From Paucibacter sp. TC2R-5 (GTDB lineage Bacteria > Pseudomonadota > Gammaproteobacteria > Burkholderiales > Burkholderiaceae_C), in NCBI RefSeq assembly GCF_025717605.1, contig NZ_JAJIRQ010000002.1:81884-145883 (forward strand): a stretch of 64,000 bases of DNA, written 5' to 3'. The stretch's first letter is position 1. Each line of letters starts with the position of its first letter. The notes beneath the pieces are model-generated. The model worked only from the letters and a program-made list of their open reading frames with translations. It had not been told where the DNA came from and did not search any database. Positions 1 to 64,000 of the stretch are shown one piece after another. Both the position numbers and the translations under genes were made by a program.

Positions 1-38
1 CGGGCGGCACGCCGCGCTTGGGTCCAGACTGAGCTCAT
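1..38 (-). CDS. possible N-terminus of a gene leaving the left edge
   Basis: An ATG on the minus strand opens a frame of 12 codons (MSSVWTQARRAA) that runs off the window. It lies 38 bases downstream of the racemase stop and in the same direction, so it could be the next gene of that operon. Only a weak GCGAGA precedes it. Too little is visible to name a family. Confidence 0.3.
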   Translation of the reverse strand, partial: MSSVWTQARRAA

Positions 39-76
39 GGGTGTCTCGCTTGATGTTTGCGGCTAAAAATTGCCGG

Positions 77-787
77 CTAAGCCGACGTTGTACCACCCAA
101 CATCCAATCGACCGCCGCCTTGGCATGCAGGGCGGTGCCGTCGAACAAGGGCGTTTGGCTGTCGACGGACGGATCCAGCAACAAACAAATTTCGGTGCAC
201 CCCAGGACCACGCCTTCGGCGCCGGCTGCGCTCAAATGCTGGGCGATGCGCTGAAAGCGAGCGCGTGAAGTGTCGAGAATCTGCCCCCGGCACAGCTCCT
301 CGAAGATCACACGGTGAACCTCGTCGCGGTCCTCGGGGCCGGGCACGATCAGCTCGATCCCATGCCTATCCTGCATGCGGCCACGGTAAAAATCTTGCTC
401 CATCGTGTAGCGGGTAGCCAACAAACCGGCCCGTTTGATGCCGGCAGCCTTCAGCGCAGCCGCGGTCGCGTCAACGATATGGATCAAAGGCAGGCCGCTC
501 AAGCGTTCGACCTCGTCGGCCACCTTGTGCATGGTGTTGGTCGCGATCAACAGACCCTGGGCACCGGCCGCCTTCAGCCCGCGCCCGGCCTCACCGAGCA
601 TTTGGCCGGCCGCGGCCCAGTCGCCGGCACGCTGCAGCGCCTCAATCTCGGCGAAGTCAACGCTGCGCAGAATCAAATCGGCGCTGTGCAGTCCACCCAG
701 CCTGGCTGCCACGTCCTGGTTCAGCAGTTTGTATAAATGAGCGGTCGACTCCCAACTCATGCCACCCAGAATCCCCAAGGTCTTCAT
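77..787 (-). CDS. YgeA-type amino-acid (aspartate/glutamate family) racemase
   Basis: A 236-residue cytosolic protein of the Asp/Glu racemase family, which interconverts L- and D-amino acids without a cofactor. The N-terminal GILGGMSWEST loop is typical. The two catalytic positions read as Thr83 (ATNTMH) and Cys197 (LGCTEI). This Thr/Cys pair, rather than Cys/Cys, is characteristic of the broad-specificity YgeA branch. The start has a GGGAG ribosome binding site inside the end of the preceding exporter gene, only 3 bases away, so the two are almost certainly co-transcribed. The linked LysE exporter and divergent MocR regulator suggest amino-acid-responsive turnover or export. The substrate cannot be read from sequence. 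Confidence 0.9.
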   Translation of the reverse strand: MKTLGILGGMSWESTAHLYKLLNQDVAARLGGLHSADLILRSVDFAEIEALQRAGDWAAAGQMLGEAGRGLKAAGAQGLLIATNTMHKVADEVERLSGLPLIHIVDATAAALKAAGIKRAGLLATRYTMEQDFYRGRMQDRHGIELIVPGPEDRDEVHRVIFEELCRGQILDTSRARFQRIAQHLSAAGAEGVVLGCTEICLLLDPSVDSQTPLFDGTALHAKAAVDWMLGGTTSA

Positions 788-790
788 TTC

Positions 791-1408
791 TCAAGCTCCC
801 AACATCGGCCAGATGCTGGCCAGCAATGACAAGGCCATCACCGCATTGAAGGCTCGGCGGCGCGAGGGCTCAGCCAGGAATCGGCTCAGCTTGGCGCCCG
901 CCAAGGCCCACAAACCCACACAAGGCGCATTGACCAGCGCGCAGACCAAGGCCAGGCCCAGCATCGCCGTCCAGCCGCCGCCCGGCGCCGTGAAGCCCGC
1001 CACTGCGCCGATCGCAATCATCCAGGCCTTGGGATTGACCCACTGAAAAGCCGCCGCGCCCCAAAAGCCCATCAAGCCCGCCGCCGCTGGGCTGGCTTGA
1101 TCACCATCAACCTCAGTCGGAGCCTCGGCATGCCAAAGCTTCCAAGCCAACCACACCATATAGGCGACGCCGAGCACCTTCAAAGCCAAATAGAGTTGCG
1201 GCCACTGCTGCAGCAGCGCGCCCAGCCCCAGCCCAGCCGCCAACAACAAGACCATCAAACCGATGCTGATGCCGGCGATATGCGGCAGCGTCTTTTTGAA
1301 GCCGTGATTCACACCCGAGGCCAGCAACATCATATTGTTGGGGCCCGGCGTGATCGAGGTGACCGTGGCAAACGCCATCACGGCCAAAAGAGTGGGCAAG
1401 GTCATCAT
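791..1408 (-). CDS. LysE/RhtB family amino-acid exporter
   Basis: A 205-residue inner-membrane protein with about six hydrophobic segments. The family signature TSITPGPNNMMLLASGV lies near the N-terminus and the second segment begins GFKKTLPHIAGISIG. These carriers export amino acids or related metabolites using the proton gradient. I start at 1408 because GGAGGG stands 8 bases upstream and the family normally begins right before this segment; a longer open frame to 1513 would run into the divergent promoter. It is the first gene of a two-gene operon with the racemase and diverges from the MocR gene, a common arrangement for a regulator and its target. Substrate unknown. Confidence 0.88.
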   Translation of the reverse strand: MMTLPTLLAVMAFATVTSITPGPNNMMLLASGVNHGFKKTLPHIAGISIGLMVLLLAAGLGLGALLQQWPQLYLALKVLGVAYMVWLAWKLWHAEAPTEVDGDQASPAAAGLMGFWGAAAFQWVNPKAWMIAIGAVAGFTAPGGGWTAMLGLALVCALVNAPCVGLWALAGAKLSRFLAEPSRRRAFNAVMALSLLASIWPMLGA

Positions 1409-1463
1409 CGTGGCAGCCCTCCGGCCAACTGAAAGAAGGGACCCAGTATCCCGCCCATAACCA

Positions 1464-1507
1464 ATACAGCTGCAGTACACTTTTGCAGACAATTCATTCA
1501 TCTGTAT
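1464..1507. promoter_or_regulatory. candidate MocR operator in the divergent promoter
   Basis: The 106-base gap between the divergent lysE-like and mocR-like genes holds widely spaced inverted hexamers, ATACAG (1464-1469) and CTGTAT (1502-1507), with a CTGCAG palindrome and a TTGCAG element between them. MocR proteins often bind paired, spaced half-sites next to their own start. The assignment is inference from position and symmetry only. Confidence 0.35.
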
Positions 1508-1514
1508 CGGCAAA

Positions 1515-2969
1515 ATGACCTACACAGAAAGCCCGCAGCACGGACCGAAGCCCGGCCCACAGAGCATGCCGCTCATACGCAAAGCCAGCCAACCGCTGGC
1601 GCAGCAGCTGGCCGAGCGCTTTGCCGAGCGCATCCAGCAGCGCCTGCTTTTGCCCGGTGCGCGCCTGCCCTCGGTGCGGGAATGCGCGCGCCATCACGGC
1701 GTCAGCCCCTACACCGTGGTGGCGGCCTACGACCAACTGCTGGCCAGCGGCCTGCTGGAAGCACGCAAGCAACGCGGCTTTTTTGTTCGCGAGCGCCAAG
1801 CCGGGGCGACCAGTCGCCAGCCCACGCAGCCCGCGCCGCAATCGGTGCCGGTGGACGCCACCGCCTTGATACGCGGCATGTTCCTGGCCGATGCCAAGCG
1901 CGCACCGGGCCTGGGCACCTTGCCGGCGGAATGGCTGGATCTGCCCATGCTGCAAGCGGCCATGCGCCAAGTGCTCAAGGCCGGCGGCGGCAGCGAACAA
2001 CTGGCCCTGCATTACGGCGAGCCAGCCGGCGATGCCCGCCTGCGCAGAGCCTTGGGCCTGCGTCTGGCCGATCTGGGTATCGCCTGCCCGGCCGAACAAA
2101 TCGTCACCACCGTCGGCGCCACCCATGCGCTCGACCTGATCACCCGCACCCTGCTGCAGCCCGGCGATGCGGTGTTGGTGGATGACCCCGGCTGGGCAAT
2201 CGAATTTGCCCGCCTGACGCAGGCCGGCATGCGCTTGCTGCCGGTGCCGCGCTGCGCCAATGGGCCTGACCTGGCGGTGATGGAGCGGCTGATCGAGCAG
2301 CATCGCCCTCGCATGTATGTGACGGTGTCGGTGCTGCACAACCCGACCGGCAACAGCCTGAGCTTGGCCAACGCACACCAGATCCTGCGCATGGCCGAGC
2401 AGGCCGACTTTCAGATTGTCGAGGACGACACCTATGCATTCTTGGCACCCAATCATGCGCCGCGCTTGTCGGCGCTGGACGGCTTGCGCCGCAGCATCTA
2501 TGTTTCCGGCTTCTCCAAAATCCTGACGCCGGCCTGGCGGGTCGGCTATCTGGCGGCCAACCCGGCCTGGATCGAGAAGCTCACGAACCTGAAGCTGCTC
2601 AGCAGCCTGACGACCAGCCCGCTGCTGGAGCGCGCCGTCGCCCATTGCCTGGAGCAGGGCCAATTGCGCCGCCATGCCGACCGGGTGTTGACGCTTTTGG
2701 ATGCCGCCCGCCAGCGCAGCATGAAGCTGGCCGAGGCCGCAGGCTGCCGCTTTATGGCGCCGCCGCAAGGCTTGTTTGGCTGGGTCGATGTGGGCATGGA
2801 CACCGAGCGCCTGGCCCAGCTGATGTTGGATGAAGGCTGGCTGACGGCGCCCGGCATGCTGTTCAGCGCCAGCCGCCAAAGCAGCACGCTGATGCGCATC
2901 AACTTCGCGACTGCGCAAGATGCCCTGTTTTGGCGACGTTTGCAAACGCTGCGCGCGGCAGCGACCTGA
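1515..2969 (+). CDS. MocR/PdxR-type transcriptional regulator (GntR HTH fused to aminotransferase fold)
   Basis: A 484-residue regulator. Residues about 20-95 form a GntR winged helix (LPSVRECARHHGVSPYTVV). A short linker follows, then residues about 120-480 carry a fold-type I aminotransferase domain. PLP-binding positions are recognisable: Asn277 (HNPTGN), Asp305 (VEDDTY) and Lys335 (SGFSK). MocR proteins use PLP, or its adduct with an amino acid, as a sensor rather than for catalysis. It diverges from the exporter/racemase operon, so the likely role is autoregulation plus control of that operon. The ATG at 1515 gives the normal N-terminal extension. The effector is unknown; the adjacent racemase points to an amino acid. 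Confidence 0.9.
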   Translation: MTYTESPQHGPKPGPQSMPLIRKASQPLAQQLAERFAERIQQRLLLPGARLPSVRECARHHGVSPYTVVAAYDQLLASGLLEARKQRGFFVRERQAGATSRQPTQPAPQSVPVDATALIRGMFLADAKRAPGLGTLPAEWLDLPMLQAAMRQVLKAGGGSEQLALHYGEPAGDARLRRALGLRLADLGIACPAEQIVTTVGATHALDLITRTLLQPGDAVLVDDPGWAIEFARLTQAGMRLLPVPRCANGPDLAVMERLIEQHRPRMYVTVSVLHNPTGNSLSLANAHQILRMAEQADFQIVEDDTYAFLAPNHAPRLSALDGLRRSIYVSGFSKILTPAWRVGYLAANPAWIEKLTNLKLLSSLTTSPLLERAVAHCLEQGQLRRHADRVLTLLDAARQRSMKLAEAAGCRFMAPPQGLFGWVDVGMDTERLAQLMLDEGWLTAPGMLFSASRQSSTLMRINFATAQDALFWRRLQTLRAAAT

Positions 2970-3021
2970 ACAAGCCGTTACCATCAGGCCCTCTTCATCA
3001 GCCAGCCGCTTTGCCTTGCCC

Positions 3022-3651
3022 ATGTCCGCCGATCTTCGATTTCTAGTGGTAGATGGCCTTGCCGGCGTTCAAACCTTTGCTCGCCAAATGCTGGAAGGCT
3101 TCGGCCTGCCGGCCGAATGCATACGCAGCGCCAGCGATCCCGAGGCCGGTCTGGCCATAGGCCGGGACTTCAAGCCCGATTTCTTGATCACCGACTGGTT
3201 CCCCAAAGGCGCGATGACGGGCATCGCCTTGCACGAACGCTTGAATGAGCTCAACCCCGGCTGCCGGCTCGCCCTGCTGAGCTTCGAAGTGACGCCCCAG
3301 CATGAGGCCGACGCCATTGAAGCCGGCTCCAACTTCCTCTTGCGCAAGCCCTTCACCGCTGCGGAACTGAAGGCCACGATGTTGAAGGCACTCGAAGCGC
3401 TGGCCAAGGAGCGGCCCGAGTTGCATGCGCGACTCAGCGCCGTGATGAAAAGCGCTCAGCCGGCCGGTGTGAGCCGCCCCCCGCCAAAGATTGTGTTGCC
3501 GGTAATCCCCAGCCTGAAAGCAGGCGACAAGGTGAGCTATCTGGACAAGACGCAGACGGTTCAATACGTGGTCGTCAGCCAAGGGGAGTTGGTCGTGCAA
3601 CTCAATGGCAACCCCGGCTTGATTCCGGCCTCCAAGCTGAAGAAGCTGTGA
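3022..3651 (+). CDS. atypical response regulator with C-terminal extension
   Basis: A 209-residue protein. Residues 5-122 form a receiver domain with the phospho-acceptor Asp58 (LITDWFPKG), a Ser at the switch position (LLSFE) and conserved Lys109 (LRKPF). The usual acidic pair near the N-terminus is reduced: FLVVDG supplies one Asp where most family members have two adjacent acids, so Mg binding may be altered. The last 50 residues (from SLKAGDKVSYLD) look like a small beta-rich domain, not a known DNA-binding output. I start at 3022 because the receiver begins at once; an earlier ATG lies inside the MocR gene. Its end overlaps the next gene by four bases. No partner kinase is adjacent. Confidence 0.8.
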   Translation: MSADLRFLVVDGLAGVQTFARQMLEGFGLPAECIRSASDPEAGLAIGRDFKPDFLITDWFPKGAMTGIALHERLNELNPGCRLALLSFEVTPQHEADAIEAGSNFLLRKPFTAAELKATMLKALEALAKERPELHARLSAVMKSAQPAGVSRPPPKIVLPVIPSLKAGDKVSYLDKTQTVQYVVVSQGELVVQLNGNPGLIPASKLKKL

Positions 3652-4418
3652 GCGCCGGCGAGCAAATTCAACTCAGCCAAGCCTTGGCGCAAGCCTGGCA
3701 GCAAGGCCTGCACCTTGCTGCTGCTGATTGGCTTGACGCCGTGCCCGATGCGGATTGCGCTTACGCGATTCAACAATCGGTCGCACAGACCTTGGGCTGG
3801 TTGCAGCCCGGCCGCCCGCAGTTTTGGAAGAGCGGCGGCGCCTCGCGCCAAGTGGCGCTGACGCACGCGGTGCTGGCGCCGACCGGCGTTCGCATCGGCC
3901 CGGCCAACTTCAGCGATCTGCGCTTGCAGCAAGCCGGTATCGAGGCCGAGATCGCGCTGCGCCTGGGCCGCGAAGTCACACCCGAATTGGCGGCGCACTT
4001 GAGCCTCGCGGATGCAAGCGACTTCATCGACGGCATGGCCGTCTCGGTGGAGCTGGTGGCCTCGCGTTGGCAGGAAGCGGGTGAAGCGCCCGCCTTGCTG
4101 CGACAGGCCGATTTCCTCTCGCATGGCGCACTGGCCCTGGGCGAGTGCTTGCCTTATCAAGCGCGCGACTGGTCGCAGCAGGCCTGCGAGCTGCGCGTCA
4201 ACGACGGGCCCGCCTTGCACTGCGTCGGCGGCCACAGTCTGGGCGACCCGGCCTGGGGTCTATTAGCTTGGTTCAAGCATGCCTGCCGGCATGGCCAAAG
4301 TTTGCCGGCCGGCAGCGTGGTAACGACGGGGGCTTGGCTGTCGCAAGCAGGGCTGCAGCCGGGTGACCGCGCCACGGTCGGCTTTGCCGGCCTGGGCAGC
4401 GTGAGCGTGCAGCTCTAA
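3648..4418 (+). CDS. 2-keto-4-pentenoate hydratase family protein (MhpD-like)
   Basis: A 256-residue protein of the FAH/MhpD fold, whose members hydrate 2-hydroxypentadienoates or decarboxylate oxo-acids using a divalent metal. Recognisable parts are FWKSGGASR, the metal-site region EAEIALRLGREV, VELVASRW and the C-terminal GDRATVGFAGLGSVSV. It starts with GTG at 3648 within GTGA, overlapping the regulator stop, so the two should be translationally coupled. No other meta-cleavage enzyme is nearby, so the substrate is unknown and the family name should not be read as a pathway assignment. Confidence 0.82.
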   Translation: MSAGEQIQLSQALAQAWQQGLHLAAADWLDAVPDADCAYAIQQSVAQTLGWLQPGRPQFWKSGGASRQVALTHAVLAPTGVRIGPANFSDLRLQQAGIEAEIALRLGREVTPELAAHLSLADASDFIDGMAVSVELVASRWQEAGEAPALLRQADFLSHGALALGECLPYQARDWSQQACELRVNDGPALHCVGGHSLGDPAWGLLAWFKHACRHGQSLPAGSVVTTGAWLSQAGLQPGDRATVGFAGLGSVSVQL

Positions 4419-4454
4419 AAAAGAGTGCTCGCATCCCGGCCGCGCCTGCTGGCT

Positions 4455-6356
4455 TCACTTCGCGTCGAGAGCTTCCCAGCGTTCCATCAGCGCCAGCAAT
4501 TCGGCGTCGATCTGACCGCCGCGCTCGGTGACTTCGGCAATCCGCGCCGCACCCTGCGAGTAGAGCTCGGAGCCATTCAGCAAGGCATTGATCTGCACTT
4601 GCTCGGCTTCCAGCGCCGCCACCTTGGCCGGTAACTCATCGAGCTCACGCTGCTCCTTGTAGCTGAGCTTTTTCTTGTTGGCGACGACCGGCGCGGCAGC
4701 GGCGGCCACCGGTGCCGGCGCAGTTGCAGCAGCAGAAGAAGCAGCAGCAGCGGGCGCTTGCTTAGCCTTGGCTTCATTGATGGCCGCGGCTCGCTTGCTC
4801 TGCACCAACCAGTCCTGCACACCGCCCTCGTACTCGCGCCAGCGGCCATCGCCTTCGTTGACGATCGTCGACGTGACGACGTTGTCCAGGAAGCGCCGAT
4901 CATGGCTGACCAGAAAGACCGTGCCGTCATAGTCGGCCAGCAGCTCTTCGAGCAGCTCCAGCGTTTCGATGTCCAGGTCATTGGTTGGCTCGTCCAGCAC
5001 CAGCACATTGGCGGGCCTTGCGAACAAACGCGCTAGCAGCAGGCGGTTGCGCTCGCCGCCGGACAAGCTCTTGACCGGCGAATTGGCGCGCGCCGGCGAG
5101 AACAAGAAGTCGCCCAAGTAACTCTTTACATGCTTGCGCTGATTGCCGATCTCGATCCACTCGCTGCCGGGGCTGATGGTGTCGGCCAGCGTGGCCTCCA
5201 GGTCCAGCACATCGCGCATCTGGTCAAAGTAGGCGACATTGATCTTGGAACCCATATTGACGGTGCCGCTGTCCGGCGCCAACTGGCCCAGAATCATTTT
5301 CAGCAGCGTCGTCTTGCCGGCGCCGTTGGCACCGACCAAGCCGACTTTGTCGCCGCGCAAAATGGTGGCGGTGAAGTCGCGCACGATCATCCGGTCGCCA
5401 TAGCTCTTGCACACATCTTCCAGCTCGGCCACGATCTTGCCGCTGGCGCCGCCGGTGTCGATGTCCAGCTTGACCTTGCCTTGCACATCACGGCGCGAGG
5501 CATGGGCCAAGCGCATGGTCTCCAGGCGCTGAATACGCGCCACGCTGCGGGTGCGGCGGGCTTCGACGCCCTTGCGGATCCAGACTTCTTCTTGGGCCAG
5601 GATCTTGTCGAAGCGGGCGTTGTAGAGCGCCTCGTTCTCCAGCTCATAGAGCTTGGCGGCGGTGAAGGCGGCGAAGTTGCCGGGATAGTTGCGCAGCTGG
5701 CCGCGGTCCAACTCAACGATGCGGTTGGCCACGTTGTCCAAGAAGCTGCGATCGTGGGTGATCAGGAGCAGGGAGCCCTTGAAATTGTTCAGCAACTCCT
5801 CCAGCCAGGTGATCGCGTCCAAGTCCAGATGGTTGGTCGGCTCGTCGAGCAGCAAGACATCGGGCTGAGCCACCAAGGCGCGACCCAGCGCCACGCGCTT
5901 TTTCAAACCACCCGAGAGCGAGCCGATCAGACGCGAGCCGTCCAGACCCAGACGCTGCAGCGACTCCTCGACGCGCTGCTCCCAGTTCCAGGCACCGATG
6001 TGCTCAATGCGCTCGGCCACCCATTCCAGATCGTCCTCGGGATCATGAATCTCATAGCGTGCGCGCAGCGCCTTGGCCTCGGCCACGCCCTCACTGACGG
6101 CGTCAAAAATCGTTGCCTCGGGGTCCATGATGGGCTCTTGCGGCACATAGACGCTGGTCAGACCTTGCTGCAATTGCAACAGGCCGTCGTCGAGCTTCTC
6201 CATCTGGGCGAGGATTTTCAGCAGCGACGATTTGCCGGTGCCGTTGCGGCCAATCAGGCCGACACGCTCACCCATTTCGAGCGAGAACGAAGCACCATCC
6301 AGCAAGGCAACATGGCCGTAAGCGAGATGGGCGTTGGAGATAGATAGGACTGCCAT
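4455..6356 (-). CDS. uup: ABC-F ATPase Uup
   Basis: A 633-residue cytosolic protein with two ABC modules and no membrane segments. Module 1 has Walker A GRNGTGKSS (about 36-43), signature LSGGLKKRV and LLLDEPTNHLD. Module 2 has GANGAGKTT, LSGGERNRLL and VLDEPTNDLDIETLE. An Ala/Pro-rich linker leads to a C-terminal coiled-coil (KLSYKEQRELDELPAKVAALE) typical of Uup, a ribosome- and DNA-associated ABC-F factor. Its length matches E. coli Uup. I start at MAVLSI (6356); upstream codons to 6548 would overlap the terminator at 6454. It converges with the hydratase gene with a 36-base gap. Confidence 0.93.
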   Translation of the reverse strand: MAVLSISNAHLAYGHVALLDGASFSLEMGERVGLIGRNGTGKSSLLKILAQMEKLDDGLLQLQQGLTSVYVPQEPIMDPEATIFDAVSEGVAEAKALRARYEIHDPEDDLEWVAERIEHIGAWNWEQRVEESLQRLGLDGSRLIGSLSGGLKKRVALGRALVAQPDVLLLDEPTNHLDLDAITWLEELLNNFKGSLLLITHDRSFLDNVANRIVELDRGQLRNYPGNFAAFTAAKLYELENEALYNARFDKILAQEEVWIRKGVEARRTRSVARIQRLETMRLAHASRRDVQGKVKLDIDTGGASGKIVAELEDVCKSYGDRMIVRDFTATILRGDKVGLVGANGAGKTTLLKMILGQLAPDSGTVNMGSKINVAYFDQMRDVLDLEATLADTISPGSEWIEIGNQRKHVKSYLGDFLFSPARANSPVKSLSGGERNRLLLARLFARPANVLVLDEPTNDLDIETLELLEELLADYDGTVFLVSHDRRFLDNVVTSTIVNEGDGRWREYEGGVQDWLVQSKRAAAINEAKAKQAPAAAASSAAATAPAPVAAAAAPVVANKKKLSYKEQRELDELPAKVAALEAEQVQINALLNGSELYSQGAARIAEVTERGGQIDAELLALMERWEALDAK

Positions 6357-6453
6357 AGCCCGCCATTGTCGTTGACTGGCGACACATGCCAGTAAGCCGG
6401 GCCAATCTGCCGTCCTTGAATGGCGGAGGCGCCTTCGGCCAAGCCCCAAAGAA

Positions 6454-6482
6454 ACAAGGGCGATGCTTAGCATCGCCCTTGT
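6454..6482 (-). terminator. rho-independent terminator of the small exported-protein gene
   Basis: A perfect 13-bp stem (ACAAGGGCGATGC / GCATCGCCCTTGT) with a 3-base loop lies 22 bases past the 6505 stop. On the minus strand it is followed by TTCTTTGGGG, a short U-rich tail. Confidence 0.8.
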
Positions 6483-6504
6483 GAAAACCTGCTGGACCGG
6501 CGAC

Positions 6505-6825
6505 TTACTTCTTAACGGCCTCGGCCGTCTTGGCAGCTGCGGCAGCAACAGGCTGCACCGGCGTCAGGGGGGCACTGGCGGCGGCTTCGGCTTTGGCCAC
6601 TGGCTTGGTTTCAGCCTTGGCAGGCACGGCTTTGCTGCTTGCCGCAACGCTCGGCGTGGCCTTGGTGGCGGCTGCAGGCGTGGCAACCGGTGCTGCGGCA
6701 GTTGCAGCAGTTGCGATTGGCGCCGCAGCCACAGCCGCCTTGTCCTGAGCCATGCTGGCCTGGGCAGCAAACACAGCAATCACAGCACCAAGGACAGTCG
6801 AAGCAGCCACAGAAAACTTAGTCAT
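6505..6825 (-). CDS. small Ala-rich exported protein, function unknown
   Basis: A 106-residue protein starting at 6825 behind a GGAG ribosome binding site. Residues 1-26 look like a Sec signal peptide ending ...FAAQASMAQ. The mature part is almost entirely Ala, Val, Pro, Thr and Lys in low-complexity runs, ending AAAAAKTAEAVKK. No domain is recognisable. Its composition resembles the Ala/Lys-rich tails of DNA- or polymer-binding proteins, but with a signal peptide it should be periplasmic. It has its own terminator, so it is probably a single-gene unit. Confidence 0.65.
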   Translation of the reverse strand: MTKFSVAASTVLGAVIAVFAAQASMAQDKAAVAAAPIATAATAAAPVATPAAATKATPSVAASSKAVPAKAETKPVAKAEAAASAPLTPVQPVAAAAAKTAEAVKK

Positions 6826-6985
6826 CTCAGAACTCCAATCAAGGTCTTGCCATCCAGCGCTGAGGCAGCGTTCACCGTCTTGGGAATCTGCTGCTTTCAG
6901 TCGCCTGGCCCCTGCACAACGGGCGTTGGGTTCAAGCTGTTGACCATGCAATTGTGAGCAAATGCAAGCGAGCGCTTGGCGCGCG

Positions 6986-7849
6986 TCAAACCCAGACGCG
7001 ATAGGCCCAGAACGCCTCGTCGGTCTCTATGCGCTGGCGCAGCTCATCGGGGCTGAAGCCGGTGACCCGGCGTGTTTCACGGCAGAGATGAGCTTGGTCG
7101 GCATAGCCAAGATCTTGTGCCAGCGCGCTCCACACCAACTCGCCCGCTTCGAGTTCACGCCGCACCTGAAAGAAGGTCTGCTCCGAGCGGCTGACCCGCC
7201 GCAAGGCACGCAGGCTCTGCCCACTCCACTGTTTGATGCGGCGCTCCACTTGACGCAGGCTGGCCCCGTGGCCAGCTGCCACGGCGCGGGTCGCTAACTG
7301 CTGCATCCAATCGCGGTAACGGCGCGGCGACGGCCCGCCGATATCGCGATGTGCGCGCCAACGCGGCAGCAAAAAGGCTTCAAAAATTTGCTGACATTGC
7401 GCTTCATCCTCAGCGGCGAGCAGCCGCGCATTCAGGGCCTGCCAGTCAGGCCCCAGCAGCGCGTCGATGCTGCCATGTCGATCGACCAAAAGGCTGAGAT
7501 CCAAACCGGTCAGCGCATGCAGGGACTCCGGCAGTATGGCCACCATAAAAATACGCGCCCCGGCCGCCGAGCGAAACTGAACCGGGCTGCTGCGTGGGCC
7601 AAAAATCAGGCCGCCGCTGGGCAAGGCCTGCAGAGCGCCCTCACCCAGCACCTGCGAGCCGCAACCTTCTATCGTCCAGCTGAGACCACAAAAAGGCGTG
7701 GCCGGGAACCAGCCACTGCGCTGTTCCTCCGTCAAATGGGCGGCGCGCGTGGTGTCGCGCCAAATATAGGCATGCACGCAGCCGCTCAGGCCCAAACTTG
7801 GCGCCAGCAAGCGCGCCACCGTATCAGGATGCAAGTCCGAGTTACTCAT
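6986..7849 (-). CDS. AraC-family transcriptional regulator
   Basis: A 287-residue regulator. The N-terminal part (GLSGCVHAYIWRDTT...) resembles the ligand-domain type that precedes AraC helices in many Burkholderiales regulators. The C-terminal 100 residues hold the two helix-turn-helix units, with GHGASLRQVERRIKQWSG and LAQDLGYADQAHLCRETRRVTGFSP as the landmarks. It diverges from the cytochrome P450 gene, which is its obvious candidate target. The start is uncertain: ATG 7849 leaves an 79-base divergent promoter, while ATGs at 7888 and 7939 would overlap the P450 start region, and none has a strong ribosome binding site. Confidence 0.85.
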   Translation of the reverse strand: MSNSDLHPDTVARLLAPSLGLSGCVHAYIWRDTTRAAHLTEEQRSGWFPATPFCGLSWTIEGCGSQVLGEGALQALPSGGLIFGPRSSPVQFRSAAGARIFMVAILPESLHALTGLDLSLLVDRHGSIDALLGPDWQALNARLLAAEDEAQCQQIFEAFLLPRWRAHRDIGGPSPRRYRDWMQQLATRAVAAGHGASLRQVERRIKQWSGQSLRALRRVSRSEQTFFQVRRELEAGELVWSALAQDLGYADQAHLCRETRRVTGFSPDELRQRIETDEAFWAYRVWV

Positions 7850-7928
7850 GGCGGCAGTGTAGAACTCGCCAGCTGCCTGCTCGCTCATGTCGCTTTCGTT
7901 CAAGACGCCGCGCCGCGCAACACGCAAG

Positions 7929-9341
7929 ATGGCCGCCATGCACAGTCAAACCATTGCAACTACCCCAGCCGCCCTGCCCCCAGGCCCGCCGTGCCGCTTC
8001 TTCGGCTTCCCCGAGCTGTTCAGGCTTGGGCGCGACTACCTGGGCCATCTCAGCCGCCTGCAGCGCCGCTATGGCGATGTCGTGTACATGCGATTTGGCA
8101 GTTACCGCGACTACAGCTTTTTCCATCCGGAGCATTTACGCGAGTTGCTGCTGGGCTCGCATGAGCAGATGATTCGCTGGGAGCGCGCCACCGAGGTCTT
8201 CGCCGCTGTGCATGGCCACAGCGTGCTGGTGGCCGAAGGCGCCGCCTGGAGTGAAAAGCGCCGCATGTTGCAGCCGGGCTTCGGGCCCAAGCGCGTGGTG
8301 GGCTTCGCGGCAGCGATGGTGGCGGCCGGCAGCGAGGGACTGGCCAGTTGGCACGAGCAGGCACAGTTGGATCTGGACTTCGAACAAGCGATGACGCACC
8401 TGACCATGGATGTGATTCTGCGCACGCTGTTCAGCAGCAGCGCCACCGCCGAGGCCAGGCTGGCCGAAGATGCCGTGAGGGTCTTGAGCATCGAGGGCAT
8501 GCGCGAGATGTACTGGCCCAAGAGCGCGCCGCTGTGGGCGCCCTGGAAGGCGGGCAAGCGGCACGCAATGAAGGCGCTGGATGGGCTGATTCGCGGCCAC
8601 ATCGCCGCCCGGCGCGGTCTGAAGGGCGCTGCGCCCGATGACTTGCTGAACATGCTGATGCAGTTGCGCCATGAGGACGGTCAAGCGCTCAGCGACACCG
8701 AGTTGCGCGACGAGTGCATGACCATCTTCCTGGCAGGGCACGAGACCAGCGCGGCCGCACTGACCTGGTGGGGTTGGTGCATGGCCGCCAACCCCGCTGC
8801 GGCGGCCCTGGCCCGCGCGGAGGTCGACCGGGTGCTGACGGGGCGCACACCCTGCTTCGATGACTTGGCTGCTTTGCCTTATCTGACTCAAACCATCAAG
8901 GAAACGCTGCGGCTTTACCCGGCCGCCCCCGCCTTGATGAGCCGCCGAACGACGGCAGCCATCGAAATCGCCGGTCTGACGGTGCCGGCCGGCGCGCTGA
9001 TCCGCTTGACGCCCGGGGTGACACAGCGCGATGCGCGCTGGTTCCCTGAGCCCGAATCCTTCAAACCCGAGCGCTTTGCCGCGGATGCCGCCGAGATTCC
9101 GCGCGGCGCCTACCTGCCCTTCGGCGCAGGCCCCCGGGTCTGCTTGGGCAGCCATTTTGCGCAAACCGAGATCAGCTTGATCGCGGCCCTCTTGCTGCAG
9201 CGCTTCGAGCTGCAGCGCATTCCAGGCAGCGCAGCACCCGAACCGGTGCTGCACATCACGCTACGGCCCAAGCAAGCGTTACGCTTGCGCCTGCTCAGGC
9301 GAGCAGATGGGCCGCGTGATGGCGAAGATGGTCGTTCATAA
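7929..9341 (+). CDS. cytochrome P450
   Basis: A heme-thiolate monooxygenase of about 470 residues, soluble, with no membrane anchor visible. Motifs are in order: I-helix oxygen-binding AGHETS (269-274), K-helix ETLR (Glu325/Arg328), and the heme loop PFGAGPRVCLG with proximal Cys405. The opening PPGPPCRFFG matches the proline-rich hinge of class II-like bacterial P450s. No ferredoxin or reductase gene lies beside it, so redox partners must be elsewhere. The start is ambiguous (7887, 7929 or 7938, all without a clear ribosome binding site); 7929 keeps it clear of the divergent AraC gene. Its last 47 bases overlap the end of fghA on the other strand. Confidence 0.92.
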   Translation: MAAMHSQTIATTPAALPPGPPCRFFGFPELFRLGRDYLGHLSRLQRRYGDVVYMRFGSYRDYSFFHPEHLRELLLGSHEQMIRWERATEVFAAVHGHSVLVAEGAAWSEKRRMLQPGFGPKRVVGFAAAMVAAGSEGLASWHEQAQLDLDFEQAMTHLTMDVILRTLFSSSATAEARLAEDAVRVLSIEGMREMYWPKSAPLWAPWKAGKRHAMKALDGLIRGHIAARRGLKGAAPDDLLNMLMQLRHEDGQALSDTELRDECMTIFLAGHETSAAALTWWGWCMAANPAAAALARAEVDRVLTGRTPCFDDLAALPYLTQTIKETLRLYPAAPALMSRRTTAAIEIAGLTVPAGALIRLTPGVTQRDARWFPEPESFKPERFAADAAEIPRGAYLPFGAGPRVCLGSHFAQTEISLIAALLLQRFELQRIPGSAAPEPVLHITLRPKQALRLRLLRRADGPRDGEDGRS

Positions 9342-10140
9342 AGCTGGCGATGAAGTAATAGCCATGGTCATAGCCGGCATGCCGGCGCAGGGTCAGGTCT
9401 TGCCCGGCGGCCAAGCATGCGGCCTCGAAAGCCTCGGGCATCAGCTGCGTCGCCAGAAAGGGGTCGGCCAGGCCTTGGTCGATCAGGATGCAGGCGGGGA
9501 ATGGCGGGCGAGTTTGGCTCAGCATCAAGGCACTGGCGTCATGCGCGGCATGGGCCGCATGATTTGCCCCCAGATAGCCGGCGAAGGCCTTTTGCCCCCA
9601 GGGGCATTGCATCGGCGCGCAAACCGGCGCGAACGCCGATACCGAGCGGAATGCGCCTGGATGACGCAGCGCCAGCGTCAGGGCGCCATGGCCGCCCATC
9701 GAGTGCCCGAACAGGCCGGTGCTTTGCGTACTGAGCCCGAGTTCCTTTTGTACGCCCGGCAGCAGCTCATGCAAGAGGTAACTCTCCATGCGCCAATGCT
9801 GGGCCCAGGGCTGCGCGCTGGCATCGAGATAAAAACCGGCACCGACGCCAAAGTCCCAGCTATCGGCTTCGCCCATCACGCCTGCCCCACGCGGGCTGGT
9901 GTCGGGCGTCAACAAGGCCAGGCCCAACTCGGAAGCCAGTCGCTGCGCACCGGCCTTGATCGCAAAAGTTTCCTCGTTGCAGGTCAGGCCAGCCAGATAG
10001 ACCAACAAGGCGCGCGGCTGAGGCGGCACAAAAAGCCCGAAGCGCATGGGCAGGCCGATCTGGGCCGAGGCGTGGCGGTAAAAGCGCTGCTGGCCGCCAA
10101 AGCAGCCATGTTCCGCCAGCAACTCAAGCCCCTCCAACAT
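9295..10140 (-). CDS. fghA: S-formylglutathione hydrolase
   Basis: A 281-residue esterase-D-type alpha/beta hydrolase that releases formate and glutathione from S-formylglutathione, the second step of formaldehyde detoxification. The triad is Ser147 in GHSMGG, Asp226 in GLADPF and His259 in GYDHGYY; the oxyanion region LAGLTCNEETF and the stretch WDFGVGAGFY are typical. ATG at 10140 has GGAG upstream; a TTG at 10146 overlapping the frmA stop is the alternative. It is the last gene of the benE-gshB-frmA-fghA run and overlaps the convergent P450 end by 47 bases. Confidence 0.95.
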   Translation of the reverse strand: MLEGLELLAEHGCFGGQQRFYRHASAQIGLPMRFGLFVPPQPRALLVYLAGLTCNEETFAIKAGAQRLASELGLALLTPDTSPRGAGVMGEADSWDFGVGAGFYLDASAQPWAQHWRMESYLLHELLPGVQKELGLSTQSTGLFGHSMGGHGALTLALRHPGAFRSVSAFAPVCAPMQCPWGQKAFAGYLGANHAAHAAHDASALMLSQTRPPFPACILIDQGLADPFLATQLMPEAFEAACLAAGQDLTLRRHAGYDHGYYFIASFMNDHLRHHAAHLLA

Positions 10141-10142
10141 GC

Positions 10143-11252
10143 TCAAAACTCCACCACCGCGCGGATCGACTCGCCACGCTTCATCAAGTCAAAGCCTTCG
10201 TTGATGCGCTCAAGTGGCAGCTTATGCGTGATCAAGTCATCGATATTGAGCTTGCCGTCCATATACCAATCAACGATTCTTGGCACATCGGTGCGGCCGC
10301 GCGCACCACCAAAGGCCGAGCCCTCCCATTTGCGCCCGGTTACCAGCTGGAATGGTCTTGTGCTGATCTCGGCGCCCGCCTCGGCCACGCCAATGATGAT
10401 GCTGCGCCCCCAGCCCTTGTGTGTGCATTCCAGCGCATCGCGCATGACCTTGGTATTGCCTATGCACTCAAAACTGTAGTCGGCACCGCCATCGGTCAGT
10501 TGGACGATCTCGTCCACCACATTGGCGACGTTCTTCGGGTTGATGAAGTGCGTCATGCCGAACTTGCGCGCCATCGCCTCTCTGGCCGGGTTCAGATCGA
10601 CGCCAATGATCTTGTCCGCACCGACCATTTTGGCGCCCTGGATCACGTTCAGGCCGATGCCGCCGAGACCGAACACCACCACATTGGCACCGGCCTCGAC
10701 CTTGGCCGTGAACAGTACCGCGCCGACACCCGTGGTGACGCCACAGCCGATATAGCAAACCTTGTCAAAGGGCGCGTCCTCGCGAATCTTGGCCAGCGCA
10801 ATGCCCGGCACAACGATGTGGTTCGAAAAAGTCGAGGTGCCCATGTAATGAAAGATCGGCTTGCCGTCGATCGAGAAGCGCGAGGTCGCGTCGGGCATCA
10901 AGCCCTTGCCCTGGGTCGAGCGGATCGCCTGGCACAGATTGGTCTTGCGCGAGAGGCAGAATTTGCACTGCCGGCATTCGGGCGTGTAGAGCGGGATCAC
11001 ATGGTCACCGGGCTTGAGCCAGGTGACGCCCTCGCCCACTTCGAGCACGATGCCCGCGCCTTCGTGACCAAGGATGGCCGGGAAGATGCCTTCCGGGTCG
11101 GCGCCGGACAGCGTGTAGTAGTCGGTGTGGCAAATGCCGGTGGCTTTGACCTCCACCAAGACCTCGCCGGCACGCGGGCCGTCGAGTTGCACCTCTTCAA
11201 TCGTCAATGGGGCGCCGGCTTTCCAGGCGACGGCGGCGCGGGTCTTGATCAT
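10143..11252 (-). CDS. frmA: S-(hydroxymethyl)glutathione dehydrogenase (class III alcohol dehydrogenase)
   Basis: A 369-residue zinc enzyme that oxidises the spontaneous formaldehyde-glutathione adduct to S-formylglutathione with NAD. Catalytic zinc ligands Cys41 and His63 (LGHEGAG) are present, as are the four structural-zinc cysteines 93, 96, 99 and 107. The Rossmann motif [15 protein letters not shown], the acidic VDLNP that selects NAD, and the C-terminal RAVVEF are also present. Its ATG overlaps the gshB stop as ATGA, and its own stop lies within a few bases of the fghA start, so the three genes are translationally coupled. Confidence 0.96.
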
Positions 11253-12211
11253 GCTGATTTCTCCTCGTTCAGCGCCTTCTCCAGGGCATCGATAAACATC
11301 TTGGCCACATCAAAGCCGGCCTGGTCGGTGATCTCCTGGAAGCAGGTCGGGCTGGTGACGTTGACCTCGGTGAGGCTGTCGCCGATCACATCCAGGCCCA
11401 CCAGCAAGAGGCCGCGTGCGGCCAAGATGGGGCCGGCGTACTCGGCGATCTCGCGGTCGCGCTCACTGATGGGCCGGGCCACGCCTTTACCGCCGGCCGC
11501 CAAGTTGCCGCGCACCTCGCCGCCCTGCGGAATGCGCGCAAGGCAAAAGGGTACCGGCACGCCGCCGATCACCAGCACGCGCTTGTCGCCGTCTTTGATG
11601 GCGGGTAAGTAACGCTGCACCATGACGGTCTCGGCGCCACCCTTGTTGAGCGTCTCGATGATGGCGCCGAGGTTCATGCCATCGGCCCCGACGCGGAAGA
11701 TGCCGGTGCCGCCCATGCCGTCCAGCGGCTTCAGGATGATGTCGCCATGCTCGGCGTGGAAGGCGCGGATCGCCGCTTCGCTGCGCGTCACCAAGGTCGG
11801 CGGGCAGTATTGCGGAAACTGCATCAGGGCCAGCTTCTCGGGATGGTCGCGCAGCGCCTGCGGCTTGTTGAAGACGCGCGCGCCCTCGCGCTCGGCCTGC
11901 TCCAGCAAATGGGTGGCGTAGAAGAACTCGCTGTCAAAGGGCGGGTCTTTGCGCATCAAGACCGCATCGATCTCGGCCACGACCAGATCCGCACGCTCGG
12001 TTTCGGTGAACCAGTTGTGCGCATCTCCGGTCAAGGTGATGGCGCGGGCCTGCTGCGCCATCACGCGCCCGCCCGAGCGCCAGATCAAGTCCTGCACCTC
12101 GCAGGCCCAGAGCTGATACCCGCGCTTGGCCGCCTCACGCATCATGGCAAAAGTGCTGTCCTTATAGGTTTTGAAGGAAGCTAAAGGGTCGGCAACGAAG
12201 AGCAGTTTCAT
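11249..12211 (-). CDS. gshB: glutathione synthase
   Basis: A 320-residue ATP-grasp enzyme that joins gamma-glutamylcysteine and glycine. It opens with the family N-terminus [20 protein letters not shown], and shows [13 protein letters not shown], the ATP-grasp loop [13 protein letters not shown] and the C-terminal [18 protein letters not shown] 12211 is preceded by GAGGAA at good spacing. Linkage of gshB to frmA and fghA puts glutathione supply next to glutathione-dependent formaldehyde removal. gshA lies about 5 kb away in a separate unit. Confidence 0.95.
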
Positions 12212-12225
12212 AACAATCATTCCTC

Positions 12226-13392
12226 TTATTTCGAACGCAATTGATGCACGGACAAGGCCAGGCCACCCGCCACGGCGCCCCAAAAGGCCGAGCCGATGCC
12301 GGCTACCTGGAGGCCGGACAAGGTCACCAAAAAAGTCAGGCAGGCCGCGTCACGGTGTTTTTCTTCCTTCAAGGCGGTGGCCAAGCCGCCGGCGATGGTG
12401 GAGATCAAAGCCAAGCCCGCCACCGCCGCCACCAGCTCGCGCGGAAAGGCGACCAGCAGCCCGACGACCGCGCCGCCGGCCAGACCCACGGCAATGTACA
12501 CAAGGCCGGCCGACATGGCTGCGGTGTAGCGCCGCGCGGGGTCGGCGTGCGCCTCGGGGCCGTTGCAGATCGCCGCCGTGATGGCCGCGAGGTTGAAGGC
12601 AAAGCCGCCAAAAGGGGCCAGCAACAGGCCGGTGAAGCCGGTCACGGCCAAGGTGGCAGAAACAGGTGTGCGGTAGCCGGCTGCGCGCTGCACCGCCACG
12701 CCGGGCAAATTCTGCGAGGCCATGGTGACCAAGAACAAGGGGATGGCCACACCCATCAAGGCAGCGAGGCTGAAACTCGGGGCGGTCCAGACCGGCTGCG
12801 CCCAAGCCCAGTCGACGGCTGCCATCTGAACCCGCCCCTGCCCAAAAGCAAGCGCCATGCCGGCCAGCAGCACCCCTGGCACTGCATAGCGCGGCCAGCA
12901 GCGCTTGCCCAAGAGGTAGGCGCCGGCCATCAGCAAAACCAAGGTTGGCGCCGACTTGACCGCCAGCACCGCATCAAGACCGAAGCGGGCCAGTACACCG
13001 GCCAGCAAGGCGGCGGCCACGGCCAGAGGGATGCGGTCCATCAGGCGCTCGAACCAACCGGTCAGCCCAAACAACAAGATCAGACCGGAGCTCAGCAAAA
13101 ATGCGCCGATGGCCTCGGGCATGGAAACGCCGGCAGTGGCGGCGATCAAGGCGGCTCCCGGGGTAGACCACGCGGTCAGAATCGGCTGTCGGGTCCAGTA
13201 CGACAAGCCTAGACTCGTGACCCCCATGCCCAGGCCCAAAGCCCAGATCCAGCTGCTGGTTTGAGCCGCTGTGGCGCCAAGCGCTTGTGCGGCCTGAAAA
13301 ATAATCGCCACCGAGCTGGTGAAACCCACCAAGACCGCGACAAAACCGGCCACCATGCTTGAGACTGAGAGATCATTGAGGCAGCGCTGCAT
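12226..13392 (-). CDS. benE: BenE-family benzoate/H+ symporter-like permease
   Basis: A 388-residue inner-membrane protein with about 12 hydrophobic segments. Landmarks are VGFTSSVAIIFQAA, the half-helix segment TAWSTPGAALIA, IPLFLVTMASQNLPG and APFGGFAFNLAAITAAICNGPEA, all hallmarks of BenE. Members import benzoate or other aromatic acids with protons. No benzoate catabolic gene is nearby, so the true substrate is uncertain. I start at 13392 (MQRCLND), leaving a short signal-less N-terminus before the first helix. The stop is only 14 bases from gshB, so it probably leads that operon. Confidence 0.87.
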   Translation of the reverse strand: MQRCLNDLSVSSMVAGFVAVLVGFTSSVAIIFQAAQALGATAAQTSSWIWALGLGMGVTSLGLSYWTRQPILTAWSTPGAALIAATAGVSMPEAIGAFLLSSGLILLFGLTGWFERLMDRIPLAVAAALLAGVLARFGLDAVLAVKSAPTLVLLMAGAYLLGKRCWPRYAVPGVLLAGMALAFGQGRVQMAAVDWAWAQPVWTAPSFSLAALMGVAIPLFLVTMASQNLPGVAVQRAAGYRTPVSATLAVTGFTGLLLAPFGGFAFNLAAITAAICNGPEAHADPARRYTAAMSAGLVYIAVGLAGGAVVGLLVAFPRELVAAVAGLALISTIAGGLATALKEEKHRDAACLTFLVTLSGLQVAGIGSAFWGAVAGGLALSVHQLRSK

Positions 13393-13481
13393 GTGCACAG
13401 CATAGCCGCACGGACGATGTGGTGCAGGCCAGTGCCACACCGCTGGGTTTGAGCGCTAGAGATTGAAAGGAACTTGCGCCG

Positions 13482-14267
13482 ATGTGTAGATTTCTCGCCT
13501 ATCTGGGGCCATCGATTTTCTTGGATGAGCTGGTGTGCAAACCGCAACATTCGCTGGTACGCCAATCCTTGCGGGCCGATCAGGCCAAGGCCGTCACCAA
13601 TGGCGACGGCTTCGGCGTGGGCTGGTATGGCGAGCTGACTTCACCCGGGATTTACCGCGAGGTGATGCCGGCCTGGTCAGACGAGAACCTGCTGGCGCTG
13701 TGCAGCAATGTGCGCTCGCATCTGTTCTTCGCCCATGTGCGCGCCGCCACCGGCACCGGCATCGCCAGGCAGAACTGCCACCCGTTTCGCTACGGCCCCT
13801 ATCTCTTCATGCACAACGGCCAGATTGGCGGTTATGGGCAAATCCGCCGGGCGATGGAAGCGCGGCTGCCGGATCATCTTTATGCCGAACGCCGAGGCGC
13901 CACCGACTCGGAGTTGCTGTTCTTGCTGATCATTGCGCGCATCGAGGCGGGCCAGCCCGTCACGCAGGCGGTCAGCCAGATCCTCAATGAGACGCTGGCG
14001 ATGATGCATGTCTTGAACATCCACGAGCCCTTGCGCTTTGCCGGCGCCTTGGCCGATGGCCAGCAGGTGCATGCTTTTCGCTTCTCCAGCGACCATCGCG
14101 CACCGACGCTGTATCTGCGCCGGGATGGTGGCGAAGGCCTGGTGGTGGCCTCAGAGCCGCTGGCCGACGAGCAGGACGGCTGGACCCTGATCGCGCCCGG
14201 CAGCGTTGTACATCTGGCGGCAAACGGGGTGAGCAGCAGCGAGGTGCTGATGGAAACCATCAGCTGA
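13482..14267 (+). CDS. class II glutamine amidotransferase (YafJ/EgtC-like)
   Basis: A 261-residue single-domain Ntn amidotransferase. MCRFLAYLG places the nucleophile Cys2 at the N-terminus after Met removal. NGDGFGVGWYG, FAHVRAATGTG, NCHPFRYG and FMHNGQIGGY are the conserved substrate loops. Family relatives include YafJ, DUG3 (glutathione degradation) and EgtC (ergothioneine synthesis). No egt genes are seen here, so the role is open. Proximity to glutathione genes makes gamma-glutamyl hydrolysis a fair guess but only that. AAGGAA precedes the ATG. It converges on kup with a 15-base gap. Confidence 0.88.
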   Translation: MCRFLAYLGPSIFLDELVCKPQHSLVRQSLRADQAKAVTNGDGFGVGWYGELTSPGIYREVMPAWSDENLLALCSNVRSHLFFAHVRAATGTGIARQNCHPFRYGPYLFMHNGQIGGYGQIRRAMEARLPDHLYAERRGATDSELLFLLIIARIEAGQPVTQAVSQILNETLAMMHVLNIHEPLRFAGALADGQQVHAFRFSSDHRAPTLYLRRDGGEGLVVASEPLADEQDGWTLIAPGSVVHLAANGVSSSEVLMETIS

Positions 14268-14282
14268 GTCCTCGCCTGCGGC

Positions 14283-16181
14283 TTAGATTTCGACTTTAGA
14301 CCCCAACTCCACAATCCGATTGGTCGGCAGATGCAGGAAGTCGGCCGCTGCGGCCGCGTTGCGGTGCATGCTGGCGAAGAGCTTTTCACGCCACATCGCC
14401 ATGCCGCCATTGCCTATGGTCGGGATCACGATGTCGCGGGAAAGGAAGTAGCTGGTCTCCATGTCTTCCAGGATGACGCCGTTTTGCTCCAGCAGGCGCA
14501 GCGCATCGGGCACATCGGGCTCGTTCTTGAAGCCGAAATGCAGGCTCACCGCCCAGCACTGATTGCCCAGCGCGACCACTTGCACGCGCTTGTCAAAGCC
14601 CACCCAGGGCACCTCATGGTGCTTGACGGTAACGAACAGATTCTGCTCATGCAGCACCTTGTTGTGCTTCAAATTGTGCAGCAGGGCGTTGGGCGTGACA
14701 CCGGCCTCGGCCGACAAAAACACGGCCGTGCCCTCGACCCGTACCGGCGGACTCAGGAACACCGCGTCGAGAAAACTCTTCAGGTCGATCGCATCCTCGC
14801 GCAGCTTGCTGCTGAGCATGCGCCGGCCTTGCTTCCAGGTCAGCATCAAGGTGAACATGCCGATGCCAATCATCAGCGGGAACCAGCCTCCCGCGACCAG
14901 CTTGAGCATGTTCGAGGCCAGGAAGGTCAGGTCGATGACGAAGAAGAAACCGGTCGCGGCCACGCACAAGGCCAGCGGGTACTTCCAGCCATAGCGAATG
15001 ACGAAGAAGGTCATCACCGTGGTGATGGTCATGTCTATGGTGACCGCAATACCGTAGGCACCGGCCAGCTTGCTGCTGGAGCCGAACAAGACAACCGCCA
15101 AGATGATGAAGACAAACAGACCCCAGTTGACGAACGGCACATAGATCTGGCCGGTATCGCGCTCGGAGGTGTGCAAGATGCGCATGCGCGGCAAGATGCC
15201 CATTTGCACCGCCTGCTTGGTGACCGAGAAGGCCGCCGTGATCAAGGCCTGCGAGGCCACTACGGCCGCGGCGGTGGCGAGTAAAAAGAGCGGGATCTCC
15301 GCCCAGGCCGGCGCCAAATTGAAGAACGGGTTGACGACCGCTGCGGGCTGCGCCAGGAGCATTGCACCTTGGCCGAAATAATTGACCACCAAGGCGGGCA
15401 TGACGATGCTGAACCAGGCCAGGCGAATAGGCTTTTTACCAAAATGGCCGAGGTCGGCATACAAGGCCTCGCCCCCGGTCACTACCAGAACAACCGCGCC
15501 CAGCGCCACAAATGCGGCCCATTTGTGCTCCAGGCAAAACGCCAGCGCATAGGCCGGGTTGACGGCTACCAACACATGCGGATTTTCCAGGATGTGCGGC
15601 AGGCCCAAGAGCACCAAGCTGCCGAACCAGGCCAACATGACAGGGCCGAAGGCCTTGCCGATGCCGCCCGTGCCCAGGCGCTGCACGGCGAACAGGCACG
15701 CCAACACGATCAGGGTCAAGGGCAGGATCAAATCATGCAGTTGCGGTGCATACACATCGATACCCTCAACGGCGCCTAACACCGTCATCGCCGGGGTAAT
15801 GACCGCGTCGCCGTAAAAGATCGCCGTGCCGAACAAGCCCAGCAGCATCAACTTGCGGCGCAGCGCCGGCTGGTCATTGACGGCATTGGTGGCCAGCGCC
15901 AGCATCGCGATCAAGCCCCCTTCGCCGTTGTTGTCGGCGCGCAGGATCAGCAGCACATACTTGATCGAAACGATGATGGTCATCGTCCAGAACAACAGCG
16001 ACAGCACGCCGAGGATGTTGTCATGCGTCGGCAAGATGTGGCCGCCATGGAACACTTCCTTCATCGCATAGAGCGGGCTGGTGCCGATGTCGCCGTAGAC
16101 GACGCCCAAGGCACCGAGGGTCAATCCGGCCATCGCCGTGTTCGAATGACCCCCAGATGGGGCAGTGTTTGAAGAACTCAC
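14283..16181 (-). CDS. kup: Kup-type potassium uptake protein
   Basis: A protein of about 632 residues with 12 membrane helices followed by a C-terminal cytoplasmic domain of about 170 residues. Signature stretches are [45 protein letters not shown] and [17 protein letters not shown]. Kup carriers take up potassium with protons, mainly at low pH or low turgor. The start is uncertain. GTG 16181 ([10 protein letters not shown]) gives a normal N-terminal tail, ATG 16133 begins right at the first helix, and a TTG at 16211 seems less likely. It lies 104 bases downstream of gshA on the same strand. Confidence 0.93.
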
Positions 16182-16285
16182 GTGGTGTTGCCGCGCGCGC
16201 TGCGCCGCCAAGCCAAAAGCGCTATTCTGCGCCCACTTTGCTGCACTGCGTCAAAACGAATGCGCAGTTTTTTCGGCCAAGCGGC

Positions 16286-17560
16286 TCAGGCGTAGACCTC
16301 GGCCTCCGGGTCGGTCACTTCCAGCTCGTAGCTGGCCGCCACCGCACCCAGGCGTGCGATCACGCCATACATATAGAAGCGATTCGGGCCGCTTGAGCCC
16401 GGCTTCTCGCCCAGACGCGGCAGTTGAGAGGCCTGCGCAAAGGCCAAAGGCACATAGCTGGCACCTGGGGCGCTGAGGTTTTCATCCACGCCGCGGTCAG
16501 CATGCACGCGGTAAAAACCGCCCACCACATAGCGGTCCATCATGTAGACCACCGGCTCGGCCACCGCATCATTGACCCGCTCATGCGTGACAACGCCCTC
16601 TTGCACCACGAGCTGCGTCAGCCCTTGCAGGCTTTGCGATGCGCTGAGCTTGGCGCTGAGCTCTTTGGCATCCCGCAAGGTGATCGGCCCCGAGCCTTGA
16701 CTGCCAGCATCAGGCTTGATCACCACAAAAGGCTTTTCTTGGATGCCGTATTCCTTGTATTTGCGTCGGGTTTTGGTCAAGACCGCATCGACCTGCGTCT
16801 GCAAGGCTTCCAGGCCGGCACCGCTGCTCAGATCCTCGCCCGCCACCGCGACCGTCAGCGGATTGATCAGCCAGTGGTCCATGCCCAGCAGCTTGGAGAA
16901 CTTCTTGGCCACTTCTTCATAGGCCTTGAAATGCTGACTCTTGCGACGCACCGTCCAACCCGCATGCAGGGGTGGCAGCAGATACTGCTCATGCAAATGC
17001 TCCAGCACGCGCGGCACACCGCTGGCCAAATCATTGTTGAGCAGCACGGTACAGGGGTCAAAGTCCTTCAACCCGAGCCGGCCCCGGCTGCGGATCAAGG
17101 GCTCCAGCGTCAAGCTGCTGCCGTCGGCCAGGTTCACAGCGGTCGGTTCGGTGATGTTCGGGTCCAGCGAGCCCAGGCGGACGTTCAAGCCGGCCTGGGT
17201 GAAGATGCGTTTGAGCGTCGCGATATTGCTCAGGTAAAAGCTGTTTTGCGTATTGCTCTCCGGAATCAAGAGCAAATTCTTGGCCTCGGGGCAGATTTTC
17301 TCGATCGCGGCCATGGCTGCCTGCACCGACAGCGGCAACATGTCTTGCGTCAGGTTGTTGAACCCGGACGGAAACAGATGCGTGTCGACCGGGGCCAATT
17401 TGAAGCCGGCGTTGCGCAGATCCACCGCGCTGTAAAAGGGCGGCGTGTGCTCCATCCATTCGAGCCTGAACCAGCGCTCAATGGCCGGCATCGACTCCAA
17501 CACGCGCTGTTCCAACTCATTGATCGGGCCAGTCAGTGCAGTTATGAGGTGGGGAACCAT
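16286..17560 (-). CDS. gshA: glutamate-cysteine ligase, non-enteric proteobacterial family
   Basis: A 424-residue enzyme for the first step of glutathione synthesis. It belongs to the betaproteobacterial/Acidithiobacillus family that is not similar to E. coli GshA. Recognisable parts are HLFPSGFNNLTQDMLPLS, LLIPESNTQNSFY, FVVIKPDAGSQGSGPIT and YMMDRYVVGGFYRVH near the C-terminus. I start at MVPHLITAL (17560), as the upstream codons to 17662 have no ribosome binding site and enter the divergent regulator's promoter. Unusually for this family, it sits upstream of kup rather than beside gshB. Confidence 0.9.
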   Translation of the reverse strand: MVPHLITALTGPINELEQRVLESMPAIERWFRLEWMEHTPPFYSAVDLRNAGFKLAPVDTHLFPSGFNNLTQDMLPLSVQAAMAAIEKICPEAKNLLLIPESNTQNSFYLSNIATLKRIFTQAGLNVRLGSLDPNITEPTAVNLADGSSLTLEPLIRSRGRLGLKDFDPCTVLLNNDLASGVPRVLEHLHEQYLLPPLHAGWTVRRKSQHFKAYEEVAKKFSKLLGMDHWLINPLTVAVAGEDLSSGAGLEALQTQVDAVLTKTRRKYKEYGIQEKPFVVIKPDAGSQGSGPITLRDAKELSAKLSASQSLQGLTQLVVQEGVVTHERVNDAVAEPVVYMMDRYVVGGFYRVHADRGVDENLSAPGASYVPLAFAQASQLPRLGEKPGSSGPNRFYMYGVIARLGAVAASYELEVTDPEAEVYA

Positions 17561-17684
17561 GGATGTACTCGAAGCGGGATTGACTGATTCTAGAGACAAG
17601 TGCACATGGGGCCGTTGTTCTGAAAACCAAGGCCGGCCGAACAAGTCTATGCTTAGGGTCATTGCTTCCAGGGTCCGCCATCCG

Positions 17685-18086
17685 ATGTCAAAAATACTCG
17701 TCGTTGAAGATCACGCCGACATCCGTCGTCTGGTTCGCTGGGCCTTGGAGGACAGTGGGCACACGCTCTATGAAGCGCCCAATGGCGCCTTGGGTCTGGA
17801 GCTGGCGCGCACCGTCCATCCGGACTTGGTCTATTTGGACGTGATGATGCCCGGCGGTTTGGACGGGATCGAGGTGTGCGCTCAGATCCGCAAGGATCCG
17901 GCCCTCGCACACACCTTGGTCGTGATGCTGACCGCCGACGCGGCGCAGCAGACAAAAGCCAAGTCCTTGGCGGCCGGCGCCAATTTCTTTTTGCCCAAGC
18001 CCTTCAGCCCGGCCAAGTTGCTGGAGCTGACCGAGGTCTTGCTCAAGGCCAGGCCCAAACCGGAGGCGCCCGCCGAACGCAGCTAG
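17685..18086 (+). CDS. single-domain response regulator (CheY-like)
   Basis: A 133-residue stand-alone receiver. It has the acidic pair Glu8/Asp9 (VVEDHAD), phospho-acceptor Asp52 (VYLDVMMPGG), Thr83 (MLTAD) and Lys105 (LPKPFSP), so phosphorylation should work. There is no output domain; such proteins act by binding partners, as in phosphorelays or motor control. It diverges from gshA, with 124 bases between the starts, and is followed by a strong terminator, so it is a single-gene unit with no kinase beside it. Confidence 0.88.
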   Translation: MSKILVVEDHADIRRLVRWALEDSGHTLYEAPNGALGLELARTVHPDLVYLDVMMPGGLDGIEVCAQIRKDPALAHTLVVMLTADAAQQTKAKSLAAGANFFLPKPFSPAKLLELTEVLLKARPKPEAPAERS

Positions 18087-18106
18087 CGAACGGTCGCGAA
18101 AACAAA

Positions 18107-18132
18107 AAAAGGCTGCCCGAGGGCAGCCTTTT
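18107..18132. terminator. bidirectional rho-independent terminator
   Basis: AAAAGGCTGCCC pairs with GGGCAGCCTTTT across a GA loop. It lies between the convergent response-regulator and amtB genes, with A-runs on one side and T-runs on the other, so it can end transcription from both directions. Confidence 0.9.
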
Positions 18133-18181
18133 GCTTAAGCAGCGCAAGCTCAACCAAGCCGCGCCACCCTCTGCTTGCTTT

Positions 18182-19714
18182 TTACTTGTGATAAGCGGTC
18201 TCGCCGTGCGAGCTGATGTCCAGGCCTTCGCGCTCTTCTTCTTCCGTCACGCGCAGACCGATCACCAGATCCACCAGTTTGTAAGCCGCCAAAGAGACCA
18301 CGGTCGACCAGATCACGGTCAAGCCAACGGCCTTGGCCTGAATCCAGACCTGACCCGCGATCGAGAACGCTTCTTGCGTCACCATCGTGACCGTGACCCA
18401 GTCGCCCACCAAGCTCGGGCCACCCAAGGCGGGTGAGTTGAAGACGCCGGTCAGCAAGGCGCCAACGATACCGCCCACACCGTGCACGCCGAACACATCC
18501 AGCGAGTCATCTGCACCGAGCAGCTTCTTCAGGCCGGTCACGCCCCATAGGCAGGCAAAACCGCCGATAAAACCGATCACCAATGCACCACCGATGCCGA
18601 CGTTACCGGCTGCCGGCGTCACCGCCACCAAGCCCGCCACCGCACCGGAAGCCGCACCCAGCATCGACGCCTTGCCCTTGAGCAGCGCCTCGCCCAAGCA
18701 CCAGGCCAAGACCGCAGCAGCCGCTGCCACCAGCGTATTGATAAAGGCCAGCGCGGCGAAGCCATTGGCTTCCAAGGCTGAGCCGGCATTGAAGCCGAAC
18801 CAGCCGACCCACAGCAGCGAAGCACCGACCATGGTCAGCGTCAGGCTGTGTGGCGTGAAGGCCTCCTTGCCGTAGCCGACACGCTTGCCGATCATGTAGG
18901 CACCGACCAAGCCGGCCACCGCCGCATTGATGTGCACCACGGTGCCGCCGGCGAAGTCCAGGGCACCCATTTGCCAGAGGAAACCGGCCTTGGCGTTCAT
19001 CTCGTCCACCACGCCTGCGGCCGTGTAGGCGTCCGGGCCCATCCAGAACCAGACCATGTGCGCGATCGGCAGGTAGCTGAAGGTGAACCACAGGGCCAGG
19101 AACATCAGCGCGGCCGAGAACTTGATGCGTTCGGCGAAGGCGCCAATGATCAAGCAAGCGGTGATGCCGGCAAAGGTAGCCTGGAAGGCGGCGAAGACGA
19201 TCTCAGGGATGACCACGCCCTTGCTGAAGGTCGCCGCGTTAGCGAAGGTGCCGGCCGCGTTGTCCCAGATGCCCTTCATGAACAGGCGATCGGTGCCGCC
19301 GATAAAGGCGTTGCCTTCGGTGAACGCAAAGCTATAGCCGTACAGCACCCACAGCACGACGATCATCGAGAACGCGACCATCACTTGCATCAGCACCGAT
19401 AGCATGTTTTTGCTGCGCACCAGGCCGCCATAGAACAGGGCCAGACCGGGCACCGTCATCATGATGACCAGGAGCGTGGACAACAACATCCACGAGGTGT
19501 CGCCCTTGTTGGGAACGAGTGCCGGCGCAGCGGCCGAAGCGGCTTCAGCGGCAGGTACAGCCGCTGCTGCAACAGCCGGCGCAGCGTCTGGCGCCGAAGC
19601 TGGGGCCATCACGGCGCTGGCCACAGCTGCCGGGGCGGCAGCATCTTGTTGGGCCCAGGCGGCAGGTGCGAGCACCGCTGCGGCCAGAGCGAGGCAGGCG
19701 AGAAGTTTTTTCAT
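18182..19714 (-). CDS. amtB: ammonium transporter AmtB
   Basis: A 510-residue trimeric ammonium channel. A cleavable signal peptide (residues 1-21, ending AWAQ) is followed by an Ala-rich segment of about 50 residues, longer than in E. coli, and then eleven membrane helices. Typical stretches are LALFYGGLVRSKNMLSVLMQ, GGTVVHINAAVAGLVGAY (first pore His) and VHGVGGIVGALLTG (second pore His). The C-terminal tail binds PII, and its GLRVTEEEEREGLD motif is present. GGAGAAC precedes the ATG. It is the last gene of porin-glnK-amtB, 26 bases after glnK. Confidence 0.96.
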   Translation of the reverse strand: MKKLLACLALAAAVLAPAAWAQQDAAAPAAVASAVMAPASAPDAAPAVAAAAVPAAEAASAAAPALVPNKGDTSWMLLSTLLVIMMTVPGLALFYGGLVRSKNMLSVLMQVMVAFSMIVVLWVLYGYSFAFTEGNAFIGGTDRLFMKGIWDNAAGTFANAATFSKGVVIPEIVFAAFQATFAGITACLIIGAFAERIKFSAALMFLALWFTFSYLPIAHMVWFWMGPDAYTAAGVVDEMNAKAGFLWQMGALDFAGGTVVHINAAVAGLVGAYMIGKRVGYGKEAFTPHSLTLTMVGASLLWVGWFGFNAGSALEANGFAALAFINTLVAAAAAVLAWCLGEALLKGKASMLGAASGAVAGLVAVTPAAGNVGIGGALVIGFIGGFACLWGVTGLKKLLGADDSLDVFGVHGVGGIVGALLTGVFNSPALGGPSLVGDWVTVTMVTQEAFSIAGQVWIQAKAVGLTVIWSTVVSLAAYKLVDLVIGLRVTEEEEREGLDISSHGETAYHK

Positions 19715-19740
19715 GTCTTGTTCTCCACGGAAATCTTGCG

Positions 19741-20097
<357 letters not shown>

Positions 20098-20115
20098 CTA
20101 TTGCTGGATACGAGC

Positions 20116-20868
20116 TCAGAAAGTCTTCTTCACCGACACGACCAGACCGTCTTTGCCCAGGTTCTTCATAGACGGGCCGCCCTTGTAAGCGTCCGTGTTG
20201 GTGCCCACCACGGACGCGCCAAAGGTGAAGCCGGCGTAGTCCTTGTTCAGCGTCAGCGAGTAGTCGGTATAGCTGCCCGCGCTGTTGTTCTTCACCTTTT
20301 GGTAGCCGACATGCGGCACCACGGTGAAACCGCCGCCGACGTCAAAGGTGGCCGACACATCCAGGTAGCCGCTGCCCTTGCTGTCGGCGGTGCCGAACAA
20401 ATTGGTCACGCTGTGCGAGTACTTGGCCGTCATCGGGCCAAAGCTCAAAGCACCGTAGACCTCGGTGGTGTCGGCCTTGGGGTTCAGATCGTTGCTGGGG
20501 TAGATGTAAGTCAGCGCGCCCACATCCAGCGTCAAGCCGCTGGCGATCTCGGTCTTGTAGCCGCCGTAAACGTCGATTTCCACATTGGCGCCGCCGTTAT
20601 AGGGCGCGTCCTTGATCCACTTGATGGTCGAGGCCCAGGTACCAATGTAAAAACCGTTGGCAAACGCGTAATCCGCGCCGCCTTGCAGCGCAGGGTTCAG
20701 GCGCGACTGCGACAGACCGCGGTAGCGGTAGTCCGAGGTCACACTGACGTTGAAGGACAAGGGGCTGGCAGCCTCGGGGGCGGCCTCGGTCTTCGCCGCT
20801 TCTTCGGCCTGGGCCATGGTGGCGCCCAGAGTCAGCGTGACAGCAAGCACAGCAAAAATCGACTTCAT
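20116..20868 (-). CDS. TorF-family putative porin of the ammonium operon
   Basis: A 250-residue outer-membrane protein. The signal peptide (1-21, ending TMAQA) and a short Ala/Glu linker lead into alternating beta strands. FNVSVTSDYRYRGLSQS and VEIDVYGGYKTE are hallmarks of this porin family, and the last residue is Phe, as expected for an outer-membrane barrel. The start 20868 is set by the signal peptide. It leads the operon with glnK and amtB and is directly behind the sigma-54 promoter, which suggests passage of ammonium or small nitrogen compounds when nitrogen is short. Transport specificity is inferred from context only. Confidence 0.88.
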   Translation of the reverse strand: MKSIFAVLAVTLTLGATMAQAEEAAKTEAAPEAASPLSFNVSVTSDYRYRGLSQSRLNPALQGGADYAFANGFYIGTWASTIKWIKDAPYNGGANVEIDVYGGYKTEIASGLTLDVGALTYIYPSNDLNPKADTTEVYGALSFGPMTAKYSHSVTNLFGTADSKGSGYLDVSATFDVGGGFTVVPHVGYQKVKNNSAGSYTDYSLTLNKDYAGFTFGASVVGTNTDAYKGGPSMKNLGKDGLVVSVKKTF

Positions 20869-20935
20869 GGCAGGGTTCCTAGCTTTGGGATTAAAAAGGG
20901 GTGGATCAGAATTTCTACGGGACCTGCTCTCCCTT

Positions 20936-20952
20936 TGCAGCTTTCGTGCCAA
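20936..20952 (-). promoter_or_regulatory. sigma-54 (RpoN) promoter of porin-glnK-amtB
   Basis: The minus strand reads TTGGCACGAAAGCTGCA. It matches the -24/-12 consensus TGGCACG-N4-TTGCA at all but one position, with the required GG-N10-GC spacing. Transcription would begin about 12 bases downstream, near 20925, giving a leader of roughly 57 bases before the porin start. Confidence 0.88.
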
Positions 20953-21025
20953 GTCATATCGCCCCTAGCCATCAGCTTGCAGGCGCTTCGCACCAGAATG
21001 GACCTGCGCTGGGCACAACCCAAAC

Positions 21026-21049
21026 TGGTGCACGCACCATGGCTGTGCA
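21026..21049. promoter_or_regulatory. NtrC-like enhancer site
   Basis: Positions 21033-21049 read CGCACCATGGCTGTGCA, close to the NtrC dyad TGCACCA-N3-TGGTGCA. It overlaps a perfect 14-base palindrome TGGTGCACGCACCA at 21026-21039. The site is about 95-110 bases upstream of the sigma-54 promoter, the usual enhancer distance. The assignment rests on this match and on the nitrogen genes downstream. Confidence 0.65.
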
Positions 21050-21124
21050 AATAGCTGCGCAGGCCCTCACAGCGTGCACAATTGCTGACAAGGTCCCGGC
21101 AAGACGGGGCCAGGGGAGCGCCCT

Positions 21125-22636
21125 ATGTCATTGGCGATCGTTCAAAGCCGGGCTCTGGACGGCTTGAGTGCAGCGGCCGTCAGCGTCGAAGTGCATCTGG
21201 CCAATGGACTTCCTTCTTTCACGCTGGTTGGGCTCGCGGAGACCGAAGTCAAAGAATCACGTGAGCGGGTGCGTGCGGCGCTGCAAAACAGCGGCCTGAG
21301 CTTCCCCCACAATCGCCGCATCATCGTCAACCTCGCCCCTGCCGAACTCCCCAAAGAAGGCGGACGTTTCGACCTGCCGATTGCGCTGGGCCTGCTGGCT
21401 GCCAGCGAGCAGATCGATGCGGCGCGACTGGCCGAGTTTGAATGCGCCGGCGAGTTGTCGCTGGGCGGCGAATTGCGGCCGGTGCGCGGCGCGCTGGCCA
21501 TGAGCCTGGCACTGCGCCAGGAGCAATCGACCCGCAGCCTGATCTTGCCCCCGACCAGCGCGGCCGAGGCGGCCTTGGTCTCGGGCATCAAAGTCTTGCA
21601 GGCCGACCATCTGCTGGATGTGGTCGCAGCCTTGGTGCCCGGCAGTGATGCGCCGCTGGCACCGGCCACGCCCTTGACCCGCGCCGAAGCGCCGGCCCCA
21701 CCCGATCTCAGCGACATCAAAGGTCAGGCCGGCGCCAAACGCGCGCTAGAGATTGCTGCGATCGGCGAGCACAGTCTCTTGATGGTCGGCCCACCGGGCA
21801 CCGGCAAGTCAATGCTGGCCCAGCGCATGGCCGGCTTGCTGCCGCCGCTGAGTGAGGAAGAGGCCTTGGCCTGCGCATCGGTGCTGAGCCTAGCCGGGCA
21901 GTTTGAGCCAGCACGCTGGGGCCAACGCAGCCTGCGCAGCCCACACCACAGCGCCTCCAGCGTGGCCCTGGTCGGCGGTGGCTCGCCGCCTCGCCCGGGT
22001 GAGATTTCGCTGGCTTTGCACGGCGTATTGTTTTTAGATGAGCTGGCCGAATTTAGCCGTAGCGCCTTGGAGGCGCTGCGCGAGCCGATGGAGACCGGCC
22101 GCATCCTGATTTCGCGCGCGGCCCGGCAGGCCGAGTTCCCTGCGCGTTTTCAATTGCTGGCCGCCATGAACCCCTGCCCCTGCGGGCATCTGGGCAATCC
22201 GCTGCGCGCCTGCTGCTGCAGCCCCGATCAAATAGCGCGTTACCAAGGCAGACTCAGCGGCCCATTTCTGGATCGACTGGATCTATTGATCGAAGTCCCG
22301 ATGATACGGCCGAGTGAGCTGGCCGGCATGGCCGCTGGCGAGAGCAGCGCCGTCGTGGCGGCTCGAGTCGCGGCGGCACGCGAGCGCGCCATGGCTCGGC
22401 AAGGCTGTAGCAATGCACGGCTGGCAGCTCAGCAACTGGAGCAGCATATAGGGGCCGAGCCCGCCGCACAGGCCTTTTTGCTGAAGGCAGCCGGTCAACT
22501 CGGCCTGTCGGCACGCGCCTATCACCGCCTGCTGAGGGTCGCACGCAGCATCGCCGATCTCGAAGACAGCCCGAGGGTCACAACCCCGCAAATGGCGGAG
22601 GCGATTCAACTGCGGCGCGGCCTGCGCTCGATATAA
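21125..22636 (+). CDS. comM: YifB/ComM-family Mg-chelatase-like AAA+ ATPase
   Basis: A 503-residue protein. The N-terminal Lon-like domain (MSLAIVQSRALDG...ELSLGGELRPVRGALA) is followed by an AAA+ core with Walker A GPPGTGKS and Walker B VLFLDELAEF, the zinc-like loop MNPCPCGHLG and the C-terminal VTTPQMAEAIQLR. Orthologues are hexameric helicases that promote branch migration of incoming DNA during natural transformation, though the gene also occurs in species not known to be competent. It is divergent from the porin operon and transcribed alone. Confidence 0.92.
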   Translation: MSLAIVQSRALDGLSAAAVSVEVHLANGLPSFTLVGLAETEVKESRERVRAALQNSGLSFPHNRRIIVNLAPAELPKEGGRFDLPIALGLLAASEQIDAARLAEFECAGELSLGGELRPVRGALAMSLALRQEQSTRSLILPPTSAAEAALVSGIKVLQADHLLDVVAALVPGSDAPLAPATPLTRAEAPAPPDLSDIKGQAGAKRALEIAAIGEHSLLMVGPPGTGKSMLAQRMAGLLPPLSEEEALACASVLSLAGQFEPARWGQRSLRSPHHSASSVALVGGGSPPRPGEISLALHGVLFLDELAEFSRSALEALREPMETGRILISRAARQAEFPARFQLLAAMNPCPCGHLGNPLRACCCSPDQIARYQGRLSGPFLDRLDLLIEVPMIRPSELAGMAAGESSAVVAARVAAARERAMARQGCSNARLAAQQLEQHIGAEPAAQAFLLKAAGQLGLSARAYHRLLRVARSIADLEDSPRVTTPQMAEAIQLRRGLRSI

Positions 22637-22663
22637 GGCCACAGAAGGTAAAACCACAAAAAA

Positions 22664-22685
22664 GGGCGTGTCCTTAGACACGCCC
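22664..22685 (-). terminator. terminator of the metH (second half) operon
   Basis: GGGCGTGTC pairs with GACACGCCC around a 4-base loop. On the minus strand the hairpin is followed by TTTTTTGTGG, so it ends the leftward metH transcript. On the plus strand no T-run follows. Confidence 0.87.
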
Positions 22686-22737
22686 CTGGTAAGCTATCGG
22701 CAGCCAAGGCTGCCGTCATATCTCAGTCACGCCCGCC

Positions 22738-23109
22738 CTAACGCCTGCGCTTGCTGAGCTGGCCCAAGATCCAGTAGGGCACGGCGACCAGCATGATCAA
22801 GGGCAACAGCGGGAACATCATGAAGCGAGGCATCCTCGACCCACTGGGGATATTCATATCGGCCGCCACGAACAAGAGCGTCAGCACCAAAGCAAAACCG
22901 GCGATCACCCACAAGGCCGTGCTCGCCGAGATCAAACCGAAATAGGCGAAGGGCAGTGGCGCTGCCAGCAGCAAGGCCAGTTGACCGAGCAGGGCCGCAC
23001 AGCCGCGCTTGCCCGACGAAGCGTCGGCAACAACGCAAGTGGTCAGAAGCACGATCAGATAGGCCACCAGACCCAGCAACCAGGGCGATACATCCATATA
23101 GGCCTTCAT
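22738..23109 (-). CDS. small integral membrane protein, function unknown
   Basis: A 123-residue protein with four predicted membrane helices (WLLGLVAYLIVLL, CAALLGQLALLLAAPL, ALWVIAGFALVLTLLFVA, MMFPLLPLIMLVAVPYWIL) and a basic C-terminus QLSKRRR. No family is recognised. It starts 4 bases after the metH second-half stop and shares its terminator, so it is co-transcribed and probably under the same riboswitch. A role in methionine or cobalamin uptake would fit but is speculative. Confidence 0.7.
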   Translation of the reverse strand: MKAYMDVSPWLLGLVAYLIVLLTTCVVADASSGKRGCAALLGQLALLLAAPLPFAYFGLISASTALWVIAGFALVLTLLFVAADMNIPSGSRMPRFMMFPLLPLIMLVAVPYWILGQLSKRRR

Positions 23110-23113
23110 CGCT

Positions 23114-25858
<2,745 letters not shown>

Positions 25859-25879
25859 GGCGGCCTCGAGAAAACATCG

Positions 25880-25900
25880 GGCCGCGAACTCACCGCGGCC
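25880..25900 (-). terminator. hairpin in the metH leader, possible riboswitch expression platform
   Basis: In the leader RNA, GGCCGCG pairs with CGCGGCC around a 7-base loop, followed shortly by TGTTTTCTC. It sits between the SAH aptamer and the metH start. It could be a weak intrinsic terminator that the aptamer relieves, as expected for an ON switch. The U-run is poor, so the mechanism is uncertain. Confidence 0.5.
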
Positions 25901-25915
25901 ACGAAAAGCATGGAT

Positions 25916-26030
25916 CGGTGAGCGTCGTTATCAGCAGCCCAGATCGGCGTGGACTGCCTGTTCAAGCCTGGCGAGCCTCCGCCGATCTCGCGATCGATGC
26001 GGGTGGACTGGTCGCAACGCTCCTTGAACC
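25916..26030 (-). promoter_or_regulatory. SAH (S-adenosylhomocysteine) riboswitch
   Basis: On the minus strand the leader contains GGUUCAAGGAGCGUUGCGACC, then a hairpin, then GCCAGGCUUGAACAGG and finally AACGACGCUCACC. This is the ahcY-motif layout. P1 is GUUCAAG/CUUGAAC, which differs from the common CCGAG/CUCGG but keeps pairing. The GGAGCGUUGC and CCAGG core matches, and the downstream ACGCUC can pair with GAGCGU as the pseudoknot. A -10-like TAAAAT (26043-26038) lies just upstream. SAH riboswitches activate SAH-recycling genes in proteobacteria, and metH consumes the homocysteine made from SAH. Confidence 0.93.
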
Positions 26031-26115
26031 GTGCGCGATTTTACGCACAGCGCGGCTTTGCCCTGAATTTAGCGCCTGGGCGGCCGACAATCAGGCAGCG
26101 AAAACTGCAAAGCCC

Positions 26116-27309
26116 ATGGACTTGATACAGCTCCCCCCCAACAGCCTGCGCGTCGGCCAGGTTTTGACGTTTTCCCTGCGCGACGCGAGCGGCAAGCTGC
26201 TGGTTGCCAGCGGCCAGACCCTCAGCAATGCGCCGCAAATGCAGGCCTTGCTGGCCAGCGGCGTCTGGGTGTTGGCGCATGAAACCAAGGAATACCAGCG
26301 CGCCATGGCGCACAAGATGGACACCTTGATGCATCAAGGCGCCAATCTGGGCGACATCGTCAAGGTGCAGGCCGACTTCGTCAAACCCGATCGCAATAAA
26401 AAAGTCGATCTGGGCGAGCAGGCGGCCTGGGCCGATCTGCAAATGCACGCGCACAGCCTGCTGCGCGACCCGCGTACCGATGACTTCCGGGGTCGCTTCC
26501 AGCAACTGCACAACGATGCGGTGGCGCGCCTGAACAACAAGCCCGATGCGATCCTGATGTTGTTGATTTATGACGCCGCCCAAGGCTTCGAAAAGTACAG
26601 CGGTCGCCACGCCCTGCTCTGCCTGGCGCTGGCCGAACTCTGCGCGGCCAAGCTCGGCTGGCCCGATGACTGGCGCCTGGCACTGACGCAAGCGGCACTG
26701 AGCATGAACATCAGCATCAGCGCCCAGCAAGACCGCCTGGCCTCTCAGGTCGAAGAACCCTCCTACAGCCAAAAGCAAGCCTTGGTTTCGCACGGCGACC
26801 GCTCGGCCGCCTTGTTGAGCGAGTTGGGTGCCAGCTCCGAGCTGTGGCTCAAGACCGTTTGCCTGCACCATGACGCCGGCCCTGGCCCTTTGGCGGGGCG
26901 CGCCCCGGCCGAGCAACTGGCGCGTCTGTTACGGCGCATCGACATCTTCGCCTCGCGCATCAGCCCACGCGGCTCCCGCAAGGCACAACCCGGCGCGATG
27001 GCCGCGCGGGCGGTTTTTCTGGATGAACTGAAGCAACCCGACGAGGCCGGTGCGGCCATCGTCAAGACCCTGGGCCTCTACCCGCTGGGCAGCTTGGTGC
27101 GCTTGGCCAACGGCGAGGTCGGCATCGTCTTCAAGCGCGGCCATAGCGCCACCGAACCTATGGTGGCCAGCCTTTTAGGCAAGAGCGGCAACCCCTTGAG
27201 TGAGCCGGTGCCGCGCGACACGCGATTGGCCAGCCAGGCCGTCAGCGCCAGCCTGGCGCCGCATGAGCTGAAGCTGAGGGTGTCGATGGAGAAGTTGTTG
27301 AAACTCTGA
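26116..27309 (+). CDS. degenerate HD-GYP-like protein
   Basis: A 397-residue cytosolic protein. The N-terminal 130 residues (LPPNSLRVGQVLTFSLRDASG) match the domain found ahead of many HD-GYP c-di-GMP phosphodiesterases. The centre keeps the outline of an HD-GYP fold: YSGRHALLCLALAELCA, then HGDRSAALL and HHDAGPGP. But the HD pair that should follow is NIS (SMNISIS), and the HHERxDGxGYP box is reduced to HHDAGPGPLAG. Catalysis is therefore doubtful, and a binding or regulatory role is more likely. The gene lies between the two metH halves on the opposite strand. Its stop abuts the stop of the first half with no spacer. Confidence 0.78.
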   Translation: MDLIQLPPNSLRVGQVLTFSLRDASGKLLVASGQTLSNAPQMQALLASGVWVLAHETKEYQRAMAHKMDTLMHQGANLGDIVKVQADFVKPDRNKKVDLGEQAAWADLQMHAHSLLRDPRTDDFRGRFQQLHNDAVARLNNKPDAILMLLIYDAAQGFEKYSGRHALLCLALAELCAAKLGWPDDWRLALTQAALSMNISISAQQDRLASQVEEPSYSQKQALVSHGDRSAALLSELGASSELWLKTVCLHHDAGPGPLAGRAPAEQLARLLRRIDIFASRISPRGSRKAQPGAMAARAVFLDELKQPDEAGAAIVKTLGLYPLGSLVRLANGEVGIVFKRGHSATEPMVASLLGKSGNPLSEPVPRDTRLASQAVSASLAPHELKLRVSMEKLLKL

Positions 27310-28368
27310 TTAGCCTGCCACCAACTCGCTGAAGAACTTCTGGCCGCTGGCCCGCGGTTTGTAGGCCGAGACCTGGCGCGCAATCGCCGCGATATGGTCG
27401 GGTGTCGTGCCGCAGCAGCCGCCCGCGATATTCAAGAAGCCGCTACGGGCAAACTCTTCCATCAGGCGGCCGGTCACATCCGGCGTCTCGTCAAAGCCGG
27501 TGTCGCTCATCGGGTTGGGCAGGCCGGCGTTCGGGTAGCAGCTGATCGCTGTCGCACCGGCCGCCTTGGACAGCTCCTCGATATAGGGGCGCATCAGCGT
27601 GGCACCCAAGGCGCAGTTCAGGCCAATCGCCAAGGGGCGGGCGTGACGCACCGAATGCCAGAAGGCGGTCACCGTCTGGCCCGACAGAATGCGGCCGGAC
27701 GCATCGGTGACGGTGCCGGAGACGATCACCGGCAGGCGCTCACCGGTGTCTTCCATCAACTCGTCCAAGGCAAAGATGGCGGCCTTAGCGTTCAAAGTGT
27801 CAAAAATGGTCTCGACCAGGAACAGATCAACCCCGCCTTCCAGCAGCCCCTTGGCCTGCTCGTAGTAGGCTGCGCGCAAGGTGTCGAAATCGACATTGCG
27901 GGCGCCGGGGTCGTTGACGTCGGGGCTGATGCTGGCGGTGCGCGGCGTGGGCCCGAGCGCTCCGGCGGCGAAGCGGGGTTTGTCGGGCGTGCTGTATTTG
28001 TCGCAGGCGGCGCGGGCAATGCGGGCTGCCGCCACATTCATTTCAAAAGCATAGGCTTCGAGGCCGTAATCCTCTTGCGCGACCAAGGTGGTGCCGAAGG
28101 TATTGGTCTCGATGATGTCGGAGCCGGCCGCGAGGTATTGCTCGTGGATCTCGCTGATCACATCGGGCCTTGTCAGCACGAGCAAATCGTTATTGCCCTT
28201 CAGGTCCTTGGGGTGGTCGGCAAAGAGCTCGCCCCGGAAATCGGCCTCAGTCAGTTTGTAGCGCTGGATCATCGTGCCCATGGCGCCGTCGAGAATCGCG
28301 ATGCGTTGCTGCAGGATGGCGGGCAGGGCCGCGCCGCGCGTGTAGGTGATGTTGGAGGCGGTATTCAT
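27310..28368 (-). CDS. metH: methionine synthase, N-terminal homocysteine-methyltransferase half
   Basis: A 352-residue protein that corresponds to the first module of Met[16 protein letters not shown] opens the TIM barrel. The three zinc-binding cysteines that activate homocysteine are visible in GLNCALGA and [11 protein letters not shown]. It needs the second half (23114-25858) for folate, cobalamin and reactivation. The ATG at 28368 follows a good -10 box by only 6 bases, so the mRNA may be leaderless; no SAH riboswitch precedes it. It converges with the HD-GYP-like gene without a gap. Confidence 0.94.
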
Positions 28369-28374
28369 GCCGCC

Positions 28375-28402
28375 ATTGTAGAAAGCCGCTGAAGCTGTGC
28401 AA
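28375..28402 (-). promoter_or_regulatory. promoter of the metH first half, predicted leaderless
   Basis: A TTGCAC (28402-28397), 16-base spacer and TACAAT (28380-28375) lie directly upstream of the ATG at 28368. The -10 box is a 5/6 match; the -35 is weak. The expected +1 falls on or next to the A of the start codon. Confidence 0.55.
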
Positions 28403-28424
28403 AAAACGGCTTGAAATAACAAAG

Positions 28425-28446
28425 ACGCCCGCTGGAAGGCGGGCGT
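28425..28446 (-). terminator. terminator after proQ
   Basis: ACGCCCGC pairs with GCGGGCGT around a 6-base loop, 31 bases beyond the proQ stop. On the minus strand it is followed by CTTTGTTATTTC. Confidence 0.8.
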
Positions 28447-28476
28447 TCACATCAATAGATCGGCAACTCAGGCAGC

Positions 28477-29238
28477 TTAGGTGCGCGGGCGGCCTTGCGC
28501 ACCACCGCGCCGGCCGCCGCGACCGGCGTCGCGCTCTTGCGTGCGCTCGCGGCTGCGAGGTGCATGCTGCGGGCGGCCGTCGCGCGGCTCACGCGCCTCG
28601 CGTGCCGGAGGCCGCGCGGCCGCTTCTTGGCGGGCAATCTCCAACAGGCCCGGCAACTCCTCGGGCGTCACGCCCTTGAGTGCGCAGAAGTTCGGCAGGG
28701 TCAGTGTGGTGCGCTCGAAATCATGCAAGAGCCCGGCACGGTTGCGCGCCTGCGCCTGTTCCAGCTCGAGTCGCTCTTGCTGCAGCCCACGACGGCGAGT
28801 CAATTCTTCGACCGCTGCCGCTCGGTGTTCGTCGCTCAAATCACCGGCTGGCTGGCCGTCCAAGTCAAAGCGGGTGCGTGCCTTGCTGATGGCCATCAGA
28901 TAGCTGGTGCTGCCGGTATGGCGGCGCAAAAAGGCCGACAAGGCTGCCTTGGTGAACACGCCCGGGGCACGCTCTTGAATATCGGCCTGAACGCGCAGCT
29001 TCAGCGGCTTGACACCGCCACCGACGAAAAGCGCTGGGAACAGCTCCTTGAGCTTGGCCGCACAGGCGGCCGGGCTCATCTCCTTGGCGGCAAGCACGGC
29101 GGCGGTCGCTGCCTCGGCCGTTGCTTCAGGCGCAGGGACTGCGGCCTCGGCCTGCACGGCGCCGGCTGAGGCTTCCACAGGGGCTTCGGCCGGGATGTCC
29201 AATGCCGGGATTGGCGCGGGGGTAAGAGCTTCGTTCAT
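28477..29238 (-). CDS. proQ: ProQ/FinO-family RNA chaperone
   Basis: A 253-residue RNA-binding protein. An Ala/Pro/Glu-rich N-terminus (1-50) precedes the ProQ/FinO domain (about 55-165), with AKLKELFPALFVGGGVKPLKLRVQADI, TKAALSAFLRRHTGSTSYLMAI and ARTRFDLDG. The tail (about 205-253) is Arg/Gly-rich and disordered, ending with a string of RGGRRGG-type repeats. FinO-domain proteins bind structured 3' ends and small RNAs. I start at MNEALTP (29238); the upstream in-frame ATG at 29286 has no ribosome binding site. It has its own terminator. Confidence 0.9.
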   Translation of the reverse strand: MNEALTPAPIPALDIPAEAPVEASAGAVQAEAAVPAPEATAEAATAAVLAAKEMSPAACAAKLKELFPALFVGGGVKPLKLRVQADIQERAPGVFTKAALSAFLRRHTGSTSYLMAISKARTRFDLDGQPAGDLSDEHRAAAVEELTRRRGLQQERLELEQAQARNRAGLLHDFERTTLTLPNFCALKGVTPEELPGLLEIARQEAAARPPAREAREPRDGRPQHAPRSRERTQERDAGRGGRRGGAQGRPRT

Positions 29239-29307
29239 GGGCGGGCGCTGAAAAACTTCAAAAGGAATCAAGCCCGTATTGTCCACTGGACCGGACTTGA
29301 CCCGAAA

Positions 29308-29988
29308 TCAGCCGCCAAACACCTTTTTCAGCAAGGCGCTGCCGCTGGCCAGCGGGTCTTTGCGGATCTTGCGTTCCTCCTCGGCAATCATCAAAAACAA
29401 GCCGTCCAGCGCCCGCTTGGTCACGTATTGCTGAATATTGGCGTCCTCACTCTTGACCAGCCCGAAGCCGACACCTTTGCCGGCCACCGCGTTGTATTTG
29501 TCGGCCAGCGCGACCTTTTCGGTCGCGTGCGTCACGATGGGCAAAAATTGCGCCGTCAAGGGCTCACGCGTCTTGCCGGCAAAGAAGCGCGTCACCGAGT
29601 CGTCATCGCCCTTCACGATCTGCAGCGCGTCTTCAACGCTCATGGACTTGACCGCGTTGAGCAACAAGGGCCGCGCCGCCGGCACTGCGGCTTCGGCGGC
29701 GCGGTTCATGGCCAGCAACAAGTCGTCGACCTGCTTGCTTTGACCCGTCATCTTCAGCAGCTTGGCGCCGTCTTTCAGGTAACCGGGCAGCTCGATCTTG
29801 ACGGCCGGGTTGCCCATAAAGCCATCCGTTTTGCCCAAAGTCGCAATCGCCGCTTCGGCACCACGTTCAAGTGCCAGTCGGATGCCGGAGGCTGCGTCGC
29901 TCTCGGTGGCCGCCGCCCAGGTCATCGCTGAGGGCGCCAGCATGCCGCCACCCATGGCCGCCCAAATCATCATCTGTCTGCGTTGCAT
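29308..29988 (-). CDS. DUF4197 exported protein
   Basis: A 226-residue protein with a signal-like N-terminus (MQRRQMMIWAAMGGGMLAPSAMTWA). The mature part matches the DUF4197 family: GIRLALERGAEAAIATLGKTDGF, VKIELPG, ALQIVKGDDDSVTRFF, and a C-terminal GLFLMIAEEERKIRKDP. The fold is all-helical. The function is unknown in any organism as far as I know, and no partner is suggested by the neighbours. Confidence 0.87.
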   Translation of the reverse strand: MQRRQMMIWAAMGGGMLAPSAMTWAAATESDAASGIRLALERGAEAAIATLGKTDGFMGNPAVKIELPGYLKDGAKLLKMTGQSKQVDDLLLAMNRAAEAAVPAARPLLLNAVKSMSVEDALQIVKGDDDSVTRFFAGKTREPLTAQFLPIVTHATEKVALADKYNAVAGKGVGFGLVKSEDANIQQYVTKRALDGLFLMIAEEERKIRKDPLASGSALLKKVFGG

Positions 29989-30014
29989 CTTGTTAGCTCC
30001 CGTTTTGGAAAAAC

Positions 30015-30980
30015 TCAGGCCTTGATCGCTTCGGAGGCTACCTCGGCAGCTGCCTCAAACAAGGCCCCGACGTCCTGATCAATCGCGCCGAACACGCTCA
30101 GGCCATCGCGGCCCTTTATTTCTATGCGAATGCTATCGCCGAATTGCATGTACTCGGTCTTGGCTTGGCCGGCTTCCAAGGCTTCGAGCGCGCGCTTTTC
30201 GGCAATGCTGGCGAAGCCCCGGGACGCATCCTTGTTGGCAACATAGCCCGAACCGATGACGCTGCCGGCACGCAAGCGGCGCGTCTTGGCGGCATGCGCG
30301 ATCAGCTGGCCGAAGTGAAAGCTCATGTCGGACCCGGCTTCGCACAAGCCCACCTTGCGGCCGTTCCACATCACCTGCAGCGGCAGATCAACCCGGCCGG
30401 CGCTCCAGGCCCCGCCCAGCTCATCGGGCGTGACGGCGACCGGGCCGAAGGCACTGAGCGCTTGGCTGTGCAGCTCGCCCGAGCGCACATTGCGCAAGCG
30501 CCAGTCATTGACCAGCGCCAGCAGGCGAACACCCTCCAGCGCTTGCGCCGGCTGCGTGCCGCAAGCGATGTCGCCGGTGATGACGGCCAAACCGGCTTCA
30601 AAATCAATGCCCATTGCCTCGGATGCGAACAAGGCTGGCTCGCAAGGACCCAAAAAATCATCGCTGACGCCGCGCGCCATTGCCGGCTCGCTGAGCTGGC
30701 TGGCGGCCGTGCTTGGATAAGCGCCGCCGCTCACCCGTTGATAGGCGCGCGGCAGCGGCGCCATGCATTGCTTGGGCTCGAAGTTGAACGCATGGCGCAG
30801 CTTGCCATGGTTCAGCTGGGTGTAAAGCTCCTCCAGCTGTGGCGACAAAAAGCCCCAATCGTCCAGCACCTGCTGCAGCCGCGTAGCGATGCCGTTGGCG
30901 TAGTGCGCCTGACTCATATCGCGCGACACAACGATCAGTTGGCCGTCGCGCGACCCATCTCTATAGCTGGCAAGTTTCAT
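30015..30980 (-). CDS. fumarylacetoacetate hydrolase family protein
   Basis: A 321-residue member of the FAH superfamily. It starts MKLASYRDGSRDGQLIVVS and shows PLPRAYQRVSGG, a metal-site region FEAGLAVITGD in which the usual E-x-E pattern is only partly kept, LVNDWRLRNV and RAGSVIGSGYVAN with the catalytic loop. Related enzymes cleave or decarboxylate acylpyruvates in aromatic catabolism. The nearest relatives by feel are the 2-keto-4-pentenoate hydratase/FAH-like proteins of Burkholderiales. No catabolic operon is attached, so the substrate is unknown. Confidence 0.85.
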   Translation of the reverse strand: MKLASYRDGSRDGQLIVVSRDMSQAHYANGIATRLQQVLDDWGFLSPQLEELYTQLNHGKLRHAFNFEPKQCMAPLPRAYQRVSGGAYPSTAASQLSEPAMARGVSDDFLGPCEPALFASEAMGIDFEAGLAVITGDIACGTQPAQALEGVRLLALVNDWRLRNVRSGELHSQALSAFGPVAVTPDELGGAWSAGRVDLPLQVMWNGRKVGLCEAGSDMSFHFGQLIAHAAKTRRLRAGSVIGSGYVANKDASRGFASIAEKRALEALEAGQAKTEYMQFGDSIRIEIKGRDGLSVFGAIDQDVGALFEAAAEVASEAIKA

Positions 30981-31032
30981 CGGGGGTTTGAAAGCGGCAA
31001 AGCGTTAAACAAAAAGCTGGCAGCATTGTCCA

Positions 31033-32046
31033 ATGCGCAGCGTACCAAGGATCAAACCAACTCGGCTTTTAGGGCCCGGGGCCGCCGGCTCGCTGCGCCC
31101 TTGGGTTTGGGGAACAGTGCTGAGCCTGGGTCTGCACTTTCTGCTGATGGCACCTCGGCACAAGCCTGCTCATCCCGTCCAGGCCCACGCGCCGGCCATC
31201 AAGCTCAGCCTGCCAAGCGGCACAGCAGCGACCGAGCCGCCCAAGACAACGGAGAGGCCCCCCACCGCCGCTGCAGCCAAGCCCGCGCCGGTAAAGCAGC
31301 AGATAGAGAAACCCTTTGTCGCACAACCCTTGCCCGAGGCTGTGGCCTCAGACTTGCCGGCTTCAACTGCAGTTGCAGTCGCGGTCGCACCGGCCGTCGA
31401 TTGGCGCTATTTGCTGCTGCAGAACGACGCCCGAGGCCAGGCCAGACTGAGTTGGCAGCCGGGTGGCGCCGTCTATACCCTGCGCCTGGAACGGGAGCTG
31501 GAAGGACGGCCACTCCCAGGCTCAAACAGCCAGGGCCGCCTGGATACGCAGGGCCTGAGCCCCGAGCGCTTCACCCAGCAGCGACCGGGGCGCCAGGGTC
31601 AGGCGCCGCGCGATGCAGCCGCGACCAATTTCCGGCAGGGTGAAAGGCAAGACCAAATCAGCTTTTCCGCCAGCACCGAGCAAGTTCCCATGCCAGGCGG
31701 CGTACAAGACCGCATCAGCTGGTGGCTGCAGCTGGCCGCCATCGTTGCCGCGACGCCGCAGCAGTTTGTGCCCGGCCGGGAATTGCGCATGATGGTGGCG
31801 GGCCTGCGCGGCGAAGCCCGCGAGTGGATCTTTGAGGTGCTGGATCGCCAAGACCTGGCCTTGCCGGTGGGCCCGATACCCCAAGCCGTGCACCTGCGCC
31901 GCGCTGCACTGGGGCCGTACAGCGGCGAAATCGAGCTTTGGCTAGACCCCGCCCGCCACCACCTGCCGGTGCGCCTGCTCGTCAAGCTGCCCGACGAACG
32001 AGACTGGGAACTGCAGCTGCTGGATGAGGGTTTGCCTCAACCCTGA
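31033..32046 (+). CDS. DUF3108 protein with TonB-like N-terminus
   Basis: A 337-residue protein. A membrane anchor (about 24-40, WGTVLSLGLHFLLMAP) is followed by a Pro/Ala/Lys-rich spacer resembling TonB (40-115), then the DUF3108 domain: VDWRYLLLQNDARGQARLSWQPGG, VPMPGGVQDRISWWLQLAAIV and GEIELWLDPARHHLPVRL. DUF3108 proteins are periplasmic and of unknown role. It is divergent from the FAH-family gene with 52 bases between the starts. Confidence 0.85.
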   Translation: MRSVPRIKPTRLLGPGAAGSLRPWVWGTVLSLGLHFLLMAPRHKPAHPVQAHAPAIKLSLPSGTAATEPPKTTERPPTAAAAKPAPVKQQIEKPFVAQPLPEAVASDLPASTAVAVAVAPAVDWRYLLLQNDARGQARLSWQPGGAVYTLRLERELEGRPLPGSNSQGRLDTQGLSPERFTQQRPGRQGQAPRDAAATNFRQGERQDQISFSASTEQVPMPGGVQDRISWWLQLAAIVAATPQQFVPGRELRMMVAGLRGEAREWIFEVLDRQDLALPVGPIPQAVHLRRAALGPYSGEIELWLDPARHHLPVRLLVKLPDERDWELQLLDEGLPQP

Positions 32047-32213
32047 TTCAGGGGGGAGATCGATAATTTTTGACGCTTTGAACATGAATATCTGTCTTCG
32101 ATGCGCCGAAATGAACCGAGTTCTGACATTATTTGTGCACGGTCAGGTGCTTTTCTGCCGATAAGGCTTGAAACAGGCGCCGCTGGCCGCAGTTGACGCT
32201 GAAAGGAGCCACC

Positions 32214-32507
32214 ATGCACATGCTTTACAACTCCCCCAGTTTCAGTGTCGTCAAGTTCGACATTCAAGTAACTGAGCCTTTGCCGGGCGAATTTTTGCTG
32301 GCCAACCCCGACCTGCAGCTGAACCGCGGCGGATTCGAGATCGTCGACAAATTCAGCCGCAAAGAAATCTTCATCGAAGGCGCGCTGGCCCAGCAGTTTC
32401 AGGACGGCGTCGAGGCCTTGATCGAGCAAGATCCGAGTGAAGAAGATCTGGATGACTTCATCGAGGGCTACGCCAAGATGGGCCATCAACCGGTGGTCAT
32501 GCACTGA
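32214..32507 (+). CDS. DUF3567 protein
   Basis: A 97-residue acidic cytosolic protein starting MHMLYNSPSFSVVKF behind AAGGAG. RGGFEIVDKFSRKEIFIEGALAQQF and the acidic EQDPSEEDLDDFIEGY match DUF3567, a small family I associate with Burkholderiales and close relatives. The function is unknown. It stands alone between two unrelated genes, with 167 bases of upstream DNA that presumably hold its promoter. Confidence 0.87.
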   Translation: MHMLYNSPSFSVVKFDIQVTEPLPGEFLLANPDLQLNRGGFEIVDKFSRKEIFIEGALAQQFQDGVEALIEQDPSEEDLDDFIEGYAKMGHQPVVMH

Positions 32508-32617
32508 AAAGGGCTGAAAAACAGCGCCTGACCCACTTGTCCTCGGCGCGCGGCTGAGACAAGATCGGGCAGCGCCGCGCAGTCTGTGGTGCACAAGACT
32601 GCAAGGAGCTGTCCATC

Positions 32618-34918
32618 ATGGTCAAGCGTTTGACTGACGCGCGTGTCCTACCGTCACCGGGCCTCAAGGAGGCGCCGGTGATGGATCGGATGTGCACGCA
32701 GTTCGTGCTGACGCTGACCGTCAAGCATGCCGGACGCTTCAATCTCCGCCGCGACTTCAACGGCCTCTTGTCCTTCACCGGCCGCCACTTGGTCTGGCCA
32801 ACGCGTGTCTTGGGCCGGCTGCGCGACTACCTGAATCAACGCTGCGTGGCCAATGAGTTATGGAGCGGCCATGAGGCGCTGAGCGATGAGGCCTTTTTGC
32901 AGCGCCACGGCGTTTGGAGTGGGCCGTTTTCGGAGTCCACGCTGTTCTTCTACCTCGACGAATATGTCAAGGACGCGCCCAAGGACATGATGGCCTTGCT
33001 GGCCACCACCAGCGAATGGCTGGACCGCCAACTCAGGCGCGAGTCAACCTTGGTGGAGAAAAATATCGAGGCGCTGGGTGCGCTCTTGCAGCTCAATCCG
33101 GCCGAAAGAGCGCTGCTGCTTTATGGCACGCTGGCGCGTTACCAGCGCGAGTTGCGCGGTGCGCTCGTCGAGTTCAAGGTCAACACCGCGCAGGAAGCTT
33201 TTGCGGCGATTGCGGCGGTGGCCGGCGTCAACGCGCAAGAGGTGGCCGAAGCCTTGCGCGCAGGCTCCCGGCTCGAGCGCATCGGCATGGTCGAGAACCT
33301 GATCTCCGAGCACAACATCACCGACCTGGCCGACCTGATGAAGGTCAGCGATCAGCTGCCGCCGGTCCTGATGCGGGAGTACAAAGGGCCGCACGATTTG
33401 ATGGCGGTGTTCACCCGGCCGGCCGCGCGCAGCCTCTTGAGCGCCGAGGATTTTCAGTTCGTTGCCGACGACCTCGCCGTCTTGAACCGCCTGCTGGGCA
33501 ACGCGGTGAAGCGCCACGAAGCCGGCGTCAACGTATTGCTGTATGGCCCGCCAGGCACCGGCAAAACTGAATTGGCCAAGGTCGCGGCGCAAGCCGCAGG
33601 GCTGGATCTCTATGAAGTCGAATATGCCGACCGCGAAGGCAATTCGCTGTCCGGCCGCGACCGCTACCGCTCGCTGCAAATCAGCCAGGTTTTCCTCAAG
33701 GCCAGCGAGAACGTGGCCTTGCTGTTCGACGAGGTGGAGGACGTGTTCCCGCCCTTGTCCAGCGACACCGCGCAGCTGATTGCACGCATGGACTCGGCCT
33801 TGGACGCGCCGACCTCGGGTTCGGTCAGCGGCAAGGCATGGGTGAATCAGATTTTGGAGACCAACCCGGTGCCGGTGATCTGGATCACCAACCGCATCGA
33901 GCAAATCGATCCAGCCTTTCGGCGCCGTTTTCAGTACCACCTGGAGCTGAAGTCGCCGCCGCCGGGCGCACGCCTGGGCCTGGTCACCAAGGCCTTGGCC
34001 GATGTGCAGGTGAGTGCAGACTTCACCGCCAAGCTTGCCGAACGGCGCGGCCTGACGCCGGCGCAGATCCGCACGGCCGTGCGCTTCGCCCAACTGGCTG
34101 GGCAAGGCGACGAGTGCGAGCGCATGATAGAGCGCCAACTCGAAAACGCCGACAAGGCGCTGGGCCAGCGCAGCCGCGAGCGCTTGGCGCGGCCGGTCGT
34201 CACCCAGTATGCGCTGGACTTGTTGAACTGCGAATCTCGCTTTGAGATCCCGCGCATCGTGAGTGCGCTGGAGAAGCGCGGCTGCGGCAATCTGTGTTTT
34301 TATGGCCCGCCCGGCAGCGGCAAAACCGCGTTGGCCGAACATATCGCCCAGACCCTAGGCCGGCCCTTGATGATCAAGCAGGCGAGTGATTTGTCCAGCA
34401 AGTTTGTCGGCGAGACCGAACAGAATATGGCGCGCATGTTCGAAGCCGCAGCGGCCGAGAACGCCGTGTTGCTGCTCGACGAGGCCGACAGCTTTTTGCG
34501 CAGCCGCCGCATGGCCGAGCGCAATTACGAGGTGTCCGAGGTCAATGAAATGCTGGCCGGCATGGAGCGCTTTGCCGGCATTTTCATTTGCACGACCAAT
34601 TTGTTTGAAGATCTCGACGAAGCGGCGCTGCGCCGCTTTGCCTTCAAAATCGGCTTCAAAGCGTTGACGCCGGCTCAGCGCGAGCGGATGTTTCTGCGCG
34701 AGGCGCTGGGCGACGAAGGCGCAAGGCTCGATGACGATCAAATGCAACGTTTGGCTGCCTTGGATGCCTTGACGCCGGGCGACTTTGCAGCTGTGCGCCA
34801 GCAGGTCGAGATTCTCGGCGAGCCCTTGACGGCGGACGAGTTCTTGGCACAGTTGGAGGCCGAGCATCGCATCAAGCCGCAGGTGCGCAATCGACGCGCG
34901 ATGGGTTTCAATCACTGA
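32618..34918 (+). CDS. tandem AAA+ ATPase with N-terminal helical domain
   Basis: A 766-residue cytosolic protein. Residues 1-285 are helical, with no recognised domain. AAA module 1 has Walker A GPPGTGKT (about 310-317), Walker B LLFDEVED (about 369-376) and an Arg-rich PAFRRRFQYHLEL. Module 2 has GPPGSGKT (about 563-570), LLLDEADS (about 619-626) and AALRRFAFKIGF. Both appear able to hydrolyse ATP. The double-ring layout recalls Cdc48/FtsH-like unfoldases, but no protease domain is fused. AAGGAG precedes the ATG. It stands alone; partners are unknown. Confidence 0.82.
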   Translation: MVKRLTDARVLPSPGLKEAPVMDRMCTQFVLTLTVKHAGRFNLRRDFNGLLSFTGRHLVWPTRVLGRLRDYLNQRCVANELWSGHEALSDEAFLQRHGVWSGPFSESTLFFYLDEYVKDAPKDMMALLATTSEWLDRQLRRESTLVEKNIEALGALLQLNPAERALLLYGTLARYQRELRGALVEFKVNTAQEAFAAIAAVAGVNAQEVAEALRAGSRLERIGMVENLISEHNITDLADLMKVSDQLPPVLMREYKGPHDLMAVFTRPAARSLLSAEDFQFVADDLAVLNRLLGNAVKRHEAGVNVLLYGPPGTGKTELAKVAAQAAGLDLYEVEYADREGNSLSGRDRYRSLQISQVFLKASENVALLFDEVEDVFPPLSSDTAQLIARMDSALDAPTSGSVSGKAWVNQILETNPVPVIWITNRIEQIDPAFRRRFQYHLELKSPPPGARLGLVTKALADVQVSADFTAKLAERRGLTPAQIRTAVRFAQLAGQGDECERMIERQLENADKALGQRSRERLARPVVTQYALDLLNCESRFEIPRIVSALEKRGCGNLCFYGPPGSGKTALAEHIAQTLGRPLMIKQASDLSSKFVGETEQNMARMFEAAAAENAVLLLDEADSFLRSRRMAERNYEVSEVNEMLAGMERFAGIFICTTNLFEDLDEAALRRFAFKIGFKALTPAQRERMFLREALGDEGARLDDDQMQRLAALDALTPGDFAAVRQQVEILGEPLTADEFLAQLEAEHRIKPQVRNRRAMGFNH

Positions 34919-34977
34919 GCGGAGCAAATTCCGGCTTCAGTTCATGGCAAGCCAATGTGGTGTTGCACACTAAGGCC

Positions 34978-35481
34978 ATGAACAAAGAATTGCCACAAGG
35001 CTTGAAACTGCTGACGATCTGGCTGCTGATCCTGCTCGTGGTCTTCATGGGCTTCAAGGCCTGGGAGCATCAGCGCGCGCAGAGCCTCATCACCGTTGAC
35101 GGCGGCGCCATCACCCTCAAACGCGGCCCGGACGGCCATTTCCATTGGCCGGGCCTGGTCAACGGCGTCGCAGTGGAGTTTTTGGTCGATACCGGCGCCA
35201 CCAGCACCGCCCTGCCCCAGGCTTTGGCGGAGCAAGCCGGTTTGGTGGCCGAAGCCGACGTCAGCTCGCACACGGCCGCCGGCCTGGCGCGAGGCTACCG
35301 GGCGCGCGCCGACATCGCCTTGAAAGGCGGCGTTCAGGCCGAGCGCCTGGCGGTGACCGTATTGCCGGCCTTGGGCGCGCCGCTGCTGGGCATGGACATC
35401 TTGTCCAAGCTTGATTTCAAGCAGCAAGACGGTGCTTTGCATATCCAGCGTAGCCCGCATCTTCGGGCCGGGCGCCCATGA
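34978..35481 (+). CDS. membrane-anchored retropepsin-like aspartic protease
   Basis: A 167-residue protein. One helix (about 11-26, LLTIWLLILLVVFMGF) anchors it with the rest in the periplasm. The single-domain pepsin-like fold has the active-site DTGAT with Asp71, and the downstream LLGMDILSKLDF typical of clan AA. It would act as a homodimer. The start is set at MNKELP (34978), since the ATG 21 bases earlier has no ribosome binding site. Its stop overlaps the next gene as ATGA, pointing to joint function with the TraB/GumN protein. Confidence 0.87.
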   Translation: MNKELPQGLKLLTIWLLILLVVFMGFKAWEHQRAQSLITVDGGAITLKRGPDGHFHWPGLVNGVAVEFLVDTGATSTALPQALAEQAGLVAEADVSSHTAAGLARGYRARADIALKGGVQAERLAVTVLPALGAPLLGMDILSKLDFKQQDGALHIQRSPHLRAGRP

Positions 35482-36431
35482 GCTGGCTGAGACTCGCCTG
35501 CACCCTGCTTCTCGGCTTGTCGCTTGGCGGCCCAGCTTTCGCAGCTGCGGCTTGCCCGCCGGCGCCAACGCAAGCCAGCCCCGAGCAATCCGCGGCCTGG
35601 GGCCGGCAGGCGCAGGACCGCGGCCTGCTTTACCGCATCAGCCGGGACGGCCGGGACTCTTTTGTTTACGGCACCATGCATATAGGCCGGCCGGAATGGG
35701 CCTATCCGGGGCCCAAGCTGCTGGCGACGCTGAAGCGCGTGGATGTCTTGGCGCTTGAACTGGACCTCAGCGATGCGGCCACGCTACAGGTCTTGAGCCG
35801 ACCGCCCGCGCATGCGCCGGACCTCAAGCTCCCGCCCGCGCTGCGCAAACGGCTCGACGCGCAGGCCCGCTTGGCCTGCTTGCCCGCCGGCGCCTTGGAC
35901 GGCCAGCATCCGTTGATGGAACTGAGTACTTACACGGTGTTGGCCGCGCGCTGGGATGGCCTTGACCCCAGTTTCGGGCAAGAGCTGCTGCTGAGCCTGT
36001 GGGCGCGCGAGCAAGGCCTGCCCATCATTGGGCTTGAAGATGCGGCCAGCCAGCAGCGGGCCCTGATTCCCGGCGATGCGAAACTGGCCTTGCTCAGCCT
36101 GCAAAAAGGCTTGAACCAGCTTGAGCAAGGTCGTGTGCGCCCCCTGATGAAGCGGCTGGCCCAGGCTTGGGCACAGGGCGATCTGGCGACGATGCAGGAC
36201 TACGCTCGCTGGTGTGACTGCATCGAAGACGCACAGGACCGGGCCGATTTCATACGGCTCAATGATGAGCGCAACCCGACGCTGGCCGCCGGCATAGAGG
36301 CGAAGCACGCCCAGGGGAAGTCGGTGCTGGCGGCGGTGGGTGCCCTGCATCTGAGCGGACAAGCGTCGCTGCTGAAGCAGTTGCGCCAACGCGGCTTTGT
36401 TGTTGAGCAACTGCACCCCGGCCCGCGCTGA
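35478..36431 (+). CDS. TraB/GumN family protein
   Basis: A 317-residue exported protein with a signal peptide (1-23, ending PAFAAA). The TraB/GumN fold shows the two GxxH motifs GTMHIG near the N-terminus and VGALHLSG near the C-terminus, with ALELDL between. Members resemble Tiki-type metal proteases, and the motifs are consistent with a metal site; the biological role in bacteria is not well known. It overlaps the retropepsin-like gene by four bases. Confidence 0.87.
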   Translation: MSWLRLACTLLLGLSLGGPAFAAAACPPAPTQASPEQSAAWGRQAQDRGLLYRISRDGRDSFVYGTMHIGRPEWAYPGPKLLATLKRVDVLALELDLSDAATLQVLSRPPAHAPDLKLPPALRKRLDAQARLACLPAGALDGQHPLMELSTYTVLAARWDGLDPSFGQELLLSLWAREQGLPIIGLEDAASQQRALIPGDAKLALLSLQKGLNQLEQGRVRPLMKRLAQAWAQGDLATMQDYARWCDCIEDAQDRADFIRLNDERNPTLAAGIEAKHAQGKSVLAAVGALHLSGQASLLKQLRQRGFVVEQLHPGPR

Positions 36432-36505
36432 CAAGAACTGCAGCACGCCGCGCCAAGTTGGGGCAAACTTGGCCGCGAACAACAACATCGCTTCACGGAG
36501 ACCCC

Positions 36506-37270
36506 ATGGCCGACAACAGCTTCAGCAAATTCGTTCCAGGTTTTGACTTTCTGCAAGGGCTGGTCAAGGGCGCCGGCGCCGCCATGCCCGGCGTCGGCCA
36601 ATGGGTCGCACCGACCCTGAACCCCGAGGAGTTGGGCAAGCGCATTGATGAATTGCGCACCGTGCAATTCTGGCTGGAGCAAAACGCTCGCATGCTGGGC
36701 GCAACGATCCAAGCGCTGGAAGTCCAAAAGATGACGCTGGCGACCCTGAAGTCCATGAATGTGCCGCTAGAGCAATTGAGCGAAGCCTTGCAAGCGCCGG
36801 CTGCCACCTTGGTGAACCCACTCGCAGCGGCTTGGCCGGGCTTGACGCCGGAGGTGAAGACGCCCGCCGCTCCTCAAGCAGCGCCCCCCGTCGCACCTCC
36901 CGTCGCACCTCCCGCAGCAGCTGCCGCGCCAGCCGCCGCAGACGCTACGGGCGCAGAAAAACCTCTCGTGCCCCCCATCGTTGACCCCCTGCAATGGTGG
37001 GGCGCTCTGAGCCAGCAGTTCACGCAGTTGGCGGCCAGCGCCATGAAGGACGGCGCCAGCGACAGTGCCAAGAATCTGGCCGGCAATATCGTCAAGCAGT
37101 CTCTCGACGTCGCCGGCGACACCTTGCGCAAGGCCGGTGCCATGCCGGGCGCCGTGGCGGAGCAAATGGCCAAAACCTTGGTTCCCACAGCTTCGACCAA
37201 GGCGGCCGCCAAAGCTGCGACGCCTCCCGCGACTCCCAAGCCGACCCCGGCCCGCAAACGCAAGCTCTGA
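36506..37270 (+). CDS. phaM: PhaM-type PHA granule regulatory protein
   Basis: A 254-residue protein. FVPGFDFLQGLVKGA and WVAPTLNPEELGKRIDELRTVQFWLEQNARML are the conserved N-terminal half. A Pro/Ala-rich linker (about 115-160, with a short repeat of PPVA) follows. The C-terminus is Lys/Ala/Pro-rich like histone H1, ending ARKRKL. PhaM binds PHA synthase and DNA, activates granule formation and attaches granules to the nucleoid. Its presence implies the cell makes polyhydroxyalkanoate, though no pha synthase is in this window. Confidence 0.85.
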   Translation: MADNSFSKFVPGFDFLQGLVKGAGAAMPGVGQWVAPTLNPEELGKRIDELRTVQFWLEQNARMLGATIQALEVQKMTLATLKSMNVPLEQLSEALQAPAATLVNPLAAAWPGLTPEVKTPAAPQAAPPVAPPVAPPAAAAAPAAADATGAEKPLVPPIVDPLQWWGALSQQFTQLAASAMKDGASDSAKNLAGNIVKQSLDVAGDTLRKAGAMPGAVAEQMAKTLVPTASTKAAAKAATPPATPKPTPARKRKL

Positions 37271-37349
37271 GCCCATTTGCCTGTTGCTGACATTCAGCGG
37301 GCAGCAAGCAAGGCTGCGCTACAGTGTTTCGCAGCCCAGGAGACCTTGC

Positions 37350-38849
37350 TTGATTGCAGCAGACCCCAACACCAGTGACCCCGCCCAGCGTGCCCAGCTC
37401 CAAGCGCGGGTGGTGCAGGCCTTGGCGGACGAACTGCCCGCTCATGCACTGCTCTGGCACGGCGAAGACACCACGCCCTATGAATGCGACGGGCTGAGCG
37501 CCTACCGCCAGCGCCCCTTGGTGGTGGCGTTGCCGGAGACGCAGGCGCAGGTCGCCGCCGTCTTGCGCACCTGCCATGCACTGCAAGTGCCCGTCGTGGC
37601 GCGCGGCGCCGGGACGGGCTTGTCGGGCGGCGCGATGCCACATGCTTTGGGCGTGACGCTGGGCCTGGCGAAGTTCAAACAGATCATCCAGATCAACCCA
37701 CTCGCGCGCACCGCGACCGTGCAATGCGGCGTGCGCAACTTGGCCATTTCCGAGGCCGCCGCGCACCACGGCCTCTACTACGCGCCCGACCCGAGCAGCC
37801 AGATTGCCTGCACCATAGGCGGTAATGTGGCCGAGAACTCAGGCGGCGTACATTGCCTCAAATACGGCCTCACCTTGCATAACGTCTTACGTGTGCGCGG
37901 TTTCACGATGGACGGCGAGGCGGTCGAATTCGGCTCCGAAGCACTGGATGCAGCCGGACTGGACTTGCTCAGCCTGATCGTCGGCAGCGAAGGCATGTTG
38001 GCCGTCATCACCGAAGTGACGGTCAAATTGATCCCCAAGCCCAGCTTGGCCCGCTGCGTGATGGCCAGCTTCGATGATGTGCGCAAGGCGGGCCTGGGCG
38101 TCGCCAACATCATTGCCGCCGGCATCATTCCGGCCGGGCTGGAGATGATGGACAAGGCGATGACGGCCGCCGTGGAAGACTTTGTCCATGCCGGCTACGA
38201 CCTCAGCGCAGCGGCGATTTTGCTGTGCGAAAGCGACGGCACGCCCGAAGAAGTGGCCGAGGAGATCGCGCAGATGCAAGCGGTTTTGATGGCCAGCGGC
38301 GCCAGCCATTGCGAAGTCAGTGCCGATGAAGCTCAGCGGCTGAAATTCTGGAGCGGCCGCAAGAACGCGTTCCCGGCCTCGGGCCGGATCAGCCCGGACT
38401 ATATGTGCATGGACTCGACCATACCGCGTAAAAACCTGGCCGACATCTTGTTGGCGATTCAGGAGATGGAGAAGAAGTACCAGCTGCGCTGCGCCAATGT
38501 CTTCCACGCCGGCGACGGCAACCTGCACCCGCTGATCATGTTTGACGCCAAAGACCCGGATCAGATGCGGCGCTGCGAGGAATTTGGCGCCGAGATTCTG
38601 GAGACCAGCGTCGCCATGGGCGGCACGGTGACGGGTGAGCATGGTGTCGGCATTGAGAAGCTGAACTCGATGTGCGTGCAATTCTCTGCCGCCGAGTTGG
38701 CGCAAATGCATGCCGTCAAACTGGCCTTTGATCCGCAAGGCCTGCTCAACCCCGGCAAGGTGATCCCGACCCTGCATCGCTGCGCCGAATACGGGCGCAT
38801 GCATGTCAGCCGCGGCCTGCTGGCGCACCCTGATTTGCCGAGGTTCTGA
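37350..38849 (+). CDS. glcD: glycolate oxidase subunit GlcD (FAD-linked)
   Basis: A 499-residue FAD-binding subunit that oxidises glycolate (or D-lactate-type 2-hydroxy acids) to the 2-oxo acid. The FAD-binding PVVARGAGTGLSGGAMP and IGGNVAENSGGVHCLKYG lie in the first half; HAGDGNLHPL and EHGVGIEK in the second carry active-site residues. I choose TTG at 37350 because AGGAG lies 7 bases upstream and the protein then matches the family start (IAADPNTSDPAQRAQL); no ATG fits. It heads the glcDE-methyltransferase-glcF operon. Confidence 0.93.
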   Translation: MIAADPNTSDPAQRAQLQARVVQALADELPAHALLWHGEDTTPYECDGLSAYRQRPLVVALPETQAQVAAVLRTCHALQVPVVARGAGTGLSGGAMPHALGVTLGLAKFKQIIQINPLARTATVQCGVRNLAISEAAAHHGLYYAPDPSSQIACTIGGNVAENSGGVHCLKYGLTLHNVLRVRGFTMDGEAVEFGSEALDAAGLDLLSLIVGSEGMLAVITEVTVKLIPKPSLARCVMASFDDVRKAGLGVANIIAAGIIPAGLEMMDKAMTAAVEDFVHAGYDLSAAAILLCESDGTPEEVAEEIAQMQAVLMASGASHCEVSADEAQRLKFWSGRKNAFPASGRISPDYMCMDSTIPRKNLADILLAIQEMEKKYQLRCANVFHAGDGNLHPLIMFDAKDPDQMRRCEEFGAEILETSVAMGGTVTGEHGVGIEKLNSMCVQFSAAELAQMHAVKLAFDPQGLLNPGKVIPTLHRCAEYGRMHVSRGLLAHPDLPRF

Positions 38850-38852
38850 TTG

Positions 38853-39935
38853 ATGCTCAAGCAACTGCAGGACCGAATCCAAGCCGCCAGCGCCAGCAAC
38901 ACAGCATTGGAAATACGCGGCCACGGCAGCAAGGCCTTTTACGGCCAGACCCCAAAAGGCGAGTTGCTTGATATGTCGGGCTACGTCGGCATCAGCAGTT
39001 ATGAGCCGAGCGAGCTGGTCGTCAGCGTCAAGGCGGGTACGTCGATTGTCGAGTTGGAGCGGGTCTTGGCCGAGCAGGGCCAGTATCTGGCCTTTGAGCC
39101 TCCACGCTTTGGCGGACAAGGCCGGGGCACCGTGGGCGGCATGGTGGCCACGGGCCTGAGCGGCCCGGCCCGGGCCAGCATGGGCGCCCTGCGTGAGCAT
39201 GTCTTGGGCGTGACCATGTTGAATGGTCGGGGCGAGGCCATGAGCTTCGGCGGCACGGTAATCAAGAACGTCGCCGGTTATGACCTTTCGCGCTTGATGG
39301 CCGGCTCCATGGGCATTCTGGGTTTGTTGCTGGAGGTCTCGCTGAAAGTGCTGCCCTTTCCCACGGCCAGGGCGACCTTGCGTTTCGAGCTGAGCCAGGA
39401 GCAGGCCTTGAATCAGCTCAATCGCTGGGGCGGTCAGCCCCTGCCCATCAATGCCAGTGCCTGGTGGGATGGCGCGCTGGTGCTGCGCCTGGCCGGGGCA
39501 CGGGCGGCGGTGCAGGCGGCCTGCGCAAGCCTAGGGGGCGATTTGATTGAGGACGAGCTGGCCACGCCGTTTTGGACCGGTTTGCGCGACCACAGCGATG
39601 AATACTTTGTAGGCGCGGCGCGCGCGGTCGAAGGCGGCGCCAAGCTGTGGCGGCTGTCACTTCCGCAAACGGCGCCTGCCTTGACCCTGCACGGCGAGCA
39701 ACTGCTCGAATGGGGCGGGGCGCAACGCTGGGTCGCAACGCCGATGGCGGCTGACGCTGTGCGCGAGGCGGCAGCCAAGGCCGGCGGTCACGCCACGCTG
39801 ATGCGCGGCGCCGATAAGCGCTGCGGTGTCTTCGCACCTTTGTCGGCGCCGCTGCTGCGCATTCATCGCGAGTTGAAGAAATCGTTCGACCCGCAAGGTA
39901 TTTTCAATCCGGGCAGGCTTTATGGCGAGCTCTGA
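38853..39935 (+). CDS. glcE: glycolate oxidase subunit GlcE
   Basis: A 360-residue FAD-binding partner of GlcD. PPRFGGQGRGTVGGMVATGLSGPARA, GTVIKNVAGYDLSRLMAGSMG and the C-terminal FDPQGIFNPGRLY are the landmarks. ATG 38853 is three bases after the glcD stop. Its end overlaps the methyltransferase by 14 bases. Confidence 0.93.
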   Translation: MLKQLQDRIQAASASNTALEIRGHGSKAFYGQTPKGELLDMSGYVGISSYEPSELVVSVKAGTSIVELERVLAEQGQYLAFEPPRFGGQGRGTVGGMVATGLSGPARASMGALREHVLGVTMLNGRGEAMSFGGTVIKNVAGYDLSRLMAGSMGILGLLLEVSLKVLPFPTARATLRFELSQEQALNQLNRWGGQPLPINASAWWDGALVLRLAGARAAVQAACASLGGDLIEDELATPFWTGLRDHSDEYFVGAARAVEGGAKLWRLSLPQTAPALTLHGEQLLEWGGAQRWVATPMAADAVREAAAKAGGHATLMRGADKRCGVFAPLSAPLLRIHRELKKSFDPQGIFNPGRLYGEL

Positions 39936-40614
39936 AATCAGTGCTGAACGTTCGACGACCGAGCAGATGCCGCGTTACTACGCGCAGCGTGCTCGCGAGT
40001 ACGAGCAGGTCTTCGACCGCCCGCATCGGCAGGCTGATATCACCACCCTGAAGCGCTGGCTGGGTGAGCAGTTCAGAGCACGCCATGTGCTGGAGGTGGC
40101 CACCGGCACCGGCTTTTGGCTGCCCGCCGCAACGGCAGGCGCTTTGAGCTGGCAAGGCACCGACATCAATGCCGAGGTGCTGGAAGTCGCCAAGTCCAAG
40201 CCACTCGACTTTGACAAGGTGAGTTTTCGCTTGGCCGACGCCTACGCGCTCGACCTGGTGCCCGCCGGCCATGCTTCGCCCTTTGATGCCGCTTTCGCTG
40301 GATTGTGGTTTTCGCATGTACCGATGCTGCGCAGAGCTGGCTGGTTAGCTCAGCTGCATGCGCAACTGGCACCGGGGGCCTTGGTGGTTTTGATGGACAA
40401 CCGCTTCGTGGCGGGCGACAGCACGCCGATTGCACGAGTCGATGCCGAGGGCAATGGCTACCAAGTTCGCAGCCTCAGCGATGGCAGCCAGCATGAGGTG
40501 ATGAAGAACTTCCCTACGCTTGAGCAAATGCAGGCCTTGTTGGCCCCGCAGGCGCAGGACATCGAGTGGCAGGAGCTCGATTATTTCTGGACCCTCAAGT
40601 ACCGGCTGCGCTGA
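39922..40614 (+). CDS. class I SAM-dependent methyltransferase inside the glc operon
   Basis: A 230-residue cytosolic enzyme with the Rossmann methyltransferase fold: motif I VLEVATGTGFW, the acidic TDINAEVLEVA, FRLADAYAL and FDAAFAGLWFSHVP. The substrate is unknown. The gene overlaps glcE by 14 bases and shares one base with the glcF start (TGATG), so it is embedded in translation of the glycolate oxidase operon. It is not part of the canonical glcDEF set, which makes a role tied to glycolate or to enzyme maturation worth considering. Confidence 0.87.
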   Translation: MASSEISAERSTTEQMPRYYAQRAREYEQVFDRPHRQADITTLKRWLGEQFRARHVLEVATGTGFWLPAATAGALSWQGTDINAEVLEVAKSKPLDFDKVSFRLADAYALDLVPAGHASPFDAAFAGLWFSHVPMLRRAGWLAQLHAQLAPGALVVLMDNRFVAGDSTPIARVDAEGNGYQVRSLSDGSQHEVMKNFPTLEQMQALLAPQAQDIEWQELDYFWTLKYRLR

Positions 40615-41870
40615 TGCAAACCCAACTCGCCCCCGAATTCCAAGGCACGCCCGAAGGGGCTGAGGCCGAGGCCATCCTGAGCCGCTGTGTGCATTGCGGC
40701 TTTTGCACCGCCACCTGCCCCACCTACCAACTGCTGGGCGACGAGTTGGATGGGCCGCGCGGGCGCATCTATTTGATCAAGCAAGTCTTGGAAGGTGCGG
40801 CGCCGACACGCAGCACGCAACTGCATCTGGACCGCTGCCTGACTTGCCGTAACTGCGAAACCACATGCCCGTCGGGCGTGCAGTATGCCCAACTCCTGGA
40901 GATCGGGCGCGGCATCGTCGAGGCCAAGGTGGCGCGGCCCAAGCAAGAACAGGCGGTGCGTTGGCTGTTGAAGGAGGGGCTGACCTCGCCGGCCTTCAAG
41001 CCCGCAATGAAGCTGGGGCAGCTCGTGCGGCCGCTGCTGCCGACTCGCTTGAAGGACAAGGTGCCCGCCCCCAGCAGCGCCCGGGCGCACGACTGGCCGA
41101 CCCGCGTCCACGCGCGCAAGGTTGGCCTGCTGCTGGGCTGCGTACAGCCCAGCATGGCGCCCAATATCAACAGCGCCACTGCCCGCGTGCTGGACGCAGC
41201 AGGCATCCAAACTTTGGTGGCCGAGAGCGCCGGCTGCTGCGGCGCCATTCGCAGCCATCTGAACGACCATGCGGGCGGCCTGGCCGATATGCGGCGCAAT
41301 ATCGATGCCTGGTGGCCGCTGGTCGAAGGGATGACCGAGGCCGGCAAGATCGAAGCGCTGGTGATGAACGCCTCAGGCTGCGGTGTGACTGTCAAAGAAT
41401 ACGGTCACGCCTTGCGCGACGACCCCGATTACGCCGTCAAGGCGGCCAAGATCAGCGCCCTCACGCGCGACCTGAGTGAGTTGCTGCCAGACTTGCTGCC
41501 CGCACTGAAGCCGCTGCTGAAAGGCAAAGCACCGCACAAATTGGCCTATCACCCTCCTTGTACCTTGCAGCATGGTCAGCAACTTCGAGGCGGCGTCGAG
41601 GCAGGCCTGCGCGAGCTGGGTTTTGAGGTCCAGTTGGCCAGCTGTGACAGCCACCTTTGCTGCGGCTCTGCAGGCACTTATTCGGTCTTGCAAGCCAAGC
41701 TGTCCAAGCAACTCCGAGATCAAAAGCTGCAAGCACTCGCGCCCTTGCATGCCCAAACCATCGTCTCGGGCAATATTGGCTGCATTCAACATCTGCAAAG
41801 CGGCACAACGACGCCGGTACGGCATTGGGTCGAAGTGCTGGATCAAGCACTGAGCGAAGCCCCGCAATAG
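40614..41870 (+). CDS. glcF: glycolate oxidase iron-sulfur subunit GlcF
   Basis: A 418-residue electron-transfer subunit. Two [4Fe-4S] ferredoxin motifs (CVHCGFCTATCP and CLTCRNCETTCP) lie in the first 90 residues. The C-terminal half has two cysteine-rich CCG domains (SAGCCGAIRSH and CCGSAGTYS, with HPPCTLQHG). With GlcD and GlcE it passes electrons from glycolate to the quinone pool. ATG 40614 overlaps the preceding stop by one base. A terminator lies 150 bases downstream. Confidence 0.93.
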   Translation: MQTQLAPEFQGTPEGAEAEAILSRCVHCGFCTATCPTYQLLGDELDGPRGRIYLIKQVLEGAAPTRSTQLHLDRCLTCRNCETTCPSGVQYAQLLEIGRGIVEAKVARPKQEQAVRWLLKEGLTSPAFKPAMKLGQLVRPLLPTRLKDKVPAPSSARAHDWPTRVHARKVGLLLGCVQPSMAPNINSATARVLDAAGIQTLVAESAGCCGAIRSHLNDHAGGLADMRRNIDAWWPLVEGMTEAGKIEALVMNASGCGVTVKEYGHALRDDPDYAVKAAKISALTRDLSELLPDLLPALKPLLKGKAPHKLAYHPPCTLQHGQQLRGGVEAGLRELGFEVQLASCDSHLCCGSAGTYSVLQAKLSKQLRDQKLQALAPLHAQTIVSGNIGCIQHLQSGTTTPVRHWVEVLDQALSEAPQ

Positions 41871-42020
41871 CTCGTGCGTATACCGCACAAGCAAGGGCAA
41901 ATACTAAGACCACTGTAGAACCAAATTCCCATAATTGGGCACAAATACAGGAGGGGGAAGCCAACGAGGGCCCCAAGCCAGCCAGTCCAGGCCAAGCCGG
42001 ACCAGCCAGCCAAAGCGATC

Positions 42021-42059
42021 AGCCCGGATGCCGTGAACGGTATCCGGGCTTTTCTTTTT
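42021..42059 (+). terminator. terminator downstream of the glc operon
   Basis: AGCCCGGATGCCG pairs with CGGTATCCGGGCT around a TGAA loop (one G-T pair), followed by TTTTCTTTTTG. It is strong on the plus strand. It lies 150 bases past glcF, leaving room for a separate short transcript. Confidence 0.88.
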
Positions 42060-42071
42060 GTGCCTGCCGGC

Positions 42072-42689
42072 TCAGAACTTGGGAACGCGAATTCGGCTGA
42101 CCATCAAGGAGCCGGAGACAGCGTAGAGCAAGACCAAAGGGTGCAAGTAGAACCCGGCGATTTCAAGCCTACCCAGCCACAGCTGATCGCCGATCGCCCC
42201 AAGAGCCGCCGCGATCCACATCACGATCACCAGCACCAGAGACGTTGGTATTGGGGTGCCCTCAAAGTACTTGACCTTGTCGCCCCCCTCGCTGAGAGCT
42301 TCCGCCGTGACGTTGAAGCGCGCCAGCCGAGACACCCCGCAGGCAACAAAGAAGACCAGCACGATCCGGTCAAACAGACCCTGCATGCCGCAGGCATAGG
42401 CAATCGCGGCGGGCGCCACGCCAAAGGAGATAACGTCGGCCAAGGAATCCAACTCGCGGCCCATGGTCGACGACTGCTGGCGCCAGCGCGCCACGCTGCC
42501 GTCCAGCACATCGAACACAAAGGCCAATGGGATCAAGGCGCAGGCGTAGTAGATATGTTTGACATCGCCCGTCTGCAAGAACGTCATCACCGAAAACAGC
42601 GCCCCCATGCCAGCAAACGAGTTCGCCAAGGTGAACCAGTCGGCGAGGTGGAACTCGCGGATCATGGAGAAGGGTTTGGGTTTATTCAT
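42072..42689 (-). CDS. pssA: CDP-diacylglycerol-serine O-phosphatidyltransferase (type II)
   Basis: A 205-residue membrane enzyme of the CDP-alcohol family that makes phosphatidylserine, precursor of phosphatidylethanolamine. The motif D-G-x2-A-R-x8-G-x3-D-x3-D is complete: LDGSVARW...GRELDSLADVISFG. About six hydrophobic segments follow. I start at MNKPKPFSM (42689). Substrate identity within the CDP-alcohol family rests on overall resemblance, and a close alternative is another phosphatidyltransferase. Confidence 0.85.
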   Translation of the reverse strand: MNKPKPFSMIREFHLADWFTLANSFAGMGALFSVMTFLQTGDVKHIYYACALIPLAFVFDVLDGSVARWRQQSSTMGRELDSLADVISFGVAPAAIAYACGMQGLFDRIVLVFFVACGVSRLARFNVTAEALSEGGDKVKYFEGTPIPTSLVLVIVMWIAAALGAIGDQLWLGRLEIAGFYLHPLVLLYAVSGSLMVSRIRVPKF

Positions 42690-42763
42690 AGGCGCAGCAT
42701 AAACCAGCCCGTCAAGACCCCGCGCGCGACGCTCCCCCGCCCCGGGCAATGCTCAAGATCCCT

Positions 42764-43714
42764 TTAGGCACCGGCGCTTGCGCGGATACGAGCCGCTGAT
42801 TTACCCACTGGAAACGAGGCCTGCCCTGCGTCTTTCGACAATGCTTTCAAGGCTGCAAGTGCCTCGGACTCTCGACCCATTGCGCCCGCTGTACCCACCT
42901 CATCTGCCTTGCTGACCCGGCATCTGGCCTGATTCATCAAGTCCTCACTGGAGCCTCGCGTGCTGCGCGCGAACTCGATCAAGGCGGGAAGGTAGAGGAT
43001 CTCGACTTCGCGATTTCTGACCTGCAGATAGCCTAGATCTGCCAAGGCCGTGAAAGACCGGCTAACGGTTTCATGCGCGACACCGAGATGGCTGGCGATG
43101 TCACGACGGCACATACGCAACAACAAACGGCGAGGCGACTGACCACGCGCCTGCATGCGCGCCGACAAGTTCAATAAAAACCGCGCCAAGCGCACTTCGG
43201 CGGCGACGGCCGCCATCACATCCGTCACTTCGCCATGCCGCGTCAACTGCCTGCTGACGGCAAGATGCAACATACGGTCAAAAGCCGGTGTGGCCTGACC
43301 CAGGGCAAAAAGCTCATGCAAAGGGACTACGCAAACGCGCGAGTCCTCCAGGGCTAGCGCTTCGGTTGGATGACTGTGTGTGCACAGTGCGTCGTAACCG
43401 AGCAACTCCGCAGCGCCGACAAAGCACAGCACTTGCTCGTAGCCATCCTCGGCGGTACGGAACACCTTGAACGAGCCCATGCTGACGAAGTAGATCGCAT
43501 CGGCCACGCAAGACTGTCGAAAGAGTGTTGCGCCGGCCTTCACCGCACGGCTAGCCACCGGGACACGGTCACTTGCGGGGCTGGTCTCTGCGCGGGGGTC
43601 CATCAACAAAAGCAAGTCCGACAGTGTATGCAGAGCTGGTGCGTTAGCTCGCGAACCTGCGGTCCACGCCGCTCGAGTGGACTGCAGCACTGTTGCTCCA
43701 AAACCTAGTTCCAT
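42764..43714 (-). CDS. Crp/Fnr-family transcriptional regulator
   Basis: A 316-residue regulator. The cNMP-binding beta-roll lies around 60-175 (ADAIYFVSMGSFKVFRTAEDGYEQVLCF). The winged helix at 215-270 has RRDIASHLGVAHETVSRSFTALADLGYL; the E--SR recognition pattern is that of Fnr. The N-terminal cysteine cluster of Fnr is missing, so it is not obviously an iron-sulfur oxygen sensor. The extra 40 residues after the helix are Ala/Ser-rich. GAGGAGG precedes the ATG. It is divergent from the sensor-kinase gene. Confidence 0.87.
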   Translation of the reverse strand: MELGFGATVLQSTRAAWTAGSRANAPALHTLSDLLLLMDPRAETSPASDRVPVASRAVKAGATLFRQSCVADAIYFVSMGSFKVFRTAEDGYEQVLCFVGAAELLGYDALCTHSHPTEALALEDSRVCVVPLHELFALGQATPAFDRMLHLAVSRQLTRHGEVTDVMAAVAAEVRLARFLLNLSARMQARGQSPRRLLLRMCRRDIASHLGVAHETVSRSFTALADLGYLQVRNREVEILYLPALIEFARSTRGSSEDLMNQARCRVSKADEVGTAGAMGRESEALAALKALSKDAGQASFPVGKSAARIRASAGA

Positions 43715-43862
43715 GGTTAGCCTCCTCAGCTGTCCTAATACCGGATTCACGATGACCGAAGCATGCGCGGATTGGCCGGCCCTTTCCATCGGCGCTCCGG
43801 CAGACTATTTGTCGGAACAAGCCCAGGGGTCGCAACGCTTTCCGGGTCAAATTAGAGAAAAT

Positions 43863-43882
43863 TCCTACGCCAAGGAGTAGGA
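43863..43882. promoter_or_regulatory. inverted repeat in the divergent Crp/kinase promoter
   Basis: TCCTAC and GTAGGA are inverted across an 8-base spacer in the 260-base gap between the Crp/Fnr gene and the sensor kinase. It is a candidate operator for the response regulator or the Crp/Fnr protein; it does not match the NarL or Fnr consensus. Confidence 0.4.
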
Positions 43883-43974
43883 CAGTTGCCGCTAAGATGG
43901 ATTGAGGCGAGCCAGGCCGCAAGGCGGCCTTGGTTGATCGCCACTTGCAGCCGGATGATCAATAAGTTGCCCCC

Positions 43975-45594
43975 ATGAACGAGATCAAATCCCCACGGCC
44001 CCTGCGGAAGAAGCGCCTCGGCAAGGTCAAAGCTTGCGACTCACTGAGCAGCAAGCTTGATCAGGTCGACGCGAACCGAAGCGCCGTACATGCTGCCTGC
44101 GAGGGCATCATCAGCGTCAACGCCAAGCAACAAATCGTCATGGTCAATCCGGCGGCGGTGCAAATGTTTGGCTTTGCTGAGGCCCAGGTGATTGGCCAGG
44201 ACTTGCAGATGCTGATACCTCCGGAGCAACGCGCCCATCATGCCGAGATGGTCCGGGCTTTTTTACTCTCGGATCAAAGCGAACAGGCCGTCACGGATCA
44301 AGACGGACTGCTGGGCTTACGCGCCAATGGAGATGTGTTTCCCATTTCGCTGATCCTCTCCAAGAGCCATTCGATGGTCGAGCGCGGCCAAGCCAAACCC
44401 CTGTTCACCGCCTTGGTGCGCGACCTGAGCGTGGAGCAAGGGCTCCGATCAGAGTTGGCAGGAATTAAAAATCAGTTCCGACGGCTTTTTGAGTTAGCCC
44501 CGGTGGCCATGCTCATCACTGAGGAGGAAATCATCGTCTTCGCCAATCGAAGCTGCCTCGGTCTGCTGGGCGCAAAAAGTTTGGACCAAGTGATTGGCAA
44601 GCCGGTCTATCACCTGATCCACTCGGACTCGCACGCCGTCATGAATCAGCAGATCAAGCGTGCGGTTGGCGTTGCGGCGGGCAGTTTGTGCACGATGACA
44701 GAGAAGGTGACGCGCATGGACGGCAGCCATCGCCTGGTCGAGATCGCGATCGCCACCATGCCCGGCCTGGAAAAATCGACCGTGCAAATGGTACTCAGCG
44801 ATGTCACTCTTCAGGAACAAGAAAGCCTGGAGTTGCAACAGTCCCGTCATGAGCTGCGCCGCTTATCTGCGAGCTTGATCGACGCGCGCGAGGAAGAGCG
44901 CCGACGCATAGCGCGCGAGCTGCATGACGAACTGGGGCAACGCTTGAGCGCGTTGAAAATGGACCTCTCCGAAGTCGGGGCCGAACTGCACGGCCGAGCC
45001 AGCCAGACGCGTGTGGTCAGCATGCTGGATATGCTGGATGCGACCATGGCCTCGGTCCGGCATATTGCCGCTGATCTGCGCCCTTTGATGCTCGATGACC
45101 TTGGGCTTTACGCCGCCATCGAATGGCTGGCCCGCGAGTTTGAACGTCGCATGGGCTTGAAAGTGACCGTTCGCCTCGGCCACGATGAACCACAGATGGA
45201 TCCCCGCACTTCCACCGCGCTGTATCGCATGGTTCAGGAGTCCCTCACCAATGTGGCGCGCCATGCGCACGCCACCACCGTAGAAATAGACCTCGGGGTT
45301 GAGGGTAAAGAGTTGGTGCTCACCGTGCAGGACAACGGCGTCGGATTCGCGGCCAAGGCTTTGCGCAAGGAAGGCTCTTTTGGCTTGCTGGGTATGCGGG
45401 AGCGTGCGCTGCTGCTGGAGGGGCAGATGCAGGCCGACAACACCTTGTTCGGCGGGCGCATCCGAGTGCGCTTGCCGCTACCGCGTCAATTGCCACGCAG
45501 CCAGCTCCAAATGCCGACCATGCCCTGGGAACAACAAGCCGAGGAGCAACCCGCTTTCGCTGCCAATGCTGACGCCTCCAAGGAGATGCTATGA
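43975..45594 (+). CDS. PAS-domain sensor histidine kinase (NarX/DegS-type HisKA_3)
   Basis: A 539-residue cytosolic kinase with no membrane segment. There are two PAS domains (about 36-155 and 165-285), then the HisKA_3 dimerisation box EERRRIARELHDELGQRLS with phospho-acceptor His317, and a C-terminal HATPase (DNGVGF, GLLGMRERALLL). The first PAS contains GIISVNAKQQIVMVNPAAVQMFGF, similar to redox- or oxygen-sensing PAS domains. It overlaps the next gene as ATGA, which encodes its cognate regulator, and diverges from the Crp/Fnr gene. Confidence 0.9.
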   Translation: MNEIKSPRPLRKKRLGKVKACDSLSSKLDQVDANRSAVHAACEGIISVNAKQQIVMVNPAAVQMFGFAEAQVIGQDLQMLIPPEQRAHHAEMVRAFLLSDQSEQAVTDQDGLLGLRANGDVFPISLILSKSHSMVERGQAKPLFTALVRDLSVEQGLRSELAGIKNQFRRLFELAPVAMLITEEEIIVFANRSCLGLLGAKSLDQVIGKPVYHLIHSDSHAVMNQQIKRAVGVAAGSLCTMTEKVTRMDGSHRLVEIAIATMPGLEKSTVQMVLSDVTLQEQESLELQQSRHELRRLSASLIDAREEERRRIARELHDELGQRLSALKMDLSEVGAELHGRASQTRVVSMLDMLDATMASVRHIAADLRPLMLDDLGLYAAIEWLAREFERRMGLKVTVRLGHDEPQMDPRTSTALYRMVQESLTNVARHAHATTVEIDLGVEGKELVLTVQDNGVGFAAKALRKEGSFGLLGMRERALLLEGQMQADNTLFGGRIRVRLPLPRQLPRSQLQMPTMPWEQQAEEQPAFAANADASKEML

Positions 45595-46271
45595 CCGCAA
45601 TCCGCACTGAGGGCAGTTTGCATATGCTGCTGGTAGATGACCATTCGATCGTGCGCGAAGGCGTGCGCCGGATCTTGCAAGCGCATAACGCTCAGTGGCT
45701 GATCGATGAAGCCGGATCGGGATTTGACGCCTTGGATTTCTTGCGAACGCGCCCCTCTGATCTTGTGATCGCTGATCTGTCGATGCCGGGGCTGAACGGC
45801 GTCGATTTGATCCAACGCGTTCGCGCGCAGCGCCCCGCCATTCGCATTCTGGTGCTGAGCATGCATGCGGAGGAGCAATACGCGATGCGCTCCTTCAAGG
45901 CCGGCGCGAACGGCTATCTGACCAAGGACAGTGCTGCCAAGGAGTTGTTGGCGGCCGTCAACAAGCTGCTCAGCGGCGGCTCATATGTCAGTGCGGCGCT
46001 GGCAGAGAAAGTGGTGCAGCAGCTCAACGGCGGCGCGGCCATGGCCAGCCACGCCAAGCTCTCCAACCGCGAGCTGGAAGTGTTACGCCGTTTGGTGGAC
46101 GGGCACCGCCTGACGGACATTGCCGAGCAATTGCATCTGTCGATCAAAACCGTCAGCACCCACAAGACTCGCATTCAAGAAAAGCTCCAACTCCCCAACC
46201 TCGCGGCGATTGTTCGTTACGGCATAGAGAACCAGTTGGGTGAACAAGCCAGCGCCTCGCTGGCAGGGTAA
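45591..46271 (+). CDS. LuxR/NarL-type response regulator
   Basis: A 226-residue DNA-binding regulator. Receiver residues: LLVDDHSIVREG (acidic pair), Asp62 (VIADLSMPG) and Lys in YLTKDSA. The LuxR helix-turn-helix is LSNRELEVLRRLVDGHRLTDIAEQLHLS near 160-210. It is translationally coupled to the kinase. Targets are unknown; the divergent Crp/Fnr gene and the downstream PEP-CTERM gene are the nearest candidates. Confidence 0.93.
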   Translation: MTAIRTEGSLHMLLVDDHSIVREGVRRILQAHNAQWLIDEAGSGFDALDFLRTRPSDLVIADLSMPGLNGVDLIQRVRAQRPAIRILVLSMHAEEQYAMRSFKAGANGYLTKDSAAKELLAAVNKLLSGGSYVSAALAEKVVQQLNGGAAMASHAKLSNRELEVLRRLVDGHRLTDIAEQLHLSIKTVSTHKTRIQEKLQLPNLAAIVRYGIENQLGEQASASLAG

Positions 46272-46837
46272 GCGAGCGCAGCGTAGCCGCCTGAGCGCGA
46301 AGCGGCAGCAGGCTGCGCCCCCCTTCAGGCTTGGGATGAAGCCCTGAAACAGGCACGCGTGCAAGTCTGCGCCCCGCCAACGCATGAATTTGCAGCCCGA
46401 TCGGCCTGCTGCACTTGCCCATCCATCCAGCACCGACGCGCTGTTCTGGTTCCACCGCCTTGTTCGGCCACCGATATTCCGGCTCAGGCCCGCGCATTGC
46501 CGTGACTGCGTAAAACTAGCCGCTGCCCCATACCGCTGCAGCGGCTGCCTTGTAAATCCCCCACTTGAATTGTCAGCCGGCCTGAAAAATGTTCGGCGCT
46601 TGCGTGCGCTCAATTTTTTTATCTCTTGAAACGGTCTACTGACGTCAGGAGATCAAACGGTGCGGCCCAAATCACGAAAGCAATTGACTCTTGCTCAGTG
46701 ACCACGGTCATATTCAGTTTATCAAGCCGGAGGCTCCTGATTGAGGTACGCATGTCATGACGCCCAGAGGCACTTAAAAATAATTGGTGCCGACAGGTTT
46801 ATTTTTCTCATCAATCAATTTAACTTAGGGAAACATC
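46272..46837 (+). other. 566-base non-coding region
   Basis: This separates the two-component genes from the PEP-CTERM gene. It begins GC-rich, with a bulged hairpin (TTCAGGCTT/AAGCCCTGAA near 46324-46348) that could end the regulator transcript. From about 46610 on it becomes AT-richer. I see no convincing gene, no RNA gene and no clear sigma-54 or Fnr site. The last 100 bases carry the promoter and leader of the PEP-CTERM gene. Confidence 0.5.
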
Positions 46838-47671
46838 ATGAAATTCAAACTCTTGGCTACGGCCGCTTTGTTCGCCTCCACCATCGGCATGGCGAATGCA
46901 ACCGTGGCGATCAGCAGCGCCGGTGGCGATTTGAAGGCTTGGGTAGACAACGCTGGCAACTTTGACAATACCGCACCAGGCATGCTGCAGTACAAGGGCA
47001 AGGAGTACATCAAGTGGGGAGTTGAGAGCAGCTGGTATTGGTTCGATGAATCGGGCAACTCCCACGTCGCCAATTTTGGCTCTAACCCACTCGGCGGCAC
47101 TACCTACGCCGTTGGCCCAGGTGCAGCTGCGACCACCATCGCAAGCGCCGGCTGGACCTTTAGCCAAGTCATCCATGCTGTCGCTGAAAACAAGTTGGCA
47201 GTGACATTGAATCTCACCAACAACACCGGCGCCGATGCAACAAAAGCAGCTTGGACGATTGGTTTTGACCCCGACCAAGGCCAGCCAAGCAATGGCCCCA
47301 AAACTCGCAATACAGTCTTGGACGTGGGTGCCAAATCGTCCGTCAGCGCTTGGGCTGGCGGTTATGGCGTGACTTTGCAAAACGACACCAGCGCAGCAGC
47401 ATTCTCGATCTTCCCCTATATCAACATGGGTGATTGCTGCACTCCAGTAAATCCTCACACCGCTATTGCTGCCAATCAGACTATCGGCACATCCTCCTTC
47501 GCTGATGATTCCATCAATCTCGCCTATGACTTGGGCAACATCAAGGCAGGACAAACTGTCAGCATTGGTTACTCCTATGTTATGGCCGTGCCAGAACCAC
47601 AAACCTATGCCTTGATGCTGGCTGGCTTGGGTGCAATCGGCTGGCTGTCGGCTCGCCGTCGCCGCAGCTGA
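46838..47671 (+). CDS. PEP-CTERM sorting-domain secreted protein
   Basis: A 277-residue exported protein. The signal peptide (1-21, ending GMANA) is followed by a beta-rich extracellular domain of about 225 residues. The C-terminus VPEPQTYALMLAGLGAIGWL plus a basic tail RRRRS is a textbook PEP-CTERM signal for exosortase processing. The body is rich in Ala, Gly, Asn and Thr. No exosortase or EPS gene is in the window. GGGAAAC precedes the ATG, and a strong terminator follows. Confidence 0.9.
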   Translation: MKFKLLATAALFASTIGMANATVAISSAGGDLKAWVDNAGNFDNTAPGMLQYKGKEYIKWGVESSWYWFDESGNSHVANFGSNPLGGTTYAVGPGAAATTIASAGWTFSQVIHAVAENKLAVTLNLTNNTGADATKAAWTIGFDPDQGQPSNGPKTRNTVLDVGAKSSVSAWAGGYGVTLQNDTSAAAFSIFPYINMGDCCTPVNPHTAIAANQTIGTSSFADDSINLAYDLGNIKAGQTVSIGYSYVMAVPEPQTYALMLAGLGAIGWLSARRRRS

Positions 47672-47700
47672 TTGAAAGACAAATCCTTGGGGGGGTTTGA

Positions 47701-47730
47701 AAAGGTGCTCAGGCACCTTTTTTTATTTTA
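47701..47730 (+). terminator. terminator of the PEP-CTERM gene
   Basis: AAAGGTGC pairs with GCACCTTT around TCAG, followed by a run of Ts and As. It lies 29 bases beyond the stop. Confidence 0.9.
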
Positions 47731-47762
47731 TTTTTTGGCTGCGCAAGCATTTGCGCCCCGAA

Positions 47763-47798
47763 GAGTTATTGATGATGGATTCATCATCAATAACTCTC
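47763..47798. repeat. perfect 16-bp inverted repeat (hairpin)
   Basis: AGAGTTATTGATGATG and its exact complement CATCATCAATAACTCT are separated by GATT. No U-run follows, so it is unlikely to be a terminator. It lies in a 329-base stretch with no clear gene between the PEP-CTERM gene and the hydrolase, which is AT-richer than the neighbourhood. Confidence 0.75.
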
Positions 47799-48000
47799 TC
47801 CATGCGCGAAAATCCAAATCCCAGCTCAAATCTCGAAGAGCAGCGCGACTCAAAAAAATCTCCACGCCATATTGCGACTGATTTTAATCAACGCGCTCGA
47901 CCAGAATTACTGAAGAATGAAACCCAATTCATTGGATATTGCTGCCGGGCCTTCTTGCTCGAAATATTGCTCCAGCCGCGCGGATTGAAAGGACGTCGCC

Positions 48001-48660
48001 ATGTTTGGCACTTCACAGATTTCGATAGGAGAACATGGCCTGACTGGGGATTTGTACATTGGCGCGCGCGCTCGCGGCTTGGTTGTCTTCCCACATGGGC
48101 GGGACAGCAGCCGAAGTAGCCGACGCAGTCAGCAGGTAGCACAGAGTTTTCGACGCCAAGGTCTGGGCACACTGCTGCTGGATTTGTTGACCGACCAGGA
48201 GCGTGCAGCGCAGGGGGGAGATGGGGTCAGCGGGGTCGATGAGGAGGGGCTAGCTGTCGAATCTCTTGCCCAGCGACTGCTGGAAGTGCCCGCTGCCTTG
48301 CCGTCTGAAGCTCGCGTGATGCCGCAGGCCTTGTTCAGCGGCGGCACGGGCGCAGCGGCGGCCTTTGTGGCTGCTGCGCGCCAGCCAGAAACTTGGCGCG
48401 CTCTGGTCTCTCGCGGCGGCCGGCCCGATCTGGCAAGCAACTATCTGACGCAGGTGCGTGCCGCCAGTCTGCTGATTGTCGGCGCCGAAGACACCGAAGT
48501 CTTGGCGCTGAACCGGGCCGCTTTCATCCAACTCCACTGTGAAAAACGTATCGAGATCGTGCCAAGAGTTCATCATTTGCTCGAAGAATCGCGCAGCCTA
48601 CAGGCGGTCTCGCTGCTAGCCGGCAACTGGTTTCTCAACCATCTGGCCGTGGTGGCCTGA
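48001..48660 (+). CDS. alpha/beta hydrolase-fold protein lacking its nucleophile
   Basis: A 219-residue protein resembling the dienelactone-hydrolase-like family (PHGRDSSRSSRRSQQVAQSF; LLLDLLTDQE). In the usual motif FGASTGAAAAL the nucleophile Ser is followed by Thr-Gly; here the same place reads FSGGTGAAAAF, so the Ser appears to be Gly. The acid (GAEDTEV) and His (VHHLLEE) seem present. If the alignment is right, the enzyme is inactive or uses another residue. A nearby Ser sits two residues earlier. GAAAGGA precedes the ATG. Confidence 0.72.
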   Translation: MFGTSQISIGEHGLTGDLYIGARARGLVVFPHGRDSSRSSRRSQQVAQSFRRQGLGTLLLDLLTDQERAAQGGDGVSGVDEEGLAVESLAQRLLEVPAALPSEARVMPQALFSGGTGAAAAFVAAARQPETWRALVSRGGRPDLASNYLTQVRAASLLIVGAEDTEVLALNRAAFIQLHCEKRIEIVPRVHHLLEESRSLQAVSLLAGNWFLNHLAVVA

Positions 48661-48748
48661 AGCCATCGCCCCAGCATCAAGAGGCGGCAGGCTGGGCCCG
48701 GGCAACAATGCCCCGACAATTGACCCATCAATCACCGATGGTCACCCC

Positions 48749-49561
48749 ATGTCGATACAGGCCTGCAAGCAGATTGTTCTGCAATTCCTGCTCAGCGTTA
48801 GCACCCTGCTAGCGGGCGCCCAGCCCGCCTTGGCGCAGTCCACCCAAGCGAGCGCCACAAGCCTCAATGTGCTTCTGGAGCCGGTCCCGCCTTATTCCTT
48901 TCTCGATGACAAAGGTAATCCGGCCGGCTATGCGGTCGAGCTGATGGAGGAGATGCTCAAGCGCAGCGGTTTGAGCCATCAGACTGAGTTCAACTCCTGG
49001 GCGCGGATTTACCAGCGCGCCATCTCCCAGCCCTTGACGCTGATCGTCAGCATGGCGCGTTTGCCGGAGCGGGAGGCGCAGTTTCATTGGATAGGACCAA
49101 CCGCCGCCAGGCGCGCTTACTTGTACCGACTGAGGTCCAGGCCTGATGTCCAGGCTCCGACGCTGGACGCCGCCAAGGCCTACAAGATTGCAGTCGTGCG
49201 CGATGACGCGGCCGAACGTGCCCTGTTGGCCCATGGCTTTGAGTTTGGCAAACAACTCGACCGCAGCCCCGACCACGTGGCCATGCTGCGCAAACTTTTT
49301 GTCGAGCGCGACGAATTGATCGCCGCCAACAGCGTCGTGCTTGCCGCCATGATGGGGAAAATGGGCTATGACCCTCAAAAAATCGAGCCTCAAGCCAAGC
49401 TGTCCGAAGTCAGCCTGTACATGGGCCTGAGCAAGGGGGAGGGTAGCCCGGCCATCTATCTCAAACTGCAAACCGCCTGGGACAGCATGCGCCGGGACGG
49501 CACGGTGGCGGCGATCGCCGCACGCCACCCCTATATCGTGCTTGCAGGCAAGACCGACTGA
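48749..49561 (+). CDS. periplasmic solute-binding protein (family 3), orphan, copy 1
   Basis: A 270-residue periplasmic protein with a signal peptide (1-29, ending ALAQ). The fold is that of amino-acid-type binding proteins: VLLEPVPPYSFLDDKGNPAGYAV and VELMEEMLKRSG. No permease or ATPase gene is adjacent, so it may feed a receptor or a distant transporter. A clear paralogue lies at 52220-53050; both share FNSWAR, LPEREAQFHW-type and AWDSMRRDGTVAAIAARxP stretches. Confidence 0.85.
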   Translation: MSIQACKQIVLQFLLSVSTLLAGAQPALAQSTQASATSLNVLLEPVPPYSFLDDKGNPAGYAVELMEEMLKRSGLSHQTEFNSWARIYQRAISQPLTLIVSMARLPEREAQFHWIGPTAARRAYLYRLRSRPDVQAPTLDAAKAYKIAVVRDDAAERALLAHGFEFGKQLDRSPDHVAMLRKLFVERDELIAANSVVLAAMMGKMGYDPQKIEPQAKLSEVSLYMGLSKGEGSPAIYLKLQTAWDSMRRDGTVAAIAARHPYIVLAGKTD

Positions 49562-49570
49562 CCCCGCCCT

Positions 49571-50461
49571 TTAAACCGGGCCGCTCTTGAAGGTGTCACA
49601 GGCCTTCAAGTCCCCCGACTCCAAGCCGCGCTTGAACCAGCGGGTGCGCTGCTCGCTGCTGCCATGAGTGAAGCTCTCCGGCACCACCGTGCCCTGCGAC
49701 TTGCGCTGCAAGGTGTCATCACCGATTTGCGCCGCAGCGTTCAGGCCTTCTTCAATATCGCCTTTTTCCAGCCAGCCCTTGCCTTGCTGCGAATGGAAGG
49801 CCCAGACGCCGGCATAGCAGTCGGCCTGCAGCTCTAAACGCACGCTCAGCGCGTTGTAGTCGCGCTCGGACACGCGCTGGCGCGCCGCGTCCATCTTGGC
49901 CGTCGTGCCCTGCAAGTTCTGCAGGTGATGGCCCACCTCATGGGCAATCACATAGGCTTGCGCAAAGTCACCCGGCGCGCCGAGTCGGTCGCGCAGCGTG
50001 TCATAAAAAGCCAGGTCGATATAGACCTTACGGTCGGCCGGGCAGTAGAACGGCCCCATGGCCGCCTCGCCCAGCCCACAGCCGGTATTGCTGCGGCCAC
50101 GGAACAGCACCAGCGCCGGCGGCGGGTATTTCTGCTGCTGTTCGGCGAAGTACGCCGCCCAGACATCCTCGGTATCGGCCAGCACGGCGCTGACAAATCG
50201 CCCCCCCTCGTCCTGCAGCTTGGCTCCCGTGTGCGACCGGGCCGCCGGCGCAGGCTCGGGCGCAGCGCCGCCGCCCATCAAGCCCAACACCGTCATCGGA
50301 TTGATCCCAAAGGCCCAGGAGGCCAGCAAGGCAATCACGATGCCGCCCAGGCTCAGGCCGCGACCGCCGCCGATGCCGCGCCCCCCGCCGAAACCACCTC
50401 CGCCGCCGCCATCACGCCGGTCTTCGACGTTATCACTCTGGCGCTGATCTTCCCATTTCAT
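49571..50461 (-). CDS. YpfJ-type neutral zinc metallopeptidase
   Basis: A 296-residue protein. A cytosolic Gly-rich N-terminus ([18 protein letters not shown]) is followed by one helix ([16 protein letters not shown]) and a periplasmic peptidase domain with the zinc motif HEVGHH, the third ligand in ELQADCYAG, and [13 protein letters not shown] start at MKWEDQRQ (50461), the usual family start. It converges with the binding-protein gene with 9 bases between stops. Confidence 0.92.
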
Positions 50462-50579
50462 TGCTGACTCCTGTTGCGGCCCGGGCCTGAAAACACAGTC
50501 CGCATGGTAACGACACAAAGGCCCGCGGGGACACAAACAAATACAGCAAAATAGGCCACCACGCAGGAGTGACAAGCCA

Positions 50580-51509
50580 ATGACAGATGCATCAGAGCCC
50601 TTGCCCCCGGCGCCGGCCGACATCTTGCTGCAGATGCATGAGCAAAGCCCGCTGATGGTGGCCTTGTTCGATGCCCAGGACGTTTTGGTTCACGCCAACA
50701 AGGCCTTCCGCCAAGCCTATGCCGTCGAGCCTGACGGTCAGCTCACATGGGCCGACATGATGCGCGACAACCATGCCCATGGGCGCGGTGCGTCGATACA
50801 GACCGATGACATCGAGGCCTGGTTGGCGGCAATCTCGTCGCGGCGCGGCAAGACCCCTTTTCGTGCTTTTGAGGCCGATCTGTGCGATGGACGCTGGATC
50901 TGGATGACCGAGACGACTCAGTTGCATGGCCCTATGTTGTGCGTCGCCAGCGACATCACCAGCCTGCGCCAAGGCGATCGCTCGCTGCGCCAAGCGCATA
51001 CGCAAGCGCTAGCCGCCGCTCACACCGATGCGCTGACCGGCCTGAGCAATCGCCGCCATGGGCTGCAATTGCTGCGCGCCGCCCTATCGCAGAGCGAGCC
51101 TTGGCCGCTGTGTATCGCGGTGCTTGATCTGGACCTCTTCAAACAGATCAACGACTGCCTCGGCCATGGCGCGGGTGACTTGGTGATCTGCGACTTTGCC
51201 CGCCTCTTGCAGGCCGGCAGCCGCCGCGAAGATGGCTGCGCCCGCTTAGGCGGCGAGGAATTCTTGCTGGTTCTGCCGGCGGCCGGACTGCCGCAAGCGC
51301 AGTCGATTGTTGAGCGTTTGCTGGCCCGCGTGCGCCAATCGCGCCCGCTGCCCGAGCATCCCGAGCGCGGCTATTCCTGCTCCGCCGGCTTGGCTCAAGC
51401 GAGCTGGGGTGAAACGCCCGAAGCCTTGCTCAAGCGTGCCGACACCGCGCTCTACCAAGCCAAGGCTGCGGGCCGCGACTGCATGGTCACCGCCGAGCCC
51501 AGCAGTTAG
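50580..51509 (+). CDS. PAS-GGDEF diguanylate cyclase
   Basis: A 309-residue cytosolic enzyme. A PAS domain (about 15-125, [22 protein letters not shown]) is followed by a GGDEF domain starting at [13 protein letters not shown]. The active site is GGEEF (in [12 protein letters not shown]), and RRED five residues upstream matches the RxxD inhibitory site, so product feedback is likely. Makes c-di-GMP from GTP. AGGAG precedes the ATG. It lies between two solute-binding paralogues. Confidence 0.93.
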
Positions 51510-51526
51510 CCGAGCTCAAACAACAC

Positions 51527-52165
51527 TTAAACCGCGTACCAGAGTGCGGCCACAAAGTGGCAGCCGCTACCGGCCAGCACGAACAAATGCCAGGCAAAAT
51601 GAGCGTAGCGCACCCGGTGATCCAGCATGAACACCACCGCGCCGAGCGTGTAGGCGACGCCGCCGGCCACCAGCCAGATCAGGCCGGCCGAGGCCATGCG
51701 GGCCATCAAGGGCCCGAGCGCAAAAATAACCAGCCAGCCCATCGCGATATACAAGCCGGTTGACCACAGCGGGTGACGCAAGCGGTTGAATAATTTGGCG
51801 GTGATGCCGACCAAGGCGCTGGTCCAGACCAGGCCGAACAGCACCCAGCCCCAAGCGCCATGCAGAACGCCCAGCGCAAACGGCGTGTAGCTGCCCGCAA
51901 TGAACAGGTAGATGGCGGCATGGTCCAGCCGGTTCATCCACAGCTTGCCACGCCCCTCGGGCAGCGCGTGATACAGCGTCGAGACCAGATACAAAATCAT
52001 CATCGTGACCGAGAACACCGCCGCCGCGACTACATTGCGCGCCGAGCCCTGCTGAGCCGCCGAATAGGTCAGGATGGGCAGCGAGGCCACGGCCAAGAGG
52101 AAGCCCAGTCCATGGCTGATGGCATTGGCGATTTCTTCACCGAAGGATTGCGTTCGATCACTCAT
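51527..52165 (-). CDS. hemolysin III family membrane protein (YqfA-like)
   Basis: A 212-residue membrane protein with about seven hydrophobic segments, of the PAQR/hemolysin III family. It opens SFGEEIANAISHGLGFLLAV and ends HFAWHLFVLAGSGCHFVAALWYAV; both carry the conserved His/Ser/Asp residues thought to bind metal (STLYHALP, LDHAAIYLFIAGSYTPF). The haemolytic name is historical and the real role in bacteria is uncertain. I start at MSDRTQSF (52165). Confidence 0.9.
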   Translation of the reverse strand: MSDRTQSFGEEIANAISHGLGFLLAVASLPILTYSAAQQGSARNVVAAAVFSVTMMILYLVSTLYHALPEGRGKLWMNRLDHAAIYLFIAGSYTPFALGVLHGAWGWVLFGLVWTSALVGITAKLFNRLRHPLWSTGLYIAMGWLVIFALGPLMARMASAGLIWLVAGGVAYTLGAVVFMLDHRVRYAHFAWHLFVLAGSGCHFVAALWYAV

Positions 52166-52219
52166 GCCGGCATTGTGCACAGGGCCTGTGACCAAAAAAC
52201 CTGTCATATTCTTGGCCTT

Positions 52220-53050
52220 ATGCCATTCAGATCAAGCTTTGCTGATTCATCGCTGCCCGCCAAGCGTCGCGTGATGCGCCGCGACTGCCTGCGCGTGCTG
52301 CTGCTTGGCGCGGGATGCTTGGGCTTATGGGCTAGGGCGCTGAGCCAAACGGCGGGCATCAAGGTCTTGATGGAGGAGTTGCCGCCCTATAGCTACACCG
52401 ACGCCGAGGGCCGGCCCGCCGGCTACGCGCTGGAGCTGGCGCAGGAACTGCTGGCACGCGCAAAAATGCCGGCCAGCTTTGAGTTCAATTCCTGGGCGCG
52501 GGTGCTGCTGCGCAGCAGCAGCGAGGCACAGGTACTGGTGCCGGCCATTGTTCGGCTGGCCGAGCGCGAGGCCCAATTCCATTGGCTGGGTCAGATTGCG
52601 ACCCGCCGCGGCACGCTGTTCAAGCTCAAATCCCGCAGCGACATCAAGCTCGACAGGCTCGACAAGTTCAAGGCCGCAGGCGGCCTGCGCATTGGTGTGG
52701 TCAAGAATGATGTCTCGGAACGCGAATTGATCGCGCTGGGCTTGGACACCGGGCAGTCGCTGGACCGCAGCGCCGACCACATCAGTCTGTTGCGGCGCTT
52801 TTTCGCCGGCCGCACCGATCTGCTGGCTTTGAACGCCTCGCTCGCGCCGGCGCTGCTGAAACAATTTGGTTTCGACCCCGGCCAGATTGAGCCGGTGCTG
52901 CAATTCTCCGAGTCACGCCCTTCGATGGCCCTGAGCTTGGCCACCGATGAAGCCACCCGTCAGCGTCTGCAGCAAAGCTGGGACGCGATGCGACGCGACG
53001 GCACGGTGGCCGCCATCGCTGCACGCTACCCGTCAATTACGCTGGAATAG
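52220..53050 (+). CDS. periplasmic solute-binding protein (family 3), orphan, copy 2
   Basis: A 276-residue paralogue of the protein at 48749-49561. The N-terminus RRDCLRVLLLGAGCLG is signal-like and resembles a Tat motif. LMEELPPYSYTDAEGRPAGYALEL and FNSWARVLLRSS mirror the first copy, and so does QSWDAMRRDGTVAAIAARYPS. The start is uncertain: ATG 52220 gives a longer n-region, ATG 52274 a short one; neither has a clear ribosome binding site. No transport partners are adjacent. Confidence 0.82.
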   Translation: MPFRSSFADSSLPAKRRVMRRDCLRVLLLGAGCLGLWARALSQTAGIKVLMEELPPYSYTDAEGRPAGYALELAQELLARAKMPASFEFNSWARVLLRSSSEAQVLVPAIVRLAEREAQFHWLGQIATRRGTLFKLKSRSDIKLDRLDKFKAAGGLRIGVVKNDVSERELIALGLDTGQSLDRSADHISLLRRFFAGRTDLLALNASLAPALLKQFGFDPGQIEPVLQFSESRPSMALSLATDEATRQRLQQSWDAMRRDGTVAAIAARYPSITLE

Positions 53051-53057
53051 TCTGCGC

Positions 53058-54734
53058 TCACTTGGCCGCAGCCTGCGGCCAGGGCAAGACCTGACCCTGC
53101 GACTGACTGGGCACGCGCAGGCGCAGAATTTTTGCCAGGCTCGGGGCGATATCGACCACCTCGACCTTTTGCGCCACCTCGCCACGCCCGACCCATTGTG
53201 GCCCCCAGGCCAGGATGGGCACATGGGTGTCATAGGCATAGGGCGTGCCGTGCGAGCTGCCGCTGGGCCGCGATCCAAACAACCAGCCCGGTTTGACGAC
53301 GATTTGCAGCGGTGCCGCGACTTCCGGGTGCCAGGCCTTGCGCATGGACTCCAGATAAGGTGTGACGGTGTCACCGCTTTGCAGCTGCGCCAGCGTGAAC
53401 ACATCGGCAATGCCCGTCATGGGCAGCAGCAAGCGTTTGGCTTCGGCATACATCTCTTCAGGCTTGATGCCTTGGGCGGCCATCTGCTTCTCGTTGAACA
53501 AGATACCGGCGGCAGAAAAATGCGTGGCCCAAGCCCCGGCTCCGGCGCCGAACTTCTTGACCAAGCCCGCATTCAAGGCCGTCATCACCTGGGTCGGGTT
53601 GATGCGTCCGACATCAAGTCCTTGCGACTTGGCCCATTCGGGCGTGTCGGCAAAACCGTGGTCGGCCGTCAGCACCGCCACATAGTTGCCGGCGCCGACT
53701 GTTTTGTCCAGGTATTTGAAGAAGTCCTGCAATTGCAGATCCAGCTGCAGCATATGGTCATGCGAGAGCCGCGACTCGGGGCCGAAGGCATGGTTGATGT
53801 AGTCATGGCTGGACAGGCTGACCGAGAGGATGTCGGGCTTGGCGTCAAGACCCAACCGCTCCCCCTCGATGGCCGCGCGCGCGAAGGCCAGGGTCAGCTG
53901 GTCGCCAAACGGCGAAGGCAAGATATTGGCGTAGAACAAGGGGCCGGGCTTGTCATGCTTGTCGCCCAGTACCGCCGGCAGCTTGTTGCCGTTGCCCCCG
54001 TTGAACTGCCAGGGCTGGCCGTCCGGCACCGAACGTGCATAGGCAGCCTCGGGCAGCAGTGGCGCCCAGGCCTTGCCAAAGAAGGCATCGGCCGGCTTGG
54101 CCGCATTGAAGTCGACAACCCATTGCGGATGGCTGGCCATGTAGTAGGTGCTGGACGCAAATTCGCCGCTTTCACTCATATACATATAGGCCACGCCCTT
54201 GTGGCCGCCGGGCAGAATCGCGCCCCGGTCCTTGCCCGAAATGGCAATCACCTTGGAGGCGCCATCTTGCTCGCGCAGCACATCGCCGACCGTCTCGGCG
54301 CGCAGATTGCGCGGGCTGGTGCCGGCCAGCGGGTCGGTCTTGTGGCCGATGTATTGATAAGCGGTGTCGCCGGTGTTGTAGACCGGCTCACCAGTCTTGG
54401 CATCGCGCCACTCATTGCTGATGATGGCCGTGCGCTGCGGGTAGGCTCCCGTCAACATCGTCGCGTGGCCGGCCGCCGTGACGGTATGGCCATGGCCGTA
54501 ATGCGCGTTGGCAAACCAGGCCCCCTGATCCAGAAAGCGCCTGAAACCATCCGGTTGCAACTGATCCCGATAAGCCAGCACCTGGCGCATCGGCAGGCCG
54601 TCCACCACCATGAACACCACCAGCTTGGGCGGCGGGCTCAGCGCCGGAGGCGCGGTCGGCGCCGACGAACAGGCCACCAAGGCGGCGCTGCACATGGCAG
54701 CAATCAGGACGAGTCTGGGCATGGTGGTCTGCAT
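53058..54734 (-). CDS. PafA-like alkaline phosphatase/phosphodiesterase lipoprotein
   Basis: A 558-residue secreted enzyme of the alkaline-phosphatase superfamily, anchored as a lipoprotein: the lipobox LVAC places the lipid on Cys22. Metal-site Asp45 (VVDGLP), the Thr86 nucleophile in TAAGHATMLTG and the C-terminal metal site TADHGFAD are visible. SSHDYINHAFGPES supplies further metal ligands. Like PafA it should release phosphate from organic monoesters or diesters. It converges with the binding-protein gene by 7 bases. Confidence 0.9.
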   Translation of the reverse strand: MQTTMPRLVLIAAMCSAALVACSSAPTAPPALSPPPKLVVFMVVDGLPMRQVLAYRDQLQPDGFRRFLDQGAWFANAHYGHGHTVTAAGHATMLTGAYPQRTAIISNEWRDAKTGEPVYNTGDTAYQYIGHKTDPLAGTSPRNLRAETVGDVLREQDGASKVIAISGKDRGAILPGGHKGVAYMYMSESGEFASSTYYMASHPQWVVDFNAAKPADAFFGKAWAPLLPEAAYARSVPDGQPWQFNGGNGNKLPAVLGDKHDKPGPLFYANILPSPFGDQLTLAFARAAIEGERLGLDAKPDILSVSLSSHDYINHAFGPESRLSHDHMLQLDLQLQDFFKYLDKTVGAGNYVAVLTADHGFADTPEWAKSQGLDVGRINPTQVMTALNAGLVKKFGAGAGAWATHFSAAGILFNEKQMAAQGIKPEEMYAEAKRLLLPMTGIADVFTLAQLQSGDTVTPYLESMRKAWHPEVAAPLQIVVKPGWLFGSRPSGSSHGTPYAYDTHVPILAWGPQWVGRGEVAQKVEVVDIAPSLAKILRLRVPSQSQGQVLPWPQAAAK

Positions 54735-54814
54735 GGGCTGTGTCTGAGCAAAAGGGGCTACAGCTTAGTCGATCTGGCCGGGCGCCAGGCAGCTGGCGCG
54801 CGCGCCATCGCGCA

Positions 54815-57800
54815 TCAGGGCGCTAGGCAAGGGATGATGATGGTGAAGCTGGCACCTTCGCCGGCTACGCTGCTGGCGCTGATGCTGCCGCCCAAGACGC
54901 CGCTGACGATGTTGTAGCAGATGTGCAGACCCAGGCCACTGCCGCCCTGCCCCAGTTTGGTGGTGAAGAAGGGCTCGAAAATGCGCCCCAGATGTTCGGC
55001 GCTGATGCCGCAGCCGTTGTCCTTGAAGTAAATCGTTACCTGACCCTCTGCTTGCGTCTGCGCGGCCAGCGTCAGCAGCCCGTTGCGGCGCCCCTCAAAG
55101 CCATGCACCAGCGCATTGATGACCAGATTGCTCAAGACTTGGCCCAAGGGACCGGGGTAGCTGTCCATTTCGATGCCGCCGGGAACCTCCAGGCGCAGCT
55201 CATGCCCGCCTTGATGCAGGCGATTGGCCAGGGTCAAGGCCACTTCATCACACAAGGTGTGCAAGTCGAACCGACGCCTTTGCTCGGAGGTCTGATCTAC
55301 CGCCAACTGCTTGAAGCCATTAACCAGGCTCGCCGCCGCCCCCAGGCTGCGCACCAGCAGCCCGGCCGAATCGGCATTGCTCTGGCAGAACTGCTCCAGC
55401 TCCGAGCGACGCAGGCCTCCCGCCTGCATGCGCCGCAAAAACTCGCCACTGACATCCCGCATGGTGCTGGCCACCAGCAGGCTATTGCCCAGCGGCGTGT
55501 TCAATTCATGTGCCACGCCCGCCACCAGCGAACCCAGCGCAGCCAATTTTTCCTGCTCCACCAGCTTGGCCTGGGTCAGTTGCAATTGGCGGTACGCCTC
55601 CGCATTGTCAAGCGCCACCGCCGCATAAGCGCCCAGCGTGCGCAAGATATCCAGCTCCGCCGTGCCAAACGCATCCGGCCGATCGCTGAGCAGGCTGATG
55701 ATGCCAATCACCTCGCCCTTGAGCAACATCGGCACATAGATGCCGGAGCGCGCGGCCTGCGGCTCGCTGCCATCTTGCAGCTGCACCCGCCCAGCCCCGC
55801 CGTCAGTGCTGCTGAGCTCGCGGTTATCTTGGCTGAATGACTTGATGCACAGCTCCTTGGCCTCCAGCGCGCAACGCACGGCGGGTTGCTCGCGCGCGTC
55901 CAGGCTGCGGCGGTAGGGTTTGAACGCCTGACCGCGCTGCATCACGAAATCGAAGTTCAGCACCCGCTGGCGCCGGTCGAGCAAGCCAACACCAAACACC
56001 GAGGCATCGACCAGGTCCTGCACATGCTTGTACAGCGTTTGCTGGATCGCGGCGACGTCCAGCGAGGCGGTGATCTGCCGCCCGATCTCGCTCAGCAGCC
56101 CGATGTCGCGCCGCGCCTTCTCGGCCACCTCACGCTGACCCAAGGCCACTTGCTTTTCTTCGGCCAATTGCTGCGTGCGCGTCGCCACCTCTTGCTCCAG
56201 GACTTGCTTGGCTTGTTGCAAGGCCCGCGTGCGCAGCGTGTAGGCGCCAAGCAAGGCCAGTACCGCCAGCAGGGCCAGCCCCGCCCTCCACCACCAGGTG
56301 CGCCAGAACGGCGGCAAGACCGTCACCTCCAGCAGCGTGGCCGGCTCGCTCCAGACCCCATCGGGGTTGGCCGCTTTGACACGCAGCCGGTAGTGGCCGG
56401 CATCCAGATTCGTATAGGTTGCCAGCCCCAAGGCGCCTTGACCAAAGATCCAGTCACCGTCAAAACCCTCCAGCATCCAGGCATAACGATTCAAATTGAC
56501 GCGGTCGAAATGCAAGGCGGCAAGCTCGAAGCTGACCATGCTTTCGCGCGGACTCAAGGTCATGGACTTGGCCAAGTGCAGCGGCCCCGTGATGCCGAGA
56601 TCGGCCAGACTGAGGCCCGGCGAGCTGGCCGCCACAGGCATGGCGGCACCGGCCTTGTTCAGCAATGAGCGGTTGAGAATCAGCAAATCGCTCAACACGA
56701 CCTTGGGCGCGGCCGGGTTGTCCCGCAACTGCGCGGGCCAGAATCGCAACAAGCCGGGCCCGCCAAAAAAGAGGCTGCCGTCGGGGCCGCGCGTCGCCGC
56801 CGCAAAATTGAAGCCGCGGTCAAACAGGCCGCGTCCTCCGAAGAAGCGCGCCTCCCGCTGCGCCGGCCGCACCCGCGTCAAGCCTTGCTCGCTGCCCAGC
56901 CAGATTTCGCCATTCAAGGCATCTTGAATGGAATCAAAGCCGCCGGCCGGCATACCCGGCGTGTCGCGCCAAGACTTCAGCGCCCAGGTCTTGTCGGCGG
57001 CGGCGAGCAACTCGAACAGGCCTTGGTCGGTGGCCAGCCAAATGCGCCCCTGCTGGTCTTGGCGCATCCCGTGGATCGCCGGATTGACCTGGCCGGGGGA
57101 GGCGCCAAGCACCGGGACTGTCGCTGAAAAACCATCGGCGCGCTCGTCCCGCACTTGCAGGCCGCCCTTGCTGCCGATCCAGAGCCTACCCTCGCGGTCC
57201 CGCAGCAGACTGTCGATGATGGAGTGAACCAGCGCGCCCGGCCGCTTGGCTTCGGCGCGATAGGCTCGCACCGTCAAGTCGGGCTCTATCCTATACAGGC
57301 CCGAAGAACTGCTGGCCCAAACAGCGTCCCCATCGGGGAGCAGGGCGCTGATCGAGACGCTAGTGCCGCCACGCTCATCAAATGTGACGCGCTGGCTGCG
57401 CCCTAGGCTGGGGTTAAACAAGACCAGGCCGCGATCCCCGCCGACCCAAAGCCGACCCGCGGCCGCCTGCCCCAAGGCCTTGACATGGCTGATGGGCATA
57501 TCTTTGAGGGCGATTTGGCGGGCCTTGCCGCTGGGCAGGTGCAGGTGATTGAGCCCGCCGCCATAACTGCCTACCCACGCATGCTCGGTGCCGTCCAACA
57601 AGGTGGCCATCACGATCGGCGAAGACAGGGTTTGCGTATTGCCGGGAATGCTCAGGTAATTGCTGAAGCCCCGGCTGCTCAGGTCCACAAGGTTGACGCC
57701 GGTCTCGGTGGAGCCTACCCACAGGCCGCCCGAGCGGTCCTGCATCAAGGAGGCCATGCTGTCACTCGACAAGCTGCCGCTGACACCGGGCAGATGCCTG

Positions 57801-58762
57801 AAGGTCTCAAGCGCGGCCGCGCCGGCGCGCCAGCGGTGCAAGACGGCCAACTCGCCGATGCCTATCCACATCGCCTTGTCGCGGTCCAACAGCAGCGCGT
57901 GCACCATTTGCCGAGGCAATTGCAGCGACGCCCCGAGGGAGTCGGGGCGCACGCCGTCGGGATCGACCCGCCAGGTCTGCACGCCCCCAAGCATGCCGAG
58001 CCAGAGGCGACCCTCTGCATCCAACGCCATCCGGTTCACCGGCAGTTCAGCCGGATTCAAGCGCGCCGAACTCGTGCCCTGGGCGGTACTGAAGCTGCGG
58101 CCCTCGGTGTAGCCATCTGCCCCGGCGCCGATGTGGGAGACCTTATCGGCCAGGGCCACCCAGACACCGCCGGCGCCGTCGGAGATCATTGCCGTGATGC
58201 GGCCGGGCACTCCGGTTCGGCCCGCCGGCCAAGGCGAAAACAGTTCCCGGTCGGGGTCAAGCAGGTACAGGCCACCCCTGAACGCCACCCACAAGCGCCC
58301 CGCATCGGCCGGCGCCAAGGCCAGCACAAGCCGATCGCGGTGGCTCAACTCCACCGGCGGGCGCAGCCGCGCGACCCGCTCGGTCAGCAGGTCAAGCCTG
58401 TCCAAACCGCCATTGCTGCCAACCCAAAGCACGGACCGCTGACTATCCTCCAGCAGCACCTGCACCACCCCGTTGCTCAGCGTCGTTGCTTGCAGCGGGT
58501 CATGCACAAAGCTTCTGACATGGCGGCCGTCATAGCGTGCCAAGCCGCCGGTTGTGCCCAGCCAGATCAGACCATGCCGGTCCTGCAAGCTGCTCAGCAC
58601 ATAAGGGCTGGGCAGGCCGTCTTCCAGGCCCAGCTGGGTGAAGCGCAGGCTGTTCAGCGCCTGCGCGGCCGCAGGTGGCGCAAACAGGCACAAGAGCCAC
58701 GCAAGGCCAAGCGCCAGCACCCCGCCGAAACAACTTGCCCACAAGCGAAACCAAACCCGCAT
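54815..58762 (-). CDS. propeller-domain membrane sensor histidine kinase with GAF
   Basis: A 1315-residue one-polypeptide sensor. A signal segment (1-35) leads to about 650 residues of repeated W-x-G/GGL units (for example GLIWLGTTGGLARYD), forming two seven-bladed propellers of the two-component-regulator type. Then come a Y_Y_Y domain (about 750-812), a single membrane helix (about 820-842), a coiled-coil, GAF (about 885-1045), HisKA with His1085 (GVAHELNTPLGN) and HATPase ending in GSGLGLHI. Unlike Bacteroidetes relatives there is no fused regulator. I start at MRVWFRLW (58762). It is divergent from the giant gene at 59012. Confidence 0.9.
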   Translation of the reverse strand: MRVWFRLWASCFGGVLALGLAWLLCLFAPPAAAQALNSLRFTQLGLEDGLPSPYVLSSLQDRHGLIWLGTTGGLARYDGRHVRSFVHDPLQATTLSNGVVQVLLEDSQRSVLWVGSNGGLDRLDLLTERVARLRPPVELSHRDRLVLALAPADAGRLWVAFRGGLYLLDPDRELFSPWPAGRTGVPGRITAMISDGAGGVWVALADKVSHIGAGADGYTEGRSFSTAQGTSSARLNPAELPVNRMALDAEGRLWLGMLGGVQTWRVDPDGVRPDSLGASLQLPRQMVHALLLDRDKAMWIGIGELAVLHRWRAGAAALETFRHLPGVSGSLSSDSMASLMQDRSGGLWVGSTETGVNLVDLSSRGFSNYLSIPGNTQTLSSPIVMATLLDGTEHAWVGSYGGGLNHLHLPSGKARQIALKDMPISHVKALGQAAAGRLWVGGDRGLVLFNPSLGRSQRVTFDERGGTSVSISALLPDGDAVWASSSSGLYRIEPDLTVRAYRAEAKRPGALVHSIIDSLLRDREGRLWIGSKGGLQVRDERADGFSATVPVLGASPGQVNPAIHGMRQDQQGRIWLATDQGLFELLAAADKTWALKSWRDTPGMPAGGFDSIQDALNGEIWLGSEQGLTRVRPAQREARFFGGRGLFDRGFNFAAATRGPDGSLFFGGPGLLRFWPAQLRDNPAAPKVVLSDLLILNRSLLNKAGAAMPVAASSPGLSLADLGITGPLHLAKSMTLSPRESMVSFELAALHFDRVNLNRYAWMLEGFDGDWIFGQGALGLATYTNLDAGHYRLRVKAANPDGVWSEPATLLEVTVLPPFWRTWWWRAGLALLAVLALLGAYTLRTRALQQAKQVLEQEVATRTQQLAEEKQVALGQREVAEKARRDIGLLSEIGRQITASLDVAAIQQTLYKHVQDLVDASVFGVGLLDRRQRVLNFDFVMQRGQAFKPYRRSLDAREQPAVRCALEAKELCIKSFSQDNRELSSTDGGAGRVQLQDGSEPQAARSGIYVPMLLKGEVIGIISLLSDRPDAFGTAELDILRTLGAYAAVALDNAEAYRQLQLTQAKLVEQEKLAALGSLVAGVAHELNTPLGNSLLVASTMRDVSGEFLRRMQAGGLRRSELEQFCQSNADSAGLLVRSLGAAASLVNGFKQLAVDQTSEQRRRFDLHTLCDEVALTLANRLHQGGHELRLEVPGGIEMDSYPGPLGQVLSNLVINALVHGFEGRRNGLLTLAAQTQAEGQVTIYFKDNGCGISAEHLGRIFEPFFTTKLGQGGSGLGLHICYNIVSGVLGGSISASSVAGEGASFTIIIPCLAP

Positions 58763-59011
58763 CTGCCGCGCCCCTGTTCCCGCCAAAGCTTGCGAGCTTG
58801 GCAAGCCGGAAGTATGCACGCTGAGCGTGTGTATGACGGCAATAAGAATGCGTGACAAAACAGCTCAAGTCGCAGGCTTTCGCAGGCGCAAAGGAAAGAG
58901 CCGCTCAAAGGCGGTGATACTTGCCCCCCAGCGTCCGAAGACAGGTCAATTTCCCATTCCTGAAACGTTTTCAAGCCCACGCGCCGGCCGCCATAGCAAT
59001 AAAGAAGATTC
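58763..59011. promoter_or_regulatory. divergent promoter region between the two large sensors
   Basis: These 249 bases hold both promoters. Between 58875 and 58914 two hairpins can form: GGCTTTC with GAAAGAGCC, and CCGC with GGCGG; they share bases at 58901-58902 so only one can form fully at a time. The stretch GGCGCAAAG inside recalls part of a c-di-GMP riboswitch but the rest of the consensus is missing. I see no other known motif. Confidence 0.35.
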
Positions 59012-62000
59012 ATGATCAAGCTGGAAGGCTATCTGCTCGCAGAGCCACTGTTCGAGAACACGCCGATTTCCATCCTCAAGGGCATGCGCCAAGCCGACGG
59101 GGCGCCCGTGATCGTCAAGATCCTGGCCATCGAGTTCCCCTCGCCGCTGCAGCTGGCGCGCATCCGGCATGAGTACGAACTCGTCAGCAGCCTGAACCAC
59201 CCCGGCATCATCAAGGCGCATGGGATTGAAAAATTCCAGCATTCGCTGGCCATCGTGATGGAAGATTTCGGTGGCCAGCCTTTGCGAGCCCTGGCGGCCA
59301 CGGCTGCCTTCTCCCTTCAAGACAAGCTGCTCATAGGCCGACGCATTGGCGCCATCCTCGGCGAGGTCCATCGCCAGGGCATCGTCCACAAAGACGTCAA
59401 TCCCAACAACATCCTCATCAACCCGCAGACGGGCGAGATCAAGCTGATCGACTTTGGCAACGCCACCCGCATGGCTCATGACAATGGCCAAACGAACAGC
59501 CCCGAGCATCTGGAGGGCACGCTGGCCTATATCGCGCCGGAGCAGACCGGCCGCATGAACCGGCCGGTGGACTACCGCAGCGACTACTACTCGCTGGGCA
59601 TCACGCTGTATGAGCTGCTGCTGGGTCGGCGGCCCTTCGAAGCCCAGGACGGCATGGAGCTGGTGCATCAGCACATCGCCGTCATGCCGCCCCAGTTGCA
59701 CCTGCAAGACGCCACCATCCCGGTCGCGCTAGCACGGGTGATAGACAAGCTGATGGCCAAGAATGCGGAGCAGCGCTATCAAAGCAGCGCCGGCCTCTGC
59801 GGCGACCTGGACGAATGCATCGCAGCGCTCGCCGCCGGCAGCCCGCTCGAAGGCTTCGAGCCCGGCCGCCACGAACTGCCCGAGCGCTTCAGCTTGGCCG
59901 GCCGGCTTTACGGCCGGGACGCCCAGGTCCAAAGCCTGCTGGATGCCTACGCGCGCGCCTGCGCCGGCTCGCCCGGCTTCGTGCTGGTAAGGGGTTACTC
60001 CGGCATCGGCAAATCCTCGCTGATCAACGAGATCCACAAACCGATTGCGCATAGCAGCGGCTATTTTGTCTCCGGCAAGTTCGACCAATTTCGACGCAAC
60101 ATCCCCTATGCGGCGCTGATACAGGCCTTCCAGAGCCTGCTGCACCAGATCCTGACGGAGAGCGATGCACGCATCGCGCATTGGCGCAAGCGTCTGCTCG
60201 CCGCCATGGACGGCAATGCGCGCGTCGTGATGGACGTCATTCCGGAGCTGGCGCACATCCTCGGCCCCCAGGCCGAAGTGCCTCCGCTCGCACCGCATGA
60301 AGCGCAAAACCGCTTCAACTTCTACTTGCTCAGTTTCGTGCGCGCCTTCGCGCAGGCCGAGCATCCGCTGGCGCTGTTCCTGGACGACCTGCAATGGGCC
60401 GACCAGGCCTCGCTGAACCTGCTTGAATTGCTGGGCGCCGACGAGGGCTGCCGGCACCTGCTGATCATCGGCGCCTATCGGCAGACGGACCTGGACGGCG
60501 CGCACCCATTGCATTTGGCGCTGGCACGAATCAGAAGCGCGGGCTTGGCGCTGCAGGAGATCGCGCTCGAGCAGCTGCCGCCCGAGGTCGTCCAGGAACT
60601 GGTTGCCGACACCATGTGCTGCACGTTCGAGCGGGCGCAGCCGCTGGCCGCCTTGGTCTCTCGCAAAACCGGCGGCAACCCCTTCTTCATCAACCAGCTG
60701 CTGAAGAATCTGCACGACAACGGCCTGCTGAGCTTTGATTCCGCCGCCCGCTGCTGGAGCTGGAATATCGCTCAGATCGACCGCGTCGGCATCACCGACA
60801 ACGTCGTCGAGCTGATGTCGGGCATGATCCGCAAGCTGCCCGCCGCCACGCAGCGCCTGCTGCAGATGGCCGCCTGCATAGGCAACCAGTTCACGCTGCA
60901 AGAACTGGCCGTGGTCAGCGAGGCCACACCCGCCGCCTTGGCTGAAGCCTTTCGCGCGGCCCAGCAGGCCGAGCTGGTCATCCCCATCGGTGACGAATAC
61001 AAGCTGCTGGATAGTGGCGTTAGCGCTTCCAGCGACAACAGCGGCATCACTGGCATTGGCGCCCAGACCATGCCCGATTGCCTCGTACGCTTTCGCTTCT
61101 TGCATGACCGCGTGCAGCAGGCCGCCTATGACCTGCTGAGCGAGGCCGAGAAAATGCAGGCCCACCACAGGGCAGGCACCCTGCTGCTGCAAAGCACCCC
61201 GCAAGACCAAGTCGACGACAGGTTGTTCGACATCGTCAACCACCTCAACCAAGGCCTGCCCCTGGTCAGCGATGGCGCGCTGCGCCTGCAACTCGCCGAA
61301 CTCAATCTCAGGGCCGCCGGCAAGGCCAAGCAAGCGATCGCCTACCAGCCCGCGCTGCAGTACCTGGCGGTAGCCCAGTCCCTGCACACAGGCTTGCCGC
61401 AGCGCAGCCCGCAGCTGCGCTGGCGCATCCTGTTCGAGCGCGCCGAGTGTGAACACCTGAGCGGGCAAAACGAAGCCGCGCTGCACGCCTATCGCCAAGC
61501 GCTGGAAGATGCACCGGACGAGGCGGCCCTCTCCTCGGTCTACGAGGCCCTGATTCATTTCCACACCAACACCGGCAATTTCCAGCTGGCCTACCAGACC
61601 GGGCGGGAGGCGCTCAAGCGCTTCGGCGTGTCCTTGCCTGCGGGCTTCGCCCCGCCGCTGTTCGCGCTGGACCTGGCCGAGCTGAAATGGCGCATGCGCG
61701 GCAAACAAGTCGCCGAGCTGATCGATCTGCCCCTATGCCGGGACGAACAAATGTGCAGCGCGATGCGCCTGATCGGCGCGCTGCTCAAGGCCGCCTATCA
61801 GATCCGACCCGAGCTGTGCGTCGCCAATGCCGTCAAGGCGGTCAATCTCAGCCTCAAGCACGGCACGATGGAAGACAACGCCGTCGCCTACCTCGTGTTC
61901 GGCGGCATCTTCCTCGGAGGCGTGCTCGGACGCCATCAGGCCGGCTATGAATTCGGCCAGCTCGCCCTGGCGATGAACGCGCGCTTTGACCAAGCAAAGC

Positions 62001-64000
62001 AGCGCAGCGAGATCAATTTCGTGGCCGGCTACTTCACCCATTTCTGGCTAAAACCTGCCCGCGACACCGAGGCCTATTACCGCACCGCCTTTGACAGCGG
62101 CCTGCAGACCGGCGACTTCTTTCACCTGTCCTGCGCGGCCTGCACGCTGCTGGAGAGCCAGTACATCCGCGGCGTCGCGCTGCCCGAACTGCACAAGCTC
62201 GGGCGCGACTATCTGGCCTTGATGGAGCGGATCGGCAGCCATGAGCCGGCCGACGCGATCAGGTCTGTCTTGCGCGCTGTCCAGAATCTCGAAGGCATGA
62301 CCGAGGGGCCGGCCTCGTTTGGCGACCATCACTTCAGCGAGGCCGAGTTGGTCGGCCGGCTGGAGAAGTTCTCCTCCAAGCACTTCGCGCATTTCTATTT
62401 CGTCAACAAGATGCAGACGCTGTATCTGTGGCGCCGGCCCGCCGAGGCGCTGGAGATGGCACGTCAATCGGCGCGCTATCTCAAGCATTCGCTCGCCATG
62501 TTGCACACGGTCGAGCACCATTTCTACCATGCACTGATCCTCTGCGCGGCCTTTGAGGCCAAGCCGGACGCGGCGCACCTGCGCCGGGCGCGCAAGATCC
62601 TGGCCAAGTTTGAACAATGGGCGCGGCTCAACCCCGCCAACTTCGAGCACAAGGCGCTGTTGATCCGGGCCGAGATCCAGCGCCTGAGCAAACCCGGCTA
62701 TGAGGTTGCCGATCTGTACGCACGCGCGATCCGCTCGGCCGACGAACATGGCTACCTGCAAAACAAGGCGCTGGGCAACGAATTAGCCGGTCGCTTCTTC
62801 GCATCAACCAGCCTGGTGATGTCGGCCCGCGGCCACTTGCAAGAAGCCTATTACGGCTATCAGCTCTGGGGTGCCAGCGGCATCGCCGACAGGCTGCTGA
62901 ACGACTTCCCGCAATTCCTCGGTCGACGCTCAACGCACGGCCTCTCGGAATTGCCCTTGCCGAGCGACGAGGACCTGCCCTACTCCGGCGCCCTGCAGAG
63001 CAAGGGGCAGCTGCGCTCGAATGCCAGCTTGTCGAGCGCCGGCTCGCGCCGCAAGGCCAGCCTGGACATCGAAACCATCATCAAAGCCACGCAGGCCATC
63101 TCGGGGGAAATCCGGCTGTCGACTCTGTTGCAAAAGCTGATGCTCATCATGCTGGAGAACGCCGGCGCCGAAAAAGGCTGCTTCATCCGGGTCGAACGGG
63201 GTGAGCTGACGGTCGAAGCGACGGGCTCGGTGAGCGCCGGGGTGAGCATACTCGGCGGCACGCCGCTGAACGGCGCCGACTTGCCGGTCTCGCTGGTCCA
63301 ATATGTCGCCCGCCTGGGCGTGTCCGTCGTGCTCCATGATGCGCAAGCCGACGCGCGCTTCTGGGACGATGCTTATGTGGTGCAGGCCCGGCCGCAATCG
63401 CTGCTTTGCGTGCCCGTCATCCACCAGGGTGAGTTGATTGGCGTCATCTGCCTGGAGAACAGCCAGACCAGCGGCGCCTTCACCGCCGGGCGGGTCGAAC
63501 TGCTGGGCATCTTGGCCGCACAGGCCGGCATCTCTATCGAGAACTCGCTGCTCTATGCGAACCTGGAGCAGCGCGTACAAGAGCGCACCCAAGAGCTGTC
63601 ACTGGCGACCGAGAAACTCAAGGCCGCCAATGAGGCCTTGGAAAAGCTCACCCTGATAGACACGCTCACGCAAGTCTCCAACAAGCGCCATTTCCAGCAG
63701 GTTTTTGAGGAGGAATGGAAGCGCGCCTTGCGCAACGCCAGCACGCTCACGCTGATGGTGATCGACATCGACTGCTTCAAGCCCTACAACGACAGCTACG
63801 GCCACCTTGAAGGCGACCGCTGCTTGAAGGCGGTGGCGAGCGCGCTCGCAAGCGTCGTCAACCGCGCCAGCGATCTCTTGGCGCGCTTCGGCGGGGAGGA
63901 ATTCGTCATCCTGCTGGCCGACGCCAGCCCCGAGGAAGCCCAGCTGATTGCGGCGCGCCTGCTCGAGGCCGTGCGCCAGCTGCAAATACCGCACAAGAGC
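59012..64000 (+). CDS. giant Ser/Thr kinase-AAA ATPase-GAF-GGDEF protein (partial, truncated by window end)
   Basis: At least 1663 residues, still open at the right edge. Residues 1-270 form a eukaryotic-type protein kinase: Lys36 (VIVKILA), the catalytic loop HKDVNPNN (126-133), Asp147 (IDFGN) and IAPEQTG. Residues about 300-560 carry an ATPase with Walker A GYSGIGKSS (328-336) and Walker B LFLDDLQWAD (near 457). A long helical, TPR-like region (about 800-1280) follows. A GAF domain (about 1350-1510) and a coiled-coil lead to a GGDEF domain with LTLIDTLTQVSNKRHF, GGEEF at 1627-1631 and an RASD inhibitory site. Related giant kinases usually end in histidine kinase; here the output is c-di-GMP synthesis. 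Confidence 0.93.
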   Translation, partial: MIKLEGYLLAEPLFENTPISILKGMRQADGAPVIVKILAIEFPSPLQLARIRHEYELVSSLNHPGIIKAHGIEKFQHSLAIVMEDFGGQPLRALAATAAFSLQDKLLIGRRIGAILGEVHRQGIVHKDVNPNNILINPQTGEIKLIDFGNATRMAHDNGQTNSPEHLEGTLAYIAPEQTGRMNRPVDYRSDYYSLGITLYELLLGRRPFEAQDGMELVHQHIAVMPPQLHLQDATIPVALARVIDKLMAKNAEQRYQSSAGLCGDLDECIAALAAGSPLEGFEPGRHELPERFSLAGRLYGRDAQVQSLLDAYARACAGSPGFVLVRGYSGIGKSSLINEIHKPIAHSSGYFVSGKFDQFRRNIPYAALIQAFQSLLHQILTESDARIAHWRKRLLAAMDGNARVVMDVIPELAHILGPQAEVPPLAPHEAQNRFNFYLLSFVRAFAQAEHPLALFLDDLQWADQASLNLLELLGADEGCRHLLIIGAYRQTDLDGAHPLHLALARIRSAGLALQEIALEQLPPEVVQELVADTMCCTFERAQPLAALVSRKTGGNPFFINQLLKNLHDNGLLSFDSAARCWSWNIAQIDRVGITDNVVELMSGMIRKLPAATQRLLQMAACIGNQFTLQELAVVSEATPAALAEAFRAAQQAELVIPIGDEYKLLDSGVSASSDNSGITGIGAQTMPDCLVRFRFLHDRVQQAAYDLLSEAEKMQAHHRAGTLLLQSTPQDQVDDRLFDIVNHLNQGLPLVSDGALRLQLAELNLRAAGKAKQAIAYQPALQYLAVAQSLHTGLPQRSPQLRWRILFERAECEHLSGQNEAALHAYRQALEDAPDEAALSSVYEALIHFHTNTGNFQLAYQTGREALKRFGVSLPAGFAPPLFALDLAELKWRMRGKQVAELIDLPLCRDEQMCSAMRLIGALLKAAYQIRPELCVANAVKAVNLSLKHGTMEDNAVAYLVFGGIFLGGVLGRHQAGYEFGQLALAMNARFDQAKQRSEINFVAGYFTHFWLKPARDTEAYYRTAFDSGLQTGDFFHLSCAACTLLESQYIRGVALPELHKLGRDYLALMERIGSHEPADAIRSVLRAVQNLEGMTEGPASFGDHHFSEAELVGRLEKFSSKHFAHFYFVNKMQTLYLWRRPAEALEMARQSARYLKHSLAMLHTVEHHFYHALILCAAFEAKPDAAHLRRARKILAKFEQWARLNPANFEHKALLIRAEIQRLSKPGYEVADLYARAIRSADEHGYLQNKALGNELAGRFFASTSLVMSARGHLQEAYYGYQLWGASGIADRLLNDFPQFLGRRSTHGLSELPLPSDEDLPYSGALQSKGQLRSNASLSSAGSRRKASLDIETIIKATQAISGEIRLSTLLQKLMLIMLENAGAEKGCFIRVERGELTVEATGSVSAGVSILGGTPLNGADLPVSLVQYVARLGVSVVLHDAQADARFWDDAYVVQARPQSLLCVPVIHQGELIGVICLENSQTSGAFTAGRVELLGILAAQAGISIENSLLYANLEQRVQERTQELSLATEKLKAANEALEKLTLIDTLTQVSNKRHFQQVFEEEWKRALRNASTLTLMVIDIDCFKPYNDSYGHLEGDRCLKAVASALASVVNRASDLLARFGGEEFVILLADASPEEAQLIAARLLEAVRQLQIPHKS

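Follow-up and report, generated by a model that had tools for sequence, protein, structure and literature searches.

A complete 1711-residue kinase, STAND-type ATPase and GGDEF protein of Paucibacter sp. TC2R-5 from a widespread, modular family with an often-swapped output domain

The stretch of DNA analyzed here (64,000 nucleotides, hereafter the window) lies inside contig C12 of the 5.13-Mb, 45-contig genome of Paucibacter sp. TC2R-5 (G000). The open reading frame listing gives a + strand frame of 1663 codons that runs from an ATG at 59012 to the window edge at 64000; in the host contig it continues for 48 codons and ends cleanly at a stop (L009:8031), giving a gene of 1711 codons plus stop (59012..64000 and 147 bases past the window; G000:C12:140895-146030, +) and a complete giant protein of 1711 aa. 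From N- to C-terminus, the protein consists of a kinase domain, a STAND-type ATPase, TPR-like helices, a GAF domain, a coiled-coil linker and a GGDEF domain, which is the last one, as neither a histidine kinase nor an EAL domain was found in the host contig past 64000 through the stop of the gene. A chance open reading frame is ruled out by a full-length relative in a Sideroxydans MAG. The complete giant signaling chain is thereby confirmed: the single open frame of at least 1663 codons described by an earlier reading of the letters (the sequence-only reading) was borne out, with no frameshift or early stop beyond the window.

Pfam searches were run on the in-window 1663 aa, while the whole GGDEF domain was scored separately; all features of the protein lie on the + strand. 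The N-terminal Pkinase domain (residues 21-257, 59072..59782; E 1.5e-36, 126.6 bits against a cut-off of 31.7) is followed by an AAA_16 domain, a STAND-type NTPase (residues 298-486, 59903..60469; E 1.6e-43), a GGNPFF motif (residues 554-559, 60671..60688) and a long helical-repeat region (about residues 700-1340, 61109..63031), which consists mostly of helices in the AlphaFold2 model and contains a TPR_CHK1 match that is barely above its cut-off (residues 1118-1251; E 2.8e-6). The C-terminal part comprises the GAF domain (residues 1369-1509, 63116..63538; E 1.5e-15), the linker LEQRVQERTQEL (residues 1518-1529, 63563..63598) with the ERT signature of the signaling helix, and the GGDEF domain, which starts at residue 1548 (63653..64000, rest outside the window; E 6.7e-36 on the in-window part) and reaches 171 bits when complete (G000:C12:145536-146018). 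The STAND-like ATPase with Walker A and B, the helical repeats, the GAF domain and the GGDEF domain with GGEEF and RxxD, all of which had been proposed from the letters, were recovered by Pfam and motif scans. Among solved sequences the nearest are WspR-type GGDEF proteins along with the kinases PknA and PknB, and among the best 25 of 42 matched curated NCBI families only the GGDEF domain model TIGR00254 exceeded its cut-off, with none covering the whole protein.

To the left, and divergent from the giant gene, lies a large propeller-type (Reg_prop, Y_Y_Y) GAF histidine kinase (54815-58858, - strand), which has relatives (E 1e-80) in 12 of the 17 same-genus genomes; its TTG start in the open reading frame list probably lies too far upstream, because the majority of long matches start around residue 40-55. 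Beyond the window edge, three consecutive chitinase genes share the strand of the giant gene (GH19; GH18 with ChiC; GH18 with fn3; L009:8781-15554), the first of them 749 bases downstream. A link to chitin was rejected, as the neighborhood of the Sideroxydans copy differs and has no chitinase among the nine neighbors scanned. Beside the last chitinase, a short 226-aa frame (L009:15535-16215, - strand) matches GGDEF weakly (37.5 bits). The host genome as a whole has 66 GGDEF places and is therefore rich in c-di-GMP signaling.

In two genomes of the same genus (G004 and G001) the flanking genes are collinear and the giant gene is absent between them. Flank identity breaks off at 58686/58687 and is restored from 64416 (G004) or 64641 (G001) onward, leaving a slot of ~2.9 kb or ~0.7 kb, respectively, against ~6 kb with the giant gene; the slot of G004 (L195:10299-13167, ~2.9 kb) holds other DNA, including a 584-aa frame that matches nothing in Pfam. 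The slot between the propeller kinase and the chitinases may be a variable site. No long match above 39% identity was present in the 17 same-genus genomes (best eight candidates per genome scored), and the absence at the same site suggests either a recent gain or repeated loss. Base composition does not separate these two and gives no foreign mark (GC3 of 0.839 in the giant gene vs. 0.802-0.857 in four neighbors), no tRNA was found at the site, and terminators gave no signal (7 found vs. 6.1 expected). The one 12-base repeat that flanks the gene (58882 and 64567, extended coordinates) was rejected as a target-site duplication because it does not match an insertion boundary, homology to G004 being already back at 64416.

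Relatives were searched with the ATPase-plus-repeat part (residues 285-1340; E 1e-20 or better) and were found in 21 of 399 genomes of the order sample and in 42 of 398 genomes of the phylum sample, two overlapping samples that both include the window's own genome. A search of the plasmid collection with the whole protein gave 257 matching records at E 1e-30, and coverage reached at least 80% in 153. The giant protein has an N-terminal kinase, AAA_16, helical repeats and GAF in that order, and shares this order with its relatives. Outputs were classified by comparison with Pfam-identified segments of fetched genes for 19 of 23 genes from the order and 41 of 48 from the phylum, the rest being truncated, in two frames or matched in the ATPase part only. 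HisKA (10), GGDEF (6), GGDEF-EAL (2) and a class III cyclase (1) were found in the order sample; the phylum sample contained HisKA (18), HisKA_3 (13), GGDEF (5) and cyclase (5) outputs. GGDEF with or without EAL is hence the output in 8/19 order-sample genes (window gene included) and 5/41 phylum-sample genes. One relative (L142), from the single-contig genome G743, is split into two frames (1000 and 710 aa), possibly by a frameshift.

A tree was built on the kinase-to-repeat regions, output domain excluded, from 59 rows: 66 sequences less eight (L012, L013, L017, L082, L120, both L142 pieces and L157), plus the query, with L158 kept without an output label; the tree is flagged for a number of long branches and for uneven composition. 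It requires at least 14 changes of the output label, and none of 500 shuffles was equally low, so outputs cluster yet have been repeatedly swapped. The GGDEF label needs 6 changes, of which at least 4 are forced by well-supported (starred) branches. Together with the Sideroxydans and Zetaproteobacteria copies, the window protein forms one group (support 100), which three cyclase-ended proteins adjoin (support 95). Forcing the 12 GGDEF/GGDEF-EAL rows together in a 26-row subset, which omits L111, L117, L132, L143 and many histidine-kinase rows, lowered the lnL by 620 (p-AU 1.7e-36, LG+G4), and under this model a single origin of GGDEF outputs is rejected for the subset. Given these counts, the number of output changes and a precedent from 2005 (see below), the 'unusual signaling design' of the sequence-only reading could not be upheld. 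The reading had also considered that the domain order might already be common and characterized elsewhere: it is in part common, while no characterized example was found, and searches of the open-access literature yielded no functional study of a kinase-GGDEF fusion or of the activity of a GGDEF-ended member. The giant protein belongs to a known, modular and little-tested family that is widespread and frequently exchanges its output domain.

The ATPase carries a Walker A motif (GYSGIGKSS, residues 328-336) and a Walker B motif of the hhhhDD type inside LFLDDLQWAD (455-464). GGNPFF corresponds to the GxP-like motif of STAND ATPases, and with the superstructure repeats behind it the full STAND arrangement is present. 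The Walker A G/G/G/K and Walker B DD residues are invariant in 59/59 aligned sequences. An AlphaFold2 model of residues 285-1345, made with four sequences, was of moderate quality (pLDDT 75.7, pTM 0.44) and shows a P-loop domain followed by a long series of helices; its top Foldseek match was 6mfv, a solved STAND protein with TPR (E 2.7e-9), with low superposition scores (TMq 0.26, TMt 0.36), followed by ORC/Cdc6 ATPases, TPR proteins and MalT (8bob). The predicted structure and its matches support the STAND class, not the details.

In the GGDEF domain, a RASD I-site (residues 1618-1621, 63863-63874) stands five residues ahead of GGEEF (1627-1631, 63890-63904), the GG[DE]EF and RxxD arrangement expected of an active, product-inhibited diguanylate cyclase. 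All 13 GGDEF-bearing relatives listed have GG[DE]EF and 12 of them RxxD (L132 lacks it). The ERT signature is described for the coiled coil through which histidine kinases, cyclases and GGDEF domains are joined to their sensor domains (PMC1592074). The strict pattern occurs in just 5 of the 57 relatives scanned (three GGDEF, one cyclase and one HisKA), and the linker is therefore no constant of the family.

The kinase domain, a Pkinase member by homology, contains VIVK with Lys36, HKDVNPNN (126-133), IDFG (146-149) and APEQ, with Lys36, Asp128, Asn133 and Asp147 (DFG) all present. However, the subdomain I region (LAEPLFENTPISILKG) is without GxGxxG, and Asn130 stands where HRDxKxxN has the Lys of the catalytic loop, so that the domain departs from a canonical eukaryotic-type Ser/Thr kinase at these two places. 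The motifs had been called intact from the letters, which holds for Lys36, the HKD loop and IDFG and was too generous for the glycine loop and the catalytic-loop Lys. Both departures are family traits, usual among relatives: GxGxxG is found in 0/59 aligned sequences, and position 130 is Asn in 23 and Lys in 11. A cyanobacterial survey likewise reports the exact GXGXXG in just 53.3% of its kinases, and its kinase/histidine-kinase fusions are all 'KD' kinases (PMC2176072). All four key residues are kept in 34/59 sequences and at least one is missing in 25/59, one of which (L156) has no aligned kinase domain at all; with the Walker residues invariant, members of the family can thus lose the kinase, whereas the ATPase is not lost. 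By output, the four residues are kept in 12/12 GGDEF, 12/13 HisKA_3, 8/25 HisKA and 2/5 cyclase sequences, and in none of the two GGDEF-EAL rows or the single unlabelled one.

We consider the giant protein to be, with fair probability, a soluble one-protein sensor of the HstK/CHK1-like kind, in which ATPase switching controls GGDEF pairing and the output is that of a diguanylate cyclase. The N-terminal kinase domain, be it regulator or enzyme, would act with the TPR-like helices to hold or release the STAND ATPase, which would self-associate upon ATP binding; the GAF domain and the coiled-coil linker would then align the C-termini, so that two GGDEF domains could meet and make c-di-GMP, with feedback via the RxxD site. 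HisKA, HisKA_3, class III cyclase and GGDEF domains all work as dimers, in keeping with a single assembly switch that serves several outputs. In favor of this account are the Pfam domains of a complete gene with GGDEF at its end, Walker residues that are invariant where those of the kinase are not, the exchange of outputs among relatives, the GG[DE]EF and RxxD motifs of the GGDEF-bearing members, the Foldseek match to a STAND protein and the ERT linker. The moderate model, the low TM-scores, the inconstant ERT linker and the kinase residues kept in GGDEF-only members tell against an ATPase switch, which we still regard as rather likely.

The role of the kinase domain leaves room for two other accounts, both of which we hold to be possible and neither probable. 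An active Ser/Thr kinase could provide a second catalytic output by phosphorylating itself or partners, or could regulate the GGDEF domain directly. The four residues and APEQ are in place, two active kinases, PknA and PknB, are among the best solved relatives (E about 1e-30), and identity of the domain to the Sideroxydans copy is 64%, not lower than that of the other domains; the conservation in all 12 GGDEF-only members also hints that kinase action may matter in the giant protein. This last correlation, strong by raw count, failed a tree-based independent-pairs test (4 pairs, median p 0.5, not significant; 5 pairs, p 1 with GGDEF-EAL counted), and the missing glycine loop, the Asn at the catalytic-loop Lys and the relatives without key residues also speak against activity. 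The same degenerate subdomain I and missing Lys, together with the many relatives that clearly lost catalytic residues while the ATPase stayed unbroken, would suit a kinase domain turned into a non-phosphorylating regulatory module that binds a nucleotide or a protein, an equally tentative explanation to which the retention of all four catalytic residues is opposed. Moreover, Asn occupies position 130 in 21 of the 34 sequences that keep these residues and Lys does so in one, so Asn may be a working variant.

That the gene is decaying or inactive and carried by chance is highly improbable: its absence at this locus in two genomes of the genus would agree with this, but the frame is open over 1711 codons, the ATPase and GGDEF motifs are all kept, and identity to the Sideroxydans copy is an even 60-70% in all domains. 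A bolder extension of the assembly switch, which we regard as unlikely though conceivable, is that the non-canonical kinase of the GGDEF-ended branch (no glycine loop, HKD[IV]NPxN) is active within its own chain and would form one self-contained circuit with ATPase switching and c-di-GMP synthesis, with the front end as a portable controller repeatedly plugged into dimer-requiring outputs. The family constitutes a natural experiment, with one front end (kinase, STAND, TPR, GAF) and four kinds of output, and a GGDEF-ended member could reveal whether ATPase-driven assembly switches c-di-GMP synthesis and what role the odd kinase plays.

The closest copy, in the Sideroxydans sp. LH_M3 MAG (L010), is full-length with the same domain order and 62% identity overall; as each of the five domains lies in the range given above, the whole chain has been kept. 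The Zetaproteobacteria MAG CG_4_9_14_3_um_filter_54_145 also holds a full-length relative with the same order, on two contigs (L011 and L012; best segments 53% and 57% identical). Sideroxydans and the Zetaproteobacteria, the source groups of L010, L011 and L012, are iron oxidizers. Among solved STAND ATPases, 6mfv and MalT likewise have a P-loop ATPase followed by TPR-like helices, but they have no kinase and no GGDEF, and their overall superposition on the giant-protein model is weak. The giant protein is matched over ~90% of its length by named plasmid records, among them those of Nostoc and Leptolyngbya. As described in the cyanobacterial survey, the dual kinases HstK/cbSTKIII share with it the N-terminal KD-type kinase, the GAF domain and the single soluble chain, whereas their output is HisKA and not GGDEF, and one member of the cbSTKIII clade, Tery_2857, has GAF and a nucleotide cyclase (PMC2176072). 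The giant protein has no C-terminal histidine kinase and its gene ends after GGDEF, which makes it a GGDEF-ended HstK relative and not a dual kinase. A precedent for the output is the 1826-aa Clostridium thermocellum protein of Krupa and Srinivasan (2005), likewise a giant kinase with helical repeats (six TPRs) and a C-terminal GGDEF domain, for which a role in cyclic diguanylate production was inferred; compared by the survey's description alone, it differs in that this account mentions neither ATPase nor GAF, nor uses the word AAA (PMC1262709). Finally, the SiaABCD system of Pseudomonas aeruginosa, as described, also ties threonine phosphorylation to a diguanylate cyclase, but does so through separate proteins with a partner switch and no fusion, unlike the giant single chain (PMC7647112).
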